64,000 nt of DNA from Streptomyces zingiberis (GTDB lineage Bacteria > Actinomycetota > Actinomycetes > Streptomycetales > Streptomycetaceae), in NCBI RefSeq assembly GCF_012034935.1, contig NZ_JAATEN010000001.1:186001-250000 (forward strand), read 5' to 3'. The notes under the pieces are model-generated. The model was not told the DNA's origin, did no database searches, and saw nothing but the letters and a program-made list of their open reading frames with translations. The translations under genes were made by a program, and so were the position numbers. Of the stretch, positions 1 to 64,000 are shown in pieces. Each line of letters begins with the position of its first letter. The stretch's first letter is position 1.

Positions 1-259
1 GGCGCGTCCGGCCCGGTCGCCTTCCTGAAGGCCCATGGCGCCCGGGTAGCCCGGCAGGGTGGGGCGAAACCGGCGCAGATTCTCCGAAAATCCCGAATCG
101 CTCCGAATCTTCTCCAAAACCTCCGAAAGCCGCCGTCCCGGACGGACGCGCCCGGCTCGCCCGCCGGAGCGGGCTCCACCAGGCTGGACGGCGGAGAACT
201 CCGCACAGCCGTTTCCCGCACCACGCACCAGCACCAGCACCACGCACCCGGGAGGGCAC
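1..259. other. Upstream intergenic region, no gene recognised
   Basis: No frame shows a recognisable protein. Positions about 80-130 are less GC-rich than the surroundings (runs such as tctccgaaaatcc), as expected of a promoter region for the SDR gene that starts at 260. A GGAGGG ribosome site lies at 251-256. The first 50 bases could be the tail of a gene cut by the window edge, but this cannot be shown. Confidence 0.4.
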
Positions 260-1015
260 ATGGGCCGCCTGGACGGCAGGACCGCCATCGTCACGGGCGG
301 CGCACGGGGCATCGGCGCCGCCGTCGCCCGGCTGTTCACCGCCGAGGGCGCCGCCGTCCTCGTCGCCGACCTTCTGCGGGAGGAGGGGGAGGCGCTCGCC
401 GGCGAACTGGGCGCCGCCGCCCGCTTCCATCCACTGGACATCACCGGCGAGGACGACTGGTCCGCCGCCGTCGCCGCGGCCGAGGAGGCCTTCGGCCCCG
501 TCTCGGTGCTGGTCAACAATGCCGGGATCGTCGAGTTCGCCACCATCGAGGAGCAGCCGCCGGAGCGCTTCCGCCGGGTGGTGGAGGTCAACCTCTACGG
601 CGCGTGGCTCGGCCTGCGCGCCACCCTGCCCTCCCTGCGCCGGGCGGGCGGCGGCGCGGTCGTCAACGTCTCGTCGACGGCCGGGCTCATGGGCTACGCC
701 AACCTCGCCGCCTACAGCGCGAGCAAGTGGGGCCTGCGCGGGCTGACGAAGGCCGCGGCCCTGGAGCTGGCCCCGGACCGGGTACGGGTCTGCTCCGTCC
801 ACCCCGGCCCCATCGCCACCCCGATGACCAGCGGTTTCGAAGAATCCACCATGACCGGCTCGCAGCCGGTGCCACGCTTCGGGCAGCCGGAGGAGGTGGC
901 GCGGATGATCCTTTTCGTCGCGGCGGACGCCACCTACTCCACCGGTTCGGAGTTCGTCGTGGACGGCGGCGCGACCACGGGCTCGCTGCTGGTGGCCGGG
1001 GGACCGGACAAGTAA
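260..1015 (+). CDS. SDR family oxidoreductase
   Basis: Classical short-chain dehydrogenase/reductase of 251 residues, the usual family size. The Rossmann cofactor motif TGGARGIG is at residues 12-19, the structural NNAG motif at 86-89, and the catalytic Ser139, Tyr152 and Lys156 are all present (YSASK). Asp37 at the end of beta-2 suggests NAD(H) rather than NADP(H). The C-terminal part has the usual PGPIATPM and VDGG elements. The substrate cannot be predicted; closest architecture is 3-alpha-hydroxysteroid or 3-oxoacyl-ACP reductase-like SDRs. The start is the ATG at 260 because GGAGGG lies just upstream and the Rossmann fold begins directly after it; the longer open frame upstream is unsupported. 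Cytosolic, apparently monocistronic. Confidence 0.93.
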   Translation: MGRLDGRTAIVTGGARGIGAAVARLFTAEGAAVLVADLLREEGEALAGELGAAARFHPLDITGEDDWSAAVAAAEEAFGPVSVLVNNAGIVEFATIEEQPPERFRRVVEVNLYGAWLGLRATLPSLRRAGGGAVVNVSSTAGLMGYANLAAYSASKWGLRGLTKAAALELAPDRVRVCSVHPGPIATPMTSGFEESTMTGSQPVPRFGQPEEVARMILFVAADATYSTGSEFVVDGGATTGSLLVAGGPDK

Positions 1016-1162
1016 CCCCCGGGCCGCCCGCGCCGGGCGGGGAACGGCGCCGGGCCGGGAACCCCGCCGGGCCCTCCCAACACGAGAGATGAGGACTCCG
1101 GGAAAGCCGGGGACGGAAACCGGGAACACCACGCGCATCGCGACTCCGACGGGCAGGCCACC

Positions 1163-2521
1163 ATGACCGCAGCAGCACCGTCGCAGGACGTGCTCACCAC
1201 CGACCTCTACGAGGCCACCATGTGCCTCGCCTACCTCCGCGAGGGCATGACCGGCGAGGCCACGTTCAGCCTCTTCGTCCGCCGCGTCCCGCCCGGGCGC
1301 GGCTTCCTGGTGGCCGCCGGCCTGGAGTCCGCCCTGGACCACCTGGCGCGCCTGCGGGTCGGCCCCGCCGAGGTGGCCGCGTTCGCCGCGGTCATGAACC
1401 GTCCGCCGGAGGAGCTGGCCGTGCTGGACGGCCTGGAGTTCCGCGGCGAGGTCCGCGCCGTGCCCGAGGGCCGCGTGGTGCTGGCCGGGGAACCGCTGCT
1501 GGAGGTCACGGCCCCGCTGCCGCAGGCGCAGCTCGCGGAGACGATCCTGCTCAACCAGGTCAGCCACCGGACCGCGGTGGCGGCCAAGGCGGCGCGCTGC
1601 GTCCTCGCGGCGCGGGGCCGCCCGGTCGTCGACTTCGCGCTGCGCCGCACCCACGGCACGGAGGCCGGGCACGCGATGGCGCGGATCGGCGCGCTCACCG
1701 GTTTCGCCGGCACCAGCGACGTCGCCGCGGCGCACCACCTCGGCCTGCCGGCCATCGGCACCATGGCGCACTCCTACATCGAGGCGTACGAGGACGAGGA
1801 GACGGCCTTCCGCGCCTTCGCCCGCGCCCACCCCGGCCCGGTCACCCTGCTGGCCGACACCTACGACACGGAGGAGGGCGTCCGGACCGCCGCCCGGGTC
1901 CTGCGCGACCTGGGCCTCGGGCCCGGCTGCGCCGTCCGGCTCGACAGCGGCGACCTCGGCGAGCTGGCCAGGCGCTCCCGGCGCATCCTCGACGAGGCGG
2001 GGCTGCCCGAGGTGGAGATCACCGTCAGCGGCGGACTGGACGAGTACGCGATCGACCGGCTGGTGCGCTCGGGCGCGCCGATCGACACCTTCGCGGTCGG
2101 CACCAAGGCGGGCGTCGCGGCCGACGCCCCGTATCTGGACTCCGCCTACAAGCTGGTCGCCTACGAGGGCCGCCCGGTGATGAAGCTGTCCCACGCCAAG
2201 GTCACCCGGCCGGCGCCCAAGCAGGTCTTCCGCCGCCCCGGCCTGCGGGACACCCTCGCCCTCCGGGACGAACCGGTGCCGCCCGGGGCGGAACCGCTGC
2301 TGGAGACGGTGATGAGGGACGGACGGCGCACCGGGCCGAAGCCCTCACTCGCCGCCGCGCGGCGCCGCTTCGAGGCGGACCTGGCCCAACTCCCGGAGGC
2401 GGCGCGCCGGATCGACGATCCGGAACCACCGGAGGCGCAGATCTCCGGTCCGCTCAGCCGCCTCACCGACGAGGTCCGCGGCCGTCTCGAACGGCGGATG
2501 GCGGCCCTGAGGGAGCGCTGA
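1163..2521 (+). CDS. pncB: Nicotinate phosphoribosyltransferase
   Basis: 452-residue enzyme of NAD salvage: nicotinate + PRPP + ATP gives nicotinate mononucleotide. The N-terminus LLTTDLYEATM-type segment (here LTTDLYEATMCLAY), the RRTHGTEAGHAMARIG segment, the AHSYIEAY segment carrying the family histidine, and the VRLDSGDLGELAR and VGTKAG phosphate-binding segments are typical of the bacterial enzyme. Length is normal for the actinobacterial form. The ATG at 1163 is the first start in the conserved frame; no strong ribosome site is visible before it. The gene stands alone between the SDR gene and the M28 peptidase. Cytosolic. Confidence 0.93.
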   Translation: MTAAAPSQDVLTTDLYEATMCLAYLREGMTGEATFSLFVRRVPPGRGFLVAAGLESALDHLARLRVGPAEVAAFAAVMNRPPEELAVLDGLEFRGEVRAVPEGRVVLAGEPLLEVTAPLPQAQLAETILLNQVSHRTAVAAKAARCVLAARGRPVVDFALRRTHGTEAGHAMARIGALTGFAGTSDVAAAHHLGLPAIGTMAHSYIEAYEDEETAFRAFARAHPGPVTLLADTYDTEEGVRTAARVLRDLGLGPGCAVRLDSGDLGELARRSRRILDEAGLPEVEITVSGGLDEYAIDRLVRSGAPIDTFAVGTKAGVAADAPYLDSAYKLVAYEGRPVMKLSHAKVTRPAPKQVFRRPGLRDTLALRDEPVPPGAEPLLETVMRDGRRTGPKPSLAAARRRFEADLAQLPEAARRIDDPEPPEAQISGPLSRLTDEVRGRLERRMAALRER

Positions 2522-2532
2522 GAGACCCCACC

Positions 2533-2597
2533 CGCCGGTCCCACGCGCCGGTCCCACGCGCCGGTCCCACGCGCCGGTCCCACGCGCCGGTCCCACG
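2533..2597. repeat. 13-bp tandem repeat, five copies
   Basis: Unit cgccggtcccacg repeated head to tail five times without mismatch, starting 12 bases after the pncB stop codon. It lies in the 284-base intergenic region before the M28 peptidase gene. The rest of that region contains a likely -10 (taggtt near 2690). Confidence 0.95.
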
Positions 2598-2805
2598 CGC
2601 CGCCCCGGGCGGGCCGCCGGTCACGGTCGCGCGCCGGAGAATTCCAGGTCATCGCGTCCCGCCCGTTCCCAAACAGGCCCTGCTCTCGTTAGGTTCCCTC
2701 TCACACCCACCGTCCGCATCACGGAGCTGTGCCACCGGATGCCGGACGGTCGTCGTGCTGCCGACCGCCCCCCATCGGCACCGCCCACTGCCGGAAGGAA
2801 CGTCC

Positions 2806-4362
2806 GTGGATGCACGCCACTCCCGCCGGGCGATAGCGGCTCTGGCCGCCACCGCCCTGGCCACCCCGCTGCTGCTGGCGGCGGCCTCCCCCGCCGCGGC
2901 CAAGCCCGACCCGGGCCGCAAGGCGCAGGTCCTCGCCAAGAAGCTGGTCACCCAGTCCTCGGCCAAGAGCGCCCACAGCCACCTCAAGCGCTTCCAGGCC
3001 ATCGCCGACGCGAACGACGGCCACCGCGCCGCGGGCTCCCCGGGGTACGACGCCTCCGCCGCGTACGTGTACCAGCTCCTGAAGAAGGCCGGTTACCAGG
3101 TCTCCTACAACACCTTCGACTTCGTCTACACGGAGACCCTCGCCGAGAAGCTCTCCGTGCTCTCCCCGAACGCGCGGGACGTCGAGGTCGCGGCCATGAC
3201 GTACACCACGAGCACCCCCGAGGGGGGCATCGAGGCCGCCGTCGCCGCCGTCCCGGTGGACGCGGACGGGACCACCGGCTGCACCTCCGGTGACTACGCC
3301 GGGCAGGACTTCACCGGGAAGATCGCGCTGATCCAGCGCGGCGGCTGCACCTTCGGCGAGAAGCAGGCGGCCGCGGCCGACGCGGGCGCCGAAGCCGCGA
3401 TCATCTACAACAACACCGACGGCGCCCTCAACGGGACGCTCGGCGACGCGGCCGTCGGCCGCATCCCCACCGGTGGCATCACCCAGCAGGCGGGCGAGGC
3501 GCTCGCCGCCGAGGTGGCGCAGGGCGAGGTACGGGTCGCTTACGAGATCCGCGCCCTGCAGGAGGACCGCACCACCAGCAACGTCATCGCGGAGACCAAG
3601 GGAGGGAAGGCCGCCGACACGGTGATGCTCGGCGCCCACCTCGACTCCGTCGCCGAGGGGCCCGGCATCAACGACAACGGCTCCGGCTCGGCCGGCCTGC
3701 TGGAAGTCGCCCTGAAGCTGGCCAAGACCAACGAGAAGCCCGCCAACAAGGTCCGCTTCGCCTGGTGGTCGGCGGAGGAACTGGGACTCCAGGGCTCCGA
3801 ACGCTACGTCGCCGGCCTCACCGACGCCCAGCGCGAGCAGATCCGGCTGTACCTCAACTTCGACATGATCGCCTCACCCAACTACGGCCTCTTCGTCTAC
3901 GACGGCGACGACTCCGACGGGGTGGGCGCCGGTCCCGGCCCCGAGGGCTCCGCCCAGCTGGAGCGCCAGATCACCGACTTCCTCGACAAGCGCGGCATCC
4001 CGCACGCGGGCACCGACTTCACCGGCCGCTCCGACTACGGCCCGTTCATCGAGGTCGGCATCCCCTCCGGCGGCACGTTCACCGGCGCGGAGGGCATCAA
4101 GACGGAGAAGCAGGCCGAGATGTTCGGCGGCGAGGCCGGGGTCGCCTACGACCCGTGCTACCACCAGGCGTGCGACGACCTCTCGAACATCGACATGAAG
4201 GCGTTCGACGTCAACATCGACATCATCGCCAACGCCGTGGGCACCTACGCGCACGACCTGAGCCCTCTCACCCGCACGGTGGAGACCGTCCCCACCGACG
4301 GTGACGCGGGCAGCGGCGGCGGTCTGCACGACGGGCACGCGGACCACCGCCCCACCGAGTGA
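2806..4362 (+). CDS. Secreted M28 family aminopeptidase with PA domain
   Basis: 518-residue exported zinc aminopeptidase. A signal peptide covers about residues 1-31 (RRAIAALAATAL... ending SPAAA|K). A protease-associated (PA) domain sits at about 125-240, with the IALIQRGGCTFGEK segment. The M28 catalytic domain follows: HLD (first metal-ligand pair), INDNGSGSAG, SAEELGLQG, NFDMIAS and CYHQACDD supply the two-zinc site and general base, as in Streptomyces griseus aminopeptidase. The start chosen is GTG 2806, with GGAAGGA 8 bases upstream and the signal peptide directly after; the much longer in-frame ORF runs over pncB and is a shadow. Expected role: removal of N-terminal residues from extracellular peptides. 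Confidence 0.93.
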   Translation: MDARHSRRAIAALAATALATPLLLAAASPAAAKPDPGRKAQVLAKKLVTQSSAKSAHSHLKRFQAIADANDGHRAAGSPGYDASAAYVYQLLKKAGYQVSYNTFDFVYTETLAEKLSVLSPNARDVEVAAMTYTTSTPEGGIEAAVAAVPVDADGTTGCTSGDYAGQDFTGKIALIQRGGCTFGEKQAAAADAGAEAAIIYNNTDGALNGTLGDAAVGRIPTGGITQQAGEALAAEVAQGEVRVAYEIRALQEDRTTSNVIAETKGGKAADTVMLGAHLDSVAEGPGINDNGSGSAGLLEVALKLAKTNEKPANKVRFAWWSAEELGLQGSERYVAGLTDAQREQIRLYLNFDMIASPNYGLFVYDGDDSDGVGAGPGPEGSAQLERQITDFLDKRGIPHAGTDFTGRSDYGPFIEVGIPSGGTFTGAEGIKTEKQAEMFGGEAGVAYDPCYHQACDDLSNIDMKAFDVNIDIIANAVGTYAHDLSPLTRTVETVPTDGDAGSGGGLHDGHADHRPTE

Positions 4363-4414
4363 CACCACCGGGCGGCGTCACCGGGTGACCCCGGCGGCGC
4401 CGGCGCTTCCCGGG

Positions 4415-4448
4415 CCGCGGGCGCCGGATCACACTCCGGCGCCCGCGG
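4415..4448 (+). terminator. Terminator hairpin after M28 gene
   Basis: Perfect 13-bp stem (4415-4427 with 4436-4448) and 8-base loop, 53 bases after the stop codon. No T tract, as is usual in Streptomyces. The following bases to 4661 contain two copies of cccctttgca and two of cttctccacgg but no gene. Confidence 0.7.
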
Positions 4449-4661
4449 CGCGCCCCCGCCTCTCCACAGCCCCTTTGCATCACCCCTTTGCACCGCCGCT
4501 TCTCCACGGACCCTTCTCCACGGCCCCCTCGCCACCGTCCGCGAGACGCCGCGCCCCGTCCCGGGCCCGCGCCGTGGACCGCCCGCCCGCCCGCAGCCCC
4601 GGGAGCCGAATCGGCCGGGCCGTCCGGGACCGCGAGGCTGCGCCCGCACCACCCGGCCCGG

Positions 4662-4667
4662 TAGGCT
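4662..4667 (+). promoter_or_regulatory. -10 element of a leaderless promoter
   Basis: TAGGCT with 6 bases to the GTG start at 4674, so transcription should begin at the start codon itself. Confidence 0.6.
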
Positions 4668-4673
4668 TTCCGT

Positions 4674-4970
4674 GTGATCTTCAAGCGCATCGGAAACGGG
4701 CGGCCGTACCCGGACCACGGCCGGGACAGCACCCGCCAGTGGGCGGACGTCGCACCCCGGCCGGTCCGCCTCGACCAGCTGGTGACGACCAAGGGACAGC
4801 TCGACCTGGAGACCCTCCTCGCCGAGGACTCCACGTTCTACGGCGATCTCTTCGCCCACGTCGTGAAGTGGCAGGGCGACCTCTACCTGGAGGACGGGCT
4901 GCACCGCGCGGTCCGCGCCGCGCTCCAGCAGCGGCAGGTGCTCCACGCCCGGGTGCTGGAACTCGACTGA
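4674..4970 (+). CDS. Conserved actinobacterial 98-aa protein (VapB-like by automatic annotation)
   Basis: 98 residues, soluble, no signal peptide. Begins with FKRIGNG and contains RLDQLVTTKGQLDLETLLAEDSTFYGD in pieces typical of a protein that is nearly invariant across Streptomyces. From memory, pipelines label its orthologues VapB-family antitoxin, but no PIN-domain toxin is encoded next to it, so the toxin-antitoxin role is doubtful. GTG 4674 is chosen because the leaderless -10 element ends 6 bases before it and the conserved protein begins here. It is followed after 108 bases by the LytR_C gene, which has its own promoter. Function unknown. Confidence 0.85.
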   Translation: MIFKRIGNGRPYPDHGRDSTRQWADVAPRPVRLDQLVTTKGQLDLETLLAEDSTFYGDLFAHVVKWQGDLYLEDGLHRAVRAALQQRQVLHARVLELD

Positions 4971-5066
4971 ACAGGCGGCCCGTGAGCCGCGGGAGCGGCT
5001 GCACCGTTCGGGTTGCGCGGTCCGCCACTCGTTGATCCTTTAGTAGGCAGAAATGACCACCCGCAC

Positions 5067-5072
5067 TACGCT
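5067..5072 (+). promoter_or_regulatory. -10 element of a leaderless promoter
   Basis: TACGCT with 6 bases to the ATG at 5079; no ribosome site is present between them. Confidence 0.55.
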
Positions 5073-5078
5073 GCGCCC

Positions 5079-5846
5079 ATGAGCATGCTCACACCTCCCG
5101 GCATGGGCGGGAAATACCGCGTCACGGGCACCACGTTCCCGCGGATGCGCAGGCCACGGCATCGCCGGGCGGTCCTCGCGGCCGTCGGCGCCACCGCGGC
5201 GGTTTCCCTCGTCGGGTGGGGGACGGTGCAGGCCGTGGACATCTTCACGGGCGGCGGCGGACCGGCGGCCCGGGCGGCCGTCGGCGACAAGAACTGCACC
5301 GCGCGGCAGGCCACAGCGTCTCCGGCGTCTCCGGCGCCCGTGGCCCTGCCCGAACCGGGCGAGATCACGGTCAACGTCTACAACGCCACGACCGAGAGCG
5401 GCCTGGCCAAGAAGACGGCGAAGGCGCTGGAGAAGCGCGGCTTCACCATCGGCGAGATCGACAACGCGCCCGCCGAGTACGACAAGAAGGTCAAGGACAC
5501 CGCGCTGCTGCTGAGCGGCCCCGGCGCGGGCAAGGCCCCCGAGGTGCTCGGCGCCCATGTCACCGACGCCCGGACCGAACAGGCCCGGGACGGCGACCGG
5601 GACAGCGGGGACGGCGGCGGCGACGGCGCGAAGAAGCAGCCGGCCGAGGGGAACGCCAAGGGCGACAAGAGCGGAACCCCGGATGAGACCGGGGACGCCG
5701 GGGACGCCGGGAAGGCCAAGGGCTCCAAGGCGGAGATCGACTTCATCATCGGCGAGGCGTTCACCGGGCTGGCGCCCGAGAGCAAGGCCACGAAGACCGT
5801 CGCCGCCCTGGCCGAGCCCTCGCCCCGTCCGTCCTCCCGCTGCTGA
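5079..5846 (+). CDS. LytR C-terminal domain protein, membrane anchored
   Basis: 255 residues. A short basic cytoplasmic N-terminus (MRRPRHRR at about 24-31) is followed by one membrane segment (about 32-52), then an extracytoplasmic LytR_C domain (ITVNVYNATTESGLAKKTAK at about 97-116 through GPGAGKAPEVLG). Such domains accompany cell-wall glycopolymer ligases, although the catalytic LCP domain is absent. After about residue 165 comes a low-complexity Asp/Gly/Lys-rich insert, then a short conserved-looking end containing IDFIIGEAFTGLAP. The ATG at 5079 fits the leaderless promoter and the membrane topology. Convergent with upp; the two share a strong terminator. Confidence 0.85.
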   Translation: MSMLTPPGMGGKYRVTGTTFPRMRRPRHRRAVLAAVGATAAVSLVGWGTVQAVDIFTGGGGPAARAAVGDKNCTARQATASPASPAPVALPEPGEITVNVYNATTESGLAKKTAKALEKRGFTIGEIDNAPAEYDKKVKDTALLLSGPGAGKAPEVLGAHVTDARTEQARDGDRDSGDGGGDGAKKQPAEGNAKGDKSGTPDETGDAGDAGKAKGSKAEIDFIIGEAFTGLAPESKATKTVAALAEPSPRPSSRC

Positions 5847-5883
5847 CCCGCACGCGCGCACCGGCGGCCGCCCCCTCGCGGCG

Positions 5884-5926
5884 CCGTGGAGCCCGCCGCC
5901 CCGGGCCGGGGCGGCGGGCTCCACGG
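5884..5926. terminator. Bidirectional terminator between LytR_C gene and upp
   Basis: Perfect 19-bp inverted repeat (5884-5902 with 5908-5926) around a 5-base loop, placed between two convergent genes. Confidence 0.85.
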
Positions 5927-5940
5927 GCACCGGCCGGAGG

Positions 5941-6579
5941 TCAGCCCTCGGCGATGCCGTACATACGGTCGCCCGCGTCACCCAGCCCGGGGACGATGTA
6001 GCCGTTCTCGTTGAGCCGCTCGTCCACCGCGGCCGTCACGACCGTCACCGGGGCCCCGTCGAGTTCCCGCTCCATCAGCTCCACGCCCTCCGGCGCGGCC
6101 AGCAGGCAGAGCGCGGTGACGTCGTCCGCGCCGCGCGAGATCAGCTCGCCGATGGCGGCGATCAGCGTGCCACCGGTCGCGAGCATCGGGTCCAGAACGT
6201 AGACCTGACGGCCCGAGAGGTCGTCGGGCATCCGGGTGGCGTAGGTGGAGGCGCGCAACGTCTCCTCGTCACGGACCATGCCCAGGAAGCCCACCTCTGC
6301 GGTGGGGAGCAGCCGAACCATGCCCTCCAGCATCCCGAGGCCGGCCCGCAGGATCGGCACGACCAGCGGCCGCGGGTGGGAGAGGCGGACCCCGCTCGTG
6401 GTGGTGACCGGGGTCTCGATGCCGACCTGTTCGGTGCGCACGTCGCGCGTGGCCTCGTAGGCGAGCAGGGTCACCAGTTCGTCGGCGAGCCGCCGGAAGG
6501 TGGGGGAATCGGTGCGCTTGTCGCGCAGTGTGGTGAGTTTGTGCGCCACCAGCGGGTGGTCGACGACGTGGATCCGCAT
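5941..6579 (-). CDS. upp: Uracil phosphoribosyltransferase
   Basis: 212-residue pyrimidine-salvage enzyme: uracil + PRPP gives UMP. The N-terminus [16 protein letters not shown] is the standard start of the actinobacterial enzyme. PRPP loop [12 protein letters not shown] and the uracil-binding end [14 protein letters not shown] are intact, as are [10 protein letters not shown] and the flexible-loop region [11 protein letters not shown]. The start at 6579 is preceded by a -10 element at 7 bases and no ribosome site, which suggests a leaderless message. Cytosolic and monocistronic. Confidence 0.96.
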
Positions 6580-6586
6580 GACGACG

Positions 6587-6592
6587 ACACTA
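6587..6592 (-). promoter_or_regulatory. -10 element of leaderless upp promoter
   Basis: TAGTGT on the minus strand with 7 bases to the upp ATG. Confidence 0.55.
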
Positions 6593-6801
6593 ACCGACCC
6601 CGTCCGGGTGCCCGGCCGGGCACCGTTCCCGGCGCCCGCCCGGGGGGTTCCGCGCGGGCGCGAGTGCCCGTCCGCCCCTGCCCGTTCGCATCTTTCGGCC
6701 CGTCCGGGGAAGGTGGGAGGGATCTCCCCGGGTCCGGTCCCGGGGGCGGCGTCGCCGCAGGGGCGGTGCCGGGATCGGTGTGAATGGGGATGGTTTCTGC
6801 C

Positions 6802-6999
6802 ATGGCGGACCGTGACCGCGACACCAAGGAGGCGGACCGGGCGGCGCCGGAGGGCGGCGTCACGGCCCGGCGCCGGCGGCGCGCCCAGTTCCTGCGCGAA
6901 TTGCACGAGGCCAGGGAACTGCGCGACCGGGTGCAGCCACGACGCGCCCGGGCCGCCCGGATGCGCCAGCAGATGAGGATGCGCACCTTCCGCTGGTAG
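6802..6999 (+). CDS. Small basic protein of unknown function
   Basis: 65 residues, very rich in Arg, with a predicted helical stretch [20 protein letters not shown] and a C-terminal end [11 protein letters not shown]. No membrane segment. It lies divergently from upp and upstream of the TadA-associated gene, where Streptomyces genomes carry a small conserved gene. Three in-frame ATGs exist (6784, 6790, 6802); 6802 is preferred because GGGGATGG lies about 10 bases upstream. Function not recognised; the charge pattern would suit nucleic-acid or ribosome binding, which is only inference. Confidence 0.65.
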
Positions 7000-7263
7000 C
7001 GGGGTGCGAGGGCCCCCCGGCACGGACCGGCGGGGCCCCTCACCCCCGCACCGTCCTGCCGTTTCCGTTCATTCATCGCCGGGCTCCGAACGGGTTCGAT
7101 CAGGCTCGATAAGGGTCCGATCAAAGGACTGGCGCACGACGCACAGTCGAAGACCTCTCACAATGGCGCTCTTTCTGCCACGATTCCGAGTGGACGGGAC
7201 AGCGGGCACGGACCGCGGGCCCGTCCGTCCCGGCACACGCCTATGACCAGTGGGAGAGTCACG

Positions 7264-7788
7264 GTGTACTTCGCCGCACTGCTCGCGCGCACCGAAGACG
7301 GGTGGGAAGCGAGCGACACAGAGCTCGACGACGTGGAGTCCCTGGCCGATCTGATGGATCTGGCCCGTGGGGCATCGACCGACGACGACACGGTGATCGC
7401 CTACATCGAACAGGAGGACGCCTGGTTCGGCCTCCTGCGGGTGGACGGTGAGGAGGACCCGCGCATCTTCGTCTCCGACGCGGCGGCCGCCGCACGCAGC
7501 TCGTACGGCGAGATCCTCCTCACCGACGAACTGCTCGGCAGGGACCCGGACGACCTCGACGACCTCGTCGATCTCGACGGCACGGAGGACGGCGAACCGG
7601 ACGGGGACTTCGGCGCGGACACGCCCGGCGCCGACGGCGACACCGTGCCCCCGGGCCCGATCGGGGACACCCTGGTCCTGGATGACCTGGGGATGGCCGA
7701 GAAGGAACTGCTGGCCCTGGAAGGCGACGCGCTGGGCGCCATCGCCGACGCGCTGGGATGCGTGGACGTCCTGGAGGCGGTCCGCTGA
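7264..7788 (+). CDS. tRNA adenosine deaminase-associated protein
   Basis: 174 residues, strongly acidic, beginning with YFAALLARTEDGWEASD, the conserved N-terminus of the actinobacterial family encoded next to tadA. A second conserved block is VIAYIEQEDAWFGLLRVDGE. The middle (about 105-145) is Asp/Gly-rich linker, and the C-terminal helix ends DALGCVDVLEAVR. The GTG at 7264 is chosen over ATG 7243 because GGGAGAG stands 5-6 bases before it. tadA follows, suggesting joint expression. The biochemical role is unknown; association with TadA is inferred from constant gene neighbourhood. Confidence 0.9.
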   Translation: MYFAALLARTEDGWEASDTELDDVESLADLMDLARGASTDDDTVIAYIEQEDAWFGLLRVDGEEDPRIFVSDAAAAARSSYGEILLTDELLGRDPDDLDDLVDLDGTEDGEPDGDFGADTPGADGDTVPPGPIGDTLVLDDLGMAEKELLALEGDALGAIADALGCVDVLEAVR

Positions 7789-7846
7789 CCGGAGGGGCGC
7801 CCGGCCCCGGGCACGGCCGGACCCGCGCCTGACCGACACTGTCCCC

Positions 7847-8608
7847 ATGGACGCCCGCTCCCCCCGAGAGCCCACCGGCCGGGACACCACCCCCGGCCCC
7901 GGGGCCCCGCTCCGGGGCCACACCCCGGGCGGCGCCCGGCCCGCCGCCCCCGGTCCCGGCTCCGGCTCCGGCTCCGGCTCCGCTGAACAGGACCCCGCCG
8001 CCGGGGACACCACCACCGGGGCACCCGCCACCGAGGACACCGCCGCCCGGGCCGGCCGGCCCGGGCGCGACGCGGCGCCCGCCGGCGCCTCCGAACCCGT
8101 GCCCGAACCCGCGCCCGATCCCGCGCCCGATCCGGTGCGCGACCGCTGGCGGGAACCCATGCGGCTGGCCCTCTCCGAAGCCGTCCGCGCGCCCCGCACG
8201 GGGGACGTACCGGTGGGCGCCGTCGTGCTCGGTCCCGACGGCGCCGTCCTCGGACGGGGACGCAACGAGCGCGAGGCCGTGGGCGACCCGACGGCGCACG
8301 CGGAGGTCCTCGCGCTCCGCGAGGCGGCGCGCGCCCGCGGGGAGTGGCGGCTGACCGGCTGCACCCTGGTGGTGACCCTCGAACCCTGCACGATGTGCGC
8401 GGGCGCGGCGGTCCTCGCCCGCGTCGACCGGATCGTCATCGGGGCGGCCGACGCCAAGGCCGGTGCCGCCGGCTCGCTGTGGGACGTCGTCCGCGACCGC
8501 CGGCTCAACCACCGGCCGGAGGTGATCCACGGTGTGCTCGCCGAGGAGTGCGCCGCGCCGCTGACCCGCTTCTTCCGCTCGGGCCGGCGCCCCGGCCCCC
8601 GGACCTGA
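7847..8608 (+). CDS. tadA: tRNA-specific adenosine(34) deaminase TadA, with possible long N-terminal extension
   Basis: Converts A34 to inosine in tRNA-Arg(ACG), a gene for which is present at 18460-18532. The deaminase core spans the last 150 residues: HAEVLAL holds the zinc-binding His and catalytic Glu, PCTMC the two zinc cysteines, and DVVRDRRLNHRPEV is the typical end. Ahead of the core lie about 100 residues of Pro/Ala/Gly/Ser-rich sequence (GSGSGSGS, PEPAPDPAPDP). The feature begins at ATG 7847, the first methionine after the upstream gene, but no ribosome site is visible there. The alternative ATG 8159 has GGCGGGA 5 bases upstream and would give a normal 149-residue enzyme. The end is certain, the start is not. 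Confidence 0.85.
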   Translation: MDARSPREPTGRDTTPGPGAPLRGHTPGGARPAAPGPGSGSGSGSAEQDPAAGDTTTGAPATEDTAARAGRPGRDAAPAGASEPVPEPAPDPAPDPVRDRWREPMRLALSEAVRAPRTGDVPVGAVVLGPDGAVLGRGRNEREAVGDPTAHAEVLALREAARARGEWRLTGCTLVVTLEPCTMCAGAAVLARVDRIVIGAADAKAGAAGSLWDVVRDRRLNHRPEVIHGVLAEECAAPLTRFFRSGRRPGPRT

Positions 8609-8771
8609 CACCCCCGAGGCACCGGGGGCGCGGCACCGGGGGCGGGGGCCCGGGGGCGGGGGCCCGGGGGCGCGGCCCGGGGGCGCCCCGCCCCTCCGGG
8701 GCACAGGGCTCCCGGGAGGCCTCCGGGAACCGGATTTCGGTCAGCGGCGCCCCTCCGCTAAGCTCTCTCTC

Positions 8772-8857
8772 GGTAGCGTGTCCGAGCGGCCGAAGGAGCT
8801 CGCCTCGAAAGCGAGTGTGGGGCAACCCACCGAGGGTTCAAATCCCTCCGCTACCGC
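8772..8857 (+). tRNA. tRNA-Ser(CGA)
   Basis: 86 nt, acceptor stem ggtagcg/cgctacc, discriminator G, long variable arm typical of class II tRNA-Ser, anticodon CGA reading UCG, T-loop ggttcaaatcc. CCA is not encoded. A TAAGCT -10-like hexamer lies at about 8757-8762. Confidence 0.97.
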
Positions 8858-8866
8858 AGGTGGAAG

Positions 8867-8895
8867 GGGCGCCCGGTCCGGTGGACCGGGCGCCC
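8867..8895 (+). terminator. Terminator of tRNA-Ser(CGA)
   Basis: Perfect 13-bp stem (8867-8879 with 8883-8895), 3-base loop and a following TTT, nine bases after the tRNA. Confidence 0.85.
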
Positions 8896-9102
8896 TTTCG
8901 GTTTCCGTCTCCGTTTCCGTCTCGGTCGACCGGTACGAGCACCCCGGCAGCCCCTGGCGTCGCCGTCGCCGGGCCGCCGCGCGAGTCGCGGAGAACCGGA
9001 GAAGATCGTCAACGCGCCGGGGCCGTGCGGCCGTCCGGGCGTTAGACTCACCCGACTGCTCAGGAGGCAGGGCGCTCGGCACCGGAGCAGGAAGGGCTCG
9101 GC

Positions 9103-9267
9103 ATGGCACAGGCGAAGAAGATCGGGATGTACCTGGCCGTCGTCTTCGTGCTGTACACGATCATCACCTCGCCGGACCGGGCCGGAGAACTCGTCCAGAT
9201 CGGCTTCAACGGCATATCGAGCGCCGCCCACGGCGTCGGCGACTTCATGTACCAGCTCGTCAACTGA
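9103..9267 (+). CDS. Small conserved membrane protein, 54 aa
   Basis: Too short for usual ORF cut-offs but convincing. ATG 9103 has AGGAAGG 7 bases upstream and a TAGACT -10-like hexamer at 9043-9048. The protein starts with a basic segment (MAQAKKIG), then a hydrophobic segment of about 14 residues (YLAVVFVLYTIITS), followed by an amphipathic part with repeated Gly. Closely similar 52-54 residue proteins occur at this place in other Streptomyces (from memory). No function is known; position between tRNA-Ser and the Dabb gene, upstream of stress sigma factors, is the only context. Confidence 0.75.
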   Translation: MAQAKKIGMYLAVVFVLYTIITSPDRAGELVQIGFNGISSAAHGVGDFMYQLVN

Positions 9268-9334
9268 GCCATCACCCCCGTCCGCCCGGCGCGGCGCAGC
9301 GCCGCACGGCCGACCGCACCGCGAGGAGCCACCC

Positions 9335-9628
9335 GTGATCCGCCACCTGGTCCTCCTGAAGCTCGACGAGGGCGTCCGCCGCGACGAGCCGCGTGTCACC
9401 GCCGGAGCCGAGGCGTTCCGCCGGCTCGGCGACGAGGTGCCCGGGCTGGAGTTCTGGGAATGCGCCTGGAACATCTCCGAGCGGCCCATCGCCTACGACT
9501 TCGCCATCAACTCCGCCGTGGCGGACAGCGACGCCCTGCGGCGCTACCTGGAGCACCCGGCGCATCAGGCCGCCGTGGCGCAGTGGCGGGAATTCGCCAC
9601 CTGGGTGATCGCCGACTACGAGTTCTGA
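9335..9628 (+). CDS. Dabb family (stress-responsive alpha/beta barrel) protein
   Basis: 97 residues, a single Dabb/ferredoxin-like fold domain. The first strand IRHLVLLKL and the C-terminal YLEHPAHQAAVAQW...WVIADYEF are diagnostic of the family, whose members form dimeric beta barrels. GTG 9335 is preceded by GAGGAG. Families of this fold include small-substrate cyclases, monooxygenases and stress proteins with no known reaction; no particular substrate can be assigned here. It precedes the two SigB-type sigma genes, but 757 bases separate them. Confidence 0.9.
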   Translation: MIRHLVLLKLDEGVRRDEPRVTAGAEAFRRLGDEVPGLEFWECAWNISERPIAYDFAINSAVADSDALRRYLEHPAHQAAVAQWREFATWVIADYEF

Positions 9629-10385
9629 GCCCGGCGCGGGCCGGCACGCCGGCCTCGGAGTGGCCGCGAACGCCTCGCGCCGCGGGGCCGGGCCGCGGCC
9701 CGGCCGGGCGCCCCTCGCGTCCCCTGCCCCGCGGGAGGCGGGGCGCGCCGCCTGACGGCCGCTGACGCCGGTGCCCCGCGCCCCTTCCGTCCCGCGGCGC
9801 CCATCACCCTGCCCGGACCGGCCAGGGGCACCCCCTCCACCGGGCCCGTAGGGCCCCGCCGTCTCGCCCACCGCCACCGGATCGCCCCCGGCTCCCCCAC
9901 GGGCCGGCGGGGCACACAGAACCCGGGCGGCGCGCGGAACACGCGCGGGAGTCCCGGCACGGACCGTCACCGGGGACCGCTCTCCTGGCTCAACTTGCCG
10001 CAGACACGGCATTATCGGGTACTTGCGCATGGTGCACATGTGTTGTGATGCTATGACCGATTTTGCCGGTTGCTGACTCGGCAGTCTCGACGACTTCGGC
10101 GACCCCTGCCGCCCTGACCGGCCTGACGGTCCGGGCGGCCGGGGCAGCCCACGACCGTCAGGAATGCGCCATGACGGTCACGGCCGCCCTGCCCCCGGTG
10201 CCCGCCGTGACCGTCCTGGCTGCCCTGACGACGCCGCCACCCTTGACCGCTCCGACGTCCCCGACGTCCCCGATGCCCTTGATCGACCCGACACCCGGGG
10301 CGCCCCGGCACCCCGGCCCCCTGACGCCCTGACGCCCTGCCGACCTGACGCCTGATTGACTCCGCGAACTCCGAGAAGGGGTGGC
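9629..10385. other. Long intergenic region before the SigF-like gene
   Basis: 757 bases without a convincing gene. It contains GC-rich palindromic stretches just after the Dabb gene (ggccgggccgcggcccggcc near 9690), a less GC-rich stretch at about 9990-10080 that ends in cgggtac (10016-10022, resembling the -10 of SigB-type promoters but without a fitting -35), and at 10240-10355 several short degenerate repeats of cctgacgcc and gacgtcccc. Probably the promoter and long leader of the sigma gene. Confidence 0.5.
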
Positions 10386-11216
10386 ATGACCGCTTCGGCA
10401 CGCACAGCGCCCGCGACACCCTTCCGGAGCGCCACCGCCCGGTCCCGTGAGAGCCGCGGCGCGGACACCCGCGCCCTCACGCAGGTCCTCTTCCAGAAGC
10501 TCTCCGCGCTGACCCCGGGCACTGCCGAGCACGCCCGGGTCCGCGCGGCGCTCATCGAGGCGAACCTGCCGCTGGTGCGCTACGCGGCGGCCCGCTTCCG
10601 CAGCCGCAACGAGCCGATGGAGGACGTCGTCCAGGTCGGCACCATCGGCCTGATCAACGCCATCGACCGGTTCGACCCCGACCGCGGGGTCCAGTTCCCC
10701 ACCTTCGCCATGCCGACCGTCGTCGGCGAGATCAAACGCTACTTCCGGGACAACGTCCGCACCGTCCATGTGCCACGCCGGCTGCACGAGCTGTGGGTGC
10801 AGGTGAACGGCGCCACCGAGGACCTGACGGTGCTGCACGGGCGCTCCCCCACCACCGCCGAGATCGCCGAGCGGCTGCGCATCCCGGAGGAGGACGTGCT
10901 CGCCTGCATCGAGGCCGGCCGGTCCTACCACGCGACCTCCCTGGAGGCCGCGCAGGAGGGCGACGGCCTGCCGGGGCTGGTGGACCGCCTCGGCTACGAG
11001 GACCCGGCGCTCGCCGGTGTCGAGCACCGCGATCTGGTGCGTCACCTGCTGGTCCAGCTCCCCGAGCGGGAGCAGCGCATCCTGATGCTCCGCTACTACA
11101 ACAACCTGACGCAGTCGCAGATCAGCGCGGAGCTGGGGGTCAGTCAGATGCATGTCTCCCGGCTGCTGTCACGGAGCTTCGCCCGCCTCCGGTCCGCCAA
11201 CAGAATCGAGGCGTAA
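10386..11216 (+). CDS. sigF: SigB/SigF/SigG family RNA polymerase sigma factor (SigF-like)
   Basis: 276 residues. Region 2 ([21 protein letters not shown], about 65-85, with [16 protein letters not shown]), region 3 (PRRLHELW... [10 protein letters not shown]) and region 4 ([21 protein letters not shown]) are all intact, so it should bind -10 and -35 elements. The family controls sporulation and osmotic or general stress in Streptomyces. The position next to the Dabb gene matches SCO4035 (sigF) of S. coelicolor from memory. ATG 10386 follows GAAGGGGTGGC. A second, closely similar sigma gene follows after 181 bases. No anti-sigma gene is adjacent; two HATPase proteins elsewhere in the window (33672 and 39933) are of the right family. 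Confidence 0.92.
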
Positions 11217-11300
11217 CCGGGACGAGTGGCGATTCCTGCGCAGATAAATCGACTTGGCACTACAGCGCGTTGCCGACATGTGACATTCTGCAGGAAGTGT

Positions 11301-11326
11301 GTTTGCCGCAGCGTCGTGTCCGGTAT
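11301..11326 (+). promoter_or_regulatory. Candidate SigB-type promoter before the SigN-like gene
   Basis: GTTT (11301-11304), 16 bases, then CGGTAT (11321-11326), close to the stress-sigma consensus G-N2-T-N14-16-GGGTAY. The surrounding 11230-11330 is less GC-rich than average. It suggests control by a SigB-family factor, possibly self or the upstream sigma gene. Confidence 0.4.
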
Positions 11327-11397
11327 TCAGGTGGAGGTTGGCTCTCCTCTTCGGGGAGGATGCCGCTGCGACTCGTCCGCAACCCAAAGGGGGTGGC

Positions 11398-12234
11398 ATG
11401 TCCGTAGAACTGGGCAGCTCGAAGGTGCTCTCCACTGACGCACCGCATGTGTTTGACGACGACACTGCCGCCATCGACACCCGCACCCTCTCCCGCTCCC
11501 TGTTCCTGCGGCTCGGCCTCCTCGACCAGGACAGCCCCGAACGCACGTACGTCCGGGACACCCTCATCGAGCTGAACCTCCCCCTCGTCCGGTACGCGGC
11601 GGCCCGCTTCCGCAGCCGCAACGAGCCGATGGAGGACATCATCCAGGTCGGCACCATCGGCCTGATCAAGGCGATCGACCGGTTCGACCCGGACCGCGGC
11701 GTGGAGTTCCCGACCTTCGCGATGCCCACGGTCGTGGGTGAGATCAAGCGCTTCTTCCGGGACACCAGCTGGTCGGTCCGCGTCCCGCGCCGCCTCCAGG
11801 AGCTGCGCCTCGCCCTCACCAAGGCGAGCGACGAGCTCTCGCAGCAGCTCGACCGCTCCCCCACGGTCCCGGAGCTCGCCGGCTCCCTCGGCGTCTCGGA
11901 GGAGGACGTCGTCGACGGCCTGGCGGTGGGCAACGCCTACACGGCCAGCTCGCTGGACTCCCCGGCCGCCGAGGAGGACGGCACCGAGGGTTCCCTCGCC
12001 GACCGGCTGGGCTACGAGGACACCGCCCTGGAGGGGGTGGAGTACCGGGAGTCGCTCAAGCCGCTGCTGGCCAAACTGCCGCCCCGTGAGCGGCAGATCA
12101 TCATGCTCCGCTTCTTCGCCAACATGACGCAGTCACAGATCGGCGAAGAGGTCGGCATCTCCCAGATGCATGTCTCCCGGCTGCTCACCCGCACCCTGGC
12201 GCAGCTCCGCGAGGGCCTGGTCGCCGAGGAGTGA
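11398..12234 (+). CDS. sigN: SigB/SigF/SigG family RNA polymerase sigma factor (SigN-like)
   Basis: 278 residues, paralogue of the preceding sigma factor with near-identity in region 2 ([37 protein letters not shown]). Region 3 has RVPRRLQELRLALTKA and region 4 [21 protein letters not shown]. The N-terminus VELGSSKVLSTDAP and overall sequence resemble SCO4034 (SigN) of S. coelicolor, which acts in aerial hyphae development and stress. ATG 11398 is preceded by AAAGGGGGTGGC, almost the same ribosome-site block as in the upstream paralogue, a sign of tandem duplication. A strong hairpin follows the gene. Confidence 0.92.
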   Translation: MSVELGSSKVLSTDAPHVFDDDTAAIDTRTLSRSLFLRLGLLDQDSPERTYVRDTLIELNLPLVRYAAARFRSRNEPMEDIIQVGTIGLIKAIDRFDPDRGVEFPTFAMPTVVGEIKRFFRDTSWSVRVPRRLQELRLALTKASDELSQQLDRSPTVPELAGSLGVSEEDVVDGLAVGNAYTASSLDSPAAEEDGTEGSLADRLGYEDTALEGVEYRESLKPLLAKLPPRERQIIMLRFFANMTQSQIGEEVGISQMHVSRLLTRTLAQLREGLVAEE

Positions 12235-12274
12235 GCCCCGCGCCGGCCCCGTGGGCCGGCGGTACGGCGAGCGA

Positions 12275-12316
12275 GAACGGCCGCCGCGGCGTTTCGGAAC
12301 GCCGCGGCGGCCGTTC
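12275..12316. terminator. Bidirectional terminator after the SigN-like gene
   Basis: Perfect 19-bp stem (12275-12293 with 12298-12316) with a TCGG tetraloop between convergent genes. Confidence 0.9.
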
Positions 12317-12486
12317 GCCGTGATGCCGGGGGAGCAGGAGCGGGTCAGGTCCGGTCAGGTCTCAGGAGGGAGACCGGCCGGGTGAAGCAGGGCGAGCGGG
12401 ACCCGGCTCCCGCCGGCACGGCCTCAGGGGCGCGCGGCCGCGGCGGCCACCCGGAAGGCGGCCCGGCGGGCGGCGAGCCGAACCGG

Positions 12487-12684
12487 TCAGCCGAGGGCCA
12501 GCCAGGCGACCCCGGCGACGATCGCCAGGGCGGCGATCACACCGATGATCAGACCGAGCCGCGGGCCGGAGGAGGCCGGGGCGGGCCGGCGGGCGGGGGT
12601 GCCCTCGTCGACGAAGGCACGGAACATCTGGGTGCTGCCCGCGGGGTCCTGCTGGGGCGCGGGGCCGTGAGGGTTGTTCGTCAT
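12487..12684 (-). CDS. Small C-tail-anchored membrane protein
   Basis: 65 residues: a polar Pro/Gln-rich N-terminal 35 residues (MTNNPHGPAPQQDP...), an FRAFVDEGTPA segment, then one membrane helix at about 45-63 (LGLIIGVIAALAIVAGVAW). The design suggests a single-pass protein with its N-terminus in the cytosol. A TAGGGT element ends 6 bases before the ATG, so the message is probably leaderless. It converges with the SigN-like gene. Function not recognised. Confidence 0.72.
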   Translation of the reverse strand: MTNNPHGPAPQQDPAGSTQMFRAFVDEGTPARRPAPASSGPRLGLIIGVIAALAIVAGVAWLALG

Positions 12685-12690
12685 GTGCGG

Positions 12691-12696
12691 ACCCTA
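12691..12696 (-). promoter_or_regulatory. -10 element of a leaderless promoter
   Basis: TAGGGT on the minus strand with 6 bases to the ATG at 12684. Confidence 0.55.
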
Positions 12697-12872
12697 GCGA
12701 ACCCCGGGAGCCGTCCCAACCCCAGGGGCGCGCCCCTGGCGGCCGCGGCGCGCCCACGACCGGCCGGCCCCGCGCGCTCCCCGGGGAGGCCCCTGCCCCG
12801 GCCGCCCCGCATCGGCCACTCCACGCCCATGACCGGTCACGTTCCGTCCCCTCCGGCGCCACCGGGGGTTCA

Positions 12873-12915
12873 TTTGCCTTCAGCAACCAACAGGTTTACC
12901 GTTGCTTCGAGCAAC
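12873..12915 (+). promoter_or_regulatory. MarR operator pair overlapping the promoter of the MarR-MFS operon
   Basis: Site 2 (12901-12915) is a perfect palindrome, gttgct-tcg-agcaac. Site 1 (12873-12887, tttgccttcagcaac) is an imperfect copy 28 bases upstream. Together they overlap a promoter made of TTGCCT (12874-12879), a 17-base spacer and TACCGT (12897-12902). The arrangement is what an autorepressing MarR protein would use. Confidence 0.7.
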
Positions 12916-12932
12916 TATTTGGAGGGTGTGCG

Positions 12933-13421
12933 GTGGCCGAACCGAGCCGGTACGAGGAGCTGGTCCGCGGACTCGGCGTGATCGGCGTGGTGAAACGCAG
13001 CCTCACCCGCGCCCTCCCGCGCGACGCCCAGCCGGGCCCGACGGCCGTCCTCGCCCTCCTCGACCACCACGGCGAGCTGCGGATGAGCGAACTCGCCGAC
13101 CTGCTCGGCGTCGGCATCTCCGTCGCCAGCCGCCATGTCGCCCACGCGGCCGAGCGCGGCTGGGTCGTGCGCGCCCCCGATCCGCTCGACGGCCGGTCCC
13201 AGCTGCTCAGCCTGAGCCCCGCGGGCGGCGAACTCCTCCGCGAGGTCTCGGCGCACTGCGGGCGGCTCCTCGCCGAGGCGCTGCACGACTGGCCCGACGA
13301 GGATCTCGACCGTCTCGGCGAGCTGCTGGACCGGCTGCGCACCGGCTTCGACGGGTGCCGGTCCCGGGACCGGCCGTCACCGGGGCGGGCCGCCACCGTC
13401 CGTACCACCCCGTCCCCGTGA
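12933..13421 (+). CDS. MarR family transcriptional regulator
   Basis: 162 residues with the MarR winged helix-turn-helix fold: dimer helix at the N-terminus, ELRMSELADLLGVGISVASRHV as helix-turn-helix (about 46-67), wing with DPLDGRSQLLSLSPAG (about 83-98) including the family DxR-type wing, and a C-terminal dimer helix. The last 20 residues are basic and disordered. GTG 12933 has GGAGGG 6 bases upstream. It should repress itself and the efflux pump gene 29 bases downstream, released by a phenolic or other drug-like ligand; the two-site operator supports autoregulation. Confidence 0.92.
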   Translation: MAEPSRYEELVRGLGVIGVVKRSLTRALPRDAQPGPTAVLALLDHHGELRMSELADLLGVGISVASRHVAHAAERGWVVRAPDPLDGRSQLLSLSPAGGELLREVSAHCGRLLAEALHDWPDEDLDRLGELLDRLRTGFDGCRSRDRPSPGRAATVRTTPSP

Positions 13422-13450
13422 GGGACCTCAGGAACCAGAAAAGGAACCGC

Positions 13451-15220
13451 ATGGCCACCACTCCGTCCGCCGGTGTGCGGCCGGCCGCCGACACCGGCCC
13501 GGCCGGCGACCGGCCGCCGATGACCCACCGGCAGATCATGGAGGCGCTCTCCGGGCTGCTGCTCGGGATGTTCGTCGCCATCCTCTCGTCGACGATCGTC
13601 TCCAACGCGCTGCCCCGGATCATCTCCGACCTCGGGGGCGGGCAGAGCGCCTACACCTGGGTCGTCACCGCGTCCCTGCTCACCATGACGGCGTCCACTC
13701 CGCTGTGGGGCAAGCTCGCCGACCTGACGAGCAAGAAGACGCTGATCCAGATCGCCCTGGTCGTCTTCGTCCTCGCGTCCGCGGGCGCGGGCCTGTCGCA
13801 GAACCCGGGCACGCTGATCGCGTTCCGCGCGGTGCAGGGCCTGGGCATGGGCGGGATGGCCGCGCTCACCCAGATCGTGATCGGGGCGATGATCCCGCCC
13901 CGCGAACGCGGGCGGTACAGCGGCTACCTCGGGGCGACGTTCGCCGTCGCCACCGTCGGCGGCCCGCTCGTCGGGGGCGTCATCACGGACACCTCGTGGC
14001 TCGGCTGGCGCTGGTGCTTCTACGTCGGGGTGCCGTTCGCCGTCGCCGCGCTGGTGGTGCTCCGCAGGACGCTCAACCTGCCGGTGGTCAAGCGTGAGGT
14101 CAAGGTCGACTGGACGGGCGCGTTCCTCATCGCCGCCGCCGTCTCCCTGCTGCTGATCTGGGTGACCCTGGCCGGCACCAATTACGACTGGATGTCCTGG
14201 CAGACCGCCGTGATGGTGGGCGGATCGATCCTGCTGGGGCTGGCCTTCGTCGCCGTGGAGGCCCGGGCGGCCGAGCCGATCATCCCGCTGCGGCTGTTCC
14301 GCAACCGGACGATCACCATGACCTCGCTCGCCAGCCTCTTCGTCGGTGTGGCGATGTTCGGCGCCACCGTCTTCCTCAGCCAGTACTTCCAGCTCGCCCG
14401 GGGCGAGTCGCCGACGATGTCCGGGGTGCTGACCATCCCGCTGATCGCGGGGCTCTTCCTCTCCTCGACCGCGTCGGGTCTTCTGATCACCCGGACCGGG
14501 CGCTGGAAGCGCTGGCTGGTGTCCGGAGCCGTCCTCCTCACGACCGGCCTCGCCCTGCTGGGCGCGCTGCGGCACGACACCCCGTACTGGCGGACCGCCG
14601 CCTTCATGGGCCTGGTGGGCCTCGGGGTCGGCATGATGATGCAGAACCTGGTGCTGGCCGCGCAGAACCAGGTGGAGACGGAGGACCTCGGCGCCGCCAG
14701 CTCCGTCGTCACCTTCTTCCGCTCGCTCGGCGGCGCCGTCGGCGTCTCGGTGCTCGGCGCGGTCCTGGCCCACCGGGTCACCGACCACCTCCGCGAGGGC
14801 CTGGCGGCCATCGGCGTCCAGCCCGGCCAGGTGGGTGACGGCGGTATCCCCAAGCTGGAGACGCTGCCCCCGCCCGTCCGCGCCGTCGTGGAGTCCGCCT
14901 ACGGGCACGGCATCGGGGACATCTACCTCTGGGCCGCGCCGATGGCGCTGGTGGCGCTGGTCTTCACGCTGCTGATCAAGGAAGTCCCGCTGAAGACCAC
15001 CGGCGGCCTGTCCGTCGTCACCGGCGGCCCCGGACAGGGGCCGGAGGACGGGGCGCAGGCGACCACGCCCGGCACGTCCGCTGCCCCGGCCGGTGTTTCC
15101 GCGGCCACCACCGGGACGGGACGGCGCGCGGAACAGCCGGCGGCCCCCGAGCCACCCCTCGCCGGCACCGCCGGCCACCGGCCCCGGGAGACGACGCGGG
15201 CGGACGAGCCCCGGAGCTGA
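13451..15220 (+). CDS. MFS drug efflux transporter, DHA2 (EmrB/QacA) family
   Basis: 589 residues with 14 predicted membrane segments between about 35 and 510. Motif A of the superfamily (LWGKLADLTSKK) follows helix 2, RAVQGLGMGGMAAL is the helix 4-5 signature, and GWRWCFYVGVPF is the DHA2 mark. A Thr/Pro/Ala-rich cytoplasmic tail of about 70 residues follows the last helix. It is probably a proton-driven multidrug exporter controlled by the adjacent MarR protein. ATG 13451 is preceded by AAAAGGAACCGC. Confidence 0.93.
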   Translation: MATTPSAGVRPAADTGPAGDRPPMTHRQIMEALSGLLLGMFVAILSSTIVSNALPRIISDLGGGQSAYTWVVTASLLTMTASTPLWGKLADLTSKKTLIQIALVVFVLASAGAGLSQNPGTLIAFRAVQGLGMGGMAALTQIVIGAMIPPRERGRYSGYLGATFAVATVGGPLVGGVITDTSWLGWRWCFYVGVPFAVAALVVLRRTLNLPVVKREVKVDWTGAFLIAAAVSLLLIWVTLAGTNYDWMSWQTAVMVGGSILLGLAFVAVEARAAEPIIPLRLFRNRTITMTSLASLFVGVAMFGATVFLSQYFQLARGESPTMSGVLTIPLIAGLFLSSTASGLLITRTGRWKRWLVSGAVLLTTGLALLGALRHDTPYWRTAAFMGLVGLGVGMMMQNLVLAAQNQVETEDLGAASSVVTFFRSLGGAVGVSVLGAVLAHRVTDHLREGLAAIGVQPGQVGDGGIPKLETLPPPVRAVVESAYGHGIGDIYLWAAPMALVALVFTLLIKEVPLKTTGGLSVVTGGPGQGPEDGAQATTPGTSAAPAGVSAATTGTGRRAEQPAAPEPPLAGTAGHRPRETTRADEPRS

Positions 15221-15231
15221 TCCCTCCGGCC

Positions 15232-15282
15232 ACGGAGGCCGGGTACGGAGGCCGGGTACGGAGGCCGGGTACGGAGGCCGGG
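15232..15282. repeat. 13-bp tandem repeat, four copies
   Basis: Unit acggaggccgggt, three perfect copies and a fourth missing its last base, 12 bases after the MFS stop codon. The last copy runs into the terminator stem. Confidence 0.95.
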
Positions 15283-15308
15283 CGGCACCCTGCGCAGGGT
15301 GCCGCCCG
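15279..15308. terminator. Terminator after the MFS gene
   Basis: Perfect 14-bp inverted repeat (15279-15292 with 15295-15308); the two-base turn implies the top of the stem opens. It separates the MFS gene from the convergent ABC operon. Confidence 0.75.
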
Positions 15309-15371
15309 GCGCCGTATCCGCACCCCGGGACGGACTCCCCACCTCCCGGCGGCCTCCCGGCAGGCGGCAGG

Positions 15372-15413
15372 CGGCAGTGGGCACACGGCAGTGGGCACAC
15401 GGCAGTGGGCACA
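15372..15413. repeat. 14-bp tandem repeat, three copies
   Basis: Unit cggcagtgggcaca three times without mismatch, preceded by two shorter ggcaggc repeats, 37 bases beyond the end of the ABC operon. Confidence 0.95.
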
Positions 15414-15449
15414 CGGCCTGTGCGGACGGCTGGATACCGCTCCCGCCGT

Positions 15450-16034
15450 TCAGCCGCGCGGTGGTTCGCGGCGCAGCGCCACCAGCCCGAGAAGGGCGAC
15501 GACGGCGGTGGCCGCGGCCGCCACCGGCTCGTTCCACGGCTCCAGGAGCAGACCCCAGGGGTACGGATCCTGGGGCGTCCTCAGCCCCGCCGCCACGGTG
15601 ACGAACAGCCACCCCGCCGTGGCGGACGCGGCGACGGTCCCCCCGAACCGGGCCCGCACCAGCAGCGCGAACCCCACCAGGAAAAGGGTGTTCCGCCCGG
15701 CGGCGGTCGCGGTGGGCATGTCGAGCCGCAGATGGAACAGGGCCCCCGTCAGCAGCACAACGCCCGTGGCCGCCAGCACCAGTCCGCGGTCGGCCCGGAC
15801 GACCGGGCGCACCCCGGTCAGCTCGGCGTGGCCGAGCCTGCGGTCCAGGCTGAGCAGCAAGGCCAGACAGACGAGGAGCGGGAGGAAGTTCATCAGCTTC
15901 ATCCCCGCACTCCCGAAGATGGTCACCGAGGGCACGTACACGACCTGCTCCCGCACCACCAGCAGCAGACCTGTGTAGGCCACCACCCCGATCAGGACGA
16001 TCCACGGTCGGCGGACCATGACCCACGGGCTCAC
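15450..16034 (-). CDS. Hypothetical membrane protein, third gene of an ABC operon
   Basis: 194 residues with about five or six hydrophobic segments (for example WIVLIGVVAYTGLLLVV at about 11-27, LPLLVCLALLLSL at about 51-63, LVLAATGVVLLTGALF near 85-100, and AAAATAVVALLGLVAL near the C-terminus). No conserved domain was recognised. The start codon overlaps the stop of the upstream 424-residue membrane protein gene (ATGA type), so the two are translated together. It is likely a second membrane subunit of the transporter whose ATPase opens the operon. Confidence 0.8.
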   Translation of the reverse strand: MSPWVMVRRPWIVLIGVVAYTGLLLVVREQVVYVPSVTIFGSAGMKLMNFLPLLVCLALLLSLDRRLGHAELTGVRPVVRADRGLVLAATGVVLLTGALFHLRLDMPTATAAGRNTLFLVGFALLVRARFGGTVAASATAGWLFVTVAAGLRTPQDPYPWGLLLEPWNEPVAAAATAVVALLGLVALRREPPRG

Positions 16035-17305
16035 CGGCGGGCCTCCGCGTGCACCCGCGGGTCACAGCTGCGCAGCGCCCGCGCCTGGCCGTCGGCCCAC
16101 CGCTTCTGCGCGGCTGGGGTGAGGGCGCGGATCCCGGCGACCCGGCGCAGGGTCGCCTCGCTGTGCGCCGCCGCGACGACACGTTCGTCCATCCCGGCGG
16201 TCAGCCGCATCCACGCCGTCAGCGGCCCCGGAGACGGCCGGCCCGCGTAGTCGTCCGGGAGGCGCGGGCAGTCGTCCCAGCGCCGCACGGGGACGAGCGC
16301 GGTGGCCACCGCGCTCAGGGCCCGGTTCTCCGTCAGCGGCCGCTCCACCCGGATCCGCCAGGTGTCCGGGGACGCCGGCGCGCTCCGGGACATATGGACC
16401 AGGGCGCGGGGCCGGTCGTACCCCGCCGCGACGAGTTCCGGCACGACCGTCCGGGCGGCGGAGCGCAGACGCGGCAGCATGTCCGCGTACTCCTCCGGCA
16501 CGCAGATACGCGGTGCGCGGTCGTCGCAGGCCTGGTGGCCGGTGCGCGGGACGGTGGCGGTGAGATACCCGTCGTCCGCCACCATCGCCTGTGCGGGGAC
16601 GGCGCCCGCGGCCAGACACAGCACCGCGAGGACCGCACGGAGCAGCCGGCCGCGGAGCCGGACGGCGGCAACCAGCACGGCGGCCACGGCGGCCGACCAC
16701 AGGACCACCGGGGCGAGCAGGGCGTGCGGCGCGATGGAGTCGGTGACCGTGGGGCCCTCCCGCACCAGACCGGTGAGATGACGAACCCACGGCGTCTCCA
16801 GCGTGGCCGGAACGGCGGACCACAGCACCAGGGCCAGCCCGACCAGCGGAGCCGCCGGCGGACGCGGGAGCGCGCACCCCGCCCCGAAACCGATCACCAG
16901 AGCCGCGACCTGCACGGTGAGGAGCGTCCCGATGAGCGGCAGATCCTCGGCAAGCCTGGGCGCGGCACCCACGTGGAGCGAGGCCCCGGCGAAGACCACG
17001 AGGTCGACGAGGAGCATCAGAAGCAGAACGGGGCGCAAGGCCTCGACCGCGATGCGGTACCGATGCCGGGACGGGGTCAGCGCCCACGCCTTCCCCGCCC
17101 GCAGCCGGCCGGCCTCCCAGGCCGCGACCGCCGCCAGCCCCGCCGGAACGGGCCCCATCGCGAGCGCGGCCTCGGTGCCCGCGTCGCCACCGAACCCGGT
17201 GCCGGGACGCTCCCACAGCAGAGATGTGTAATACAGCGCCAGGCCGAGCAGCACCGGACCGGCCCACAGGAGCGACGAGCGCCGTAGCGCGTTTCTCAGG
17301 CCCAT
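16031..17305 (-). CDS. Hypothetical ABC-associated membrane protein
   Basis: 424 residues. The N-terminal half has about six membrane segments (LLWAGPVLLGLALYYTSLLW, LLLMLLVDLVVFAGASLHV and others). After a segment near residue 225 comes an extracytoplasmic or cytosolic C-terminal domain of about 190 residues with two cysteines close together (HQACDDRAPRICVP), charged helices and the end ALRSCDPRVHAEARR. The segment near 225-240 resembles a second signal-like helix (LLRAVLAVLCLAAGAVPAQAM). The family is unknown to me; the architecture resembles ABC-2-type permeases fused to an outside domain. It overlaps both neighbours by a few bases. Confidence 0.8.
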   Translation of the reverse strand: MGLRNALRRSSLLWAGPVLLGLALYYTSLLWERPGTGFGGDAGTEAALAMGPVPAGLAAVAAWEAGRLRAGKAWALTPSRHRYRIAVEALRPVLLLMLLVDLVVFAGASLHVGAAPRLAEDLPLIGTLLTVQVAALVIGFGAGCALPRPPAAPLVGLALVLWSAVPATLETPWVRHLTGLVREGPTVTDSIAPHALLAPVVLWSAAVAAVLVAAVRLRGRLLRAVLAVLCLAAGAVPAQAMVADDGYLTATVPRTGHQACDDRAPRICVPEEYADMLPRLRSAARTVVPELVAAGYDRPRALVHMSRSAPASPDTWRIRVERPLTENRALSAVATALVPVRRWDDCPRLPDDYAGRPSPGPLTAWMRLTAGMDERVVAAAHSEATLRRVAGIRALTPAAQKRWADGQARALRSCDPRVHAEARR

Positions 17306-18048
17306 GCGCGATCCCGCTCCGTCAGCACGTGGTAGGCGGAGTCGGCCCGCCGCCCGGGGACGGTGCCCGGCTCGGCATGGGCCAGGAACTCCCCCACCGG
17401 GCCCTGGAACCGGATGCGTCCGTCGACCAGGACGAGCACGTTGTCGTAGACCGTTTCGAGGTCGGCCGTGTCATGGGTGGAAAGGATCACGTGGACGGTC
17501 GGCGGGAGGTTGCCCAGGGTCTGGTGGAATACGCTCCGCCGGCGCGGGTCCATGCCGGCGGTCGGTTCGTCGAGCAGGAGCACCTCCGCCCCATGGACCA
17601 GGGACTGGGCTACCCCCACCCGGCGCTGCTGGCCACCGGACAGTCGACTGATCTTGTCATCGGCCCGGTCTCCGAGCTCCACCCGCTGGAGGGCGCGCAG
17701 CGACTGTTCCCACGCCTCGCGCCGGGACATGCCCTTGAGCCAGCCCACGTAGGCGACCTGGTCCCGCGCCGTCAGGCCCGGCACGGCGGCGAGTTGCTGC
17801 GGCATCCACGCGATCCGGCGACGGTAGGCAGCCAGGGTGCGCCGGTCGGTCGTGTTCATGCCGCGGTAGGTGACCGTCCCGGTCCGGGGGAGCAGGGCGG
17901 ACGCGGCGAGCCCGAGCAGCGTGCTCTTTCCCGCACCGTTGGGCCCGAGGAACACGGTGCGGCCTGGCGGCAGTTCGCCATCGAAGCCGCTGATGACGGG
18001 CTTCCTGCGGTGGTACCCGAAGGAGCAGGCGGAGAAGTGGATCGGCAT
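17296..18048 (-). CDS. ABC transporter ATP-binding protein
   Basis: 250 residues, complete nucleotide-binding domain: Walker A GPNGAGKST, Q-loop WMPQQ, signature LSGGQQRR, Walker B EVLLLDEPTAGMD, H-loop STHDT. The subtype matches drug or bacteriocin exporters (CcmA-like). ATG 18048 is chosen because AGGGAAG lies 6 bases upstream and the domain starts directly after; the longer ORF upstream (to 18486) is antisense to tRNA-proximal repeats and unsupported. First gene of the three-gene operon. The substrate cannot be stated. Confidence 0.92.
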   Translation of the reverse strand: MPIHFSACSFGYHRRKPVISGFDGELPPGRTVFLGPNGAGKSTLLGLAASALLPRTGTVTYRGMNTTDRRTLAAYRRRIAWMPQQLAAVPGLTARDQVAYVGWLKGMSRREAWEQSLRALQRVELGDRADDKISRLSGGQQRRVGVAQSLVHGAEVLLLDEPTAGMDPRRRSVFHQTLGNLPPTVHVILSTHDTADLETVYDNVLVLVDGRIRFQGPVGEFLAHAEPGTVPGRRADSAYHVLTERDRAWA

Positions 18049-18256
18049 GAAGGGCTTCCCTGACGGCACGGAGGTGGCAGGCAGGTCGGTCCCCCGCCGC
18101 GACCATCTTGTCGCCGCCGGCCGGCACCGGGTGGGGGTTCTCCACATCCGGTGCCGGCCGGACCGTGCCGGCCCGGGGCGACGCGCCGCGCGGCGGTCCA
18201 TCGACGTCCGCACGCGGCCCCGGAAGGGAAACGGGGGTGCCGGCGACGACGGGGCG

Positions 18257-18290
18257 TCGCCGCTCGCCGCTCGCCGCTCGCCGCTCGCCG
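18257..18290. repeat. 7-bp tandem repeat, almost five copies
   Basis: Unit tcgccgc four times plus six bases of a fifth, in the region upstream of the ABC operon. Nothing else was recognised between 18049 and 18396. Confidence 0.9.
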
Positions 18291-18396
18291 GGTGACGGGT
18301 GCCGAAGCGAGCTACGGGCGTCCGAGGCATCGGGGGAATCCGCTGATCACCGACCGCACCCGCGACCACCCACCCCAGGCAACCCACCAACACGAC

Positions 18397-18436
18397 GAAA
18401 CCCCCGAACCCGAGGGTTCGAGGGTTCGAGGGTTTC
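18397..18436 (-). terminator. Terminator of tRNA-Arg(ACG), built from an 8-bp repeat
   Basis: 15-bp stem with one mismatch (18397-18411 with 18422-18436) and a 10-base loop, 23 bases beyond the 3' end of the minus-strand tRNA. The right half consists of cgagggtt three times (18411-18434). Confidence 0.7.
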
Positions 18437-18459
18437 CGATGCCACAAGACATCACACTG

Positions 18460-18532
18460 TGCGCTCGGCAGGATTCGAACCTGCAACCTTCTGATCCGTA
18501 GTCAGATGCTCTATCCGTTAAGCTACGAGCGC
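18460..18532 (-). tRNA. tRNA-Arg(ACG)
   Basis: 73 nt, acceptor gcgctcg, discriminator A, anticodon loop CTACGGA with anticodon ACG, T-arm gcaggttcgaatcctgc. This is the substrate expected for TadA, which is encoded in the same window. CCA is not encoded. Confidence 0.97.
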
Positions 18533-18687
18533 TTACTTTCCGGCTTTTCGGGCCGGTCGGCGTTGCGGGAACAACATTACATGACCTGCCGCCCGAGGCG
18601 AAATCCATTGGCCATACCTGGCCCCACCTGCGAAAACGTCCTCCGGGACGGTCTCGGGAGGCCCTCGTGGCGACGCCGGGAACGGCA

Positions 18688-18715
18688 AGAGCCCCGGCCG
18701 TCGGGCCAGGGCTCT
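18688..18715 (-). terminator. Probable terminator of tRNA-Ser(GCT)
   Basis: Inverted repeat agagccc/gggctct about 20 bases beyond the minus-strand tRNA 3' end, with further partial pairing inside. Confidence 0.55.
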
Positions 18716-18734
18716 CGGTGATCCGGGGATCAAG

Positions 18735-18824
18735 CGGAGGCTCCGGGATTTGAACCCGGGATGGGGGGTTACCCCAAACCGCATTAGCAGTGCGGCGCCA
18801 TAGACCAGACTAGGCGAAGCCTCC
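18735..18824 (-). tRNA. tRNA-Ser(GCT)
   Basis: 90 nt class II tRNA with long variable arm, acceptor ggaggct, discriminator G, anticodon stem ccgca/tgcgg around loop CTGCTAA, anticodon GCT reading AGC and AGU. Confidence 0.96.
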
Positions 18825-19303
18825 ACACCCGCCCGCGGAACCGCGAGTGGTGTGTGCAGAGATGATGGCACAGCCCCGTGGGCTGTCACCAATCGGACCC
18901 TACGGTACTCGGCGCCGCGGGCGCAGGGCAAAGGTCTTCCACCGCCCTCGCCGGGCCGGCCGGGCGAGGGCCCGCTCCACGGCGGTGGCGGTCTGCTCCA
19001 CGACGGTGGCGCCCACCACGGCCGGGCGGTCCGTTCACGGCGATGGCGCCCACCACGGTGGCGCGCGGCCCCGGTGGTGCGCGCCCCACGGCGGGCCGGT
19101 GCGCCCCGGATGGGCGCCTCGTACACACGGACGGCGGCCGGTCGCGCAACGCGACGGCGTGCCCGGCGTTATCAGGGGCGGGGCCGTCTCAGCAGCCGGC
19201 CCCGGACCGGCGCCGTGGCGGGTACGAGACCGCCACCGGCAGGCCGGTCCGCCCGCACCAGCCCGAACCCGGGCCCTTGCCCGGTCCGCACCAGGAGAGC
19301 CCG
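18825..19303. other. Intergenic region upstream of the SSI-like gene
   Basis: 479 bases. At 18975-19080 it holds several degenerate copies of cacggcggtgg / ccaccacggc. No coding frame was convincing. AGGAGA at 19293-19298 is the ribosome site of the next gene. Confidence 0.5.
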
Positions 19304-19891
19304 ATGCCGTTCCGCCGTCTCACCGCCGCCGTGTTCTGCGCGGCCGCCCTGCTCGCCACCGCCCCGGCCGCGGGTGCGGCGCCGTCCCCGCCCCCCGTTC
19401 CGCTCCCCGCGCCCGCGGGGGCTCCCGCGGGGGAGGACCGGCTCGTCGTCTCGGTCAGTGACGCCCGCCCCGGGGCCGGCGCGGACGGTGGTGGGGCCGG
19501 CGAGACCGGCGACGGGGCCTGGGGGCGTGCGCCGGAGCGTTCCTACCGGCTGGAGTGCCATCCGGCGGGCGGTACCCATCCGAGCGCGCCCGACGCGTGC
19601 GGCCGGCTGGACGAGCTCGGCCGGGACGGCGGGGACCCGTTCGCCCGGGTGCCCGCCGGCACCCAGTGCACGATGCTGCACGGCGGCCCCGAGACCGCGC
19701 GCGTCACCGGCTCCTGGCACGGCCGTCCGGTGAACGCCCGCTACAACCGTGAGGGCGGTTGTGAGATCGCCCGCTGGGAACGGCTCGGTCCGGTCCTCCC
19801 CGGTGCCGGTCCCGAAGTCGGCCCCGTTACCGGTGCCACCGCGGCCGGTGCCGGACGGGACACCACACCCGCCGCCGGCACCGGCCGCTGA
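19304..19891 (+). CDS. Secreted SSI-type (Streptomyces subtilisin inhibitor) protease inhibitor homologue
   Basis: 195 residues. A signal peptide (MPFRRLTAAVFCAAALLATAPAAGAA) is followed by a Pro-rich spacer, then the inhibitor domain. The four cysteines of the SSI fold are present (LECHP, DACGR, TQCTML, GCEIAR). The reactive loop aligns CTMLHGG with CPMVYDP of SSI, which puts Met at P1, as in SSI. Two oddities: a Gly-rich insertion of about 20 residues between the first strand (VVSVSDARPG) and RSYRLEC, and about 35 extra Gly/Thr/Ala-rich residues after the domain, whereas SSI ends there. Role: inhibition of extracellular serine proteases around sporulation. ATG 19304 has AGGAGA 5-6 bases upstream. 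Confidence 0.85.
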   Translation: MPFRRLTAAVFCAAALLATAPAAGAAPSPPPVPLPAPAGAPAGEDRLVVSVSDARPGAGADGGGAGETGDGAWGRAPERSYRLECHPAGGTHPSAPDACGRLDELGRDGGDPFARVPAGTQCTMLHGGPETARVTGSWHGRPVNARYNREGGCEIARWERLGPVLPGAGPEVGPVTGATAAGAGRDTTPAAGTGR

Positions 19892-20271
19892 CGGAGACTG
19901 ACGCAGACGCTGACGGAGAGGGCCACGTCGCCGCCCCGCGCGCGGAGCGGAGGACGGCCCCCGTCCGCCGGAATGGAGAGTTCCGTCACGGGCCGGACCG
20001 GCCGCCGCCCCCTCCGGATTCCGCACCTGCGGAGCGGGGCCACGGAACCGCCACGGGCTCACCAGGCGTCTCACACCCGGCTCCCGGGGGACCGGGGGAA
20101 GCACGGGGGCATACCCGGGGGAAGCGCGCAAGGTCATCTCCGCCCCTCCGCTCATCCCCAGCCGTCCTCCGGCCGGCTGCCCGTAGACTCCCCCCAGTGA
20201 CAGGCCACCGGACACCCCCCGAGGAGTCCGCGGCCGTCGGCACAACGCGGTAACAGGAAGGAAGCGCCGTC
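19892..20271. other. Intergenic region with promoter of the PAS protein gene
   Basis: 380 bases, no gene. A TAGACT -10-like hexamer occurs near 20184, about 85 bases before the GTG at 20272, and AGGAAGGA near 20257-20264 is the ribosome site. Confidence 0.5.
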
Positions 20272-23200
20272 GTGAGCAGCAGGCCATCCCGAGGCGCTGC
20301 TCGCCTCGCCGCGATACTCGACGCACTGCCCGACGCCCTGCTGCTCGTCAACTGCAACGGCACGGTCGTCAACGCCAACACCATCGCGCTGGAGGCCTTC
20401 GAGGCCCCCGGCACGGCCCTCGTCGGCCGCGGTCTGCTGGACCTCCTGCCGTCGTTCGACTCCAAGCGCATCCCCGGTTCGATGCGCCTCCCGGACGACG
20501 ACGACCAGGACGAGAACGGCCGGACGAAGCCGACCCGCATGGTGGCCCGGCGCACCGACGGCAGCGAGTTCCCGGTGGAGGTGACCAGCGCCAATCTCGA
20601 CGGCCGGACCCCCTACGCCTCGGCCGTGGACGCCGCCTTCGCGGACCACAACCCCTACACCGGCGACGAGCTGCTGATGCTCGTCGTCCGCGACCTGACC
20701 GGCACCCTCGACACCGAGGCCGAACTCGCCCGGCAGCAGCGCCAGACGGAGATGATCCTGCGCGCCGCGGCCGAGGGCGTCGTCGGCGTCGACATCGAGG
20801 GCCGGGTCGTCCTCGTCAACCCCGCGGCCGCCCAGATCCTCGGCTACCGGGCCAGTGACCTGGGTGGCAAGAAGCTGCATCCGCTGATCCACCACTCACG
20901 GCCCGACGGCTCGCCGCTGCCGTACGAGGAGACGCAGCTCGCGGACACCCTGCGGTCCGGCCTCAAGCACCGGATCCGCGGCCAGGTGCTGTGGGCGAAG
21001 GACGGCCGCCCGGTGCCCGTCGACATGACCACCGCGCCGGTGCGCGACGGTGAGCAACTGGTCGGCGCCGTCCTGGCGTTCACCGACCGGCGCCCGTACG
21101 ACGCGCTGGCCGCCCGCCACTCCCAGCTGCTGGCGGTCCTCGACGACTCGCTCCGCGGGCCACTGGAGAACCTCCGCTCGGAACTCGGCGGGCTCGCGGC
21201 CGACCCGGGCGGCCAGCTCTGGCCCGAGGCCAACCAGATCCTCCACCACCTGGCCGCCGGTTACTCCCGGATGACCACCTTGGTCGACAACGTGCTGTCC
21301 TACCAGCGGCTCGACTCCGGTACGGAGAAGCTGCGGCGGGAGCCCGTCCCGATGGACGCGGTCGTCGCGGCGGGTGTCGAGGGCGCCATCGAGCTGATCG
21401 GCCCGGGGCGTGCGCAGTTCGCCGTGCACGCCCCCGCGATCGAGGCCGAGGTCGACGCCGACCGGCTGGCCACCGCGCTGGCCCACCTCATCGCGGACGT
21501 GGCCGGGGTCGACTCCACCGGCAACACGATGGCCGGCGGCGGTTCGGGCGATTCCACCATCGTCGTCGCGGCGGCCCAGCGTGGCGAGGTCGTGCGGATC
21601 GAGGTACGCGGCCCGTACACCGCCGCCGACCCCGTGCACGGCCCGATCGTCGCCGGCATTGTCCGGCTCCACGGCGGAGTGCTCCAGACCCACGAGGTGC
21701 CGGGGGTGGACGGCACGGCGTATCTGCTCGAAGTACCCGTCTCCGCGGCGAACGTGCCGGTCCGCCCGTCCGGCGACGCGGACCGCGACCGGGGCGGCGA
21801 CACCTCGACCACGGTGATGCCCGCGCCGGCGGCCCCGGCCCGCGGCACCCCGGCGGCCGGAGGCGCGGCGGCGCCCGCCGGGCTCCCGCCCGCTGACGCG
21901 CCGGGTGACACGCCGGGCGCCGGGGCGGGGGCGGGCGCGCCCGGTCCGGCGGCGCCGCCCGCCGCGCTCCCCGGGGCGCCCGCCGCGCAGAGCGCTGCCG
22001 CGGGTGACGGGCCCGGTCTCGTCCACGTGCCCAGCGGTGCGGGCGGCGCCCGGCAGGGGCGCCCCGTGCGCCGGGAGATCGGCTCGGGGCCGCAGGCCCA
22101 GGCACCGGGGGCCCAGCCCTCCGCGCAGGCCCCCGCGCGGGGGCGGCAGTCCGGATCGCGCGCCCTGCCCGCGCTGCCTCCGGCGGGAACCGCCGCGGGC
22201 CGGCCGGACCGCCCCGCCCCGGGGCTCCGCCCGGTCGCCCCCGAGCAGCCGGGCGTCCCGGGTCTGCCCGCCGGGGATCCCGCACCCACCGGCCGGCGGC
22301 GCGGCCGTCCCAGCCCGGCCGAGGAACAGCCGGCCGCGACGCATCAGCCGCCCCGGCCCCAGGAGTTCCCCGGGCAGCAGGCACGACCGCCGCAACCGGC
22401 ACAGCCGGGACGGTCGGGACAAGCAGCACAACCAGGACAGCCGGGACGGCCGGCTCAGGGCGTGGCGCCCTCCCCGGCGGCGCGGCACGGCGGGCCTGAC
22501 ACCCCCGGGCCCCGTCCGGAGCGTCCCGCGCTGCCCCCGGCCCCCTCGCCCGCGCCCCCAGGCGGTCGGCCGTATCCGCGCCCCGGCGCCCCGGAGGACG
22601 GCCCCGCTCCCCGGCGGGCCGCGGTGGCGACGGCCCCCGCCGAGTGGCCCGCCCCCCAGCAGGCAACGGACGAGGACGGCGGCGGCCACCCCTACGGGCC
22701 GCAGCCGCCCGGAGCCCAGCCGCGGCCTCCCGAGCAACCGCAGGGTGAGGGCGCGCCGACCGGCCGCCGGGCCCGTGCGCTCCCCGCTCCGGCCGGTGAA
22801 CCGGGTGACGGTCCGCCCGCGGGTGACGGCTGGGGCACGCGGCAGGGCGCGTCCGGCCTGCCGGCGGTCCCCGGTCCGGCCCGGCCCCAGGACGCCCCCG
22901 CCGGCGGCACGCCCCCCGAAGGCGTCCCCGGGGGCCCGGGCCGGCAGCCGGCGGGCCGCCGCACGCGCCGGGCCCTCGCCCCCGCCGACCGGCCGATCCC
23001 CGAACAACCGCAGGACCGGCAGCCGCCGGCGCAGGGACCACGCCGCCCCGTGCCCCCGCAGGGGCGGCCCGGCGGTGCCCCGGCCGAAGCCGCCCCGCAG
23101 CGGCAGGCGTTCGCGCTGCCGCCGGCGGAGGCGGACCGCGCGCCCGCCGCGTCCGGCGGCGGGCCGAGCCGCCCGCAGCCGTACCCGCCGGAGGGCGCGC

Positions 23201-24933
23201 GCCCGTACCCGGACGACCCGCCCGCCGCCGCGCCCCGCCCACCGGGGCCCTACGGCGCGGCCCCGGCGCCGTACGAGCGGGAGGCCCACGGGCGCCACCG
23301 GCCGGAGCAGGAGGAGGACCACACTCCGCCGCAGCCGCACCCCGCGCCGGGTGGTGGCCGTCGCGCCCGTCCCGCACCGCCCGGTGGCGCCACCGGGCAG
23401 CAGCAGGCCTGGACCGACGGCCCGCCGCCGGCGAGCCCGTACGAACAGCCGTCCGCGCCGGAGGCCGGACCGGGCCGCCCCGCCACCGGCCGCCGCGCCC
23501 AGCCGCCTCAACCGGCTCAACCGGCTCAGTTGTCCCGACCGCCCCAGCCGGCTCAGCCGCCCCGGCAGCCGGGCCCCCAGCCGGTGCCCGCCCGGGCGCC
23601 GCAGCCGCCGGCCGGGCAGCCCGGCGACCCCGGAGTAGCCGCAGTACCCGCAGCCCCCGGTCAGGCACCACGGCCCGGCGCCCTCCCGCCCCGGCAGCAG
23701 CCCGCCCCCCAGCCCGGGCCCCGGCCGGGTCCGCAGCCGCCCCGGCAGCCCGGGGGCGCACAGCCCGGTCCGCAGCCGGTGCCCGCGCCCCAGGAGTCGG
23801 ACACCCATGGCCACCCCATCAGCGTGCGCACCCTCGGTCAGGGCGTGCCGTTCGCCCAGCACTTCGCCGACCAGGGCGGCAGACCTGCACAGCCGCAACA
23901 GACCCCGCCCCGGCAGCCGGCCCAGCCCCCGGACGCCGCGGAGCCCCCGCAGCAGCAGCCGGCCCAGCCGACCGGCCGCCGGCGCAAACTCGCCCCGCCG
24001 CCGGACGGAGCGCCCACCCCGGGAGCCCCGGGACCGTCCGTGCCGCGCGGGACGCAGCCGCCACGGCTGCTCGACTCCCAGGGTGACGGCCGGGCCTACG
24101 CCATAGGAGCCCCTCAGGAGGGGACGGAGGGACCGGAGCCGCTGGACGGGCCCAACGGCGCCGTCGACGTCACGGACGTACAGGCCGGACCGCCGCTCGA
24201 CGACGAGCTGCCGCCGGAGCCGCTGGACAACCCGCGCCGGCTGCTCGTCTGGCCGGTGCCGGACGTCGACACCCAGCAGGCGCTGAGCGACCGCGGCTAC
24301 CGCCCGGTGATCGTCAACTCCCGTGAGGAGGTGGACGCGCAGATCGCCGCCTACCCCGCGGCGCTCTTCGTGGACCCGCTGACCGGCCCGATCACCCGGA
24401 CCGCCCTCCAGTCGCTGCGTTCCGCCGCGGTGGCGGCCGAGGTGCCCGTGCTGGTGACGGCCGGTCTGGGGCAGGCCACCCGGGAGGCGGCCTACGGCGC
24501 CGATCCGGCCGTCCTGTTCAAGGCTCTCGCGCCGCGCGACAGCGAGCAGCACCCGCCGCGCGTCCTGCTGATCGAGGAGCGCGACGCGGTCGCGAGCGCC
24601 CTGACGGGGGCCCTGGAGCGGCGCGGCATGCAGGTGGCGCGCGCCCGCTCGGACGCGGACGCGGTGACACCCGCGGCGCAGATGCGGCCGAACCTGGTGG
24701 TGATGGACCTGACCCAGGTGCGCCGCCGCCGGGCCGGCATCGTCGACTGGCTGCGCACCAACGGGCTGCTGAGCCGCACCCCGCTGGTCGTCTACACCTC
24801 GGCCGGGATCGATCCGGCCGAGATGCATCTGCTGGCCTCCGGGGAGACGGTCCTCTACCTGGCCGAGCGGTCGACCAGCCCGGAGGTGCAGGAGCGGATC
24901 GTCGACCTGCTCGCCAAGATCGGCGCCACCTGA
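20272..24933 (+). CDS. Giant PAS / degenerate histidine-kinase / tandem receiver-like protein
   Basis: 1553 residues. Order: PAS at about 10-120 (LAAILDALPDALLLVNCNGT), PAS at about 160-270 (ILRAAAEGVVGVDIEGRVV, with ILGYRASDL), a dimerisation-helix pair at about 277-345 (DDSLRGPLENLRSEL), a HATPase-like fold at about 370-500, then about 800 residues of Pro/Gln/Gly/Arg-rich low complexity, and two receiver-like domains at about 1318-1420 and 1427-1553. The position of the phospho-accepting His in the kinase helix (normally HELRTPL) reads DSLRGPL, so autophosphorylation is unlikely. The first receiver-like unit keeps FVDPLTG and LFKAL; the second keeps VMDLTQ but has lost the Lys. GTG 20272 with AGGAAGGA. 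Cytosolic; probably a scaffold or sensor. Conserved in Streptomyces. Confidence 0.85.
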   Translation: MSSRPSRGAARLAAILDALPDALLLVNCNGTVVNANTIALEAFEAPGTALVGRGLLDLLPSFDSKRIPGSMRLPDDDDQDENGRTKPTRMVARRTDGSEFPVEVTSANLDGRTPYASAVDAAFADHNPYTGDELLMLVVRDLTGTLDTEAELARQQRQTEMILRAAAEGVVGVDIEGRVVLVNPAAAQILGYRASDLGGKKLHPLIHHSRPDGSPLPYEETQLADTLRSGLKHRIRGQVLWAKDGRPVPVDMTTAPVRDGEQLVGAVLAFTDRRPYDALAARHSQLLAVLDDSLRGPLENLRSELGGLAADPGGQLWPEANQILHHLAAGYSRMTTLVDNVLSYQRLDSGTEKLRREPVPMDAVVAAGVEGAIELIGPGRAQFAVHAPAIEAEVDADRLATALAHLIADVAGVDSTGNTMAGGGSGDSTIVVAAAQRGEVVRIEVRGPYTAADPVHGPIVAGIVRLHGGVLQTHEVPGVDGTAYLLEVPVSAANVPVRPSGDADRDRGGDTSTTVMPAPAAPARGTPAAGGAAAPAGLPPADAPGDTPGAGAGAGAPGPAAPPAALPGAPAAQSAAAGDGPGLVHVPSGAGGARQGRPVRREIGSGPQAQAPGAQPSAQAPARGRQSGSRALPALPPAGTAAGRPDRPAPGLRPVAPEQPGVPGLPAGDPAPTGRRRGRPSPAEEQPAATHQPPRPQEFPGQQARPPQPAQPGRSGQAAQPGQPGRPAQGVAPSPAARHGGPDTPGPRPERPALPPAPSPAPPGGRPYPRPGAPEDGPAPRRAAVATAPAEWPAPQQATDEDGGGHPYGPQPPGAQPRPPEQPQGEGAPTGRRARALPAPAGEPGDGPPAGDGWGTRQGASGLPAVPGPARPQDAPAGGTPPEGVPGGPGRQPAGRRTRRALAPADRPIPEQPQDRQPPAQGPRRPVPPQGRPGGAPAEAAPQRQAFALPPAEADRAPAASGGGPSRPQPYPPEGARPYPDDPPAAAPRPPGPYGAAPAPYEREAHGRHRPEQEEDHTPPQPHPAPGGGRRARPAPPGGATGQQQAWTDGPPPASPYEQPSAPEAGPGRPATGRRAQPPQPAQPAQLSRPPQPAQPPRQPGPQPVPARAPQPPAGQPGDPGVAAVPAAPGQAPRPGALPPRQQPAPQPGPRPGPQPPRQPGGAQPGPQPVPAPQESDTHGHPISVRTLGQGVPFAQHFADQGGRPAQPQQTPPRQPAQPPDAAEPPQQQPAQPTGRRRKLAPPPDGAPTPGAPGPSVPRGTQPPRLLDSQGDGRAYAIGAPQEGTEGPEPLDGPNGAVDVTDVQAGPPLDDELPPEPLDNPRRLLVWPVPDVDTQQALSDRGYRPVIVNSREEVDAQIAAYPAALFVDPLTGPITRTALQSLRSAAVAAEVPVLVTAGLGQATREAAYGADPAVLFKALAPRDSEQHPPRVLLIEERDAVASALTGALERRGMQVARARSDADAVTPAAQMRPNLVVMDLTQVRRRRAGIVDWLRTNGLLSRTPLVVYTSAGIDPAEMHLLASGETVLYLAERSTSPEVQERIVDLLAKIGAT

Positions 24934-25068
24934 GCGGCCGGCCGCGGTGCGGGGCGGCCCCCGCACCGCGCCGCGCGCACGCCGGGGGGCGCCTCCCCGC
25001 CCCGGGCCTCCCGGCGGGGGCGGCGGAAGCGGGGCGCGCCACCGGACGGCAGGCGCGCCGCCCGCGCG

Positions 25069-26718
<1,650 letters not shown>

Positions 26719-26907
26719 CGTCGGCCTCCCGGGCAGTGTGACGCGGCGGTAACGTGCCGCCGATTCTCCGGCCGTACCGGCCGGTATGTCACTACCTCCG
26801 GCAAGGATCACCGAAGGCCGGGGAGGGAATGCCCCCGGGGAACGACGTGATGACGCGGGGAGCGAGCGCGGGCGCCGGCGCGGGGCGCGCGCCCGCGGGG
26901 CGGCAGG

Positions 26908-26981
26908 CAGGGAGGGGCGGGCGCGGGGCGGGGCAGCGGGCCGGCCGGGAGGAAGGGCCGGCAGGGAGGGGCGGGCGCGGG
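26908..26981. repeat. 20-bp direct repeat in GC-rich intergenic DNA
   Basis: cagggaggggcgggcgcggg at 26908-26927 and again at 26962-26981, 54 bases apart, in the 277-base gap between the SigE-family gene and the acyl-CoA ligase gene. The gap is strongly G-skewed on the plus strand. Confidence 0.85.
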
Positions 26982-26995
26982 CGGCGGGACGCGGA

Positions 26996-27523
26996 TCAGC
27001 CGCGCACGGGGGCCAGTTCCGGATCGTCCCTGAGCTTGGCCAGCGCCCGCGAGACCGCGCTCTTCACCGTGCCGACCGAGACCCCGAGCACCTCGGCGGT
27101 GCGCGCCTCGCTCAGGTCCTCGTAGTACCTGAGGACGACCATCGCCCGCTGGCGGTCCGGCAGCCGCATCACCGCCCGCCACATCGCGTCCCGCAGCACC
27201 TGCTGCTCGGCCGGGTCGGGCGCGGGCTGGGTCTCGCGCTCCGGCAGCTCCGCGCAGGCGAACTCGTCGACCCGGCGCTTGCGCCACTGCGAGGTGCGGG
27301 TGTTGATCAGCGCCCGCCGGACGTAGCCGTCCAGGGCCCGGTGGTCCTGGATCCGTTCCCACGCCAGGTAAGTCCTGGTCAGCGCGGTCTGCAGCAGGTC
27401 CTCGGCGTCGCAGGGATCCGGCGTCAGCGAACGTGCGGTACGCAGCAGAACGGGCCTGCGGTTCCGGACGTAGGAGGTGAAGTGCGTCGCGGTCGCGCTG
27501 GTGATGCGGACAGGCGTGGTCAT
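26996..27523 (-). CDS. SigE family (ECF-type) RNA polymerase sigma factor
   Basis: 175 residues with sigma region 2 (FTSYVRNRRPVLLRTARSL, AEDLLQTALTRTYLAWERI, about 15-60) and region 4 (MRLPDRQRAMVVLRYYEDLS with EVLGVSVGTVKSAVSRAL, about 118-160). This matches the actinobacterial SigE-70 type (TIGR02983-like) rather than S. coelicolor cell-envelope SigE. No anti-sigma gene adjoins. A TAGCGT element ends 6 bases before the ATG, so the message is probably leaderless. Function and regulon unknown. Confidence 0.9.
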   Translation of the reverse strand: MTTPVRITSATATHFTSYVRNRRPVLLRTARSLTPDPCDAEDLLQTALTRTYLAWERIQDHRALDGYVRRALINTRTSQWRKRRVDEFACAELPERETQPAPDPAEQQVLRDAMWRAVMRLPDRQRAMVVLRYYEDLSEARTAEVLGVSVGTVKSAVSRALAKLRDDPELAPVRG

Positions 27524-27529
27524 ACCTCA

Positions 27530-27535
27530 ACGCTA
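27530..27535 (-). promoter_or_regulatory. -10 element of leaderless sigma-factor promoter
   Basis: TAGCGT on the minus strand with 6 bases to the ATG at 27523. Confidence 0.55.
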
Positions 27536-27748
27536 GGAGCGGGGGTACCGGCGCGGATCGCCCGCAGGTGCCGAAGCGGGCTCCGACTCAGGTTGTATGG
27601 ACCACATGGGCCGCACCTCCTCGGGGTGGAGAGGCGCTGTCCGGCGGAGTAGGGGTCGGGCGGGGATTCCCGCAGGGCGGCCGGGTGGTCGTCCACCCAC
27701 CCTGCCGGTCTCCCGGCGGTCGTCCCGTGGCCGTTTCCTCATCAGGGG

Positions 27749-27814
27749 AGGCTCCCTCAGGTGGGGGTTTCCCTCAGGCGGGGGTTTCCCTCAGGCGAGG
27801 CGCGGTTCCCTCAG
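27749..27814. repeat. Imperfect 17-bp tandem repeat running into a stop codon
   Basis: Two perfect copies of gggggtttccctcaggc (27763-27796) flanked by degenerate copies on both sides. The last copy ends in ccctcag, whose tca at 27811-27813 is the stop codon of the minus-strand DUF1906 gene. Nothing else was recognised at 27536-27748. Confidence 0.85.
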
Positions 27815-28800
27815 ACGAGGACGGCCACCGGGGCGTCGACGGCGCCGCGGTCGGGCTGCGCCGGGAACCCGCTGGGGCTCTCACGCACGTCGCCCGTGGA
27901 CCGGTGAATCCCGCGGTGCGGAGGCCAGGAGCCGTCGGCGAGCGCGGAGTCGCGGCCGGCCGGGGGCCTCGTCCCCCAGCGGGCGAACCACATCACCTCG
28001 GGCAGATCCCGTCCCCCGTCCCGCCGGCTCCGCTCCACCGGGGCCATCCCGCTCTCCGCGCCGCCGCGGAAGCCGGGGAAGCCGGGGAAGTGGCCACGCC
28101 GGTGGACCTCACGGCTCCAGGCGCGGACGGAACGCGGGGTGGTGACGGCAGACCGCCGCTCACCGCGGTCGTACGCAGCCACGTCCAGGTCGTAAGGAGC
28201 GACGTCCGGTTCGTACGGGGCCACGTCCAGGTGGAGCGGACCGCGTGGGTGGAAGCCGAGCACCGGGCCACCCCGCACCACGTCCCGCCCGTCGGCGGCG
28301 CCCTCCGTCCGGAGCCGGCCGGGTCCACCGTCGAGCGGCACGGGTCTCCCGTGGTGACTCCGCGCGCACGGGACCTGGGCGCCGACCCGGAGCGGCGGCG
28401 CTCCCCAGCCGGCGCGGTGGACGGAGAGCGCCCAGTTGCGATTGAGGTTCGGCTGACGCTTGCAGAGGCGTCCCCGGCCCCCGAAGGAGACGCCGATCGC
28501 GCGGTAGTGGGACTTGCGCCAGGCGTTCATGGCCGCCGGCGACGGCGTACGGCAGGTGCCGAACCCCGTCTCCCGGAAGATCTCCGGGCCCCGGCCGCGC
28601 GGATCGCCGAAGGCGGCTCGCGTCAGCAGGCCCTCACCGGAACCCTCGGAACCACCGGGAGCGCCGGGGCCACCGGCGGAAGGGGTGCCCCGCCCGGAGG
28701 GCGCGGCGGTGGCCGGTGCCGAGAACAGTCCTCCGATGAACGAGGCCAGGGCGGTCAGCGCGGCCACGAGGTATTGGATGATCTTCGTTCGTCGTTCCAT
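27811..28800 (-). CDS. Secreted DUF1906 (glycoside hydrolase-like) protein, diverged
   Basis: 329 residues. A signal peptide (MERRTKIIQYLVAALTALAS... APATAA) is followed by a short Gly/Pro linker and a DUF1906-like domain: GFGTCRTPS and MNAWRKSHYRAIGVSFGGRG at the start, VHRAGWG, then LDVAPYE, VRAWSREVHRRGHFPGF, DLPEVMWFARWGTRP and HRGIHRS. The fold is that of TIM-barrel lysozyme-like hydrolases. The expected LDMEAYD strand is expanded into three imperfect copies of DVAPY/DVAAYD, and several conserved aromatic residues of the family are Pro or Gly, so activity is uncertain. ATG 28800 is chosen for the signal peptide; GTG 28845 is possible. No clear ribosome site for either. Confidence 0.72.
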   Translation of the reverse strand: MERRTKIIQYLVAALTALASFIGGLFSAPATAAPSGRGTPSAGGPGAPGGSEGSGEGLLTRAAFGDPRGRGPEIFRETGFGTCRTPSPAAMNAWRKSHYRAIGVSFGGRGRLCKRQPNLNRNWALSVHRAGWGAPPLRVGAQVPCARSHHGRPVPLDGGPGRLRTEGAADGRDVVRGGPVLGFHPRGPLHLDVAPYEPDVAPYDLDVAAYDRGERRSAVTTPRSVRAWSREVHRRGHFPGFPGFRGGAESGMAPVERSRRDGGRDLPEVMWFARWGTRPPAGRDSALADGSWPPHRGIHRSTGDVRESPSGFPAQPDRGAVDAPVAVLV

Positions 28801-29100
28801 GGGAGGAAGTGAAAAGGGCCGGACGCGCGGATCCACGGCGGACACGCGGCGGGTCGTCCCGGACCACCCGTCCGCACCAACGCCCCGAATGCGCGGCGCC
28901 CAGGCACCGACCCACTCCCACCTGCGGAGATACCGTCGAGGTCACGGTACGGCCCCGCCGTCGGGCCGGCGCGGGGTTGCCGCCCGGACCGGGATGTGGC
29001 AGAAACGTGCCCGCCCACCCCCAGGAGTCATGCCCCTTCCGTGCCCCATCGAGCGGGGAACCGCGGGGAACCACGGTCAGCCAAGGTGTCGCCCCATGCG
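28801..29100. other. Intergenic region upstream of the DUF1906 gene
   Basis: 300 bases, no recognised gene or repeat. It should contain the promoter of the DUF1906 gene on the minus strand. Confidence 0.4.
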
Positions 29101-29137
29101 AACGGCCCCCGACCGTAGTTCCTGGTCAAGGGCCGTT
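29101..29137 (-). terminator. Terminator of tRNA-Ser(TGA)
   Basis: 8-bp stem aacggccc/gggccgtt (29101-29108 with 29130-29137) with a large partly paired loop, just beyond the 3' end of the minus-strand tRNA. Confidence 0.7.
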
Positions 29138-29143
29138 TACCTG

Positions 29144-29230
29144 CGGAGGGTGTGGGATTTGAACCCACGGTGGTGTCGCCACCACGACGGTTTTCAAGAC
29201 CGTTCCCTTAGGCCGCTCGGGCAACCCTCC
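29144..29230 (-). tRNA. tRNA-Ser(TGA)
   Basis: 87 nt class II tRNA, acceptor ggagggt, discriminator G, anticodon stem acggt/accgt around loop CTTGAAA, anticodon TGA reading UCA and UCG, T-arm gtgggttcaaatcccac. Confidence 0.97.
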
Positions 29231-29422
29231 CCGCTCCCCGCGCACCAGCGACGGAGGCGGCTACAGCCTACCTGGCGGCGCCACCTGCGGGGGCGCTCGA
29301 TCCGTCCCCGGCCCACCGGCCGCCCCGGGCACGCGGTCCGTCGCCGGTCCGCCGTCCGTTCCGGCCCGCTGGTCCGTCGCCGGTTCGTCCAGGGGGCGTC
29401 GGCCGCGGGTGGCTTCAGCCGT

Positions 29423-29716
29423 TCAGCGGGGGGCTTCCGCTCCACCGCCGTGGCGGATTCCCGCCAGGACCTGTTCGTGCAGCGCGGCCAAGCCCTCCCC
29501 GGGCACCGGGACCGGGCTGCCGGTGAGGGTGTACCACTCGTCCGCGTCCGTGTACTGGACGGCGAGGCCGGCGCGCCCGTCGGGCAGCGGCCGGGTGGCG
29601 AGGGTGAGGTCGCCGGTGATGACGCCGACCTCGTCCGTCATCGCGCCGCCGGGGCCGGCCTTCACCTCGGCCACCAGTTGCTCGGGCTGCTCCGGCTGCG
29701 AGGAGTGTGCGTTCAT
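29423..29716 (-). CDS. Small protein coupled to the HNH lipoprotein gene
   Basis: 97 residues, acidic, no signal peptide or membrane segment. A Gln/Pro-rich beginning (MNAHSSQPEQPEQLV) is followed by a probable beta-rich domain (VGVITGDLTLATRPLPDGRAGLAVQYTDADEWYTL) and a C-terminal helix (GLAALHEQVLAGIRHG). The ATG overlaps the stop of the upstream HNH gene as ATGA, so it should be made with it. No family was recognised. Homologous small proteins in Streptomyces are annotated only as hypothetical. A cytosolic partner or immunity role toward the nuclease is conceivable, but is only inference from coupling. Confidence 0.75.
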   Translation of the reverse strand: MNAHSSQPEQPEQLVAEVKAGPGGAMTDEVGVITGDLTLATRPLPDGRAGLAVQYTDADEWYTLTGSPVPVPGEGLAALHEQVLAGIRHGGGAEAPR

Positions 29717-30426
29717 GAGGAACAGGTACCCAGCATGTCGGTGAGTGTGTCCTTCTCGGCCTCGGTCACGGACAGCTCGTAACCGGACTTCACCGACACC
29801 CAGGCACGGGCATAGGTGCACCAGTACCCCTCCGACGGCGGCTGCCACTCGTCCGGCCCCTGGTCACCCTTCGAACGGTTCGTGGCGGCGGAGACGGCCA
29901 GCAGTTGCGGGCCTTCCAGGTCGTTGGCGAATTCCTTCCGCTTCTCCTGCGTCCACGTGTTCGCGCCGGACCGCCAGGCGTTCGCCAGCGGCACCATGTG
30001 GTCGATGTCGAGGTCGGAGGCGTCAGTGAAGGTCTTGTCGTCGTACACGCTCACCCAGCGGCCGGACACCGCACGGCACTCCTCGTCCTGGGAGACGTCC
30101 GTGCCGTCGCGTTCGAGGACGGTCTCGCGGGTGTTGCAGTTCTCCCCCAGCTCCGACCAGTGGGGGAACTTGGAGCGGCTGTAACCGGACATCGAGCCGT
30201 GCGGTGCCACCTTCAGCCCCGCCAGCTCCGTACGGGCCTGCTCCGCCGTCGGCACGCCGGGCAGCGTGCCGTCCCCACCGCCCGACGCTCCCGCGGAGGA
30301 CGACGAGGAGGGCTTGGAATCACCCGACTGCGAGACCTCCGGGAGGTCGATACCCGCACAACCCGCCACGGCGAGTACCGCCACGGCCGCCAGACTCCGC
30401 TGCCACCGCTTCTGCTGACGCCCCAT
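29713..30426 (-). CDS. HNH endonuclease family lipoprotein (DUF1524-type)
   Basis: 237 residues. Lipoprotein signal MGRQQKRWQRSLAAVAVLAV with lipobox VAGC, then a Ser/Gly linker, then a GmrSD-C/HNH-like nuclease domain at about 85-225: TRETVLERDG, DLDIDHMVPLANAWRSG with the HNH His-Asp-His region, and LAVSAATNRSKGDQGPDEW with the family Asn and Lys. GYWCTYARAWVSVKSGYELS closes the domain. Secreted or surface-anchored nucleases of this type are common in Streptomyces and may take part in nucleic-acid scavenging. ATG 30426 is chosen for the lipoprotein signal; GTG 30447 in the same frame is possible. Confidence 0.88.
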   Translation of the reverse strand: MGRQQKRWQRSLAAVAVLAVAGCAGIDLPEVSQSGDSKPSSSSSAGASGGGDGTLPGVPTAEQARTELAGLKVAPHGSMSGYSRSKFPHWSELGENCNTRETVLERDGTDVSQDEECRAVSGRWVSVYDDKTFTDASDLDIDHMVPLANAWRSGANTWTQEKRKEFANDLEGPQLLAVSAATNRSKGDQGPDEWQPPSEGYWCTYARAWVSVKSGYELSVTEAEKDTLTDMLGTCSS

Positions 30427-30646
30427 GACCTGCCGGTTTCCTCTCACCCGGGGATGTACGCGCGCAGCCTAACCGGTCCGGAGAACTCCGGATCCCGCGC
30501 CCCGACCCCGAGAGCATCTCCCGGCGGACTCCCGCGGAAACGGCGCACGCCCGTGGTGTGTGCCCGGGCCGGCGTCGCCCAACGTCCCCCGCCGGGGCGG
30601 CCGGTGGGCGCCGCGAGCCCGCGGGAGGACTTCGCTGCCACGCGTT

Positions 30647-30680
30647 CCGGCCCCCTCCCGTCGTCGCGGGAGGGGGCCGG
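30647..30680 (-). terminator. Terminator after the HtrA-type gene
   Basis: Perfect 14-bp stem (30647-30660 with 30667-30680) and 6-base loop, about 100 bases beyond the minus-strand stop codon at 30782. Confidence 0.8.
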
Positions 30681-30781
30681 AAGGTGTGGCGCGGAGCCCG
30701 GGCCCGGGGCGGGGCGCCGTCCCGTCGCGTGGGAGCGGTCGCCGGCGTCCAGGCCGGGGAGTCACCGGGTATGACCGGCCG

Positions 30782-32326
30782 TCATTCGCCCTTGCGTTCG
30801 CCCAGCGTGACGTCGACCGTGGTCTCCTTGCCGCCCCTCTTGTAGGTGAGCTTGACCGTCTGGCCCGGCTCGTGGGCCCAGATCTCGCTGATCAGGGTGG
30901 GCCCGCTGTCGATGATCGTGTCGCCCAGCTTGGTGATGACGTCGCCCGGCCGCAGTCCGGCCTTGTCCGCCGGGCCACCCTTGGTGATCGCCGCGCTGCC
31001 GCCCTGGCCGTTCTCGGAGATCCGGGCGCCCTCGCCCTGTTCCCGCATCTCGACCTGGACGCCGATCACGGGGTAGACGGCCTCACCGGTCTCGATGAGG
31101 TTGTCGGCCACCCGCTTCGCCTGGTTGATCGGGATGGCGAAACCGAGCCCGATGGAGCCCGCCTGGGACTGGCCGAATCCACCGCCACCGCCCGCCGACT
31201 GGATCGCCGAGTTGATGCCGATCACGGCACCCTGGGAGTTGAGCAGCGGACCGCCGGAGTTACCCGGGTTGATCGAGGCGTCGGTCTGCAGGGCGCTCAT
31301 GTACGAGGCGTTGCTGCCGCCACCGTCGCTGGACGCGACCGGGCGGTTCTTGGCGCTGATGATCCCCGTGGTGACCGTGCCGGACAGACCGAAGGGCGCG
31401 CCGATGGCGATGGTGGCGTCACCGACGGCGACCTTCTTGTCGGAGTCGCCCAGCGGCAGCGGCTTGAGATCCGCATCGGAGGCGTTCCTGAGCTTGATCA
31501 CCGCCACGTCGTACCCCTCGGAGCGGCCGACGATCTCGGCGTCGTACTCCTTGCCGTCGGAGAACGTCGCCGTCAGCTTGCCGCCGTTCGCCGCGGAGGC
31601 CACCACGTGGTTGTTGGTGAGGATGTGACCTTCCGTGTCGTAGACGAAGCCGGTGCCCGTGCCGCCCTCCGCCTCGCCGCCACCACCCTGGGCGTTGAGG
31701 GTGACGACGCTGGGCAGCGCCCGCTGGGCTATACCGGCGACCGACTTCGGCGAACGGTTCAGCACCTCGGGGTCACCGGCGGCGGAGATCGTCGTCGAGC
31801 CGCCGCCGTTCCGGTCGGCGGCCACGAAGCCCAGGCCACCCCCGACACCGCCCGCGACCAGCGCGGCGACGAGCACGGCGGCCATCATCCCGCCGCGGCG
31901 CTTCTTGCCTCCCCCGGGGGCCCCGCCCGGTGCCCCGCCGGGCGGCGGGGGGAGGGGCGCGCCGGGCGCCCCCCAGCCGCCCTCCGGCGGGGGCGGGGGC
32001 GGCGGGGGCCAGCCCGCGCCGGCTCCGCCCGGTCCCGCTCCGGCGGCCCCGCCGGGAGCGCCGTGGCCCTGCGGTCCCTCGTACGGCGTCCCCTCCGCCC
32101 CGTGCGGCGCCTGGGCCGGCGGGTGCGCCGGCACCGGGGGCTGCTCGGCCGTCCGGTCGGTCCCCGGTCCGGTCTCCGGCCGCGGCAGCGGGTAGTCCGC
32201 CTGCGTCGCGCCCGTACCGGACGGGTGCTCGGCACCGGACGGTGTGGACGGGCTGGGCGGCGCCCCGGGCGCCGACGGCCGGTCCGTCCCCGGCGGAACG
32301 GCGGCGCCCTCGTTCTCGGTGCTCAC
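30782..32326 (-). CDS. HtrA/DegP-like membrane-anchored serine protease with PDZ domain
   Basis: 514 residues. An intracellular Pro/Gly-rich segment of about 165 residues (with a run of eight prolines) is followed by a membrane helix (MMAAVLVAALVAGGVGGGLGFV), then an extracytoplasmic trypsin-like domain with His (TNNHVVA), Asp (YDVAVIKL) and Ser (GNSGGPL), and a C-terminal PDZ domain (GGPADKAGLRPGDVI). It should act in envelope protein quality control. GTG 32326 has AAGGAGAG 5 bases upstream and begins the conserved STENEG N-terminus; the longer ORF to 32437 is unsupported. Monocistronic. Confidence 0.95.
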   Translation of the reverse strand: MSTENEGAAVPPGTDRPSAPGAPPSPSTPSGAEHPSGTGATQADYPLPRPETGPGTDRTAEQPPVPAHPPAQAPHGAEGTPYEGPQGHGAPGGAAGAGPGGAGAGWPPPPPPPPEGGWGAPGAPLPPPPGGAPGGAPGGGKKRRGGMMAAVLVAALVAGGVGGGLGFVAADRNGGGSTTISAAGDPEVLNRSPKSVAGIAQRALPSVVTLNAQGGGGEAEGGTGTGFVYDTEGHILTNNHVVASAANGGKLTATFSDGKEYDAEIVGRSEGYDVAVIKLRNASDADLKPLPLGDSDKKVAVGDATIAIGAPFGLSGTVTTGIISAKNRPVASSDGGGSNASYMSALQTDASINPGNSGGPLLNSQGAVIGINSAIQSAGGGGGFGQSQAGSIGLGFAIPINQAKRVADNLIETGEAVYPVIGVQVEMREQGEGARISENGQGGSAAITKGGPADKAGLRPGDVITKLGDTIIDSGPTLISEIWAHEPGQTVKLTYKRGGKETTVDVTLGERKGE

Positions 32327-32697
32327 GGCTCTCTCCTTGGGTACGGGAAGTCTTGTTTCACGGCCCACGTGCTCACGGCCCACATGGTGACGGCCACATC
32401 GCCCGATCGGCGAATGCCCAGGAACAGGGTTCCCCATGGGGCGTCAGGGCACTGTAAGCGCGGCGGCGCCCCCGGCCCCGTTTCCTTACTCCCCCACACC
32501 TCCGGCATTCCCGGCATCCCGGGAGTCCGGGGAATTCCGGATGCCTGCGGCGGGAGGGGCGTAGGGGGCGTTCACGGCATCGGCTGCCTCCATGAGCTTC
32601 CAGGTGTTCGTGACGCACGTGACGACCTCCAGGGTGCCCGGGCGCGGTGACGGTGGCCGTCCGCCCTGGGTGCCCGCGGGGGTGGCACCATAACGCG
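32327..32697. other. Divergent intergenic region between htrA-like and GDPD genes
   Basis: 371 bases. No gene. Moderately GC-rich stretch at 32340-32420 probably holds the protease promoter; several cccgg-containing short palindromes occur at 32490-32540. Confidence 0.4.
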
Positions 32698-33531
32698 GTG
32701 ACCCCTGCGCACCCGGCCCCCGGCACCCCTCCGGGACCCGCCTCCATCGCCGTCGTCGCCCACCGCGGTTCCTCCGAGGACGTGCCGGAGCACACGCTGG
32801 CCGCGTACCGGCGAGCCATCGAGGACGGCGCGGACGCCCTCGAGTGCGATGTGCGGCTCACCGCCGACGGCCATCTGGTCTGCGTCCACGACCGCCGGGT
32901 CGACCGGACGTCCAACGGGCGCGGGGCCGTGTCGGGCCTGGAACTGGCGGACCTCGCGGAGCTGGACTTCGGCTCCTGGAAGGACCGGTACGAGGCCCCT
33001 GACCGGGAGCACAGCTCCGTCCTCACCCTCGAACGTCTGCTCGAACTGATCCACGATACCGAGCGCCGGGTCGAACTCGCCATCGAGACGAAGCACCCGA
33101 CCCGGTGGGCGGGACAGGTGGAGGAGAGGCTGCTGACCTTGCTCCGCCGCTTCGGGCTGACGGAACCCCCGCCCGGCCAATCTTCAGCCGTACGGGTGAT
33201 GAGCTTCTCGCCACGCTCCCTTCACCGGATACAGCTGGCGGCGCCGGGGATACCCACCGTCTACCTGATGCAGTTCTTCTCCCCCCGGCTCCGCGACGGA
33301 CGGCTCCCCGCCGGGGCGCGGATCGCCGGGCCGAGCATGCGGGTGCTGCGGAACCACCCCGAGTACGTGGCCCGCGCGCACCGGGCGGGCCACCAGGTGC
33401 ACGTCTGGACCGTGGACGACCCCGCCGACGTGGACCGGTGCATACGTCTCGGCGTGGACGCCATCATCACCAACCGCCCGGCGAGAGTTCTGTCACAACT
33501 CGGACGGACGAACGGCCTCCGGAACGGCTGA
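32698..33531 (+). CDS. Glycerophosphodiester phosphodiesterase
   Basis: 277 residues, GDPD TIM barrel: VAHRGSSEDVPEHTLAAYRR carries the first catalytic His and the Glu, ALECDVRLTADGHLVCVHD the Glu/Asp metal ligands and second His. Later conserved pieces are ELAIETKHP and VHVWTVDDPADVD. It cleaves glycerophosphodiesters to glycerol-3-phosphate and alcohol. No signal peptide, so cytosolic. GTG 32698 is the most likely start; no ribosome site precedes it and the bases caccataacgcg suggest a short or absent leader. An upstream GTG at 32647 in frame would add 17 residues. Confidence 0.92.
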   Translation: MTPAHPAPGTPPGPASIAVVAHRGSSEDVPEHTLAAYRRAIEDGADALECDVRLTADGHLVCVHDRRVDRTSNGRGAVSGLELADLAELDFGSWKDRYEAPDREHSSVLTLERLLELIHDTERRVELAIETKHPTRWAGQVEERLLTLLRRFGLTEPPPGQSSAVRVMSFSPRSLHRIQLAAPGIPTVYLMQFFSPRLRDGRLPAGARIAGPSMRVLRNHPEYVARAHRAGHQVHVWTVDDPADVDRCIRLGVDAIITNRPARVLSQLGRTNGLRNG

Positions 33532-33671
33532 ACCCCCCGGTGGGGAGCACACCGGCGCGTTCGGGACGTATGCCGACCTTCTCAGTGCGCCAGTCGATCG
33601 CGGATGGCCGGTTTCCGGCTCAACGGGGGAGGGCATCCATCCTCTGGCGTGGGGCGAAGGAGGTCTCGGGG

Positions 33672-34220
33672 GTGGCGTTGGTGGTGGCACAGGAGGTGCC
33701 TACTTCATCGAGCATGACCGTGTCCCACGGGCCGTCGGGCGCGCGTGCCGCGCGCCACCGGATGCGCGAAAGACTGGGCATGAGCGGCGTCCCCGAGGGG
33801 GTCGTCGACGATGCGGAGCTGGTCCTCTCGGAACTCCTCAGCAACGCCTTCCGGCACGGACGGCCCCTGGGCGGCGGGCTCTCCGGCGGCCCGGGAGCCG
33901 ACGAGATCCGGGCCGCCTGGCGTGTGGACGAATACGGGCAATTGACTGTCGAGGTGACAGACGGGGGCGGTCCGACCCGACCATTTCCGGCCACTCCCTC
34001 GGTCACGGCTCGCGGCGGCCGCGGCCTCAACATCATCCGGTCGCTCACCGAGGACTGGGGCGTGCGGGACGAGGAAGGCGGCGCGGTCACCGTCTGGGCC
34101 CGCTTCGCCCCCGTCTCCCGCACCCCCGGCCCGGGCGACGGCCTGGGCGGCCCGCTCCGCCTCGCCCGGCCCGCCCGGCCCGCCCGGCCCGCCGCCGACC
34201 TGCTGGACGACTTCGCCTGA
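33672..34220 (+). CDS. ATP-binding protein, anti-sigma factor type (SpoIIAB/RsbW-like HATPase)
   Basis: 182 residues. The N-box ELLSNAFRHG, G1 VTDGGGP and G2 GGRGLNII of the HATPase_c fold are present. Single-domain proteins of this type in Streptomyces bind and inhibit SigB-family sigma factors or phosphorylate anti-anti-sigma factors. GTG 33672 is chosen because AAGGAGG stands 8 bases upstream and the conserved ALVVAQEVPTSSS begins there. The C-terminal 30 residues are Pro/Ala/Arg repeats (ARPARPARPA). No sigma or anti-anti-sigma gene adjoins; the SigF- and SigN-like genes lie 22 kb away. Confidence 0.9.
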   Translation: MALVVAQEVPTSSSMTVSHGPSGARAARHRMRERLGMSGVPEGVVDDAELVLSELLSNAFRHGRPLGGGLSGGPGADEIRAAWRVDEYGQLTVEVTDGGGPTRPFPATPSVTARGGRGLNIIRSLTEDWGVRDEEGGAVTVWARFAPVSRTPGPGDGLGGPLRLARPARPARPAADLLDDFA

Positions 34221-34590
34221 AGACCCCGCCCGCTCCGCCGGGCCCCGCGCCTCCCGCCGCCCCCGCGCCTTTCGTTCCTCCCGGCACGCCGGACGCGCCC
34301 GGGACGGCGGCACGGCCCCCGCCCCCGGCCCGCTCGGCGGGGGCGGCCGGTCCGGCGTGCACCTCCGTCGCGGCACCGGAACGCGCGCCGGCCCCGGCCC
34401 CGTCCCCCGCGGACGCGGACCGCGCGCCGGCCCGGGCGCCCCGCCGGGCTCCCGCGCCACCCCCTCGCCCGTTGCGCACCAGGGGTTCGCCAGGGGCCTC
34501 ACGGGCCGTCCGCGCCCCGCTCACCCGCCCGTGGCCACCCTTCCCGCAGGGCGGGCGGAGCCCCTCCGAGCCGCTAGGCTCGGCGGCCGA

Positions 34591-34632
34591 GACCTACCGC
34601 CGCACCCGCGGCCCGACCTACCGCCGCACCCG
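34591..34632. repeat. 18-bp direct repeat in the DUF5926 leader
   Basis: gacctaccgccgcacccg at 34591-34608 and 34615-34632, 24 bases apart, between a TAGGCT promoter element (34575-34580) and the ATG at 34646. The remainder of the 425-base gap from 34221 holds only Pro/Ala-codon-like GC-rich DNA. Confidence 0.85.
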
Positions 34633-34645
34633 GGAGACCCACGCC

Positions 34646-35620
34646 ATGGCGAAGAAGCGCCCCCAGAAGAAGGCCGGCACGTCGTCCTCCGCACGGGGCG
34701 CCGACGCCGCCGTTCCCGTCGTCGGGGCCCGCGAACCCTGCCCCTGCGGCTCCGGCCGCCGCTACAAGGCCTGCCACGGGCGAGCCGCCGCCCAGGCCGT
34801 CGCGGAACTCGTCCAGCGCCCCTTCGAAGGGCTGCCCGGCGAGTGCGACTGGGTGGCGCTGCGCGAGCTCGTCCCCGCCGCCACGGCCGAGCTGCGGCTG
34901 AAGGAACCGCTGCCGGAGGGCGTGCCGTCGGTGACCCTGGCGACCGTCCTGCCGATGGCGTGGCCGGCGCTGCGCCGCGAGTCCGGCACGGTCCTGCTGG
35001 GGCTGCAGAACGACACCGCCTCCGGCGACCTCAGCCGTGACCTCGCCGACGTGCTCTCCCGGGCACTGACCGCCACGCCCGGCAGCCCCGTCGCCGCCGA
35101 GCGGGTGCCCGCCGGCGGGCCACGGCTCCAGGATCTGCTCGACACGGGGGCTTCCTTCGAGCCGGTGGTGCACGAGGGGTTCGAGTTCTGGCTGGAGGAC
35201 GCCGCGAACGCCGCCCCGGAGGTGGCCGCGTCGCTGGAGCGCGCCAACGAGGCGGCGATCCCGACCGTGCGGCTGTCCGGTGTCGAGGCCGCGTACTGGT
35301 GCCGGACCCCGGAGAAGAACCACCTGCGCTGGGTGATGCCGTACCCGGAGGAGGGGCTGCTGAACGCGCTGGCGCGGCTGCACGCGGCGGGTGACTCCTC
35401 GCTCGGGGAGGGCACCCGGCTCGTGGGCTCCTTCCGGGCCCACGGCCTGCTGGTCCCGGTCTGGGACCTGCCGCGGGACATGGGCGCCGACGAGACCGAG
35501 AAGCCGGCGGCCGCCTTCGCGGAGCGGCTCGGCGAGGCGCTCGGGTCCGAGGCCCCGCTGACCGCGGAGGAGCGGAGGGCGCGGGGCGGCCTCACGAACC
35601 GTCAAGTCACGCTGAGTTGA
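34646..35620 (+). CDS. DUF5926 family protein with SEC-C zinc motif
   Basis: 324 residues. A Lys-rich N-terminus (MAKKRPQKKAG) is followed by a SEC-C motif, EPCPCGSGRRYKACHG, at about 33-48; its Cys-X-Cys and Cys-His ligands bind one zinc, as in the SecA tail. The remaining 270 residues form the DUF5926 domain (for example WCRTPEKNHLRWVMPYPEEG and LVGSFRAHGLLVPVWDLP). SEC-C motifs often mediate binding to ribosomes or SecB-like partners; the actual role of this conserved actinobacterial protein is unknown. ATG 34646 follows GGGAG at 10 bases. Probable small RNA gene downstream. Confidence 0.9.
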   Translation: MAKKRPQKKAGTSSSARGADAAVPVVGAREPCPCGSGRRYKACHGRAAAQAVAELVQRPFEGLPGECDWVALRELVPAATAELRLKEPLPEGVPSVTLATVLPMAWPALRRESGTVLLGLQNDTASGDLSRDLADVLSRALTATPGSPVAAERVPAGGPRLQDLLDTGASFEPVVHEGFEFWLEDAANAAPEVAASLERANEAAIPTVRLSGVEAAYWCRTPEKNHLRWVMPYPEEGLLNALARLHAAGDSSLGEGTRLVGSFRAHGLLVPVWDLPRDMGADETEKPAAAFAERLGEALGSEAPLTAEERRARGGLTNRQVTLS

Positions 35621-35713
35621 CGGAAGATGGGGAAACGGATGCGGTAGCAGTGATTCCCGTCACACAGGGTTCTACCGAACAGTAAATTCGCCGCCGAATC
35701 CACGCGATCGAAT

Positions 35714-35790
35714 TTGCGAACGGGCGATCTCTTGTTACCTTTCTAGGAGCCCGGTCGCTGGTGCATCCCCCGTCGCCAGCGACCGGGCGC
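35714..35790 (+). ncRNA. Probable small RNA gene: promoter and C-loop hairpin
   Basis: A well-formed promoter, TTGCGA (35714-35719), 16-base spacer, TACCTT (35736-35741), sits in a strikingly AT-richer island (35640-35745). Transcription would begin near 35748, directly at a perfect 13-bp hairpin (35749-35761 with 35776-35788) whose 14-base loop contains CCCCC. No open frame follows. The loop resembles the C-rich loops of the actinobacterial 6C RNA, but only one such hairpin is seen. From memory, a small RNA named after the neighbouring gene (scr3974) is known in S. coelicolor at this place; this could not be verified here. Confidence 0.5.
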
Positions 35791-36087
35791 TTCCATGTCC
35801 GGGCCCGGCCCGGCGCCGGGCCCGCCGGCCGTCCCCGTCACGGAGGGCCGGCCGGAACGGGTGGGAGCGGGGCCGCCTGACGCCGCGGCACCTCCCCGCA
35901 CCAGGCGGCGTGGGAATGACGCGCACGGCGCCCCGGAGGGGCCCGGCCCCTGATCGCTCATCCGGCCGCCCGGGCGGAACCGCTCCCCGGCGGGCGGGCG
36001 CGGGCCGTGGACCGGCCCGGGCCGCCGGTTCCCGCGAGGCGGGACCCGCGGGATCAGCAGGCGTGCCGGATCAGCAGTCCGGCGGGA

Positions 36088-36771
36088 TCAGTAGGACAGC
36101 CGGGTGCCACCGCCGGGCGTGCCGGCGCTGGCCTCGACGAGGGCCTCCACGACGGTCTCCACCCGCGGCAGCCACGGGCCGCCGTCCCGCTCCGCGCGCG
36201 GTGCCCGTTCCCAGTGCACCGGCCCGGCGCCCGTGGCCGACGGCGGGAGCGCGAGGTAGCCGCCCTCACCGTGGAAGCGGAGCGAGCCGGGTACCCAGTC
36301 CTGGCTGTAGAGCAGTTCCCCCAGCTCCGGCAGCGAGTACGGGGCGACCAGCAGCGCCCAGCGCTCGGGGTGGGCGACGACCGGGCCCAGCCGGACCCCC
36401 GCGCGCTCCAGTTCGGCCACCGCCTCGGCACCCGCCGCGGCGGGCAGGCTGACGGCACAGGGGGCGCGTCCGCCGGTGGCGAGGATCACCGGCGCGGACG
36501 GGCGGTTGGTCCACCACCAGCGGACCATGCGGGCGTCGGTCGTCGCGGCGAGCAGCACCGGTTCGAAGGGGTGTGCTCCGGGTACGGAGCAGTCGGGCTG
36601 CGGGCAGTCGCAGTGGGCCGCGCCGCCTCTGCCCTGCCGGGCCCCCACGCCGGGGAGCACCGGCCAGCGCCACTCGGTGGCGCAGGTCAGCGCCGCGTCG
36701 AGCAGGACCGACCGCCCGCCGCGCCTGCGCCCGCGCAGGAGCCTGCGTCGCATTCCGGGGATCTCGCGCAT
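36088..36771 (-). CDS. Bifunctional DNA primase/polymerase domain protein
   Basis: 227 residues matching the prim-pol (archaeo-eukaryotic primase) N-terminal domain: LDAALTCATEWRWPVLPGV, a zinc-like CDCPQPDC...HP segment (about 58-70), MVRWWWTNRPSAPVILATG and GSLRFHGEGGYLALPPS. Stand-alone versions are widespread in Streptomyces, often in pairs, with no established role; the full set of catalytic acidic residues was not identifiable, so polymerase activity is uncertain. ATG 36771 has GGAAAGGA upstream. A gene-free region of 1.1 kb lies upstream. Confidence 0.85.
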   Translation of the reverse strand: MREIPGMRRRLLRGRRRGGRSVLLDAALTCATEWRWPVLPGVGARQGRGGAAHCDCPQPDCSVPGAHPFEPVLLAATTDARMVRWWWTNRPSAPVILATGGRAPCAVSLPAAAGAEAVAELERAGVRLGPVVAHPERWALLVAPYSLPELGELLYSQDWVPGSLRFHGEGGYLALPPSATGAGPVHWERAPRAERDGGPWLPRVETVVEALVEASAGTPGGGTRLSY

Positions 36772-37871
36772 GAGCGCTCGTTCCTTTCCGTTACGCCGAG
36801 GGCTGTTTCCGTCGCGTGTGTCCGCGGACTCCACGCGCCGGGGAGGCGCGGGGAACCGCGACGAGCAACTGTCTGGCAACTACCTGGAACAGAACCGCAC
36901 AACAACTGCCTGGCACTCTGGTACTACGCGGCGCCGCGTAACCGGGACTCAAACGCCCCGCGCGCCGCGCTCGACCGCGGGACTGCGCGTGTGCATCAGC
37001 GCATCACGCCACCGACCGGGCGTGGAGATGCGTGGGATGGCGCTCGTACAGCGCGTGCCGCCCCCGTTTACCCCACGTGACGCGAGGAGCCCCCACGTGT
37101 CCGCTCACCTGTGGGAGCGCGACGTTCGCAGATGAGGACGCTCCCGGCCGCCGCCGGGTTCCAGCACGCCCCAACTGGCCCCGCCCTCCTCGGTTTACGT
37201 ACCCACCGCGGTGGATGTGACGCGTTACCGACGAGCCTCAGTCGACCGCGCATCGACTGGAGCGCATCATTTTCCGGCCAAACCTAGCAGCCTCCCGGGT
37301 CTCGTCAAACCCGGCTACCCGGAGACGGCCCCGCCACACCGGCGGGCGTGGGTCCCACCTTTCGGCGGGAATGCGGCCATCCTGCCCGCTTGGCCGGGGA
37401 CCACCACGATGACCTGGTTCTCCCACGGAACCGCAGGGCCGGCGCGGCGGGCGGACGGCCCCGGGAACCGTGACGACCGGCGGGGACGCGCGCGGCGGGG
37501 ACCGATCCCCGCCCCGCCCGCGCCACGGTGGCGGACCGTACACCCGCCTCTGGGAAAGTGGCTGGAACCGATCCGATCACTCGGGTGACCACGCATAATG
37601 CGGTCCGCCCGCCGAGGGACCGGGGGCGTTCCCCGTCGCGCCGGCCCCGGCCGCCCGTACGTCCGGGGCGCCCCGCGCGACCCGGGTCCCGCCCCGCGGC
37701 GTCCCCCGCGTGTCCCGTGCGCGCGCCCTGCATGCGTCCTCCGCGTCTCCGCCGTCCGCACGGTGTTCCCGTCCGTGCCGCCCCGCCGGAACGCCCGCTC
37801 ACCCGTTCCCGCCCCTCCTGCCTCCGGCCGCCCGCCCATACGATGGGACGAAGGTGTTCAAGGAGGAAACC
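36772..37871. other. Largest gene-free region of the window
   Basis: 1100 bases. Visible elements: two direct repeats aactgtctggca (36867-36878) and aactgcctggca (36904-36915), 37 bases apart, and a perfect 16-bp palindrome tacgcggcgccgcgta (36925-36940), all within 170 bases of the primase-domain start, as expected of an operator region. 37080-37330 is less GC-rich and without a convincing gene. A TACGAT -10-like hexamer near 37838 probably serves the aminopeptidase gene, whose AGGAGG begins at 37861. Open frames here lack ribosome sites and recognisable sequence. Confidence 0.5.
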
Positions 37872-39347
37872 GTGACAGATCAGCCCGTACCGGCCCAGCA
37901 GAGCGAGACCGCCCCGGCGGGTGACGAGGAGCCGGTCAAGCAGCGGAAGAACGGTCTCCACATGGCCGTGTCCGAGGAACTCGCCGCGAACATGCGCGGC
38001 GGCTGGGCCGACACGGAGCTGCGCGATCTCGAACCGCTGCCGCAGGCGGCCGAGTCCGCGGCCCGCCGCGCCGCGCTCTCCGCCCGCTTCCCCGGCGAAC
38101 GGCTGGTGATTCCCGCCGGGAACCTCAAGACCCGCTCCAACGACACCGAGTACCGGTTCCGGCCCGCCACCGAGTACGCCCATCTGACCGGTGACGACTC
38201 CGAGGACGGCGTCCTCGTCCTGGAGCCGTCGGCGGACGGCGGGCACGAGGCGGTGCTCCACCTCCTCCCCCGCTCGGACCGGGAGAACGGCGAGTTCTGG
38301 CTCGACGGCCAGGGCGAGCTGTGGGTCGGCCGCCGGTACAGCCTCAAGGAGAACGAGCGGCGGCTCGGCCTGCCCTGCCGGGACGTGCGCCGGGTGGCCG
38401 GCGAGCTGACCGCCGCGGACGGCCCCGTGCGCCTGGTCCGCGGTCACGACCGGGGGCTTCAGGAGGCGCTCGCCCCGCAGCTGGACGAGGAGCGCGACGA
38501 GGAGCTGCGCGTCTTCCTCAGCGAACTGCGTCTGGTGAAGGACGCGTTCGAGGTGGGCGAGTTGCAGAAGGCCGTGGACTCCACCGTCCGCGGCTTCGAG
38601 GACGTCGTGCGGGTCCTGGACCGCGCCGAGGCCACCTCCGAGCGCTACGTCGAGGGCACCTTCTTCCTCCGTGCCCGGGTCGAGGGCAACGACGTGGGCT
38701 ACGGCTCCATCTGCGCGGCCGGCCCGCACGCGACCACCTTGCACTGGGTCCGCAACGACGGTCCGGTCCGCGCCGGCGAGCTGCTGCTGCTCGACGCCGG
38801 CGTGGAGACCCACACCCTCTACACCGCCGACGTCACCCGCACCCTGCCGGTGAACGGCCGCTTCACCGATCTCCAGCGCCGGATCTACGACGCGGTGTAC
38901 GACGCCCAGGAGGCCGGGATCGCCGCCGTGCGCCCCGGCGCCAAGTACCGCGACTTCCACGACGCGGCGCAGCGGGTGCTCACGGAGCGGCTGGTCGAGT
39001 GGGGACTCGTCGAGGGGCCGGTCGAGCGGGTGCTGGAGCTCGGGCTTCAGCGCCGCTGGACCCTGCACGGCACCGGGCACATGCTCGGCATGGACGTGCA
39101 CGACTGCGCGGTGGCGCGTACGGAGACCTACGTGGACGGCACGCTGGAGCCCGGCATGTGCCTCACCGTGGAGCCCGGCCTCTACTTCCAGGCCGACGAC
39201 CTGACCGTGCCACAGGAGTACCGCGGCATCGGGGTCCGCATCGAGGACGACATCCTCGTCACGGAGGACGGCAGCCGGAACCTCTCCGCCGCGCTGCCCC
39301 GCGCCTCGGCGGACGTGGAGTCCTGGATGGCGCGGCTCAGGAGCTGA
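37872..39347 (+). CDS. pepP: Xaa-Pro aminopeptidase (M24B, aminopeptidase P)
   Basis: 491 residues. The N-terminal creatinase-type domain (about 60-230, with NTEYRF-like DTEYRFRPATEYAHLTG) precedes the M24 pita-bread domain. Metal ligands: Asp in LLDAGVETHTLY, Asp in TADVTRTLPVNG, His in HGTGHMLGMDVHD, Glu in VEPGLY and Glu in RIEDDILV. It removes N-terminal residues preceding proline in the cytosol. GTG 37872 with AGGAGG 6 bases upstream. The 3' end overlaps the convergent HATPase gene by 11 bases. Confidence 0.95.
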   Translation: MTDQPVPAQQSETAPAGDEEPVKQRKNGLHMAVSEELAANMRGGWADTELRDLEPLPQAAESAARRAALSARFPGERLVIPAGNLKTRSNDTEYRFRPATEYAHLTGDDSEDGVLVLEPSADGGHEAVLHLLPRSDRENGEFWLDGQGELWVGRRYSLKENERRLGLPCRDVRRVAGELTAADGPVRLVRGHDRGLQEALAPQLDEERDEELRVFLSELRLVKDAFEVGELQKAVDSTVRGFEDVVRVLDRAEATSERYVEGTFFLRARVEGNDVGYGSICAAGPHATTLHWVRNDGPVRAGELLLLDAGVETHTLYTADVTRTLPVNGRFTDLQRRIYDAVYDAQEAGIAAVRPGAKYRDFHDAAQRVLTERLVEWGLVEGPVERVLELGLQRRWTLHGTGHMLGMDVHDCAVARTETYVDGTLEPGMCLTVEPGLYFQADDLTVPQEYRGIGVRIEDDILVTEDGSRNLSAALPRASADVESWMARLRS

Positions 39348-39933
39348 GCGCCGGGCCGGCGACGGGGCCGCCCGCGAGCAGCGCCCCGTCCCGGCCGCGG
39401 AGCCGCTTGCTGAAGGAGACCACGGCCCCCCGGCCCGGCCGGTTCCGGATGTGGACGTGGTCGGCGAGCGCCTCGATCAGCAGCAGTCCGCGGCCGTGCT
39501 CCGCCTCCCAGGCGTCCGGCGGCGGGCCGGGCCGTACCGGGGCGGCCCGGGCGTCACGGCGCCCGGTGGCGCGGACCGGCACGGCGCGGGCCGCGGGGAA
39601 ACCGGGCCCGGAGTCGGCGACCTCGATACGGCAGGTCCCGCCGGCCGGGACGCCCCGGCTCCCCCGGTCCGCCAGGACCTCCGGTCTCCCGGACCCGGAC
39701 GCTCCCGGCGTCTCCAGATACGCCGTCACGCTGTACCGCCCGCCCCGCCGGCCCTCCGCCCCCGCGCCGCCGTGCTCGACGGCGTTGGCGCACGCCTCGG
39801 TGAGGGCGAGGGAGAGTTCGTAACCGGCGTCGGGGTCGGCGCCCGCGGACTCCAGTGCGCCGAGGAGCATGCGGCGGGCCAGCGGCACGCTCGCCGCCTC
39901 GCGCCGCAAGTGGAGGGACCACCAGATGCTCAT
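39337..39933 (-). CDS. ATP-binding protein, anti-sigma factor type (HATPase)
   Basis: 198 residues with HATPase_c motifs: N-box LTEACANAVEHG (about 47-58), G1 VADSGPGF (about 108-115), G2 HGRGLLLIEALADHV. The N-terminus MSIWWSLHLRREAASVPLARRML is typical of the Streptomyces RsbW/SpoIIE-associated family. Two insertions rich in Gly/Ser/Arg separate the motifs. It should act as kinase or anti-sigma switch in a partner-switching pathway; the partner is not adjacent. ATG 39933 has AGGAGG 7 bases upstream. Confidence 0.9.
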   Translation of the reverse strand: MSIWWSLHLRREAASVPLARRMLLGALESAGADPDAGYELSLALTEACANAVEHGGAGAEGRRGGRYSVTAYLETPGASGSGRPEVLADRGSRGVPAGGTCRIEVADSGPGFPAARAVPVRATGRRDARAAPVRPGPPPDAWEAEHGRGLLLIEALADHVHIRNRPGRGAVVSFSKRLRGRDGALLAGGPVAGPALSS

Positions 39934-40285
39934 GCTGCGGCCTCCTGGCTGCGGGCTGCGGCTCGACTCACCGTACGTATTGCCCGGGCCCTCGCGCCGT
40001 AAGCCTGGCCCGAAGGGGACTCCCCTCGTTCGGCCGCGCGAGGGCGGCGGGCGGGCCGGCCTGACGGGCGCGCGGGCGGGCGGCCCCGGCAGGGCGGGCG
40101 GGGGTCGGGGGTCGGGGGCGGCGGGCTGCCGTGGACGGCCGTGCGGCCGGGGCAGTTGGGGCGGCGGGACGGGCGGGGCCGGGGAGGGCGGGCAGAGGGC
40201 CTGCCGGGGCGGCGGGGGACCGGCGGGCCGCCACGGCCACCCGGGCACCGGGGCGCGGGGGTCCTGGTGCGATGATGAGTCCGCC
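39934..40285. other. Intergenic region between divergent HATPase and membrane-protein genes
   Basis: 352 bases, G-rich on the plus strand with short direct repeats of gggggtc near 40105-40120. No gene recognised. Confidence 0.4.
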
Positions 40286-41119
40286 ATGTCTGGTTTCTCA
40301 GCACGCGCCGGAAGCGGTCTGCGCCTGGTGAGGGCCGCGGTGTTCGCCGCGGCCTGCGTCGTGCTGTCCGGGACCGGGCACGCGTTCGCCTCGCACGGCG
40401 GCGTGCCGCTGTGGGCGTCGGCCGCCGGTTTCGCCGCCGTCTTCGGGTGCGCGGCGGGGCTCGCGGGGCGGGAACGGTCGCTGCCGGGCATCGCGGTGGC
40501 GCTGGGTACGGCGCAGATCGCCCTGCACGTCCTCTTCGGCTGGGCCCAGCGGGCCGCGTCCGCGCCGGTGGTCACCCCGCCGTCCGGCCGGGCCGCCACC
40601 GGCGCGGACCCGGTGGTCGCGCTCGCCGGCCGGCTGCTCTGCGGGGAAGGCCCGGAGCCGCTCTCCGTCGCCGAGGCCCGGCGCGTCGTGACCGCGGCGG
40701 GCATCGACCCGGCGTCCCACACGGCCGCCCACGCCGCGGCCACCCCGGCTCCCGCTCCGCCGGGAGCCGGCGCGGGGCTCCACGACACCGTTCCGGCCAC
40801 GCTGTTCCCGTCGACGGCCATGCTGCTGGCGCACCTGCTGGCGGCGGTGGTGCTCGGGCTGCTGCTGCGGCGGGGTGAGGCCGCGCTCTTCCGTCTCGTG
40901 CGGCTGTCCGCGCGGGGGCTGGCCGAGGGGGTGTCCGTACGGTCGCTGCGCGCCGCGCTGCGGCTGGCGCGGGTGCTGCTCGCCGGCGCCTGCGGGGCGC
41001 CCCGGCCGCGGAACCCGCGGCGCTCGGCGCTCTCCCGCGAGCGGGTGGGCCCGCACACCCTTCACCTGGCGCACTCCGTCAGCCGGCGCGGGCCCCCGGA
41101 GTTCGCCCTCGCGGCCTGA
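40286..41119 (+). CDS. Hypothetical membrane protein preceding the copper operon
   Basis: 277 residues with four or five membrane segments: about 16-34 (AAVFAAACVVLSGTGHAF), 42-60, 68-86 (VALGTAQIALHVLFGW) and 172-192 (AMLLAHLLAAVVLGLLL). The central part between them (about 90-165) is Ala/Pro-rich and outside the membrane; the C-terminus is basic and intracellular. Several His residues lie in or near the helices (GHAF, LHVL, LAHLL), of possible interest for metal handling given the neighbouring copper genes, but no motif was recognised. ATG 40286 is the best start, without an obvious ribosome site. YcnI gene follows after 92 bases. Confidence 0.75.
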   Translation: MSGFSARAGSGLRLVRAAVFAAACVVLSGTGHAFASHGGVPLWASAAGFAAVFGCAAGLAGRERSLPGIAVALGTAQIALHVLFGWAQRAASAPVVTPPSGRAATGADPVVALAGRLLCGEGPEPLSVAEARRVVTAAGIDPASHTAAHAAATPAPAPPGAGAGLHDTVPATLFPSTAMLLAHLLAAVVLGLLLRRGEAALFRLVRLSARGLAEGVSVRSLRAALRLARVLLAGACGAPRPRNPRRSALSRERVGPHTLHLAHSVSRRGPPEFALAA

Positions 41120-41211
41120 CGCGCGCTCCGCCGGCCCCGGCCGGGGCTCCGCGTGCGCTGCCGCCTGCGTTCACGGACCCCACCCCCTCTCTCCAGCGGA
41201 GATGCGCACTC

Positions 41212-41973
41212 ATGCGTTCACACACCACCCGATCCGTCCGTCGCGTCCCGGTTCTCCTCGGCGCAGCGGCCGGCTCCGTCCTGCTGTCCGCCGGCCCCGC
41301 GCTCGCCCATGTCTCGGTCCAGCCGGGCGAGGCCGAGCAGGGCGGTTACGCCACCGTCGTCTTCAAGGTCCCGAACGAACGGGACTCCGCCTCGACCGTC
41401 AAGCTGGAGATCAGCCTCCCCGCCGATCACCCGCTGGCCTCCGTCCAGCCGCAGCCGGTGCCCGGCTGGGACGTGAAGGTGGCCACGGCGGCCCCCGCCG
41501 AGCCGCTGGAGTCACACGGCGAGCGGGTCGAGAAGGCCGTCACCAAGGTCACCTGGAGCGGCGGGACGATCGAGCCCGGCATGTTCCAGCAGTTCCCGCT
41601 CTCCGTGGGCCGGCTTCCCGAGGACACCGGCCAGTTGGTGTTCAAGGCCCTGCAGACCTATGACGACGACGAGGTCGTCCGCTGGATCGAGGAGCCGAGG
41701 AAGGACGGGACGGAGCCGGAGACCCCGGCCCCCGTCCTGAAGCTGGTCCCCGGCACGGGCGGCCACGGAACGGCCGGGAACCAGGCCGGGGACGGCAAGG
41801 GGAGCGCCGAGGAGGACGGCCACGGGCACGGCGCCGAAGCCGCCGGGACCGCCGAAGCGGCCGGCGGCGGAGGCACGGACACCACCGCGCGGGTCCTCGG
41901 TGCCGCCGGCATCCTCCTCGGCGCCGCCGGGACCGCCTTCGGCCTCCTCGCCCGGCGCCGCCGCGCCGCCTGA
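41212..41973 (+). CDS. YcnI family (DUF1775) copper-binding membrane protein
   Basis: 253 residues. The signal peptide ends ...GPALA|HVSV, which exposes an N-terminal His after cleavage; in YcnI this His with a Glu and Trp forms a copper site. The domain contains KVPNERDSASTVKLEI and TWSGGTIEPGMFQQF. After a His/Gly/Asp-rich linker (EEDGHGHGAEAAG) comes a C-terminal membrane helix and RRRRAA anchor. It binds copper outside the membrane and probably delivers it to or receives it from the Sco, PCuAC and CopC proteins encoded next. Confidence 0.93.
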   Translation: MRSHTTRSVRRVPVLLGAAAGSVLLSAGPALAHVSVQPGEAEQGGYATVVFKVPNERDSASTVKLEISLPADHPLASVQPQPVPGWDVKVATAAPAEPLESHGERVEKAVTKVTWSGGTIEPGMFQQFPLSVGRLPEDTGQLVFKALQTYDDDEVVRWIEEPRKDGTEPETPAPVLKLVPGTGGHGTAGNQAGDGKGSAEEDGHGHGAEAAGTAEAAGGGGTDTTARVLGAAGILLGAAGTAFGLLARRRRAA

Positions 41974-42093
41974 CCGCCTGACCGCCGGCGCGGCCTGACG
42001 GGTGGCCGGCGGCTCGTCCCGGCCACCCGCCCGGGGCCCACCGGCCCTGCCTTTCGTTCGCACCACCGTTCGATCCAGGAGAGACCCCACCCC

Positions 42094-42858
42094 ATGCACC
42101 GCACGCACTCCGCGCGTCCCGCGCAACCTGCGCCGTCCAGCCTGTCCGGCCCGTCCGGCCCGTCCGGTCCCCGGCCGCGCCGCTCCCGCCGCGGCGGACG
42201 CCTCCCCCTGTGGCGCGCCGCCGCGCTCACCGCCTCGGCCGTCCTCACCCTCGCCGCCTGTGGCGGCGGCAGCGGCGAGGGCGACGGATCGGGTGGCGAC
42301 CACCACGCGGGGGCCTCCGCCTCACCCACCAAGGCCGCCACGGTCCTCGACACCCCGTTCGAGAAGCCGGACCTCGTCCTGACCGACACCGACGGTGAGA
42401 CCTACGACCTGAGGAAGGAGACGGAGGGACGCCCGACCCTGCTCTACTTCGGCTACACCCACTGCCCCGACGTCTGCCCGCTGACGATGAGCAACATCGC
42501 CGTCGCCCGCAAGGCGCTGCCGAAGGAGCAGCAGAAGGAGCTGCGGGTCGTGTTCATCACCTCCGACCCGGAGCGGGACACCCCGGAGCGGCTCGGCTCC
42601 TGGCTGCGCGGCCAGGACCCCGACTTCACCGGGCTGACCGGCGACTTCGAGGAGATCCAGGCCGGCGCCCGGAGCGTCGGCATCGGGCTGGCCCCGCCCG
42701 AGAAGCAGAAGAACGGCGACATCGTCTCCACCCACGGCACCCAGGTCCTCGCGTTCTCCCCGAAGGACGACAAGGCGCACGTTCTCTACGGCGAGGGCAC
42801 CACCGTGGATGACTACACCGCTGACCTGCCCGTGCTCGTCGAGGGAGGGACGCCGTGA
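42094..42858 (+). CDS. Sco family copper chaperone lipoprotein
   Basis: 254 residues. A basic, Ser/Pro-rich N-terminus precedes a lipoprotein signal with lipobox LAAC. The thioredoxin-like Sco domain follows, with the copper-binding CPDVC in GYTHCPDVCPLTMS and the distal His in STHGTQVL. It supplies copper or reduces the CuA site of cytochrome oxidase, and in S. lividans the orthologue is required for copper-dependent development. The stop overlaps the start of the PCuAC gene. Second gene of the copper operon. Confidence 0.94.
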   Translation: MHRTHSARPAQPAPSSLSGPSGPSGPRPRRSRRGGRLPLWRAAALTASAVLTLAACGGGSGEGDGSGGDHHAGASASPTKAATVLDTPFEKPDLVLTDTDGETYDLRKETEGRPTLLYFGYTHCPDVCPLTMSNIAVARKALPKEQQKELRVVFITSDPERDTPERLGSWLRGQDPDFTGLTGDFEEIQAGARSVGIGLAPPEKQKNGDIVSTHGTQVLAFSPKDDKAHVLYGEGTTVDDYTADLPVLVEGGTP

Positions 42859-43304
42859 GGCGCCGCGCCACCGCCTCCTGGGCCGCCCTGGCGCTGGGCG
42901 CGGTGCTCGCGCTCTCCGGTTGCGGCAGCGCGCCGGAGCTCACGGCGCGCGACGGGTACGTCCCGCAGCCGGTGATGGCCGACATGGCCGGCGGCTTCCT
43001 GACGGTCGTCAACACCGGGGACACGGCCGACCGGCTGACCCGGGTGACCAGCGACATCTCCGACGACGTGGAGCTGCACCGGACCCAGGACGGCACCATG
43101 CGGCAGGTCCGGTCGCTCGAGGTGCCGGCGGGCGGCGAGCTCGTGCTCTCCCGCGGCGCGGACCACATCATGTTCAAGGAGCTCCGGCGCACACCGGTCG
43201 AGGGCGAGAAGGTCACCGTGACCCTCCACTTCGCCGAGTCGGACCCGCTGGAGGTGACCCTCCCCGTGAAGGCCACCACCTACCGGCCCGCGGCGGGGCG
43301 CTGA
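42855..43304 (+). CDS. PCu(A)C family copper chaperone lipoprotein
   Basis: 149 residues. Lipoprotein signal with lipobox LSGC; domain with the Cu(I) motif H-X-T... : His in VELHRTQDGTM, Met in the same segment, then HIMF near residue 110. The GGFLTVVNTGDTADRLTRV start of the fold is clear. Corresponds to the extracellular copper chaperone (ECuC) of S. lividans, which passes copper to Sco. GTG 42855 overlaps the sco stop codon, so translation is coupled. Confidence 0.93.
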   Translation: MRRRATASWAALALGAVLALSGCGSAPELTARDGYVPQPVMADMAGGFLTVVNTGDTADRLTRVTSDISDDVELHRTQDGTMRQVRSLEVPAGGELVLSRGADHIMFKELRRTPVEGEKVTVTLHFAESDPLEVTLPVKATTYRPAAGR

Positions 43305-43307
43305 CCC

Positions 43308-45620
43308 GTGTCCGCCGCGTTCCGCCACGCTCCCCGCGCCCGCCACCCGGCGCGCGGGGAGCCCCGGCGCGCCCCCGCAAGCGCACGCCGGGCGGCCCCG
43401 GGTGCGGGGGGCGGTCGGACGGCCGCCTCACGGACCGCCCGTGTCCTCGCCGTACTGCTGCTGGTCCCGGCCGCCGCCCTGGCCGGGCTGCTGGCCACGG
43501 CGTCGCCCGCCGCGGCGCACGCGGCTCTCACCGGGAGTTCCCCGGGCCAGGGCGCGGTGGTGGACAGCGCCCCGGAGCGGGTGACGCTCACCTTCTCCGA
43601 GAGCGTCACCCTCTCCGGAGGCTCCGGAAGTCCGGGGAGCCCGGGAAGCTCCGTTCAGGTATTCGACCCGCGGGGCGGGCGGGCCGACACCGGGCGGGCT
43701 CCGCTCCCGTCCGACGGCGGCACCCGGTACGACGTCCCGCTCCGCCCGGGGCCCGCCGAGGGCACCTACACCGTCTCCTGGCGAGCCGTCTCCGCCGACG
43801 GGCACCCGATCTCCGGCGCCTTCACCTACTCCGTCGGCGCCCCGTCGGAGACCTCCGCCGCCCCCGTGGCGCGTCCGCCGGGCGGCGGGACCGTGGACGC
43901 GCTGTACGCCGCCGCCCGCTGGGCCGCGTACACGGGGTTCGTGGTGCTGGTGGGGGCCGGCGCGTTCGCCCTGTACTGCCGGCCGGGCGGCGCGGCCCCG
44001 GCGGCACTGCGGTGGCTGGTGACCCGGGGCTGGGCGCTGCTCACCGTGTCGACGTTCGCCCTGCTCCTGCTCCGCGGCCCCTACGCGGGGGGCGGGGGGA
44101 TCGCCGCCGCCTGGGACCCGGCCGTCCTCCGGGAGACGCTCACCACCCGGTCCGGGACCGCGCTGCTCGCCCGGTTGCCGCTGCTCGCGGCGGCCGCCCT
44201 CTGGACGGCGGCCCTCTTCGCCGCCCCCCGCGGGACGGCCGGGGAGCGGCGGACGTCCGCCCTCCCGGGGCGGCGGGGGCTCGCGGCGGGCGGTGCCGCC
44301 GTCGCCACCGCACTCGCCACGACCTGGGCGGCCGCCGAGCACGCCACCACCGGCCCGCAGCCCTGGCTGGCGATACCCCTGGACGTCCTGCATCTGCTGG
44401 CCGTCGCCTGCTGGCTGGGCGGGCTGTCCGCGCTGCTGCTGACGCTGCGCCGGGAACCGGCGGTGGCGGGAGCGGCGGTGCGGCGCTTCTCCACGCTCGC
44501 CCTCGGCAGTGTGGTGGTGCTGGCGGCCACCGGGCTGTATCTGTCCTGGCGGCAGGTCGGCTCCTGGGACGCCCTGGTCTCCACCGCGTACGGGCGGCTG
44601 CTGCTGGTGAAGGTGGGCCTGGTCGCGCTGTTGCTGGTGATCGCCCGCCGGTCACGGCGCGCCACCGGCCGGCTGGCCGACGCGGTGGACGGGGCGGCCG
44701 GCGGAGGCGGTCCGGCGGTGGCGGCGGGCCCCCCGCGCGGGCCGGCGCGCGGCGGGCCGGAGAGCGGCCCGCGACGGGACGACGGGTCCGGCGGCGATCG
44801 GCAAGAGCACGCCGGGGAGGAGCCCGGCCGGGAGCGGAACGTTCCGGGGGTGAGCAGCGTGCCGGACGGCACGCCGCCGCGGCCCGTGGAACCGGCGGGC
44901 GCGGCGGAGCCGGGGACGCCGGCCGGATCCGTGAGCGTGGCGGCCCCCGCCGGACCGGCCACGCCGCCGGAACGCGGAACACCCACCGGGCCGGTCCCCG
45001 GCGGCGGGCGGCCCTCCGCCGGTGCTCTCCCGGACCGCGTGCGCGCCGCCCAGCTCGCCCGGCAGCGGGCGGCCCGCGCGGCGGCGAGCACCCGGCGGGC
45101 CCGCGAGGCCGACCCGGTCCGCTCCCGGCTCCGCCGGTCGGTCCTGGCGGAGACGGCCGTCGCCGTGCTGCTGCTCTCCGTCACCACGGCGCTGACCGGC
45201 ACCGAACCGGCCCGCGCGGAACAGGAGGCGGCGCGGGCGGCGGCCGGCTCCCCGGCCGCTCCCGGCGCCGGCCGGCCGGCGCGGCTGGAACTGCCCTTCG
45301 ACACCGGAGGCCCCGGCGGCCGGGGGACCGCCCGGCTGGACCTCCCGCGGCGGGAGGGCGGCTGCGGCAACGGCCTGCGGCTGCGCCTGACCGATCCGGC
45401 GGGCGCGGCGCTGGACGCGGCCGAGGTGAAGCTCTCCTTCACCCTTCCCGGCCGGGACCTCGGACCGCTCCCGGCCCAGCTGCGGAAGCGGGCCGCCGGC
45501 CGCTGGACGGCCGACTGCTTCCGGTTCCCCCTGACCGGGGACTGGCAGGCGGCCCTGACCGTACGTACCTCGGACATCGACCAGGTCACCGAGACCGGAA
45601 ACGTGAAGATCGACCGATGA
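43308..45620 (+). CDS. CopC-CopD fusion copper resistance/import protein with C-terminal YtkA-like domain
   Basis: 770 residues. A long basic leader and signal segment end at ATASPAAAHAAL, exposing the N-terminal copper His of the CopC domain (about 70-175, with GTYTVSWRAVSADGHPISG and its His). The CopD domain follows with eight or so helices (about 190-455). Then comes about 145 residues of Gly/Arg/Pro-rich linker, one more helix (SVLAETAVAVLLLSVTTALTG), and a YtkA/FixH-like end domain (LRLRLTDPAGAALDAAEVKLSF). Presumably moves copper across the membrane. Only 3 bases after the PCuAC gene; its stop overlaps the next start. Confidence 0.92.
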   Translation: MSAAFRHAPRARHPARGEPRRAPASARRAAPGAGGGRTAASRTARVLAVLLLVPAAALAGLLATASPAAAHAALTGSSPGQGAVVDSAPERVTLTFSESVTLSGGSGSPGSPGSSVQVFDPRGGRADTGRAPLPSDGGTRYDVPLRPGPAEGTYTVSWRAVSADGHPISGAFTYSVGAPSETSAAPVARPPGGGTVDALYAAARWAAYTGFVVLVGAGAFALYCRPGGAAPAALRWLVTRGWALLTVSTFALLLLRGPYAGGGGIAAAWDPAVLRETLTTRSGTALLARLPLLAAAALWTAALFAAPRGTAGERRTSALPGRRGLAAGGAAVATALATTWAAAEHATTGPQPWLAIPLDVLHLLAVACWLGGLSALLLTLRREPAVAGAAVRRFSTLALGSVVVLAATGLYLSWRQVGSWDALVSTAYGRLLLVKVGLVALLLVIARRSRRATGRLADAVDGAAGGGGPAVAAGPPRGPARGGPESGPRRDDGSGGDRQEHAGEEPGRERNVPGVSSVPDGTPPRPVEPAGAAEPGTPAGSVSVAAPAGPATPPERGTPTGPVPGGGRPSAGALPDRVRAAQLARQRAARAAASTRRAREADPVRSRLRRSVLAETAVAVLLLSVTTALTGTEPARAEQEAARAAAGSPAAPGAGRPARLELPFDTGGPGGRGTARLDLPRREGGCGNGLRLRLTDPAGAALDAAEVKLSFTLPGRDLGPLPAQLRKRAAGRWTADCFRFPLTGDWQAALTVRTSDIDQVTETGNVKIDR

Positions 45621-46867
45621 ACGACCCTCTCAGCGAAACCCCCGGGATCTCCCGGCGCAGGCTCCTCGGAACCGCCGGTGCCGCGGGCGCCGCGGGCATC
45701 GCCGCCGGCGCGGCGGGCGGCGTGGCCTCCACCGCGCTCGCCCGGGACGACGCGCCGGCGCTCACCACCGTCGGCTCCACCTCCGTGCCGTTCCACGGGA
45801 AACACCAGGCGGGGATCGTCACCCCACCGCAGTCCCGCGGGCATCTCGTCGCCTTCGACCTCGCCCCGGGCCAGGGACGGAAGGCGGCGGCCGCCCTGCT
45901 GCGCCGCTGGACCAGGACGGCCGAACGGCTGACCACGGGGGAGGCCGTGGCGGACGACACCGGGGTGGCGCTGGACGCCGGGCCGTCCTCCCTCACCGTC
46001 ACCTTCGGCTTCGGCCACAGTTTCTTCGGCCGTACCGGGCTGGCGGACCGGCGCCCCGCCTCCCTCGATCCGCTGCCCGACTTCTCGTCCGACGCGCTGG
46101 ACCCGCGCCGCTCCCACGGCGATCTGTGGGTGCAGCTCGGCGCCGACGACGCGCTGGTCGCCTTCCACGCGCTGCGCGCGCTCCAGCGGGACGCCGCGGG
46201 GACCGCCCGGGTGCGCTGGCAGATGAACGGCTTCAACCGCTCGGCCGGGGCGACCGCACGCCCCATGACCACCCGCAACCTCATGGGCCAGATCGACGGC
46301 ACCCGCAATCCGCGGCCGGAGGAGCCGGATTTCCAGGAGCGCGTCTTCGTGCCGGAGGGCGGCGGCCCGAAGGACCCGGCCTGGATGGCGCACGGCTCGT
46401 ACGCGGTGGTCCGGCGCATCCGGATGCTGCTGGACGACTGGGAGAAGCTGGGGCTGCGGGAACAGGAGCGGGTCATCGGGCGCCGCAAGGACACGGGTGC
46501 CCCGCTCACCGGCGGCTCCGAGACCACCGAGCTGGACCTGGAGAAGACCGGCCCCGACGGCGGCCTCGTCATCCCCGCCGCCGCCCACGCGCGGATCTCC
46601 GCGCCGGAGGCGAACGGCGGCGCGGCGATGCTGCGGCGCCCGTTCTCCTTCCACGACGGCTTCGACGAGCGGGGGGTGCCCGACGCCGGACTGCTGTTCG
46701 TCTGCTGGCAGGCGGATCCGCTGCGGGGGTTCGTCCCGGTGCAGCGCAAGCTCGACCGGGGGGACGCGCTGTCGCCGTTCATCCGGCACGAGTCCAGCGG
46801 CCTCTTCGCCGTGCCCGGGGGCTGCGGGCCGGACGGGTACGTGGGGGAGGAGCTCCTGGAGGGGTAG
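45617..46867 (+). CDS. dtpA: Tat-exported Dyp-type heme peroxidase (DtpA-like; EfeB family)
   Basis: 416 residues. Twin-arginine signal SRRRLLGTAGAAG with a long Ala/Gly core; DyP fold with the GXXDG motif as GQIDGTRNP, which supplies the catalytic Asp. The proximal heme His is probably in AHARISAPE, with the distal Arg in MLRRPFSF. In S. lividans the orthologue DtpA, encoded in the same copper operon, is needed with the radical copper oxidase GlxA for hyphal glycan deposition. Automatic annotation may call it deferrochelatase EfeB, but no EfeU/EfeO genes are present. ATGA overlap with the CopCD gene. Last gene of the operon. Confidence 0.93.
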   Translation: MNDPLSETPGISRRRLLGTAGAAGAAGIAAGAAGGVASTALARDDAPALTTVGSTSVPFHGKHQAGIVTPPQSRGHLVAFDLAPGQGRKAAAALLRRWTRTAERLTTGEAVADDTGVALDAGPSSLTVTFGFGHSFFGRTGLADRRPASLDPLPDFSSDALDPRRSHGDLWVQLGADDALVAFHALRALQRDAAGTARVRWQMNGFNRSAGATARPMTTRNLMGQIDGTRNPRPEEPDFQERVFVPEGGGPKDPAWMAHGSYAVVRRIRMLLDDWEKLGLREQERVIGRRKDTGAPLTGGSETTELDLEKTGPDGGLVIPAAAHARISAPEANGGAAMLRRPFSFHDGFDERGVPDAGLLFVCWQADPLRGFVPVQRKLDRGDALSPFIRHESSGLFAVPGGCGPDGYVGEELLEG

Positions 46868-46999
46868 GGGACGGCGCACGGACCGGAAACCACCGGCCCG
46901 GGGCGGCACGCGGCGGAACCGGCCGGCACGGAGGAAGTGGCCAGGACGGGGCAGGCGTGGGCACCGGAGTGCGCACCGGAGCGGGCGGGGCGGCGGCGC

Positions 47000-47022
47000 C
47001 CCGGGGGCGTGCGGCCCCCGGG
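47000..47022 (+). terminator. Terminator of the copper operon
   Basis: Perfect 9-bp stem (47000-47008 with 47014-47022) with a 5-base loop, 133 bases after the peroxidase stop codon. Confidence 0.6.
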
Positions 47023-47105
47023 TGGCTGCTCCTCCGCCGGCGGGTCCGCCCCGCCGCCCGCCGGTATGGTGGGAAGCCCCCCGCAGCCGAAGGAGCCCGC
47101 TCGCG

Positions 47106-48041
47106 ATGTCCGTCAGCCGCTACACGTATCTGGGTCCCGAGGGCACCTTCACGGAGGCCGCCCTGCGCACCCTGCCGGAGGCGGCGACGCGTGAGCTGGT
47201 GCCGATGGTCTCCGTGCCGGCCGCGCTGGACGCGGTGCGGTCCGGGGAGGCGGGGGCCGCGCTGGTGCCGATCGAGAACTCGGTGGAGGGCGGGGTGACC
47301 GCGACCCTCGACGAACTCGCGACCGGCGAGCCGCTGATGATCTACCGCGAGGTGCTGCTGCCGATCTCCTTCGCCCTGCTCGCGCGGCCCGGGGCCGCAC
47401 TGGCGGACGTGAAGACCGTGACGGGGCACCCGGTGGCGCAGCCGCAGGTACGCAAGTGGCTGGCGGAACACCTCCCGGACGCGCAGTGGGAGTCGGCGGC
47501 CTCCAACGCGGACGGGGCCCGGCTGGTCCAGGAGGGCCGGTACGACGCCGCCTTCGCGGGGGAGTTCGCCGCCGTCACCTACGGGCTGACCCCGCTGGTC
47601 ACCGATATCCACGACGCGCAGAACGCGGTGACCCGCTTCGTCCTCGCCGGGCGGCCCGCGCGGCCCGCGGCGCGGACGGGCGCCGACAAGACGTCCATGG
47701 TGCTCTGGCTCGGTGACGACCATCCCGGCGCCCTGCTGGAACTCCTCCAGGAGTTCGCCGCCCGTGGCGTCAACATGGTGCGTATCGAGTCCCGGCCGAC
47801 CGGTGAGGGGATCGGCCGGTACTGCTTCTCGGTGGACTGCGAGGGCCACCTCACCGACCGCCGGGTGGGCGAGGTGCTGATGGGGCTGCGGCGGACCTGC
47901 CCCAAGGTGCGTTTCCTCGGCTCGTATCCGCGGGCGGGGGTGCGGCCGGAGGAGGTCTCACCGCTGCGGCCCGGCACGGCGGACGAGGACTTCTCCGCGG
48001 CCTCGGACTGGCTGGCGCGCTGCCTCGACGGGCGTGGCTGA
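47106..48041 (+). CDS. pheA: Prephenate dehydratase
   Basis: 311 residues. The catalytic prephenate dehydratase domain (YTYLGPEGTFTEAAL, LVPIENSVEGGV, and TRFVLAGRP following NAVTRF) is followed by an ACT domain (KTSMVLWLGDDHPGALLELLQEFAARGVNMVRIESRP with ESRP) that senses phenylalanine. Stand-alone PDT without chorismate mutase, as usual in actinobacteria. It turns prephenate into phenylpyruvate. ATG 47106 has AAGGAG 14 bases upstream and a TATGGT -10-like hexamer about 40 bases upstream. Monocistronic. Confidence 0.95.
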   Translation: MSVSRYTYLGPEGTFTEAALRTLPEAATRELVPMVSVPAALDAVRSGEAGAALVPIENSVEGGVTATLDELATGEPLMIYREVLLPISFALLARPGAALADVKTVTGHPVAQPQVRKWLAEHLPDAQWESAASNADGARLVQEGRYDAAFAGEFAAVTYGLTPLVTDIHDAQNAVTRFVLAGRPARPAARTGADKTSMVLWLGDDHPGALLELLQEFAARGVNMVRIESRPTGEGIGRYCFSVDCEGHLTDRRVGEVLMGLRRTCPKVRFLGSYPRAGVRPEEVSPLRPGTADEDFSAASDWLARCLDGRG

Positions 48042-48690
48042 AAGGTCCATCCCGTCACGCTGTCTCACCGGCTGTGCACAACGACGGAGAGTTATCCACA
48101 GGTTGTCGATGAAAGCTGGGGACAAGTCGACACGGGAAACAGTCATAAAGGACAAAAGCCGCCAGGCGCTCCACTTCTGCGCACAATACGGCGGATCACC
48201 TTTCGTCAGCCGAATTCTTGGGGGCAACCCTTCGGAGTGAAGCATTTCCGTCCGAAAGAGGGCGTGAAGCGGGTTTGAGAGGGGAATCCATGAGCCTTCA
48301 CCCAGAAGACCGGAATGATCAATTCCGACTTCCACAGCCCCCGCGCACACCCTGTGGATAAAGCCTCCCGGCACTCCCCAACTGTGGAAAACCCCTGAGG
48401 AGTACACAGCTTCCCGGGCTCACCACCCCGGAGGACTTCGGCCGGCCCCGCTTTTCCGCGGCACCGCCCCTCCTCCGGGGTGACAGATCCGGCCGAAACC
48501 GGCCGAAACTTGCCGGAATCAGCCCGGAATCAGCCCGGAGTCTCCGGCGGCCCCTGGCGGCGCCGGCCGGGAATCCAGGGGCGACGGTGACCACCGACCC
48601 CTTTCCCAAAACGGTCGAATTGAATAATTGCCCCCATATCACTCAGGGAGGGTGTCCAGGCGCCATCGCCCGCACCGGTAGCCTGGAGCG
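48042..48690. promoter_or_regulatory. DnaA-box cluster in the pheA-serS intergenic region
   Basis: 649 bases without a gene, AT-richer than the rest of the window. DnaA boxes: ttatccaca (48092-48100, plus), tgtggataa (48353-48361, minus), tgtggaaaa (48383-48391, minus), tgtgcacaa (48073-48081, minus, one base off TTGTCCACA), and a weak acttccaca (48328-48336). The last 90 bases contain the serS promoter. There is no dnaA or dnaN next to it, so this is not oriC; it may titrate DnaA or regulate serS or pheA. Confidence 0.6.
48679..48684 (+). promoter_or_regulatory. -10 element of leaderless serS promoter
   Basis: TAGCCT with 6 bases to the serS GTG at 48691. Confidence 0.6.
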
Positions 48691-49968
48691 GTGATTGACC
48701 TTCGCCTGCTCCGTGAGGACCCCGACCGTGTCCGCGCGTCCCAGCGCGCCCGTGGCGAGGACGTCGGCGTCGTCGACACCCTCCTCGCCGCCGACGAGCG
48801 GCGCAGGTCGTCCGGCGTCCGCTACGACGAACTCCGCTCCGAGCAGAAGTCGCTCGGCAAGCTGATCCCCCGGGCCGCCGGGGAGGAGAAGGCGGAGCTG
48901 CTCCGGAAGGCCGGTGAGCTGTCCGCCGCCGTGAAGGCGGCCGACGCCGAGCGGGACGAGGCCGCGGCCGAGACCCAGCGCCTGCTGGCCGGTCTCGGCA
49001 ACCTGGTCCACCCCGAGGTGCCCGTCGGCGGCGAGGACGACTTCACCGTCCTGGAGACCGTCGGCACCCCGCGGGACTTCGCCGCCGAGGGCTTCGCCCC
49101 CCGGGACCACCTGGAACTCGGCCAGCTGCTCGCCGCGATCGACGTGGAGCGCGGCGCGAAGGTCTCCGGCTCGCGCTTCTACTACCTCACGGGCGTCGGC
49201 GCCCTGCTGGAACTGGCCCTGGTCAACGCGGCGATCGCACAGGCCACCGCCGCCGGTTTCGTTCCGATGCTGACCCCCGCGCTGGTCAAGCCGCGCGCCA
49301 TGGAGGGCACCGGTTTCCTCGGCCAGGCCGCCGAGAACGTCTACCACCTGGAGAAGGACGACTACTACCTGGTCGGCACCTCCGAGGTCCCGCTCGCCGC
49401 CTACCACATGGACGAGATCCTGGAGGCGGACCGGCTGCCGCTGCGCTACGCCGGCTTCTCGCCCTGTTTCCGCCGGGAGGCGGGCACGTACGGCAAGGAC
49501 ACCCGCGGCATTTTCCGCGTCCACCAGTTCGACAAGGTGGAGATGTTCTCCTACGTCGCGCCCGAGGACTCCGAGGCCGAGCACCGCCGGCTGCTGGAGT
49601 GGGAGAAGCAGTGGCTCACCGGCCTGGAACTGCCGTTCCGGGTGATCGACGTGGCCACCGGTGACCTCGGCTCCTCGGCCGCCCGCAAGTTCGACTGCGA
49701 GGCGTGGATCCCGACCCAGGAGCGCTACCGGGAGCTCACCTCCGCCTCCGACTGCACGGAGTTCCAGGCCCGCAGGCTCTCGGTCCGGATGCGGGACGGC
49801 AAGCACGTCCGCCCGCTGGCCACGCTCAACGGCACGCTCTGCGCGGTGCCCCGCACGATCGTCGCGCTGCTGGAGAACCACCAGCGGCCGGACGGCTCGG
49901 TCCGGGTGCCCGAACTCCTCCGGCCCTATCTCGGCGGCCGCGAGTCCCTGGCCCCCGTGAACGCGTGA
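48691..49968 (+). CDS. serS: Seryl-tRNA synthetase
   Basis: 425 residues, class II synthetase. The N-terminal antiparallel coiled coil that binds the long variable arm of tRNA-Ser spans about 25-100. Motif 2 [10 protein letters not shown] and motif 3 [20 protein letters not shown] are intact, as is the [10 protein letters not shown] serine-binding segment. Three tRNA-Ser substrates (CGA, GCT, TGA) are encoded in this window. GTG 48691 starts the standard [15 protein letters not shown]-terminus and fits a leaderless promoter. The stop overlaps the next start, so the HAD gene is coupled. Confidence 0.97.
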
Positions 49969-50819
49969 GCGCCGCCGGCACCGCCCGCCCGGGCACCGGC
50001 GGGCACCTCCCCTACCGGCTGATCGCCACCGACCTCGACGGCACCCTCCTCCGGGACGACCACACCGTCTCGCCGCGGTCGCGGGAGGCCCTGGCCGCGG
50101 CCGTGACCGCGGGCGCCGCGCACGTCGTCGTCACCGGCCGGGCCGTGCCCTGGACCCGTCACATCCTCGACGACCTCGGCTACCGGGGCCTCGCCGTGTG
50201 CGGGCAGGGCGCGCAGGTCTACCACGCCGGCGAGGACCGGCTGCTCACCTCCGTCACCCTGGACCGGAGGGTCGCGGCGCTGGCGGTCGCGAAGATCGAG
50301 GCGGAGACAGGGCCGCTGGCACTGGCCGCGAGCAGGGACGGGCTGGCCGGTGAGGTGCTGGTCGGGCCCGGTTACGCCGTCACCGACGGGCCGCTGCCGT
50401 ACACCGGCTGCCCGGACCGGGCCGACCTGTGGGCCGAGCCCCTGGTCAAGCTCTACCTCCAGCACCCGCGCCTGGACGACGACGCGCTCGCGCAGGCCGC
50501 GCGCTCCGTCGTGGGCGACCTGGTCGGCGTGGTGATGGCCGGCCCCGGCGTCGTCGAGCTCCTGCCCGCCGGGCTCACCAAGGCCACCGGGCTCTCGCTG
50601 GCCGCCCGCCGGCTCGGGCTGCGCCCCGCCGACACCATCGCCTTCGGCGACATGCCCAACGACATCCCCATGTTCGGCTGGGCCGCGCACGGCGTCGCCA
50701 TGGCCGGGGCGCACCCCGAACTGAAGGCCGTCGCCGACGAGGTCACCGCCTCCAACGAGGAGGACGGCGTCGCACTGGTCGTGGAACGCCTCCTCGGCCG
50801 GGGAGCCGCGGGCGCGTAA
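49965..50819 (+). CDS. HAD family hydrolase, Cof type
   Basis: 284 residues. Motif [13 protein letters not shown] (nucleophile and acid Asp), motif II TGR, motif III Lys in KATGLSLA, motif [13 protein letters not shown], with the large alpha/beta cap of IIB Cof-type phosphatases. Members hydrolyse sugar phosphates, FMN, pyridoxal phosphate and similar small phosphates; the substrate here is unknown. GTG 49965 overlaps the serS stop (GTGA), which is the usual arrangement in Streptomyces. A paralogue begins at 63584. Confidence 0.93.
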
Positions 50820-51013
50820 CCCCCGCGCCGGGGGCTCGTTGCCCACAGTGCGCGAGGGCAACGGGAGTTCGAGGCGTCGAGAGTGCGTGAAGTGGCGGAT
50901 TGCCGGGCGGCAGAACCGGTCATCGAGTACGTGGACAGGTGAGCAGCCCTCGCTCCTGGCCCCTGGGTACGGGCGTGACCCATTCGTCATGGAAAACGAA
51001 GGAGGGCACTCCC

Positions 51014-51736
51014 ATGCCAACTTCCATGCCACCCGAGACCGCCTTGCTGGAGTCGCGCGCCCTGCGCGACAGCCTCGCCCGGCGGACCGGGGTCCTCGAC
51101 AAGGTGAAGATCCTGACGGTGCTGCCGGACGGGCTGCACGTCACGACGCGGATGGTCGCGGGGTACTTCGAGGTCGGGGAAGAGGTGATCCGCCAGCTGA
51201 CCTCGCGCCACCGCGCAGAGCTCGGCGAGAATGGCATGATCACGCTTCGCGGCGCTGACCTGCGGCGATTTAAGCGTGACATCCTGTCACTCCATCCCGG
51301 GGACGGTTATCCACAGCCCAGGTCCAACCTGAACCTGTACACCCGCCGCACCGTGCTCAACGTCGCGATGCTGTTGCGCGACAGCGGCGTGGCGCGGTCG
51401 GTGCGCAGGTACCTGCTCGACGTGGAGGAGGAGTCCCGTCGGCCACGCCGGGGCGCCGGGGACCGGCCGCACGGCCGGTCGCTCGAAGCCCGGACGGCGG
51501 CCGTCGAGTCCCATCTGGCCGAGGTGGGGGCGGCGCTGCGGGACCTCGGTCCGGTGCTGCGGCGGACCTCGGACCGGCTCGACCGCATCGACCGGCGGCT
51601 GGACCTGATGGACCGGCGGATCGAGTTCCTCGACCGGCGGCTCGACAACACCGACCGGGTCGTCTGCGCCATGAGCGAGCGGCTGGCCGGGGTGGACGGC
51701 CGGCTGCGGGAGCTGGGGGAGGGCATGCGGCGCTGA
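51014..51736 (+). CDS. Rha/KilA-like DNA-binding protein with coiled-coil tail
   Basis: 240 residues. The first half resembles the Rha or phage-antirepressor N-terminal fold: VTTRMVAGYFEVGEEVIRQL, NGMITLRGADLRRFKRDIL, then LYTRRTVLNVAMLLRDSGVARSVRRYLLDVEEE in pieces (about 45-140). The second half is a heptad coiled coil (RLDRIDRRLDLMDRRIEF and following, about 180-225). It is a chromosomal gene found in Streptomyces, not part of a prophage here. ATG 51014 follows AAGGAGGG at 7 bases. A perfect DnaA box, ttatccaca, lies inside the gene at 51307-51315. Role unknown, presumably a DNA-binding regulator that oligomerises. Confidence 0.8.
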   Translation: MPTSMPPETALLESRALRDSLARRTGVLDKVKILTVLPDGLHVTTRMVAGYFEVGEEVIRQLTSRHRAELGENGMITLRGADLRRFKRDILSLHPGDGYPQPRSNLNLYTRRTVLNVAMLLRDSGVARSVRRYLLDVEEESRRPRRGAGDRPHGRSLEARTAAVESHLAEVGAALRDLGPVLRRTSDRLDRIDRRLDLMDRRIEFLDRRLDNTDRVVCAMSERLAGVDGRLRELGEGMRR

Positions 51737-51760
51737 GTCCGGGCCGCCCGGTCCGGTGAC

Positions 51761-51797
51761 GTGAGCCCGGTGGCGTGAGCCCGGTGGCGTGAGTCCG
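51761..51797. repeat. 14-bp tandem repeat, two and a half copies
   Basis: gtgagcccggtggc at 51761-51774 and 51775-51788, followed by gtgagtccg, 24 bases after the Rha-like gene. Confidence 0.85.
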
Positions 51798-51843
51798 CCG
51801 CCGGGGGGCGGCCGGTTCCGGCCGCCCGCCGCACGACACGGCG

Positions 51844-51883
51844 GAGGCCGGGGCGCTCGTCCTCGCGGACGCGTCCCGGCCTC
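51844..51883. terminator. Convergent terminator
   Basis: Stem gaggccggggcgc with gcgtcccggcctc (one G-T pair) between the Rha-like gene and the convergent ABC operon. Confidence 0.65.
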
Positions 51884-51917
51884 TCCCGTGGGCCTTCTCC
51901 GCTCCCGTCCCCCGGCG

Positions 51918-52637
51918 CTACTCCTCCGCCGCCAGCTTGAGCACCCGCAGCTTCCGCCCCGCGTACCAGGTGGCGACGGCGGTGACGGCGACCAGCAGCA
52001 CGACGGCCGGGGTGAGGCCGACCTCCGAGGTCACCAGCCCGCCCCCGGCGATCCGCTCGGCGACGGCCAGCGCCCACTGCTGCACGCTGAGGGTCTGGGC
52101 GCCCTCGACGAGGCTGCCGAAGAGCGTCTCCCACACCAGCGCGTAGACGAGCCCGGCGACGACGGCGTGCCGGGTCACCGTGGCGAGCAGCAGGAAGAGG
52201 GCGCTGTAGGCCACCGCGGCGACGGCGGCGGCCGCCGCGAAGGCCACGGCGAGCCGCTGGCTGTTGCCGCCCAGGATCAGCCCGGCGATCAGGGTGGGCA
52301 CCGCCGCGAAGAGGACGGTGACCCCGGTCGCGACGAGCAGTTTGGTGAGGATGACGGTGGGCCGCCGCACCGGTTTGGCCAGCAGGTGGATGATCGAGCC
52401 GTCGTCGATCTCCGGCCCGATGGCGCCCGTGCCGGCGATCACCCCGATCAGCGGGACCATGGTGGCCAGGGCGAAGCCGCCGAGCACGTCGGTGGTGATC
52501 TGGTCGTCGGCCCCGGCGAGCCGGCGGACCGCCACCGCGATGACCAGCAGCAGCGCGGGGAGCAGAAAGAGGATCAGCGCCCGGCGGCGGCCGAGCAGGC
52601 CCCGGTAGGTGAGCCGGGCGACCGTGGAGTTGTACAT
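51918..52637 (-). CDS. ABC-2 type transporter permease
   Basis: 239 residues with six membrane segments (ALILFLLPALLLVIAVAVRRL at about 20-40, ALATMVPLIGVIAGTGAIG, TVLFAAVPTLIAGLILGG and so on) and the ABC-2 family signature GPEIDDGSIIHLLAKPVRR at about 74-92, which contacts the ATPase. ATG 52637 has AAGGAG 9 bases upstream; the in-frame TTG at 52655 is less likely. Last gene of a four-gene operon that encodes two ATPases and two permeases. Substrate unknown. Confidence 0.9.
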   Translation of the reverse strand: MYNSTVARLTYRGLLGRRRALILFLLPALLLVIAVAVRRLAGADDQITTDVLGGFALATMVPLIGVIAGTGAIGPEIDDGSIIHLLAKPVRRPTVILTKLLVATGVTVLFAAVPTLIAGLILGGNSQRLAVAFAAAAAVAAVAYSALFLLLATVTRHAVVAGLVYALVWETLFGSLVEGAQTLSVQQWALAVAERIAGGGLVTSEVGLTPAVVLLVAVTAVATWYAGRKLRVLKLAAEE

Positions 52638-52667
52638 CGGTTCGGGCTCCTTCAAGCCGCGGGGCCG

Positions 52668-53585
52668 CTAGGCCGCTACGAGGTAGGAGAAGACGCTCTC
52701 CAGGGACTCGTCCGAGGGCGAGACCGTGAAGAGCCGGATGGAGCGCTCGCGCGCGACCCTGGGGAGCAGTTCCGTGAAGCGCGGGAAGTCGACGGCCTGG
52801 ATGTGCAGCGCCCCGTCGGCCAGGTCGATCTCGACAGCGGCCGTGGACGGGTCGGCTATCAGCGCGGCGGCCAGCGCGCGGTCGTCGCTGGACCGGACGA
52901 GATAGCGGTGCGGACGGTCCGTCATCAGCCGGCGGATGCGGCGGAAGTCTCCCGAGGCGGCGTGGCGCCCCGCGACGATCACCTCGATGTGTTCGGCGAG
53001 CTGCTCGACCTCCTCCAGGATGTGCGAGGAGAAAAGCACGGTGCGCCCTTCGTCGCCCATCCGCCGCAGCAGCTCCATGAGCTGCATCCGCTGGCGCGGG
53101 TCCATGCCGTTGAACGGTTCGTCGAGCAGCAGCAGGGAGGGGTCGTGGACCAGGGCGGAGGCCATCTTCACCCGCTGGCGCATGCCCTTGCTGTAGGTGG
53201 AGATCTTGCGCTTTTCCGCGTACTCCATCTCGACGGTGGCGAGCGCCCCGCGGGCCGCCGCGCGGGGGTTCTTCAGACCGTGCAGCTCGGCACTCGCGAG
53301 GACGAAGTCGTGGCCCGTCAGGAAGTCGTACATCCCCTCGCGCTCGGGGACGATGCCGAGGTGCCGGTACGCCTGTTCGTTGCGCCAGACCGGGGCGCCG
53401 TCGAGGGTGACGGTGCCGGTGGACGGGGCCAGGAAGCCGGCGGCCATGCTGATCAGCGTGGACTTCCCGGCGCCGTTGGGGCCGAGGAGGCCGGTGACGC
53501 CGGGGCCGACGGTCATGCTGACGTCGTTGACGGCGACCACGTTGCCGTACCAGCGGGAGGCGTGGTCGAGGGTGAGAGTGGTCAC
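52668..53585 (-). CDS. ABC transporter ATP-binding protein
   Basis: 305 residues. Walker A GPNGAGKST, Q-loop-region IVPEREGMYDFLTG, signature YSKGMRQRVK, Walker B LLLLDEPFNGMDP, H-loop SSHILEEVE. A C-terminal domain of about 85 residues follows, with HRYLVRSSDDRALAAALIA, as in the CcmA/NatA-type exporters. GTG 53585 overlaps the stop of the upstream permease gene. Third gene of the operon, paired with the permease 30 bases downstream. Confidence 0.93.
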   Translation of the reverse strand: MTTLTLDHASRWYGNVVAVNDVSMTVGPGVTGLLGPNGAGKSTLISMAAGFLAPSTGTVTLDGAPVWRNEQAYRHLGIVPEREGMYDFLTGHDFVLASAELHGLKNPRAAARGALATVEMEYAEKRKISTYSKGMRQRVKMASALVHDPSLLLLDEPFNGMDPRQRMQLMELLRRMGDEGRTVLFSSHILEEVEQLAEHIEVIVAGRHAASGDFRRIRRLMTDRPHRYLVRSSDDRALAAALIADPSTAAVEIDLADGALHIQAVDFPRFTELLPRVARERSIRLFTVSPSDESLESVFSYLVAA

Positions 53586-54496
53586 AGTCCGACCTTCCGG
53601 TAGCGGGCCGTCAGCAGCGCGTACGAGCCCAGGATCACGCCGAGGAGGACCAGCGCGTAGGCGGTTCCCAGCAGGGCGCCGGACGGCGCCTCCCCGCCGG
53701 GGAAGGCCGAGGTCGCGCCGAGGAACAGCGACTTCGCGCCCTCGATGAGGGTGATCGGCGAGAACAGGCCCAGCCAGGGCACGGCGTCGAGGTTGCCCTG
53801 GTCCCAGGCGATCACCTGGAGGGTGGACACCGCCCCGTACGGGATCGTCATCACGGCGATGACGGCGGCCACGCCGAAGCCCCGGCGCGGGGTGAGCGCC
53901 GCGACGACCAGGCCGATGCCCGCGAAGAGGACGGAGAGCACGGCCACGGAGAGCAACCCCTGGCCGAACCCCTTGGTCTGCTCGGCGAAACCGAGTTCGG
54001 CGAGGAGTGCGCCGAGGTAGAGGATCACCAGCGGGGCGGCGGTGAGCACGAAGAGGGCGGAGGCCATCGCCGCGTACTTCGCCAGGACGTAGTCCCCGCG
54101 CTCCAGCGGCCGGGAGAAGTAGAGCGGCACGGTACGGAACCGCAGGTCGCGCGAGACCGCCTGCGGGGCCTGGGCCGCGAGGTAGAGCCCGATGACCGCC
54201 TGGAGCAAGACCGCGTACTCGGTGTACTCCACCGGCAGGTTCTTCATGTTCGCCGAGACGGCGACGGCCACGATGATGCCCGCGGGCAGGCACATCACCG
54301 CGAACAGCAGCATCGGCAGCACCTTGGAGCGGGCGGACCGCCCCAGCCCGTAGGCGCCGCGCAGGCTCTGCGTGTACAGCGAGCGCCGGGCGTAGGCGCG
54401 GCCCAGCCGGGGGCCGTCGTAGCGGCGGTAGCCGATGTCGTGGATCCGGGCGGCCTCGGCCGAGGGGTCGGCCGCCGCGATGGTCTCAGGCCGCAT
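53582..54496 (-). CDS. ABC transporter permease subunit
   Basis: 304 residues. An N-terminal cytosolic segment with IHDIGYRRYDGPRLGRAYA is typical of this ABC-2-like family in actinobacteria. Six membrane segments follow (LPMLLFAVMCLPAGIIVAVAV at about 63-83 and others), with LYFSRPLERGDYVLAKYAA as the coupling region. ATG 54496 is chosen because GGAGG lies 8 bases upstream; GTG 54505 and 54499 are alternatives. It overlaps the upstream ATPase gene by 11 bases. Confidence 0.9.
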   Translation of the reverse strand: MRPETIAAADPSAEAARIHDIGYRRYDGPRLGRAYARRSLYTQSLRGAYGLGRSARSKVLPMLLFAVMCLPAGIIVAVAVSANMKNLPVEYTEYAVLLQAVIGLYLAAQAPQAVSRDLRFRTVPLYFSRPLERGDYVLAKYAAMASALFVLTAAPLVILYLGALLAELGFAEQTKGFGQGLLSVAVLSVLFAGIGLVVAALTPRRGFGVAAVIAVMTIPYGAVSTLQVIAWDQGNLDAVPWLGLFSPITLIEGAKSLFLGATSAFPGGEAPSGALLGTAYALVLLGVILGSYALLTARYRKVGL

Positions 54497-55619
54497 CACG
54501 GCCACCTCCGTCCGGCCCGCCGGAGGTGGCGCGGGGACGGGACGGGCCCGCCGTCTCCGCGGTCTTCCCGGTTTCCCCGGTCCGCGTCCGGCCGGCCTGC
54601 CCCGGCTGCCCGGTCCCGCCGGGCCGCCCGGGTTCCGCCGCCGCGGGGTCCGCCGGGGAGTCCGCTGCGGAGTCCGCCGGGGAACCGGCTGCGGAGTGGA
54701 ACACCTCCGCGATCCGGTGGCGGCGCTGTTCCATGCGGACCAGGCCGAGCCCCAGTTCCGCGACGGTGTCGCGGACGGTGTCGTAGGTCTCCTCGTCGGC
54801 GGCCTCCAGCAGCAGCACCCGGCCGGCGCCCGGGGCGGCTCCCCCGGCGTGCGTGCGGATGCCCGCGCGGTCCAGCGCCGCGACGAGCGCGGCGGTGCCG
54901 TCCGGGTGCCGGCCGGTGTCCGTGACCTCGACGGCGAGCGTGGTGGTGGACCGGGTGAAGTCGCTGGTGGCGCTGGAGCGCAGCAGTGTCCCGCCGTCCA
55001 CCACGACGACGTGGTCGCAGACCCGTTCCAACTCGCCGAGCAGGTGTGAGGTGACCAGGACCGAGATCCCGAAGTCGGTGTGGATCCGGCGGATCAGGGT
55101 GAGCATCTCGTCCCGGCCGACCGGGTCCAGGCCGTTCGTCGGCTCGTCCAGCAGGACCAGCCGGGGATCGTGCACCAGCGCCTGGGCGAGTTTCACCCGC
55201 TGCTTCATGCCGGTCGAGTAGCCGCCCATCGGGCGGTACCGCTCCTCGTGCAGCCCGACGTGGCGGAGGGTGTCGGCGGTGCGTTCCCGGGCGGCGGTGG
55301 GCGGCAGCCCCGAGATCCGGGCCATGTGCACCACGAACTCGGTCGCGGAGACGTCCGGGGGCAGGCAGTCGTGTTCGGGCATGTAGCCGACCTGCTCACG
55401 GATGGCGCCGCCGTCGCGCGCCACGTCGAGGCCGAGGACGCGCGCGCTGCCCTCGGTGGCGGGCGAGAGCCCGAGCAGGATCTTCAGGAGGGTCGACTTG
55501 CCCGCTCCGTTGGCGCCCACCAGGCCGGTCACCCCCGGTCCGACGGTCAGGGAGAGCCGGTCGAGCGCGGTCACCTTGGGGAACCGCTTGCTGAGGCCTT
55601 CGGTCAGGATCACATTCAC
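54486..55619 (-). CDS. ABC transporter ATP-binding protein with low-complexity tail
   Basis: 377 residues. Walker A GANGAGKST, Q-loop YMPEHDCLPPDVSA, signature YSTGMKQRVK, Walker B LVLLDEPTNGLDP, H-loop TSHLLGELE. The C-terminal regulatory domain ends near 305, followed by about 70 residues of Ser/Pro/Ala/Gly/Thr (SPADSAADSPADP). GTG 55619 is preceded by TACCGT at 7 bases and no ribosome site, so transcription is probably leaderless; GTG 55613 is the alternative. First gene of the operon, divergent from the response regulator gene. Confidence 0.9.
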   Translation of the reverse strand: MNVILTEGLSKRFPKVTALDRLSLTVGPGVTGLVGANGAGKSTLLKILLGLSPATEGSARVLGLDVARDGGAIREQVGYMPEHDCLPPDVSATEFVVHMARISGLPPTAARERTADTLRHVGLHEERYRPMGGYSTGMKQRVKLAQALVHDPRLVLLDEPTNGLDPVGRDEMLTLIRRIHTDFGISVLVTSHLLGELERVCDHVVVVDGGTLLRSSATSDFTRSTTTLAVEVTDTGRHPDGTAALVAALDRAGIRTHAGGAAPGAGRVLLLEAADEETYDTVRDTVAELGLGLVRMEQRRHRIAEVFHSAAGSPADSAADSPADPAAAEPGRPGGTGQPGQAGRTRTGETGKTAETAGPSRPRATSGGPDGGGRDAA

Positions 55620-55626
55620 GGGGTTG

Positions 55627-55632
55627 ACGGTA
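55627..55632 (-). promoter_or_regulatory. -10 element of the double-ABC operon
   Basis: TACCGT on the minus strand with 7 bases to the GTG at 55619. Confidence 0.5.
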
Positions 55633-55835
55633 GGGCCCGGGAGGGGGCCGGTCGTCACCCTGTGCGGCTGTCCCGGGCTCCGTCTGGAGGTGGAGAAGCC
55701 CGTAAGGGCTGTCCTCCCCGGCCGCCACGGCGGTCATGGCGGGGGGCCCGGGTCTTTCGTCCCGGAACCCCCGCGCGCCCCGGCGCGAGGCCCGGACCCC
55801 GCCCGGCGTGCCACGGTCGTCGCAGGTCACGGCGG

Positions 55836-55841
55836 TACCCT
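55836..55841 (+). promoter_or_regulatory. -10 element of leaderless response-regulator promoter
   Basis: TACCCT followed by six G residues and the ATG at 55848. The G run could also serve as a weak ribosome site. Confidence 0.45.
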
Positions 55842-55847
55842 GGGGGG

Positions 55848-56717
55848 ATGCGGGTACTCGTCGTCGAGGACGACCCCGGGATCGCCGACCTGCTCGTACG
55901 GGGGCTGGAGCGCGCCGGGTACGCGGCCGGCAGCGTGTCCGGCGGGCATCAGGCGCTGACCGCGGCGCCGGAGCCGGATGTCGTGCTGCTCGACCTGGGC
56001 CTGCCCGACCTCGACGGGGTCGAGGTCTGCCGCCGGCTGCGCCGCCGCTCCGATGTGGTGATCATCGTGATCACGGCCAGGGGCGAGGAGGGCGACCGGG
56101 TCGCCGCACTCGACGAGGGCGCCGACGACTACCTCGTCAAGCCGTTCGGGCTCCCGGAACTGCTCGCCAGGATCCGGGCCGTGCTCCGCCGGGCGCGTCC
56201 CGTCGGCGCGCCGGAGGAACTGCTGCGCCACGGACCGCTGTCGGTGGACCTGCGCACGCGGAAGGTCGCCGTCGGCGGCCGGGAGGTGCCGCTCACCCCG
56301 AAGGAGTTCTCCCTGCTGGAGACGTTGGCCACCGATCCGGGCCGGGTGGTGACCCGGCAGGAGATCCTGGAACGCGCCTGGGACGCGCACTGGTACGGCC
56401 CGACCAAGGTGCTGGACGTGCACGTCGCGGCGTTGCGGCGGAAACTCGGCGTCCCCGGCCTGGTCGAGACGGTGTACGGCAGGGGATTCCGCCTCGGCGC
56501 GGTGACCGGGGTGACCGGAGAGGCGCCGGGACCGGGGCCGGGGGACACCGCCCCGCACGGGCCGCCGGAGCCGCTCCCGCCGGCGCCGCTCCAGCCGGCG
56601 CCGGAGCCGCGGGACGCCGCTCGGCCGGAGCAGCCGGACGCACCGTCGCCGCCCGGAGCCCCGGGCACACCACCGCCGCCCGGAGCCCCGGGCCCTCCGC
56701 CCGCCGCAGAGCGATGA
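55848..56717 (+). CDS. OmpR/PhoB family response regulator with Pro-rich tail
   Basis: 289 residues. Receiver domain 1-118: acidic pocket EDD (7-9), phospho-acceptor Asp49 in LLDLGLPD, Lys near 99 in DYLVKPFG. Winged helix domain at about 125-220 with VPLTPKEFSLLETLATDPGR and VDVHVAALRRKLG-type recognition segment, ending VYGRGFRLG. The last 65 residues are Pro/Ala/Glu-rich and not part of either fold. Its stop overlaps the kinase start. It likely regulates the downstream redox cluster or the divergent ABC operon, an inference from position. Confidence 0.94.
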   Translation: MRVLVVEDDPGIADLLVRGLERAGYAAGSVSGGHQALTAAPEPDVVLLDLGLPDLDGVEVCRRLRRRSDVVIIVITARGEEGDRVAALDEGADDYLVKPFGLPELLARIRAVLRRARPVGAPEELLRHGPLSVDLRTRKVAVGGREVPLTPKEFSLLETLATDPGRVVTRQEILERAWDAHWYGPTKVLDVHVAALRRKLGVPGLVETVYGRGFRLGAVTGVTGEAPGPGPGDTAPHGPPEPLPPAPLQPAPEPRDAARPEQPDAPSPPGAPGTPPPPGAPGPPPAAER

Positions 56718-58132
56718 CGCGGCGGGTCGCCCTGGCCGTGATGGCCCTGGTCGCGGCGGTACTGGCGCTGGCCGTCGTCCCCCTCGGGCTGTCGCTGGCT
56801 CAGCGCGAGCGCGCGTCCTTCCGGGACGGCGCCACGGCGGCGGACCGGGCGATCGCGGCCGCCGCGGAGGAGTATCTGTCCGACGGCCGTCCCCCGGCCG
56901 CCGTGCGCGGGCTGCTGGAGCGGGCGCGGCGGGACGGGGACTGCGCCGCGGTCTTCGACGGCGCGGCCCGCCGGGAGGCGGCCACCTCGTGCCCGGCGCC
57001 GAGCCCCGCGGCGGCCGGGCGGGCCGGCGAGGACTGGGCGGCCCTGGCGCGGCGGGTGATCGCCGAGCCGCGGGTGGTGACGCGGGAACGCGACGGCCGG
57101 TTCGTCGTGGCGGCCCCGGTCGGGGACGGTGAGGACACCGCGGGCGTCGCCGTGCTCTCCCGCCCGACGGCACCGGTGGACGAGCGGATCACGGCGATGT
57201 GGGAGCGGCTGGCGGTGATCGGGGTGGCCGGTCTCGCGGCGGGCGCGCTGCTGGCCGTGGCGCTCGCCCGCTGGGTCGGCCGGCCGCTGCACGCCGTCGA
57301 CGCCGCCGCCCGGCGGCTCGGTGAGGGCCGGCTGGCGGCGCGGGCGCCCGGCGGCCGGGGCCCCGTCGAGGTGCGCAGGCTCGCGGCCACCTTCAACACC
57401 ATGGCCGCGCGGATGGAGGCCCTGATCCACGGCCACCGGGCGGTGGTCGCCGACGTCGCGCACCAGTTGCGCACGCCGCTCACGGCGCTGCGGCTGCGGC
57501 TGGACGTGCTCGCGGCGGCCGCGGACGAGACCACCGGGGGCACGTCCCACCCGGAGAGCACGGCGGACGCGGCGGACGCCGGGGACACCGCCGCCGAGCT
57601 CGCCGCCGCCCAGGAGGAGATCGCCCGGCTGTCCCGGCTGGTCGACGGGATGCTCGCGGTCGCCCGGGCGGAGAACGCGGTGCCGGTACCGGTGCCGGTG
57701 CGCGTGGACCGGGTGGTGGCCGACCGGATCGCGGCCTGGCTCCCGCTGGCCCAGGAGCGCCACGTCACGCTCACAGCGCACTGCGCGGCCGGGCTGACCG
57801 CGCGGCTGGCGGCGGGCGATCTGGAACAGGTGCTCGACAATCTGCTGGCCAACGCGGTGGACGCGGTGGGTGAGGGGGCGCGGGTACGGGTCGGGGGCCG
57901 GGCCCGCCGCGACCGGGTCGAGCTGACCGTCGCCGACGACGGCCCCGGGATGAGCGAGGCGGCCCGCAGGACCGCCTTCCGCAGGTTCGGGTACCCGGAG
58001 GGGTCCGGCACCGGGCTGGGCCTGGCCATCGTGCACCGCCTGATCACGTCCAACGGGGGCACGGCGCGGCTGGCGGAGACCCCGGGCGGCGGTCTGACCG
58101 TCGTCCTCGACCTGCCCGCCGGCGAGTCTTAA
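56714..58132 (+). CDS. Sensor histidine kinase
   Basis: 472 residues. Two membrane segments (about 8-28 and 160-183) flank a small extracytoplasmic sensor domain of about 130 residues that contains two cysteines (GDCAAVF and TSCPAPS), which could form a redox-sensitive disulfide. HAMP follows (about 184-240), then HisKA with His in DVAHQLRTPLTALR, N-box NLLANAVDA, G1 DDGPGM and G2 GTGLGLAIVH. Coupled to the response regulator by ATGA overlap. All catalytic residues are present. Confidence 0.94.
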   Translation: MTRRVALAVMALVAAVLALAVVPLGLSLAQRERASFRDGATAADRAIAAAAEEYLSDGRPPAAVRGLLERARRDGDCAAVFDGAARREAATSCPAPSPAAAGRAGEDWAALARRVIAEPRVVTRERDGRFVVAAPVGDGEDTAGVAVLSRPTAPVDERITAMWERLAVIGVAGLAAGALLAVALARWVGRPLHAVDAAARRLGEGRLAARAPGGRGPVEVRRLAATFNTMAARMEALIHGHRAVVADVAHQLRTPLTALRLRLDVLAAAADETTGGTSHPESTADAADAGDTAAELAAAQEEIARLSRLVDGMLAVARAENAVPVPVPVRVDRVVADRIAAWLPLAQERHVTLTAHCAAGLTARLAAGDLEQVLDNLLANAVDAVGEGARVRVGGRARRDRVELTVADDGPGMSEAARRTAFRRFGYPEGSGTGLGLAIVHRLITSNGGTARLAETPGGGLTVVLDLPAGES

Positions 58133-58238
58133 CCAGATCTGAGGAACTCCTGAACGGGTTTCTGAACCACCGCGCGGCAGGCTGGGCGACGGAGCACCGA
58201 AATCACGGAAAGGCCCGCCCCGTCGCGAGGAGTCCGCC

Positions 58239-58568
58239 ATGTCCGATTCCGATCACCAGCCCCGCCCGGCCGTCGAGGCCGCGGTGCACCGCCGTGCGCG
58301 GGGACGGCGCCGCGTGCGGGGCGCCACCGGCTGGGCGGTGGCCGCCGCGGCCGCCGGCACCGCCGCGCTCGGCGTGGGGTACGCGCACGCGATCCCCGGC
58401 ACCTCCCCGTCCTCCGGTGGCACGCCGGACCAGAACACCACGCCGGGTCCGGCCGGGCCCCGGACCCCCGGCGGGACATCGGAACCGTCGGCTCCGGGCA
58501 CGTCGGCCCCGGCGACCCCGCCCGGGACGACCTCCCAGGCGCCCCACACTCAGTCGGGCGCGTCATGA
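58239..58568 (+). CDS. Small membrane-anchored protein ending in Ser-Gly-Ala-Ser
   Basis: 109 residues. A basic cytosolic start (RRARGRRRVRGATG) is followed by one membrane helix (about 31-50, AVAAAAAGTAALGVGYAHA), then about 58 residues of Ser/Thr/Pro/Gly-rich extracytoplasmic tail with no fold, ending QSGAS. The last four residues resemble the [ST]-G-A-[TS] motif to which ApbE attaches FMN, and the apbE gene overlaps its stop codon. The usual Asp of that motif and an FMN-binding domain are missing, so the idea needs testing. ATG 58239 has GAGGAG 7 bases upstream. No family recognised. Confidence 0.8.
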   Translation: MSDSDHQPRPAVEAAVHRRARGRRRVRGATGWAVAAAAAGTAALGVGYAHAIPGTSPSSGGTPDQNTTPGPAGPRTPGGTSEPSAPGTSAPATPPGTTSQAPHTQSGAS

Positions 58569-59536
58569 CCGCCACCCACCGGCCGGCCGCGGAGCCGGCC
58601 CGCGTCTCCTTCCGCGCGCTGGGCACCACGGCGGTCCTGCTCACAACCGGCCCGGCCGGCGCGGGGGTGTCGCTGCCGGCGCTGCGGGCGCTGCGGGCCG
58701 AGCTGGCCGCCGTGGACGCCGCGTGCAGCCGGTTCCGCCCCGACTCCGAACTCAGCCGGGTCAACGCCACCGCCGGCAGCGGCCGGCCCGTGCCGGTGGG
58801 ACCCCTGCTGGCCGAGGCCGTGACCGTCGCGCTGCGCGCCGCCGAGGACACCGGCGGCGCCGTCGACCCGACCGTGGGCCCCGCCGTCTCCGCGCTCGGC
58901 TACGACCGGACGTTCGACGAGGTGCCACCGGGGACACCGGAGCCCTCGCCGCGGCCGCGGCCGGCCGTCGGCCGGCGCGCGGTCGGCTGGGATCCCGGGC
59001 TGCGGCTGCTGCGGCTGCCCGCCGGCGGCGCGCTGGACCTGGGTGCCACGGCCAAGGCCCTGGCCGCGGACCGGGCCGCCCGGCGGGCCGCCGACGCGGC
59101 CGGCTGCGGGGTGCTGGTCAATCTCGGCGGTGATCTGTCGGTGGCCGGACCACCCCCGGCGGGCGGCTGGCGGATAGCCCTGGCCGACGACCACGCCGGC
59201 CCGCGCCCGGCGGCGGGCCCCGTCGTCACCGTCGGGGCCGGCGGCCTCGCCACCTCGGGGACGACCGTCCGCTCCTGGCGGCGCGGTGGAAGGCTCCGGC
59301 ACCACCTCGTCGACCCGGCCACCGGCACCTCCGCCCCCGTCGTGTGGCGGACCGCGAGCGTGGCCGCAGCCTCGTGCGTGGCCGCCAACACGGCCGCGAC
59401 CGCCGCCGTCGTCCTGGGCGAGCGGGCCCCGGAGTGGCTGCGGGACGCCGGGCTGCCGGCCCGCCTGGTCCACGCCGACGGACACGTACTCCACCTGGGC
59501 GGATGGCCCGACGACCCGACGGGAGGCCCCCGATGA
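58565..59536 (+). CDS. apbE: FAD:protein FMN transferase (ApbE)
   Basis: 323 residues. ApbE fold: SRFRPDSELSRVNA, AVDPTVGPAVSALGYD, the ALDLGATAKALAADRA segment, NLGGDLSVAG, and the ending region GLATSGTTVRSW with HHLVDPATG that carries the magnesium and FAD contacts. It transfers FMN from FAD to Ser or Thr of target proteins. Unlike most ApbE proteins it has no signal peptide or lipobox, so it should act in the cytosol unless carried out otherwise. ATGA overlaps on both sides place it in a co-translated cluster with redox proteins. Confidence 0.94.
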   Translation: MTATHRPAAEPARVSFRALGTTAVLLTTGPAGAGVSLPALRALRAELAAVDAACSRFRPDSELSRVNATAGSGRPVPVGPLLAEAVTVALRAAEDTGGAVDPTVGPAVSALGYDRTFDEVPPGTPEPSPRPRPAVGRRAVGWDPGLRLLRLPAGGALDLGATAKALAADRAARRAADAAGCGVLVNLGGDLSVAGPPPAGGWRIALADDHAGPRPAAGPVVTVGAGGLATSGTTVRSWRRGGRLRHHLVDPATGTSAPVVWRTASVAAASCVAANTAATAAVVLGERAPEWLRDAGLPARLVHADGHVLHLGGWPDDPTGGPR

Positions 59537-60363
59537 CCGGCTCCACCACGACCGCCCTGGCGGCCCTCGCGGCCGGCCCGAGCCCGCTCTGGTACGCCAC
59601 CCGGGCGTCGGGCACCGTCTCGCTGGTGCTGTTCACCGCGGTGACCGCGCTCGGCGCCGCCGCCGGCGGGCGGTACGCGCCCCGGCGGATCGCCCGGTTC
59701 GAGGTCTCCGCGCTCCACCGCAACCTGTCGCTGATCTCCCTGGCCTTCCTCGGCCTGCACCTCCTCACCACCGTGGCCGACACGTACACGGACATCGGCC
59801 TGACGGCCACCGTCGTGCCGTTCGTCTCCTCCTACCGGCCGCTGTGGGTGGGGCTCGGGGCCGTGGCCCTCGATCTGCTGCTCGCGGTCGCGGTCAGCAG
59901 CGCCCTCCGGCACCGTCTGGGGCACCGCCGGTGGAAGGCGGTGCACTGGCTCGCCTACGCGGCATGGCCGGTGGCCCTGCTCCACGGGATCGGCACGGGC
60001 ACGGACACCCGCCTGGGCCCCCAGCAACTGCTGTACGCGGGCTGTCTGCTGACGGTGCTCGCCGCCGCGGGGTGGCGGCTCGGCCGCGCGGGACGGCTCC
60101 CGGGCGCGGCACGGCGCACCCGGAGGCAGGCGGTCGCCGCCCCGGCGCCGGTGCCGGTGGCCCCCACCGCCCCCGCCTCCCCCGTGCCGCTCCGGACCGG
60201 GCCGGCGACTCCGCACCATCCCGGACGCCCGTGGCCGGAGATTCCGGAGAGCCCCGGAGGGCCCGGAGGACCCGGAGCACCGGAGAGAACCGGAGGAACA
60301 CGAGAAGCACGTCGGGACATCAGAGAAATCGGAGAAATCAGAGAAAGGGGTGAGGCCGCGTGA
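59533..60363 (+). CDS. Ferric-reductase-like heme membrane protein
   Basis: 276 residues. Five or six membrane helices between about 15 and 190 form a ferric reductase/YedZ-like domain. Two helices carry paired histidines, His in ALHRN and GLHLL (14 residues apart) and His in VHWLAY and LLHGIG (13 apart), the pattern for two b-type hemes stacked across the membrane. The last 85 residues are a Pro/Arg-rich cytosolic tail ending in repeats of REIGEIRE type. There is no FAD/NADPH domain, so electrons must come from another protein, probably the NuoF-like product of the next, coupled gene. Confidence 0.88.
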   Translation: MTGSTTTALAALAAGPSPLWYATRASGTVSLVLFTAVTALGAAAGGRYAPRRIARFEVSALHRNLSLISLAFLGLHLLTTVADTYTDIGLTATVVPFVSSYRPLWVGLGAVALDLLLAVAVSSALRHRLGHRRWKAVHWLAYAAWPVALLHGIGTGTDTRLGPQQLLYAGCLLTVLAAAGWRLGRAGRLPGAARRTRRQAVAAPAPVPVAPTAPASPVPLRTGPATPHHPGRPWPEIPESPGGPGGPGAPERTGGTREARRDIREIGEIRERGEAA

Positions 60364-61661
60364 CCCCCGGCCCCGTCACCACATCCACCCTGCGGCGCCC
60401 GCGGCCCCCCGCCGGCCCGGACGGCACCCGTCTGCTCCTCGGCTGGTACGAGACGGGCGGGCCCGCCGGTCTCGCCGAGCACCTGGACCGCTACGGCCCC
60501 GCCCCGTCGGCCGCCGCCCCGGAGACGCTGATCGACGCGGTGCTGCGGGCCGGGCTCACCGGCCGGGGCGGCGGCGGCTTCCCCACCGGGCGCAAGCTGG
60601 CCGCGGTCGCGGAGCGGCGCGGCCCCGCCGTCGTGGTCGCCAACGGGATGGAGAGCGAACCGGCCGGCCGGAAGGACGCCACCCTGCTCCATCTCGCCCC
60701 GCATCTCGTGCTGGACGGAGCCGTGCTCGCGGCGGTCGCGACCGGCGCGGCCACGGTGCACCTCTGCCTGGCCCGTACCCGGGGAGAGCAGGTGCGCCGG
60801 CTGGTCCGGGCGGTCGGGGAGCGGCGGCGCGCGGGAGTGGACCCCGTCCCGGTGGAGGTGCACACCCTGCCGCACCACTTCGTCTCCAGTGAGGAGACCG
60901 CGCTGGTGAACTGGCTCAACGGCGGTGCCGCCCGGCCGCGGGCCACCCCGCCCCGGCCGTTCGAGAAGGGGGTCGCCCGGCGCCCCACCCTGGTCGACAA
61001 CGTGGAGACCCTCGCCCATCTCGCCCTGATCGCCCGCTACGGCCCCGAGTGGTTCCGCGAGCAGGGCGGCCCCGAGGCCCCGGGCACCGCCCTGACGGCC
61101 CTCACCGGCTCCGTGCGCCGCCCGGGGGTGTACGAGCTGCCGGCGGACAGCTCCGTCTCCACCGCGCTCGACGCGGCGGGCGGACCCGCCGGGCGGCTCG
61201 GCGCCGTGCTGGTGGGCGGCTTCTTCGGCAGCTGGCTGCCCGCACCCCCGCACGGCGCGGACCCGGGGCGGCTCGCGGGCGTGGTGGCGGCACTGCCCGA
61301 GGAGGCGTGCGGACTCGCCGAGACGGCCGCGGTGCTGGCCTACCTGGGCGCCCAGAGCGCCCGGCAGTGCGGTCCCTGCCGCTTCGGGCTCCCGTCCGTG
61401 GCCGAGGACTTCGCCGAGCTGGCCTGGGGACGGGCCGGGGCGCCGGTGCTGGAACGCCTGAACCACCGGCTCGGCCTCCTCCCCGGCCGGGGCGCCTGCC
61501 GCCACCCCGACGGGGCCGCGCGGCTGGCCGTCTCGGCGCTGCGGGTCTTCGGTGACCACGTGGCGCGCCATCTGAGCCACGGTCCGTGTGCCTTCGCGCA
61601 CGCGCCCCTCACCCTGCCGGTGCCCGCCGCCCGGCCACCGGCCGAGGACGCGTGGCGGTGA
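60360..61661 (+). CDS. NuoF-like NADH dehydrogenase flavoprotein / Fe-S subunit
   Basis: 433 residues, related to the 51-kDa subunit of complex I and RnfC. FMN/NADH site: GRGGGGFPTGRKL (about 66-78) and VANGMESEPAGRKD (about 94-107), plus VSSEETALVNWLNGG and VDNVETLAHL. SLBB-like region at about 250-300. The C-terminal Fe-S motif is QCGPCRFGLP with a distal Cys in GRGACRHP; the first Cys of the usual SCG-X-C-X-P-C motif is Ala here. It is expected to pass electrons from NAD(P)H to the neighbouring heme protein and ferredoxin. GTG 60360 overlaps the upstream stop (GTGA). Confidence 0.92.
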   Translation: MTPGPVTTSTLRRPRPPAGPDGTRLLLGWYETGGPAGLAEHLDRYGPAPSAAAPETLIDAVLRAGLTGRGGGGFPTGRKLAAVAERRGPAVVVANGMESEPAGRKDATLLHLAPHLVLDGAVLAAVATGAATVHLCLARTRGEQVRRLVRAVGERRRAGVDPVPVEVHTLPHHFVSSEETALVNWLNGGAARPRATPPRPFEKGVARRPTLVDNVETLAHLALIARYGPEWFREQGGPEAPGTALTALTGSVRRPGVYELPADSSVSTALDAAGGPAGRLGAVLVGGFFGSWLPAPPHGADPGRLAGVVAALPEEACGLAETAAVLAYLGAQSARQCGPCRFGLPSVAEDFAELAWGRAGAPVLERLNHRLGLLPGRGACRHPDGAARLAVSALRVFGDHVARHLSHGPCAFAHAPLTLPVPAARPPAEDAWR

Positions 61662-61761
61662 GCGCGCCGCGCGGTGCCGGCGGCCCGCGCGGCCGGGGAA
61701 CGGCGACCGGCGGACGGGGCCGGGCCGAGAGAACGGCGGAGCAGGGAACGAAGACGAAGGG

Positions 61762-61806
61762 ATGACGCAGATGACCCAGATGACCCGGATGACCCAGATG
61801 ACGGAG
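61762..61806 (+). repeat. 9-bp tandem repeat at the ferredoxin start
   Basis: Five near-copies of atgacccag (atgacgcag, atgacccag, atgacccgg, atgacccag, atgacggag), each in frame and starting with ATG. The array gives five possible start codons. Confidence 0.9.
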
Positions 61807-62205
61807 CCCGCGGAGACGGCGCAGACGGCGGAGGCCTCAGGCATGGCGGAGAAGCCACGGCGCGCGGGAACGCCCGGGACGGCGGGAACGGCGGGGACGC
61901 CCCGGCCGGGGGCGCCCCGGCCCGGCGGGCGGCTCTCCGTCGACTTCGCGGCGTGCGACGGCCACGGCCTCTGCGCCGAACTGCTGCCGGAGCTGATCAC
62001 GCTCGACGAATGGGGTTACCCGGTGCTCCGTGCCACGGCCGTCCCGTCCGAGCTGGCCGGGGACGCCCGCCGGGCCGTGGCCGCCTGCCCGGTGATGGCC
62101 CTGCGGTTCACCCGGCCACCGGCGCGGCACCGGCATCGCGCGGCGGGGCGCTCCCCGGCCGGGGGGACGCGGGCCGAGCGGGGAACGCAGTCCGGGGCCC
62201 GGTGA
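61771..62205 (+). CDS. Small ferredoxin, three-cysteine type
   Basis: 144 residues from ATG 61771, which has GAAGGG at 9 bases; ATG 61762 directly abuts that site and 61780-61798 are also possible. After a low-complexity start of about 50 residues comes the ferredoxin domain: VDFAACDGHGLCAELLPE with Cys-X5-Cys, and AVAACPVMALRF with Cys-Pro. Three ligands fit a [3Fe-4S] cluster, as in ferredoxins of actinobacterial P450 systems. The C-terminal 35 residues are basic and disordered. Last gene of the redox cluster, 109 bases after the NuoF-like gene; likely electron acceptor or donor for it. Confidence 0.87.
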   Translation: MTQMTRMTQMTEPAETAQTAEASGMAEKPRRAGTPGTAGTAGTPRPGAPRPGGRLSVDFAACDGHGLCAELLPELITLDEWGYPVLRATAVPSELAGDARRAVAACPVMALRFTRPPARHRHRAAGRSPAGGTRAERGTQSGAR

Positions 62206-62374
62206 CCCCGCGCACGCCGCCGCGGCCCCGCACCGGGCCGGGGTGACCGCGGGGTGGCACGGCACGGATCGGGGGCGAACGTCCCCGGTGGAGGCCGGCG
62301 CGGCCGCGCCCAGGACGACCACCGCTGCTCCCGGGCCGTACCACCGGACCTTCCGGGGTGTTCGGACCGCACCG

Positions 62375-62380
62375 TAGGCT
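62375..62380 (+). promoter_or_regulatory. -10 element near the LLM oxidoreductase start
   Basis: TAGGCT with 8 bases to the ATG at 62389; leaderless or nearly so. Confidence 0.5.
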
Positions 62381-62388
62381 TCCGGACC

Positions 62389-63291
62389 ATGACCCCGCGA
62401 CTGAGCACCGTGATCCTCCCCGTCGACCGCTGGCACGAGGGCGGCCGGGCGAAGTGGCGGCGGGCCGAGGAGCTCGGCTTCCACGCCGCGTACACCTACG
62501 ACCACCTCTCCTGGCGGTCCTTCCGGGACGGTCCCTGGTTCGGCGCCCTGCCCACGCTCACCGCCGCCGCCACCGCCACGGAGCGCCTGCGGCTGGGCAC
62601 CCTGGTGACCTCGCCCAACTTCCGGCATCCGGTGACGCTCGCCAAGGAACTGATCTCCCTGGACGATGTCTCCGGTGGCCGGATCACGCTCGGTATCGGC
62701 GCCGGCGGCAACGGTTTCGACGCCACCGCCCTGGGCCAGGAGCCGTGGCCGCCGCGGGAGCGCGCGAGCCGCTTCGCCGAGTTCGTGGCACTGCTCGACC
62801 GGCTGCTCAGCGAGGACGCCCTCTCGCAGCGTGGCGCGTACTACTCGGCGGAGGAGGCCCGGAACATCCCGGGCTGCGTCCAGCGGCCCCGGCTGCCGTT
62901 CGCCGTGGCCGCGACGGGCCCGCGCGGTCTGCGGCTGGCCGCGCGGTTCGGGCAGGCGTGGGTGACCACGGGGGATCCGAAGCTGTTCGCCGAGGGCACC
63001 CCGCAGCAGTCGGTGGAGGCACTGCGCGGCCAGCTCGGGCGGCTGGGCGCGGCGTGCGAGGAGGCCGGGCGGGACCCGGCCGGGCTGGACAAGATCCTGC
63101 TCACCGGTTTCACCCCGGAGGGGGCCGGGCCGCTGCAATCCGTGGACGCCTTCGTGGACTTCGCCGGGCGCCACCAGGAGCTGGGCTTCACCGAACTGGT
63201 GCTCCACTGGCCGATCCCGGACTCCGACTTCGCGGCCGACCAGAACGTCTTCGAGAAGATCGCCACCGAGGCCATGAGCCGGCTCGGCTGA
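62389..63291 (+). CDS. LLM class (luciferase-like, F420/FMN) oxidoreductase
   Basis: 300 residues, bacterial-luciferase TIM barrel. ELGFHAAYTYDHLSW, LRLGTLVTSPNFRHPVTLAKEL, RITLGIGAGGNGFD and PFAVAATGPRGLRLAARFGQAW are family marks; many actinobacterial members use coenzyme F420. The C-terminal part has LHWPIPDSDF. The substrate is unknown. ATG 62389 begins the conserved part (STVILPVDRW) and has a -10 element just upstream but no ribosome site. Cytosolic, monocistronic. Confidence 0.92.
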   Translation: MTPRLSTVILPVDRWHEGGRAKWRRAEELGFHAAYTYDHLSWRSFRDGPWFGALPTLTAAATATERLRLGTLVTSPNFRHPVTLAKELISLDDVSGGRITLGIGAGGNGFDATALGQEPWPPRERASRFAEFVALLDRLLSEDALSQRGAYYSAEEARNIPGCVQRPRLPFAVAATGPRGLRLAARFGQAWVTTGDPKLFAEGTPQQSVEALRGQLGRLGAACEEAGRDPAGLDKILLTGFTPEGAGPLQSVDAFVDFAGRHQELGFTELVLHWPIPDSDFAADQNVFEKIATEAMSRLG

Positions 63292-63583
63292 GCGCCGCCC
63301 GCCCCCGGGGTGGCGAGGGCGGGGCGGGCCGACGCCGGGCCGGCCGGGAGGCGAAGGGGCAGGACGGCCCGCCGTGCGCGCGCCGGCGGGGCGGACCCAC
63401 CGCCGCGCACGACACCGCCGCCCGCCCCGGCACCGGCCGGGACCGGCCCGCCCGGCCTCGGCCGCCGCGTGCGTACGCCGCCGTCGCCGCTCCCGCGTCC
63501 CCGCCCCTCGACGTGGGGCGGAACACCGCTCCCCTGTGCGCCCGATCGCACTTCTGTACGCGCATATGCGGGAAGATGGAGGA
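63292..63583. other. Intergenic region before the second HAD gene
   Basis: 292 bases, no gene. The last 50 bases are less GC-rich (ttctgtacgcgcatatgcgggaa) and probably hold the promoter of the HAD gene. Confidence 0.4.
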
Positions 63584-64000
63584 GTGACCTCAGCTACCGA
63601 GCGGCCCGAACCGCACCAGCGGCCCCGGACGGCGGCCGGTGAACCGGCCCCCGTCGCCGGGCCCGTGCGGCTGATCGCCACCGATCTCGACGGCACCCTG
63701 CTGCGGGACGACAAGTCGGTCTCCGACCGCACCGTCGCCGCCCTGGCGGCCGCCGAGCGAGCCGGTATCGACGTCTTCTTCGTCACCGGCAGGCCCGCCC
63801 GCTGGATGGACGTCGTCAGCGCCCATGTCCACGGTCACGGGCTGGCCATCTGCGCCAACGGCGCGGCCGTGGTGGATCTGCACCGCGGCGGCCGGGTCGT
63901 CGACCTCCGTCCGCTGCACCGCCTCTCCGCGATGGACGTCGTCGGGGCGCTGCGCGTGGCGGCCCCCGGCACCTCCTTCGCCGTCGAGCTCACCTCCGGA
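63584..64000 (+). CDS. HAD family hydrolase, Cof type (partial, cut by window end)
   Basis: First 139 codons of a Cof-type phosphatase. After a polar start of about 28 residues comes motif [14 protein letters not shown], then motif II TGR in FFVTGRPARWMD and the conserved ICANGAAVVD. Very similar to the serS-linked HAD protein in this part ([14 protein letters not shown] is identical). GTG 63584 directly follows GGAGGA; the close spacing leaves some doubt about the exact start. Continues beyond the window. Confidence 0.9.
   Translation, partial: MTSATERPEPHQRPRTAAGEPAPVAGPVRLIATDLDGTLLRDDKSVSDRTVAALAAAERAGIDVFFVTGRPARWMDVVSAHVHGHGLAICANGAAVVDLHRGGRVVDLRPLHRLSAMDVVGALRVAAPGTSFAVELTSG

Follow-up and report, generated by a model that had tools for sequence, protein, structure and literature searches.

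Organization of the gene cluster

The window analyzed here (a 64,000-nucleotide stretch of the Streptomyces zingiberis genome) carries, on the forward strand, five open reading frames at 58239–62205, all lying where the initial annotation had placed them. In order, they encode a small anchored protein of 109 amino acids (58239..58568), an ApbE-family FAD:protein FMN transferase of 323 amino acids (58565..59536), a ferric-reductase-like (MsrQ-like) membrane protein (59533..60363), a NuoF-like NADH/FMN/Fe-S protein (60360..61661) and a three-Cys ferredoxin (C65, C71 and C109; 61762..62205). The first four genes are linked by ATGA, ATGA and GTGA overlaps, as previously described, and a gap of 100 nt separates the NuoF-like gene from the ferredoxin gene. 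A two-component system had also been placed directly upstream, and a response regulator (55848..56717, +; Response_reg, E = 6e-27; Trans_reg_C, E = 1e-22), which is kept in synteny, and a sensor histidine kinase (56714..58132, +) were found there. Gene order, whose loss in related genomes had been named as evidence against the cluster, is retained well beyond the genus of the window, so the cluster withstood that test; heme-protein and NuoF pairs without ApbE were set aside.

Family assignments made initially from the letters alone were borne out by profile searches. ApbE matched PF02424 (E = 3e-50), with PDB matches in agreement, and the NuoF-like protein matched Complex1_51K (E = 2e-31), NADH_4Fe-4S (E = 1e-11) and SLBB (E = 4e-7), an assignment to which PDB matches and Cys conservation also contribute. 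The ferredoxin matched Fer4_15 (E = 2e-13) and its three Cys are kept in 15 of 15 sequences; its start is uncertain because relatives called by annotators are ∼63 to 90 amino acids long and lack an N-terminus like its MTQMTQ. The membrane protein matched Ferric_reduct (PF01794, E = 3e-7), and the four His residues proposed as heme ligands are conserved (H62 and H76 in 55/55 aligned sequences; H138 and H151 in 54/55, with one gap). With two predicted bis-His sites, at which two b hemes are expected, encoded next to apbE, the locus resembles an MsrQ-like system. The two cysteines of the sensor (C77 and C93), which had been suggested to lie outside, are kept in all 18 aligned kinases and fall in a part expected outside the cell; the two-component system may exert redox control. 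As also anticipated, no NqrB/RnfD-type subunit was found among the five proteins, the sensor, the regulator and the downstream gene scanned. Similarity of the NuoF-like protein to RnfC is weak; an NQR/RNF-like system was considered, but the proteins scanned include none of its subunits.

A candidate ApbE substrate ending in the flavinylation motif

The small protein has an Arg-rich N-terminus, one hydrophobic segment, a tether of ∼57 amino acids rich in Ser, Thr, Pro and Gly, and a C-terminus reading HTQSGAS. It matched no Pfam family above the cut-off (best DUF3040, E = 0.16), and neither it nor its relative at locus L085 matched the known substrate domains FMN_bind, DUF2271, DUF3570, Flavodoxin_4 or FMN_red above the cut-off. 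Its last four residues, S-G-A-S, fit the published ApbE target [S/T]GA[S/T], in which the modified residue is the last, and are encoded together with the stop codon at 58554..58568 (+; TCG GGC GCG TCA TGA); the proposed flavinylation site is thus the final residue of the protein, Ser109. As summarized in PMC12052999, ApbE places FMN on the last Ser or Thr of D-x-x-[S/T]-G-A-[S/T]; seven motif residues suffice for modification, changing the Asp to Ala makes little difference, and an engineered flavin tag performs best at a terminus. The gene adjoins apbE through the ATGA overlap, as would be expected of a substrate gene. The small protein therefore looks like the missing ApbE substrate, consisting of an anchor, a disordered tether and a C-terminal FMN site with no FMN-binding domain. 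No FMN_bind domain was detected in the cluster by Pfam, in keeping with the initial statement that no classical target is present, but the further conclusion that the cluster encodes no target for flavinylation is probably mistaken; this candidate was overlooked because only classical FMN-binding domains were counted. A counterpoint to flavinylation of Ser109 is that tested ApbEs favor Thr over Ser as the modified residue (PMC12052999).

Conservation of the C-terminus

Conservation of the tail was assessed in 54 divergent representatives with ApbE-then-heme gene order (ApbE <75% identical). From one longer list of places, the analysis covered 30 as loci and a further 40 that were fetched. The protein upstream of ApbE ends in Ser in 38/54 (8.7 expected from shuffled tails) and in [ST]x[GA]S in 31/54 (0.8 expected), and carries [ST]x[GA][ST] at most six residues from the end in 42/54 (8.6 expected). 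For comparison, among 756 other called genes of loci L085 to L216, 70 end in Ser, nine in [ST]x[GA]S, and 29 have the motif at most six residues from the end. In 12 related loci the last residues are D[AS]TSGAS, the exact seven-residue motif, and position 2 of the short motif varies among the more distant proteins, where R, K, S, Q, N, H and other residues occur. Five of the 54 representatives (L107, L113, L115, L183 and L206) have neither a terminal Ser nor a near-end motif, and at one of these, L206, ApbE is split and a matching tail lies further upstream; a further 11 carry the motif only in a looser form, near the end and not at it. The tail counts leave out 60 of 162 loci without ApbE-then-heme order (L147 to L176 among them) and 11 of the 102 loci with the right order that had no usable candidate (four at contig ends). 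Inspected by eye, the left-out loci L058, L140, L145 and L197 carry the motif, L112 and L178 only a terminal Ser, and L196 neither.

Plasmid clusters retrieved through the heme gene alone, with no ApbE query, gave the same picture: all nine, from four genera, encode a protein with a hydrophobic segment followed by a [ST]x[GA]S terminus, and gene tables have no entry for this small gene in seven of them. An orientation with the N-terminus inside and the tail outside was predicted in 52/54 proteins, using a hydrophobicity window rather than a dedicated transmembrane predictor; the sets used for topology and for the ApbE site below took in every locus where an anchored ORF upstream qualified as a candidate, motif-less ones included. 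Tail clusters occur in Actinomycetota, Streptomyces canus 299MFChir4.1 and S. humidus (loci L091 and L096) among them, and in a Chloroflexi metagenome-assembled genome (L118); other Chloroflexi and a Paenibacillus (L136, ending TGRS) have variants that end in Ser.

Proposed electron path and acceptor

Taken together, the genes, the terminal motif and its conservation, the predicted topology and the heme ligands make it probable, in our judgment, that the cluster exports electrons across the membrane through a chain in which FMN, bound covalently to the final residue of the small protein, serves as the carrier outside the cytosol. The path first suggested for the locus, in which electrons from NAD(P)H cross the membrane by way of FMN/Fe-S and then two b hemes, agrees with the protein families found and with published MsrQ-like systems. 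NADH would reduce the NuoF-like protein (FMN, Fe-S); its electrons would then reach the two membrane-protein hemes, either directly or by way of the ferredoxin, and so cross the membrane. The outer heme would then reduce the FMN on the C-terminal Ser, and the flexible tether would bring it to an acceptor outside, for which Fe(III) or some other oxidant of the envelope is most likely. Against this reading stands the location of the enzyme, as ApbE would be cytosolic whereas the tail ends up outside; by eye, the ApbE N-terminus has no evident signal peptide and no hydrophobic signal. A cytosolic ApbE, translationally coupled to its substrate, might load FMN onto Ser109 while the tail is still inside or is being exported.

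For the acceptor, the best hint points to iron, and it comes from neighboring genes in relatives only. A P-type ATPase lies downstream in 8/19 loci compared, the complete one scanned contains a hemerythrin domain, and VIT family genes lie near the cluster on 2/9 plasmids; a tblastn search of the window itself detected neither the P-type ATPase nor VIT. Sequence does not reveal the direction of electron flow, and the adjoining two-component system with its two conserved Cys would also suit a flavinylated carrier that moves electrons inward or senses redox state instead of reducing something outside, such as iron. We regard this as the strongest of the alternatives, albeit unlikely, since a NuoF-like NADH dehydrogenase and a ferredoxin suit electron export and some relatives have iron transport neighbors.

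An altered ApbE active site

In the window ApbE, Ser231, His247 and Asn275 occupy the positions of the catalytic triad with the same spacing (16 and 28) as Ser241/His257/Asp285, so that the conserved Ser-His-Asp triad is broken at its third member, where Asn275 replaces the Asp of canonical ApbE. This is a feature of the tail arrangement at large: 50/53 scored ApbEs have Glu (35) or Asn (15) at the position of the catalytic Asp, and 28 of the 53 have Lys instead of the Thr four residues further on, whereas FMN_bind-associated ApbEs keep both Asp and Thr in 8/8. With the Asp replaced, activity and metal use may differ from those of canonical ApbE. Such changes could mean that the subfamily is not an active FMN transferase but serves as an FAD-binding protein or a hydrolase, and that the tail docks non-covalently on it as on an assembly or regulatory partner. 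We consider this improbable, because 50/53 retain the triad Ser (Thr in three) and 52/53 the second of the two adjacent His residues (HH), and because the residue conserved at the tip of the tail is of the hydroxyl type that ApbE loads with FMN, at the correct end of the motif.

The tail might also be a nucleotide by-product of the overlap between the stop of the small gene and the start of apbE, with the apbE ribosome-binding site embedded in the last codons. The two genes overlap in many loci, and 40 loci ending in [ST]GAS use near-uniform codons (GGG for Gly in 33), so an additional ribosome-binding constraint is possible there. However, the terminal Ser is encoded by TCN in 22 and by AGY in 16 of the 38 representatives that have it; these unrelated codon blocks share little nucleotide sequence, and the use of both points to selection on the protein. 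Locus L106 moreover retains SSGS at the stop, with the nearest apbE start 112 nt downstream, and the window codons show no obvious ribosome-binding site by eye. The ribosome-binding-site account, rejected on the Ser codon switching, is very improbable.

The only PF04205 match in the genome sits on another contig, and the idea that this classical FMN_bind protein is the true target of the cluster ApbE was rejected as scarcely credible, given that its gene lies next to an ApbE and a heme gene of its own, that 26/41 whole genomes with a tail cluster have no FMN_bind (PF04205) match, and that such a target would leave the conserved tail unexplained. The same absence holds in 10/15 tail-cluster genomes rated ≥90% complete and ≤5% contaminated; these absences rest on the PF04205 scan, as a local FMN_bind profile built from a one-protein seed reaches only close relatives. 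In classical clusters the FMN_bind protein fills the slot beside ApbE. No FMN_bind match could be placed beside a tail cluster; positions were compared directly where the contig was identical or clearly another one, and for some loci adjacency was excluded by inference from the length of the contig.

A putative class of terminally flavinylated tethers

Recurrence of similar tail endings in several bacterial groups suggests that an undescribed mechanism of electron export exists. Somewhat less firmly than the reading of the window itself, we favor a widespread, undescribed class of membrane-anchored tethers that would act as swinging redox arms on the outer side of the cell, with FMN at the C-terminal residue or a few residues from it. 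The enzymes that modify them would form a distinct ApbE subfamily whose metal site is altered and which recognizes a free C-terminus (consensus [ST]-x-[GA]-S-COOH). If so, an anchor, a tether and a terminal FMN would constitute the simplest flavin redox protein of which we are aware, a natural counterpart of the flavin-tag tool, and would provide a testable function for small genes that annotators often omit. Such a class could explain some of the ‘orphan’ apbE genomes, an open question of PMC8238504, and its predicted C-terminus-directed ApbE subfamily could serve protein labeling.

Comparison with known systems

Among the closest published relatives are the MsrQ-like flavinylation systems surveyed by Meheust et al. 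2021 (PMC8238504), which are mostly actinobacterial and share with the window a PF01794 two-heme membrane protein and apbE; 31 of 1797 such clusters include a NuoF-like PF10589 protein and 153 include VIT1 iron transporters. As described there, these systems typically hold an FMN-binding-domain gene, whereas the window cluster has none. The survey, according to the same source, required a signal peptide or lipidation site in ApbE or in a known target domain; with no target domain and an ApbE without an evident signal peptide, clusters like that of the window could have escaped it. Within the same genome, the classical cluster (G000:C70, L036) likewise combines ApbE, a PF01794 heme protein and an FMN carrier, but its carrier is an FMN_bind domain with an internal SGAT, its heme gene lies upstream and is fused to FAD/NAD domains, and its ApbE has the canonical Asp in place of Asn275.

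The ApbE substrates considered here, from PMC8238504, PMC12052999 and PMC11334425, bear their FMN inside a folded domain, within a membrane subunit or next to a domain that binds flavin. FMN_red and Flavodoxin_4 proteins are substrates outside FMN_bind, and in FMN_red an unstructured extension at the C-terminus contains the sites (PMC11334425); in both families, however, FMN is held near a folded flavin-binding domain, whereas the small protein of the window has no recognized folded domain. A parallel to it is the engineered flavin-tag (Tong et al. 2021, as reviewed in PMC12052999), a seven-residue terminal ApbE motif whose last Ser or Thr is flavinylated, as proposed here. That tag is man-made, while the putative one in the window is natural and terminal, on a membrane-anchored protein, with FMN expected on its final residue.

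Probable flavinylation target in the cluster

Examination of the window sequence together with Pfam searches bore out the five open reading frames, the gene overlaps and the upstream two-component system of the initial annotation. Pfam and NCBIfam identified ApbE (58565-59536), a ferric-reductase-like membrane protein (hereafter heme protein; 59533-60363), a NuoF-like protein with FMN, SLBB and 4Fe-4S regions (60360-61661) and a three-Cys ferredoxin (61762-62205), while the 109-aa anchored small protein 5′ of apbE (58239-58568, forward strand) had neither an NCBIfam match nor a Pfam match passing the cut-off. The ferredoxin N-terminus as called (61762-61930) is a low-complexity MTQMTQ-like stretch missing from called relatives, leaving the true start uncertain. 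Elsewhere, the genome carries a classical cluster in which an FMN_bind protein and ApbE are accompanied by a ferric reductase that has FAD/NAD domains.

The small protein ends in HTQSGAS. According to PMC12052999 and PMC8238504, the FMN acceptor of ApbE is the last Ser/Thr of [S/T]GA[S/T]; PMC12052999 adds that D-x-x-[S/T]-G-A-[S/T] is the shortest sufficient form, that exchanging its Asp for Ala has minor effects only, and that the best place for flavin tags is the protein end. The terminal SGAS is thus an ApbE motif, making the small protein a natural candidate substrate with FMN on its final residue. The earlier statement that no target is encoded is therefore probably wrong; on sequence grounds, the small protein itself, modified at its last residue (Ser109), is the likeliest target. 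In five congeneric genomes, the ApbE-adjacent counterparts finish with TTTGAS (two), DSTSGAS (two) and DATSGAS, with tethers strongly divergent between the TTTGAS and D[AS]TSGAS groups. Two congeneric loci (L081 and L082) carry two PVTRS[SR]GS-like copies, one inside the tether and one terminal, and double flavinylation of these proteins is possible. At L131 and L137, tail-like endings (NSNAS and NSQGS) occur on a longer upstream protein, apparently with a small domain before the tail.

Distribution of the tail

ApbE relatives were found in 31 of 199 congeneric genomes (E 1e-15 or better). A contig scan yielded 62 loci of named origin, including Streptomyces, Nocardia, Pseudonocardia, Nocardioides and Frondihabitans as well as Acidimicrobiia and Chloroflexi MAGs and a Paenibacillus, and a PF02424 survey across the phylum (30 places examined as loci, then 40 more) registered ApbE in 71 of 149 genomes. 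A heme-protein gene lay directly 3′ of apbE in 102 of 162 ApbE-match loci, 91 of which had an upstream anchored ORF, selected by a rule blind to the C-terminus. After reduction to 54 representatives (ApbE identity <75%), C-terminal Ser was present in 38 (8.7 expected from shuffling the last 40 residues), [ST]x[GA]S at the end in 31 (expected 0.8) and [ST]x[GA][ST] no more than six residues from the end in 42 (expected 8.6). The corresponding counts among 756 other called genes of loci L085-L216 were 70, 9 and 29. Five representatives (L107, L113, L115, L183 and L206) had none of the three features.

Plasmids were searched with the heme protein as query, using neither ApbE nor the tail. The order ApbE, heme protein, NuoF-like protein, ferredoxin was annotated on eight of nine records, while on the ninth (L223) four unnamed genes show the spacing of L221. 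All nine carried an ORF that terminates near the apbE start, contains a hydrophobic segment and has [ST]x[GA]S as its last residues (TKGS, TRAS, TAAS, SAGS, TRAS, SAGS, TRAS, SAGS and SAGS), though with four genera only (Cnuibacter, 1; Arthrobacter, 3; Gordonia, 1; Rhodococcus, 4) they are not nine independent cases. On seven, the gene table, known to be incomplete, has no gene at the tail ORF on that strand.

Conservation of the tail could alternatively reflect constraint on DNA. In 40 loci with an [ST]GAS end, mostly Streptomyces-type, tail codons are rather uniform, so that a ribosome-binding site could matter there. However, terminal Ser codons of the 38 Ser-ending representatives alternate between TCN (22) and AGY (16), the nearest apbE start at L106 lies 112 nt after the stop of the small protein, and L081 and L082 contain internal motif copies, all of which argue that selection on the tail acts at the protein level.

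A conventional carrier encoded elsewhere was sought in the 41 whole genomes behind representative loci. PF04205 matched in 15 and was without match in 26; among the 15 genomes rated ≥90% complete and ≤5% contaminated, 10 had no match, and several of the remaining genomes are MAGs of unknown completeness. None of the matches in the 41 genomes could be located next to the tail cluster: they fell on different contigs, at a large distance or within known classical clusters, as in G282, G288 and G289, where FMN_bind adjoins another ApbE. This search slightly raised our confidence, and an electron-export chain with FMN on the last residue of the small protein is, with high probability, the best explanation.

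Lys/Arg counts favored an N-in, tail-out topology in 52 of 54 proteins; summed over all 54 and taken up to 15 residues from the hydrophobic segment, they came to 269 on the N-terminal flank and 44 on the C-terminal flank. Tethers have a median of 81 residues (window, 57) and a median S/T/P/G/A/Q share of 71% (window, 91%). At ten loci (L178, L184, L186, L187, L188, L189, L190, L193, L199 and L200), a second small anchored protein with a C-terminal Asp run (DD to DDDD) ends about 90 to 350 nt before the apbE domain, and may bind metal as a partner to the flavin-tail protein.

Active site of ApbE

The changed ApbE site is the main reason to doubt ApbE activity. Family searches recover the window enzyme as an ordinary member, with triad residues Ser231 and His247 retained, but the triad Asp position is Asn275, 28 residues after the His, a spacing as in the Vibrio cholerae and Listeria enzymes. 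Across 53 ApbE-then-heme loci this site is Glu (35), Asn (15) or Asp (3), and the residue four positions on is Lys (28), Thr (23; Thr279 in the window), Ser (1) or Leu (1). Asp then Thr occurs in all eight FMN_bind-associated ApbEs and in the six enzymes sampled among the phylum survey's strongest PF02424 hits; among seven further ApbEs found in other contexts, the first residue is Asp (3), Glu (3) or Asn (1). When mapped on a quick tree of the ApbEs, the label for ApbE-then-heme with anchored ORF required 5 changes (shuffled mean, 18.6; 0 of 500 as low), while a single FMN_bind group had little support (21). The ApbE-then-heme enzymes, the window's included, look like a separate subfamily whose site has changed and whose use of metal may differ.

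Proposed electron chain and acceptor

The chain from NADH via FMN/Fe-S to two hemes, on which the initial annotation was right, is supported by conserved ligands: all 55 heme-protein sequences keep H62 and H76 and 54 of 55 keep H138 and H151, each of 15 ferredoxins keeps the Cys, and C317, C337, C340, C380 and C410 persist in all 14 NuoF-like proteins with letters there (17 aligned). In the window NuoF-like protein, Ala replaces the leading Cys of the complex I Fe-S motif, which, with C317 and C410 kept in 14 of 14, suggests a rearranged Fe-S site. Electrons would pass from NuoF to ferredoxin to heme.

In congeners, a NuoF-like gene is also paired, at loci lacking ApbE, with one for a membrane protein of weak similarity to the heme protein (L035, G000:C12:47390-48586 in the window's own genome, and L042, L043, L044, L049, L050, L053 and L054). 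The L035 membrane protein falls below the PF01794 threshold, and at L043, where the one neighbor was scanned, it proved to be a lipoprotein carrying PF03640 secreted repeats. A 185-219 aa membrane protein, alike by eye among loci, adjoins the cluster at L085 (7361-8002), L102 (942-1499) and L103 (645-1304); Pfam gave nothing for L085 and a weak Frag1/DUF441 match for L103, and it is perhaps a further cytochrome.

Most of the 19 Streptomyces-type loci compared run from response regulator and kinase through small protein, ApbE, heme protein and NuoF to ferredoxin, and the kinase's two Cys are retained in 18 of 18. A P-type ATPase lies 3′ of the cluster in 8 of the 19; L088 has a fragment at the downstream position and L092 a match at the far edge on the opposite strand. 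The complete copy scanned (L037) has a C-terminal hemerythrin domain. A VIT family gene occurs near the cluster on two of nine plasmids (one checked; Pfam VIT1, E 1e-69), and tblastn recovered no P-type ATPase and no VIT gene in the window. These neighbors, with the iron reduction that Meheust et al. proposed for such systems from VIT1 association (PMC8238504), make iron the favored acceptor, on neighborhood grounds only.

Comparison with known systems

In the available portions of PMC8238504, PMC11334425 and PMC12052999, and in titles and opening abstract lines of the open-access literature searched, we found no description of a terminal, domain-free FMN carrier, which does not prove its absence from print. 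The electron-transfer design of the window cluster, by comparison, is that of the MsrQ-like flavinylation class, as described in PMC8238504.
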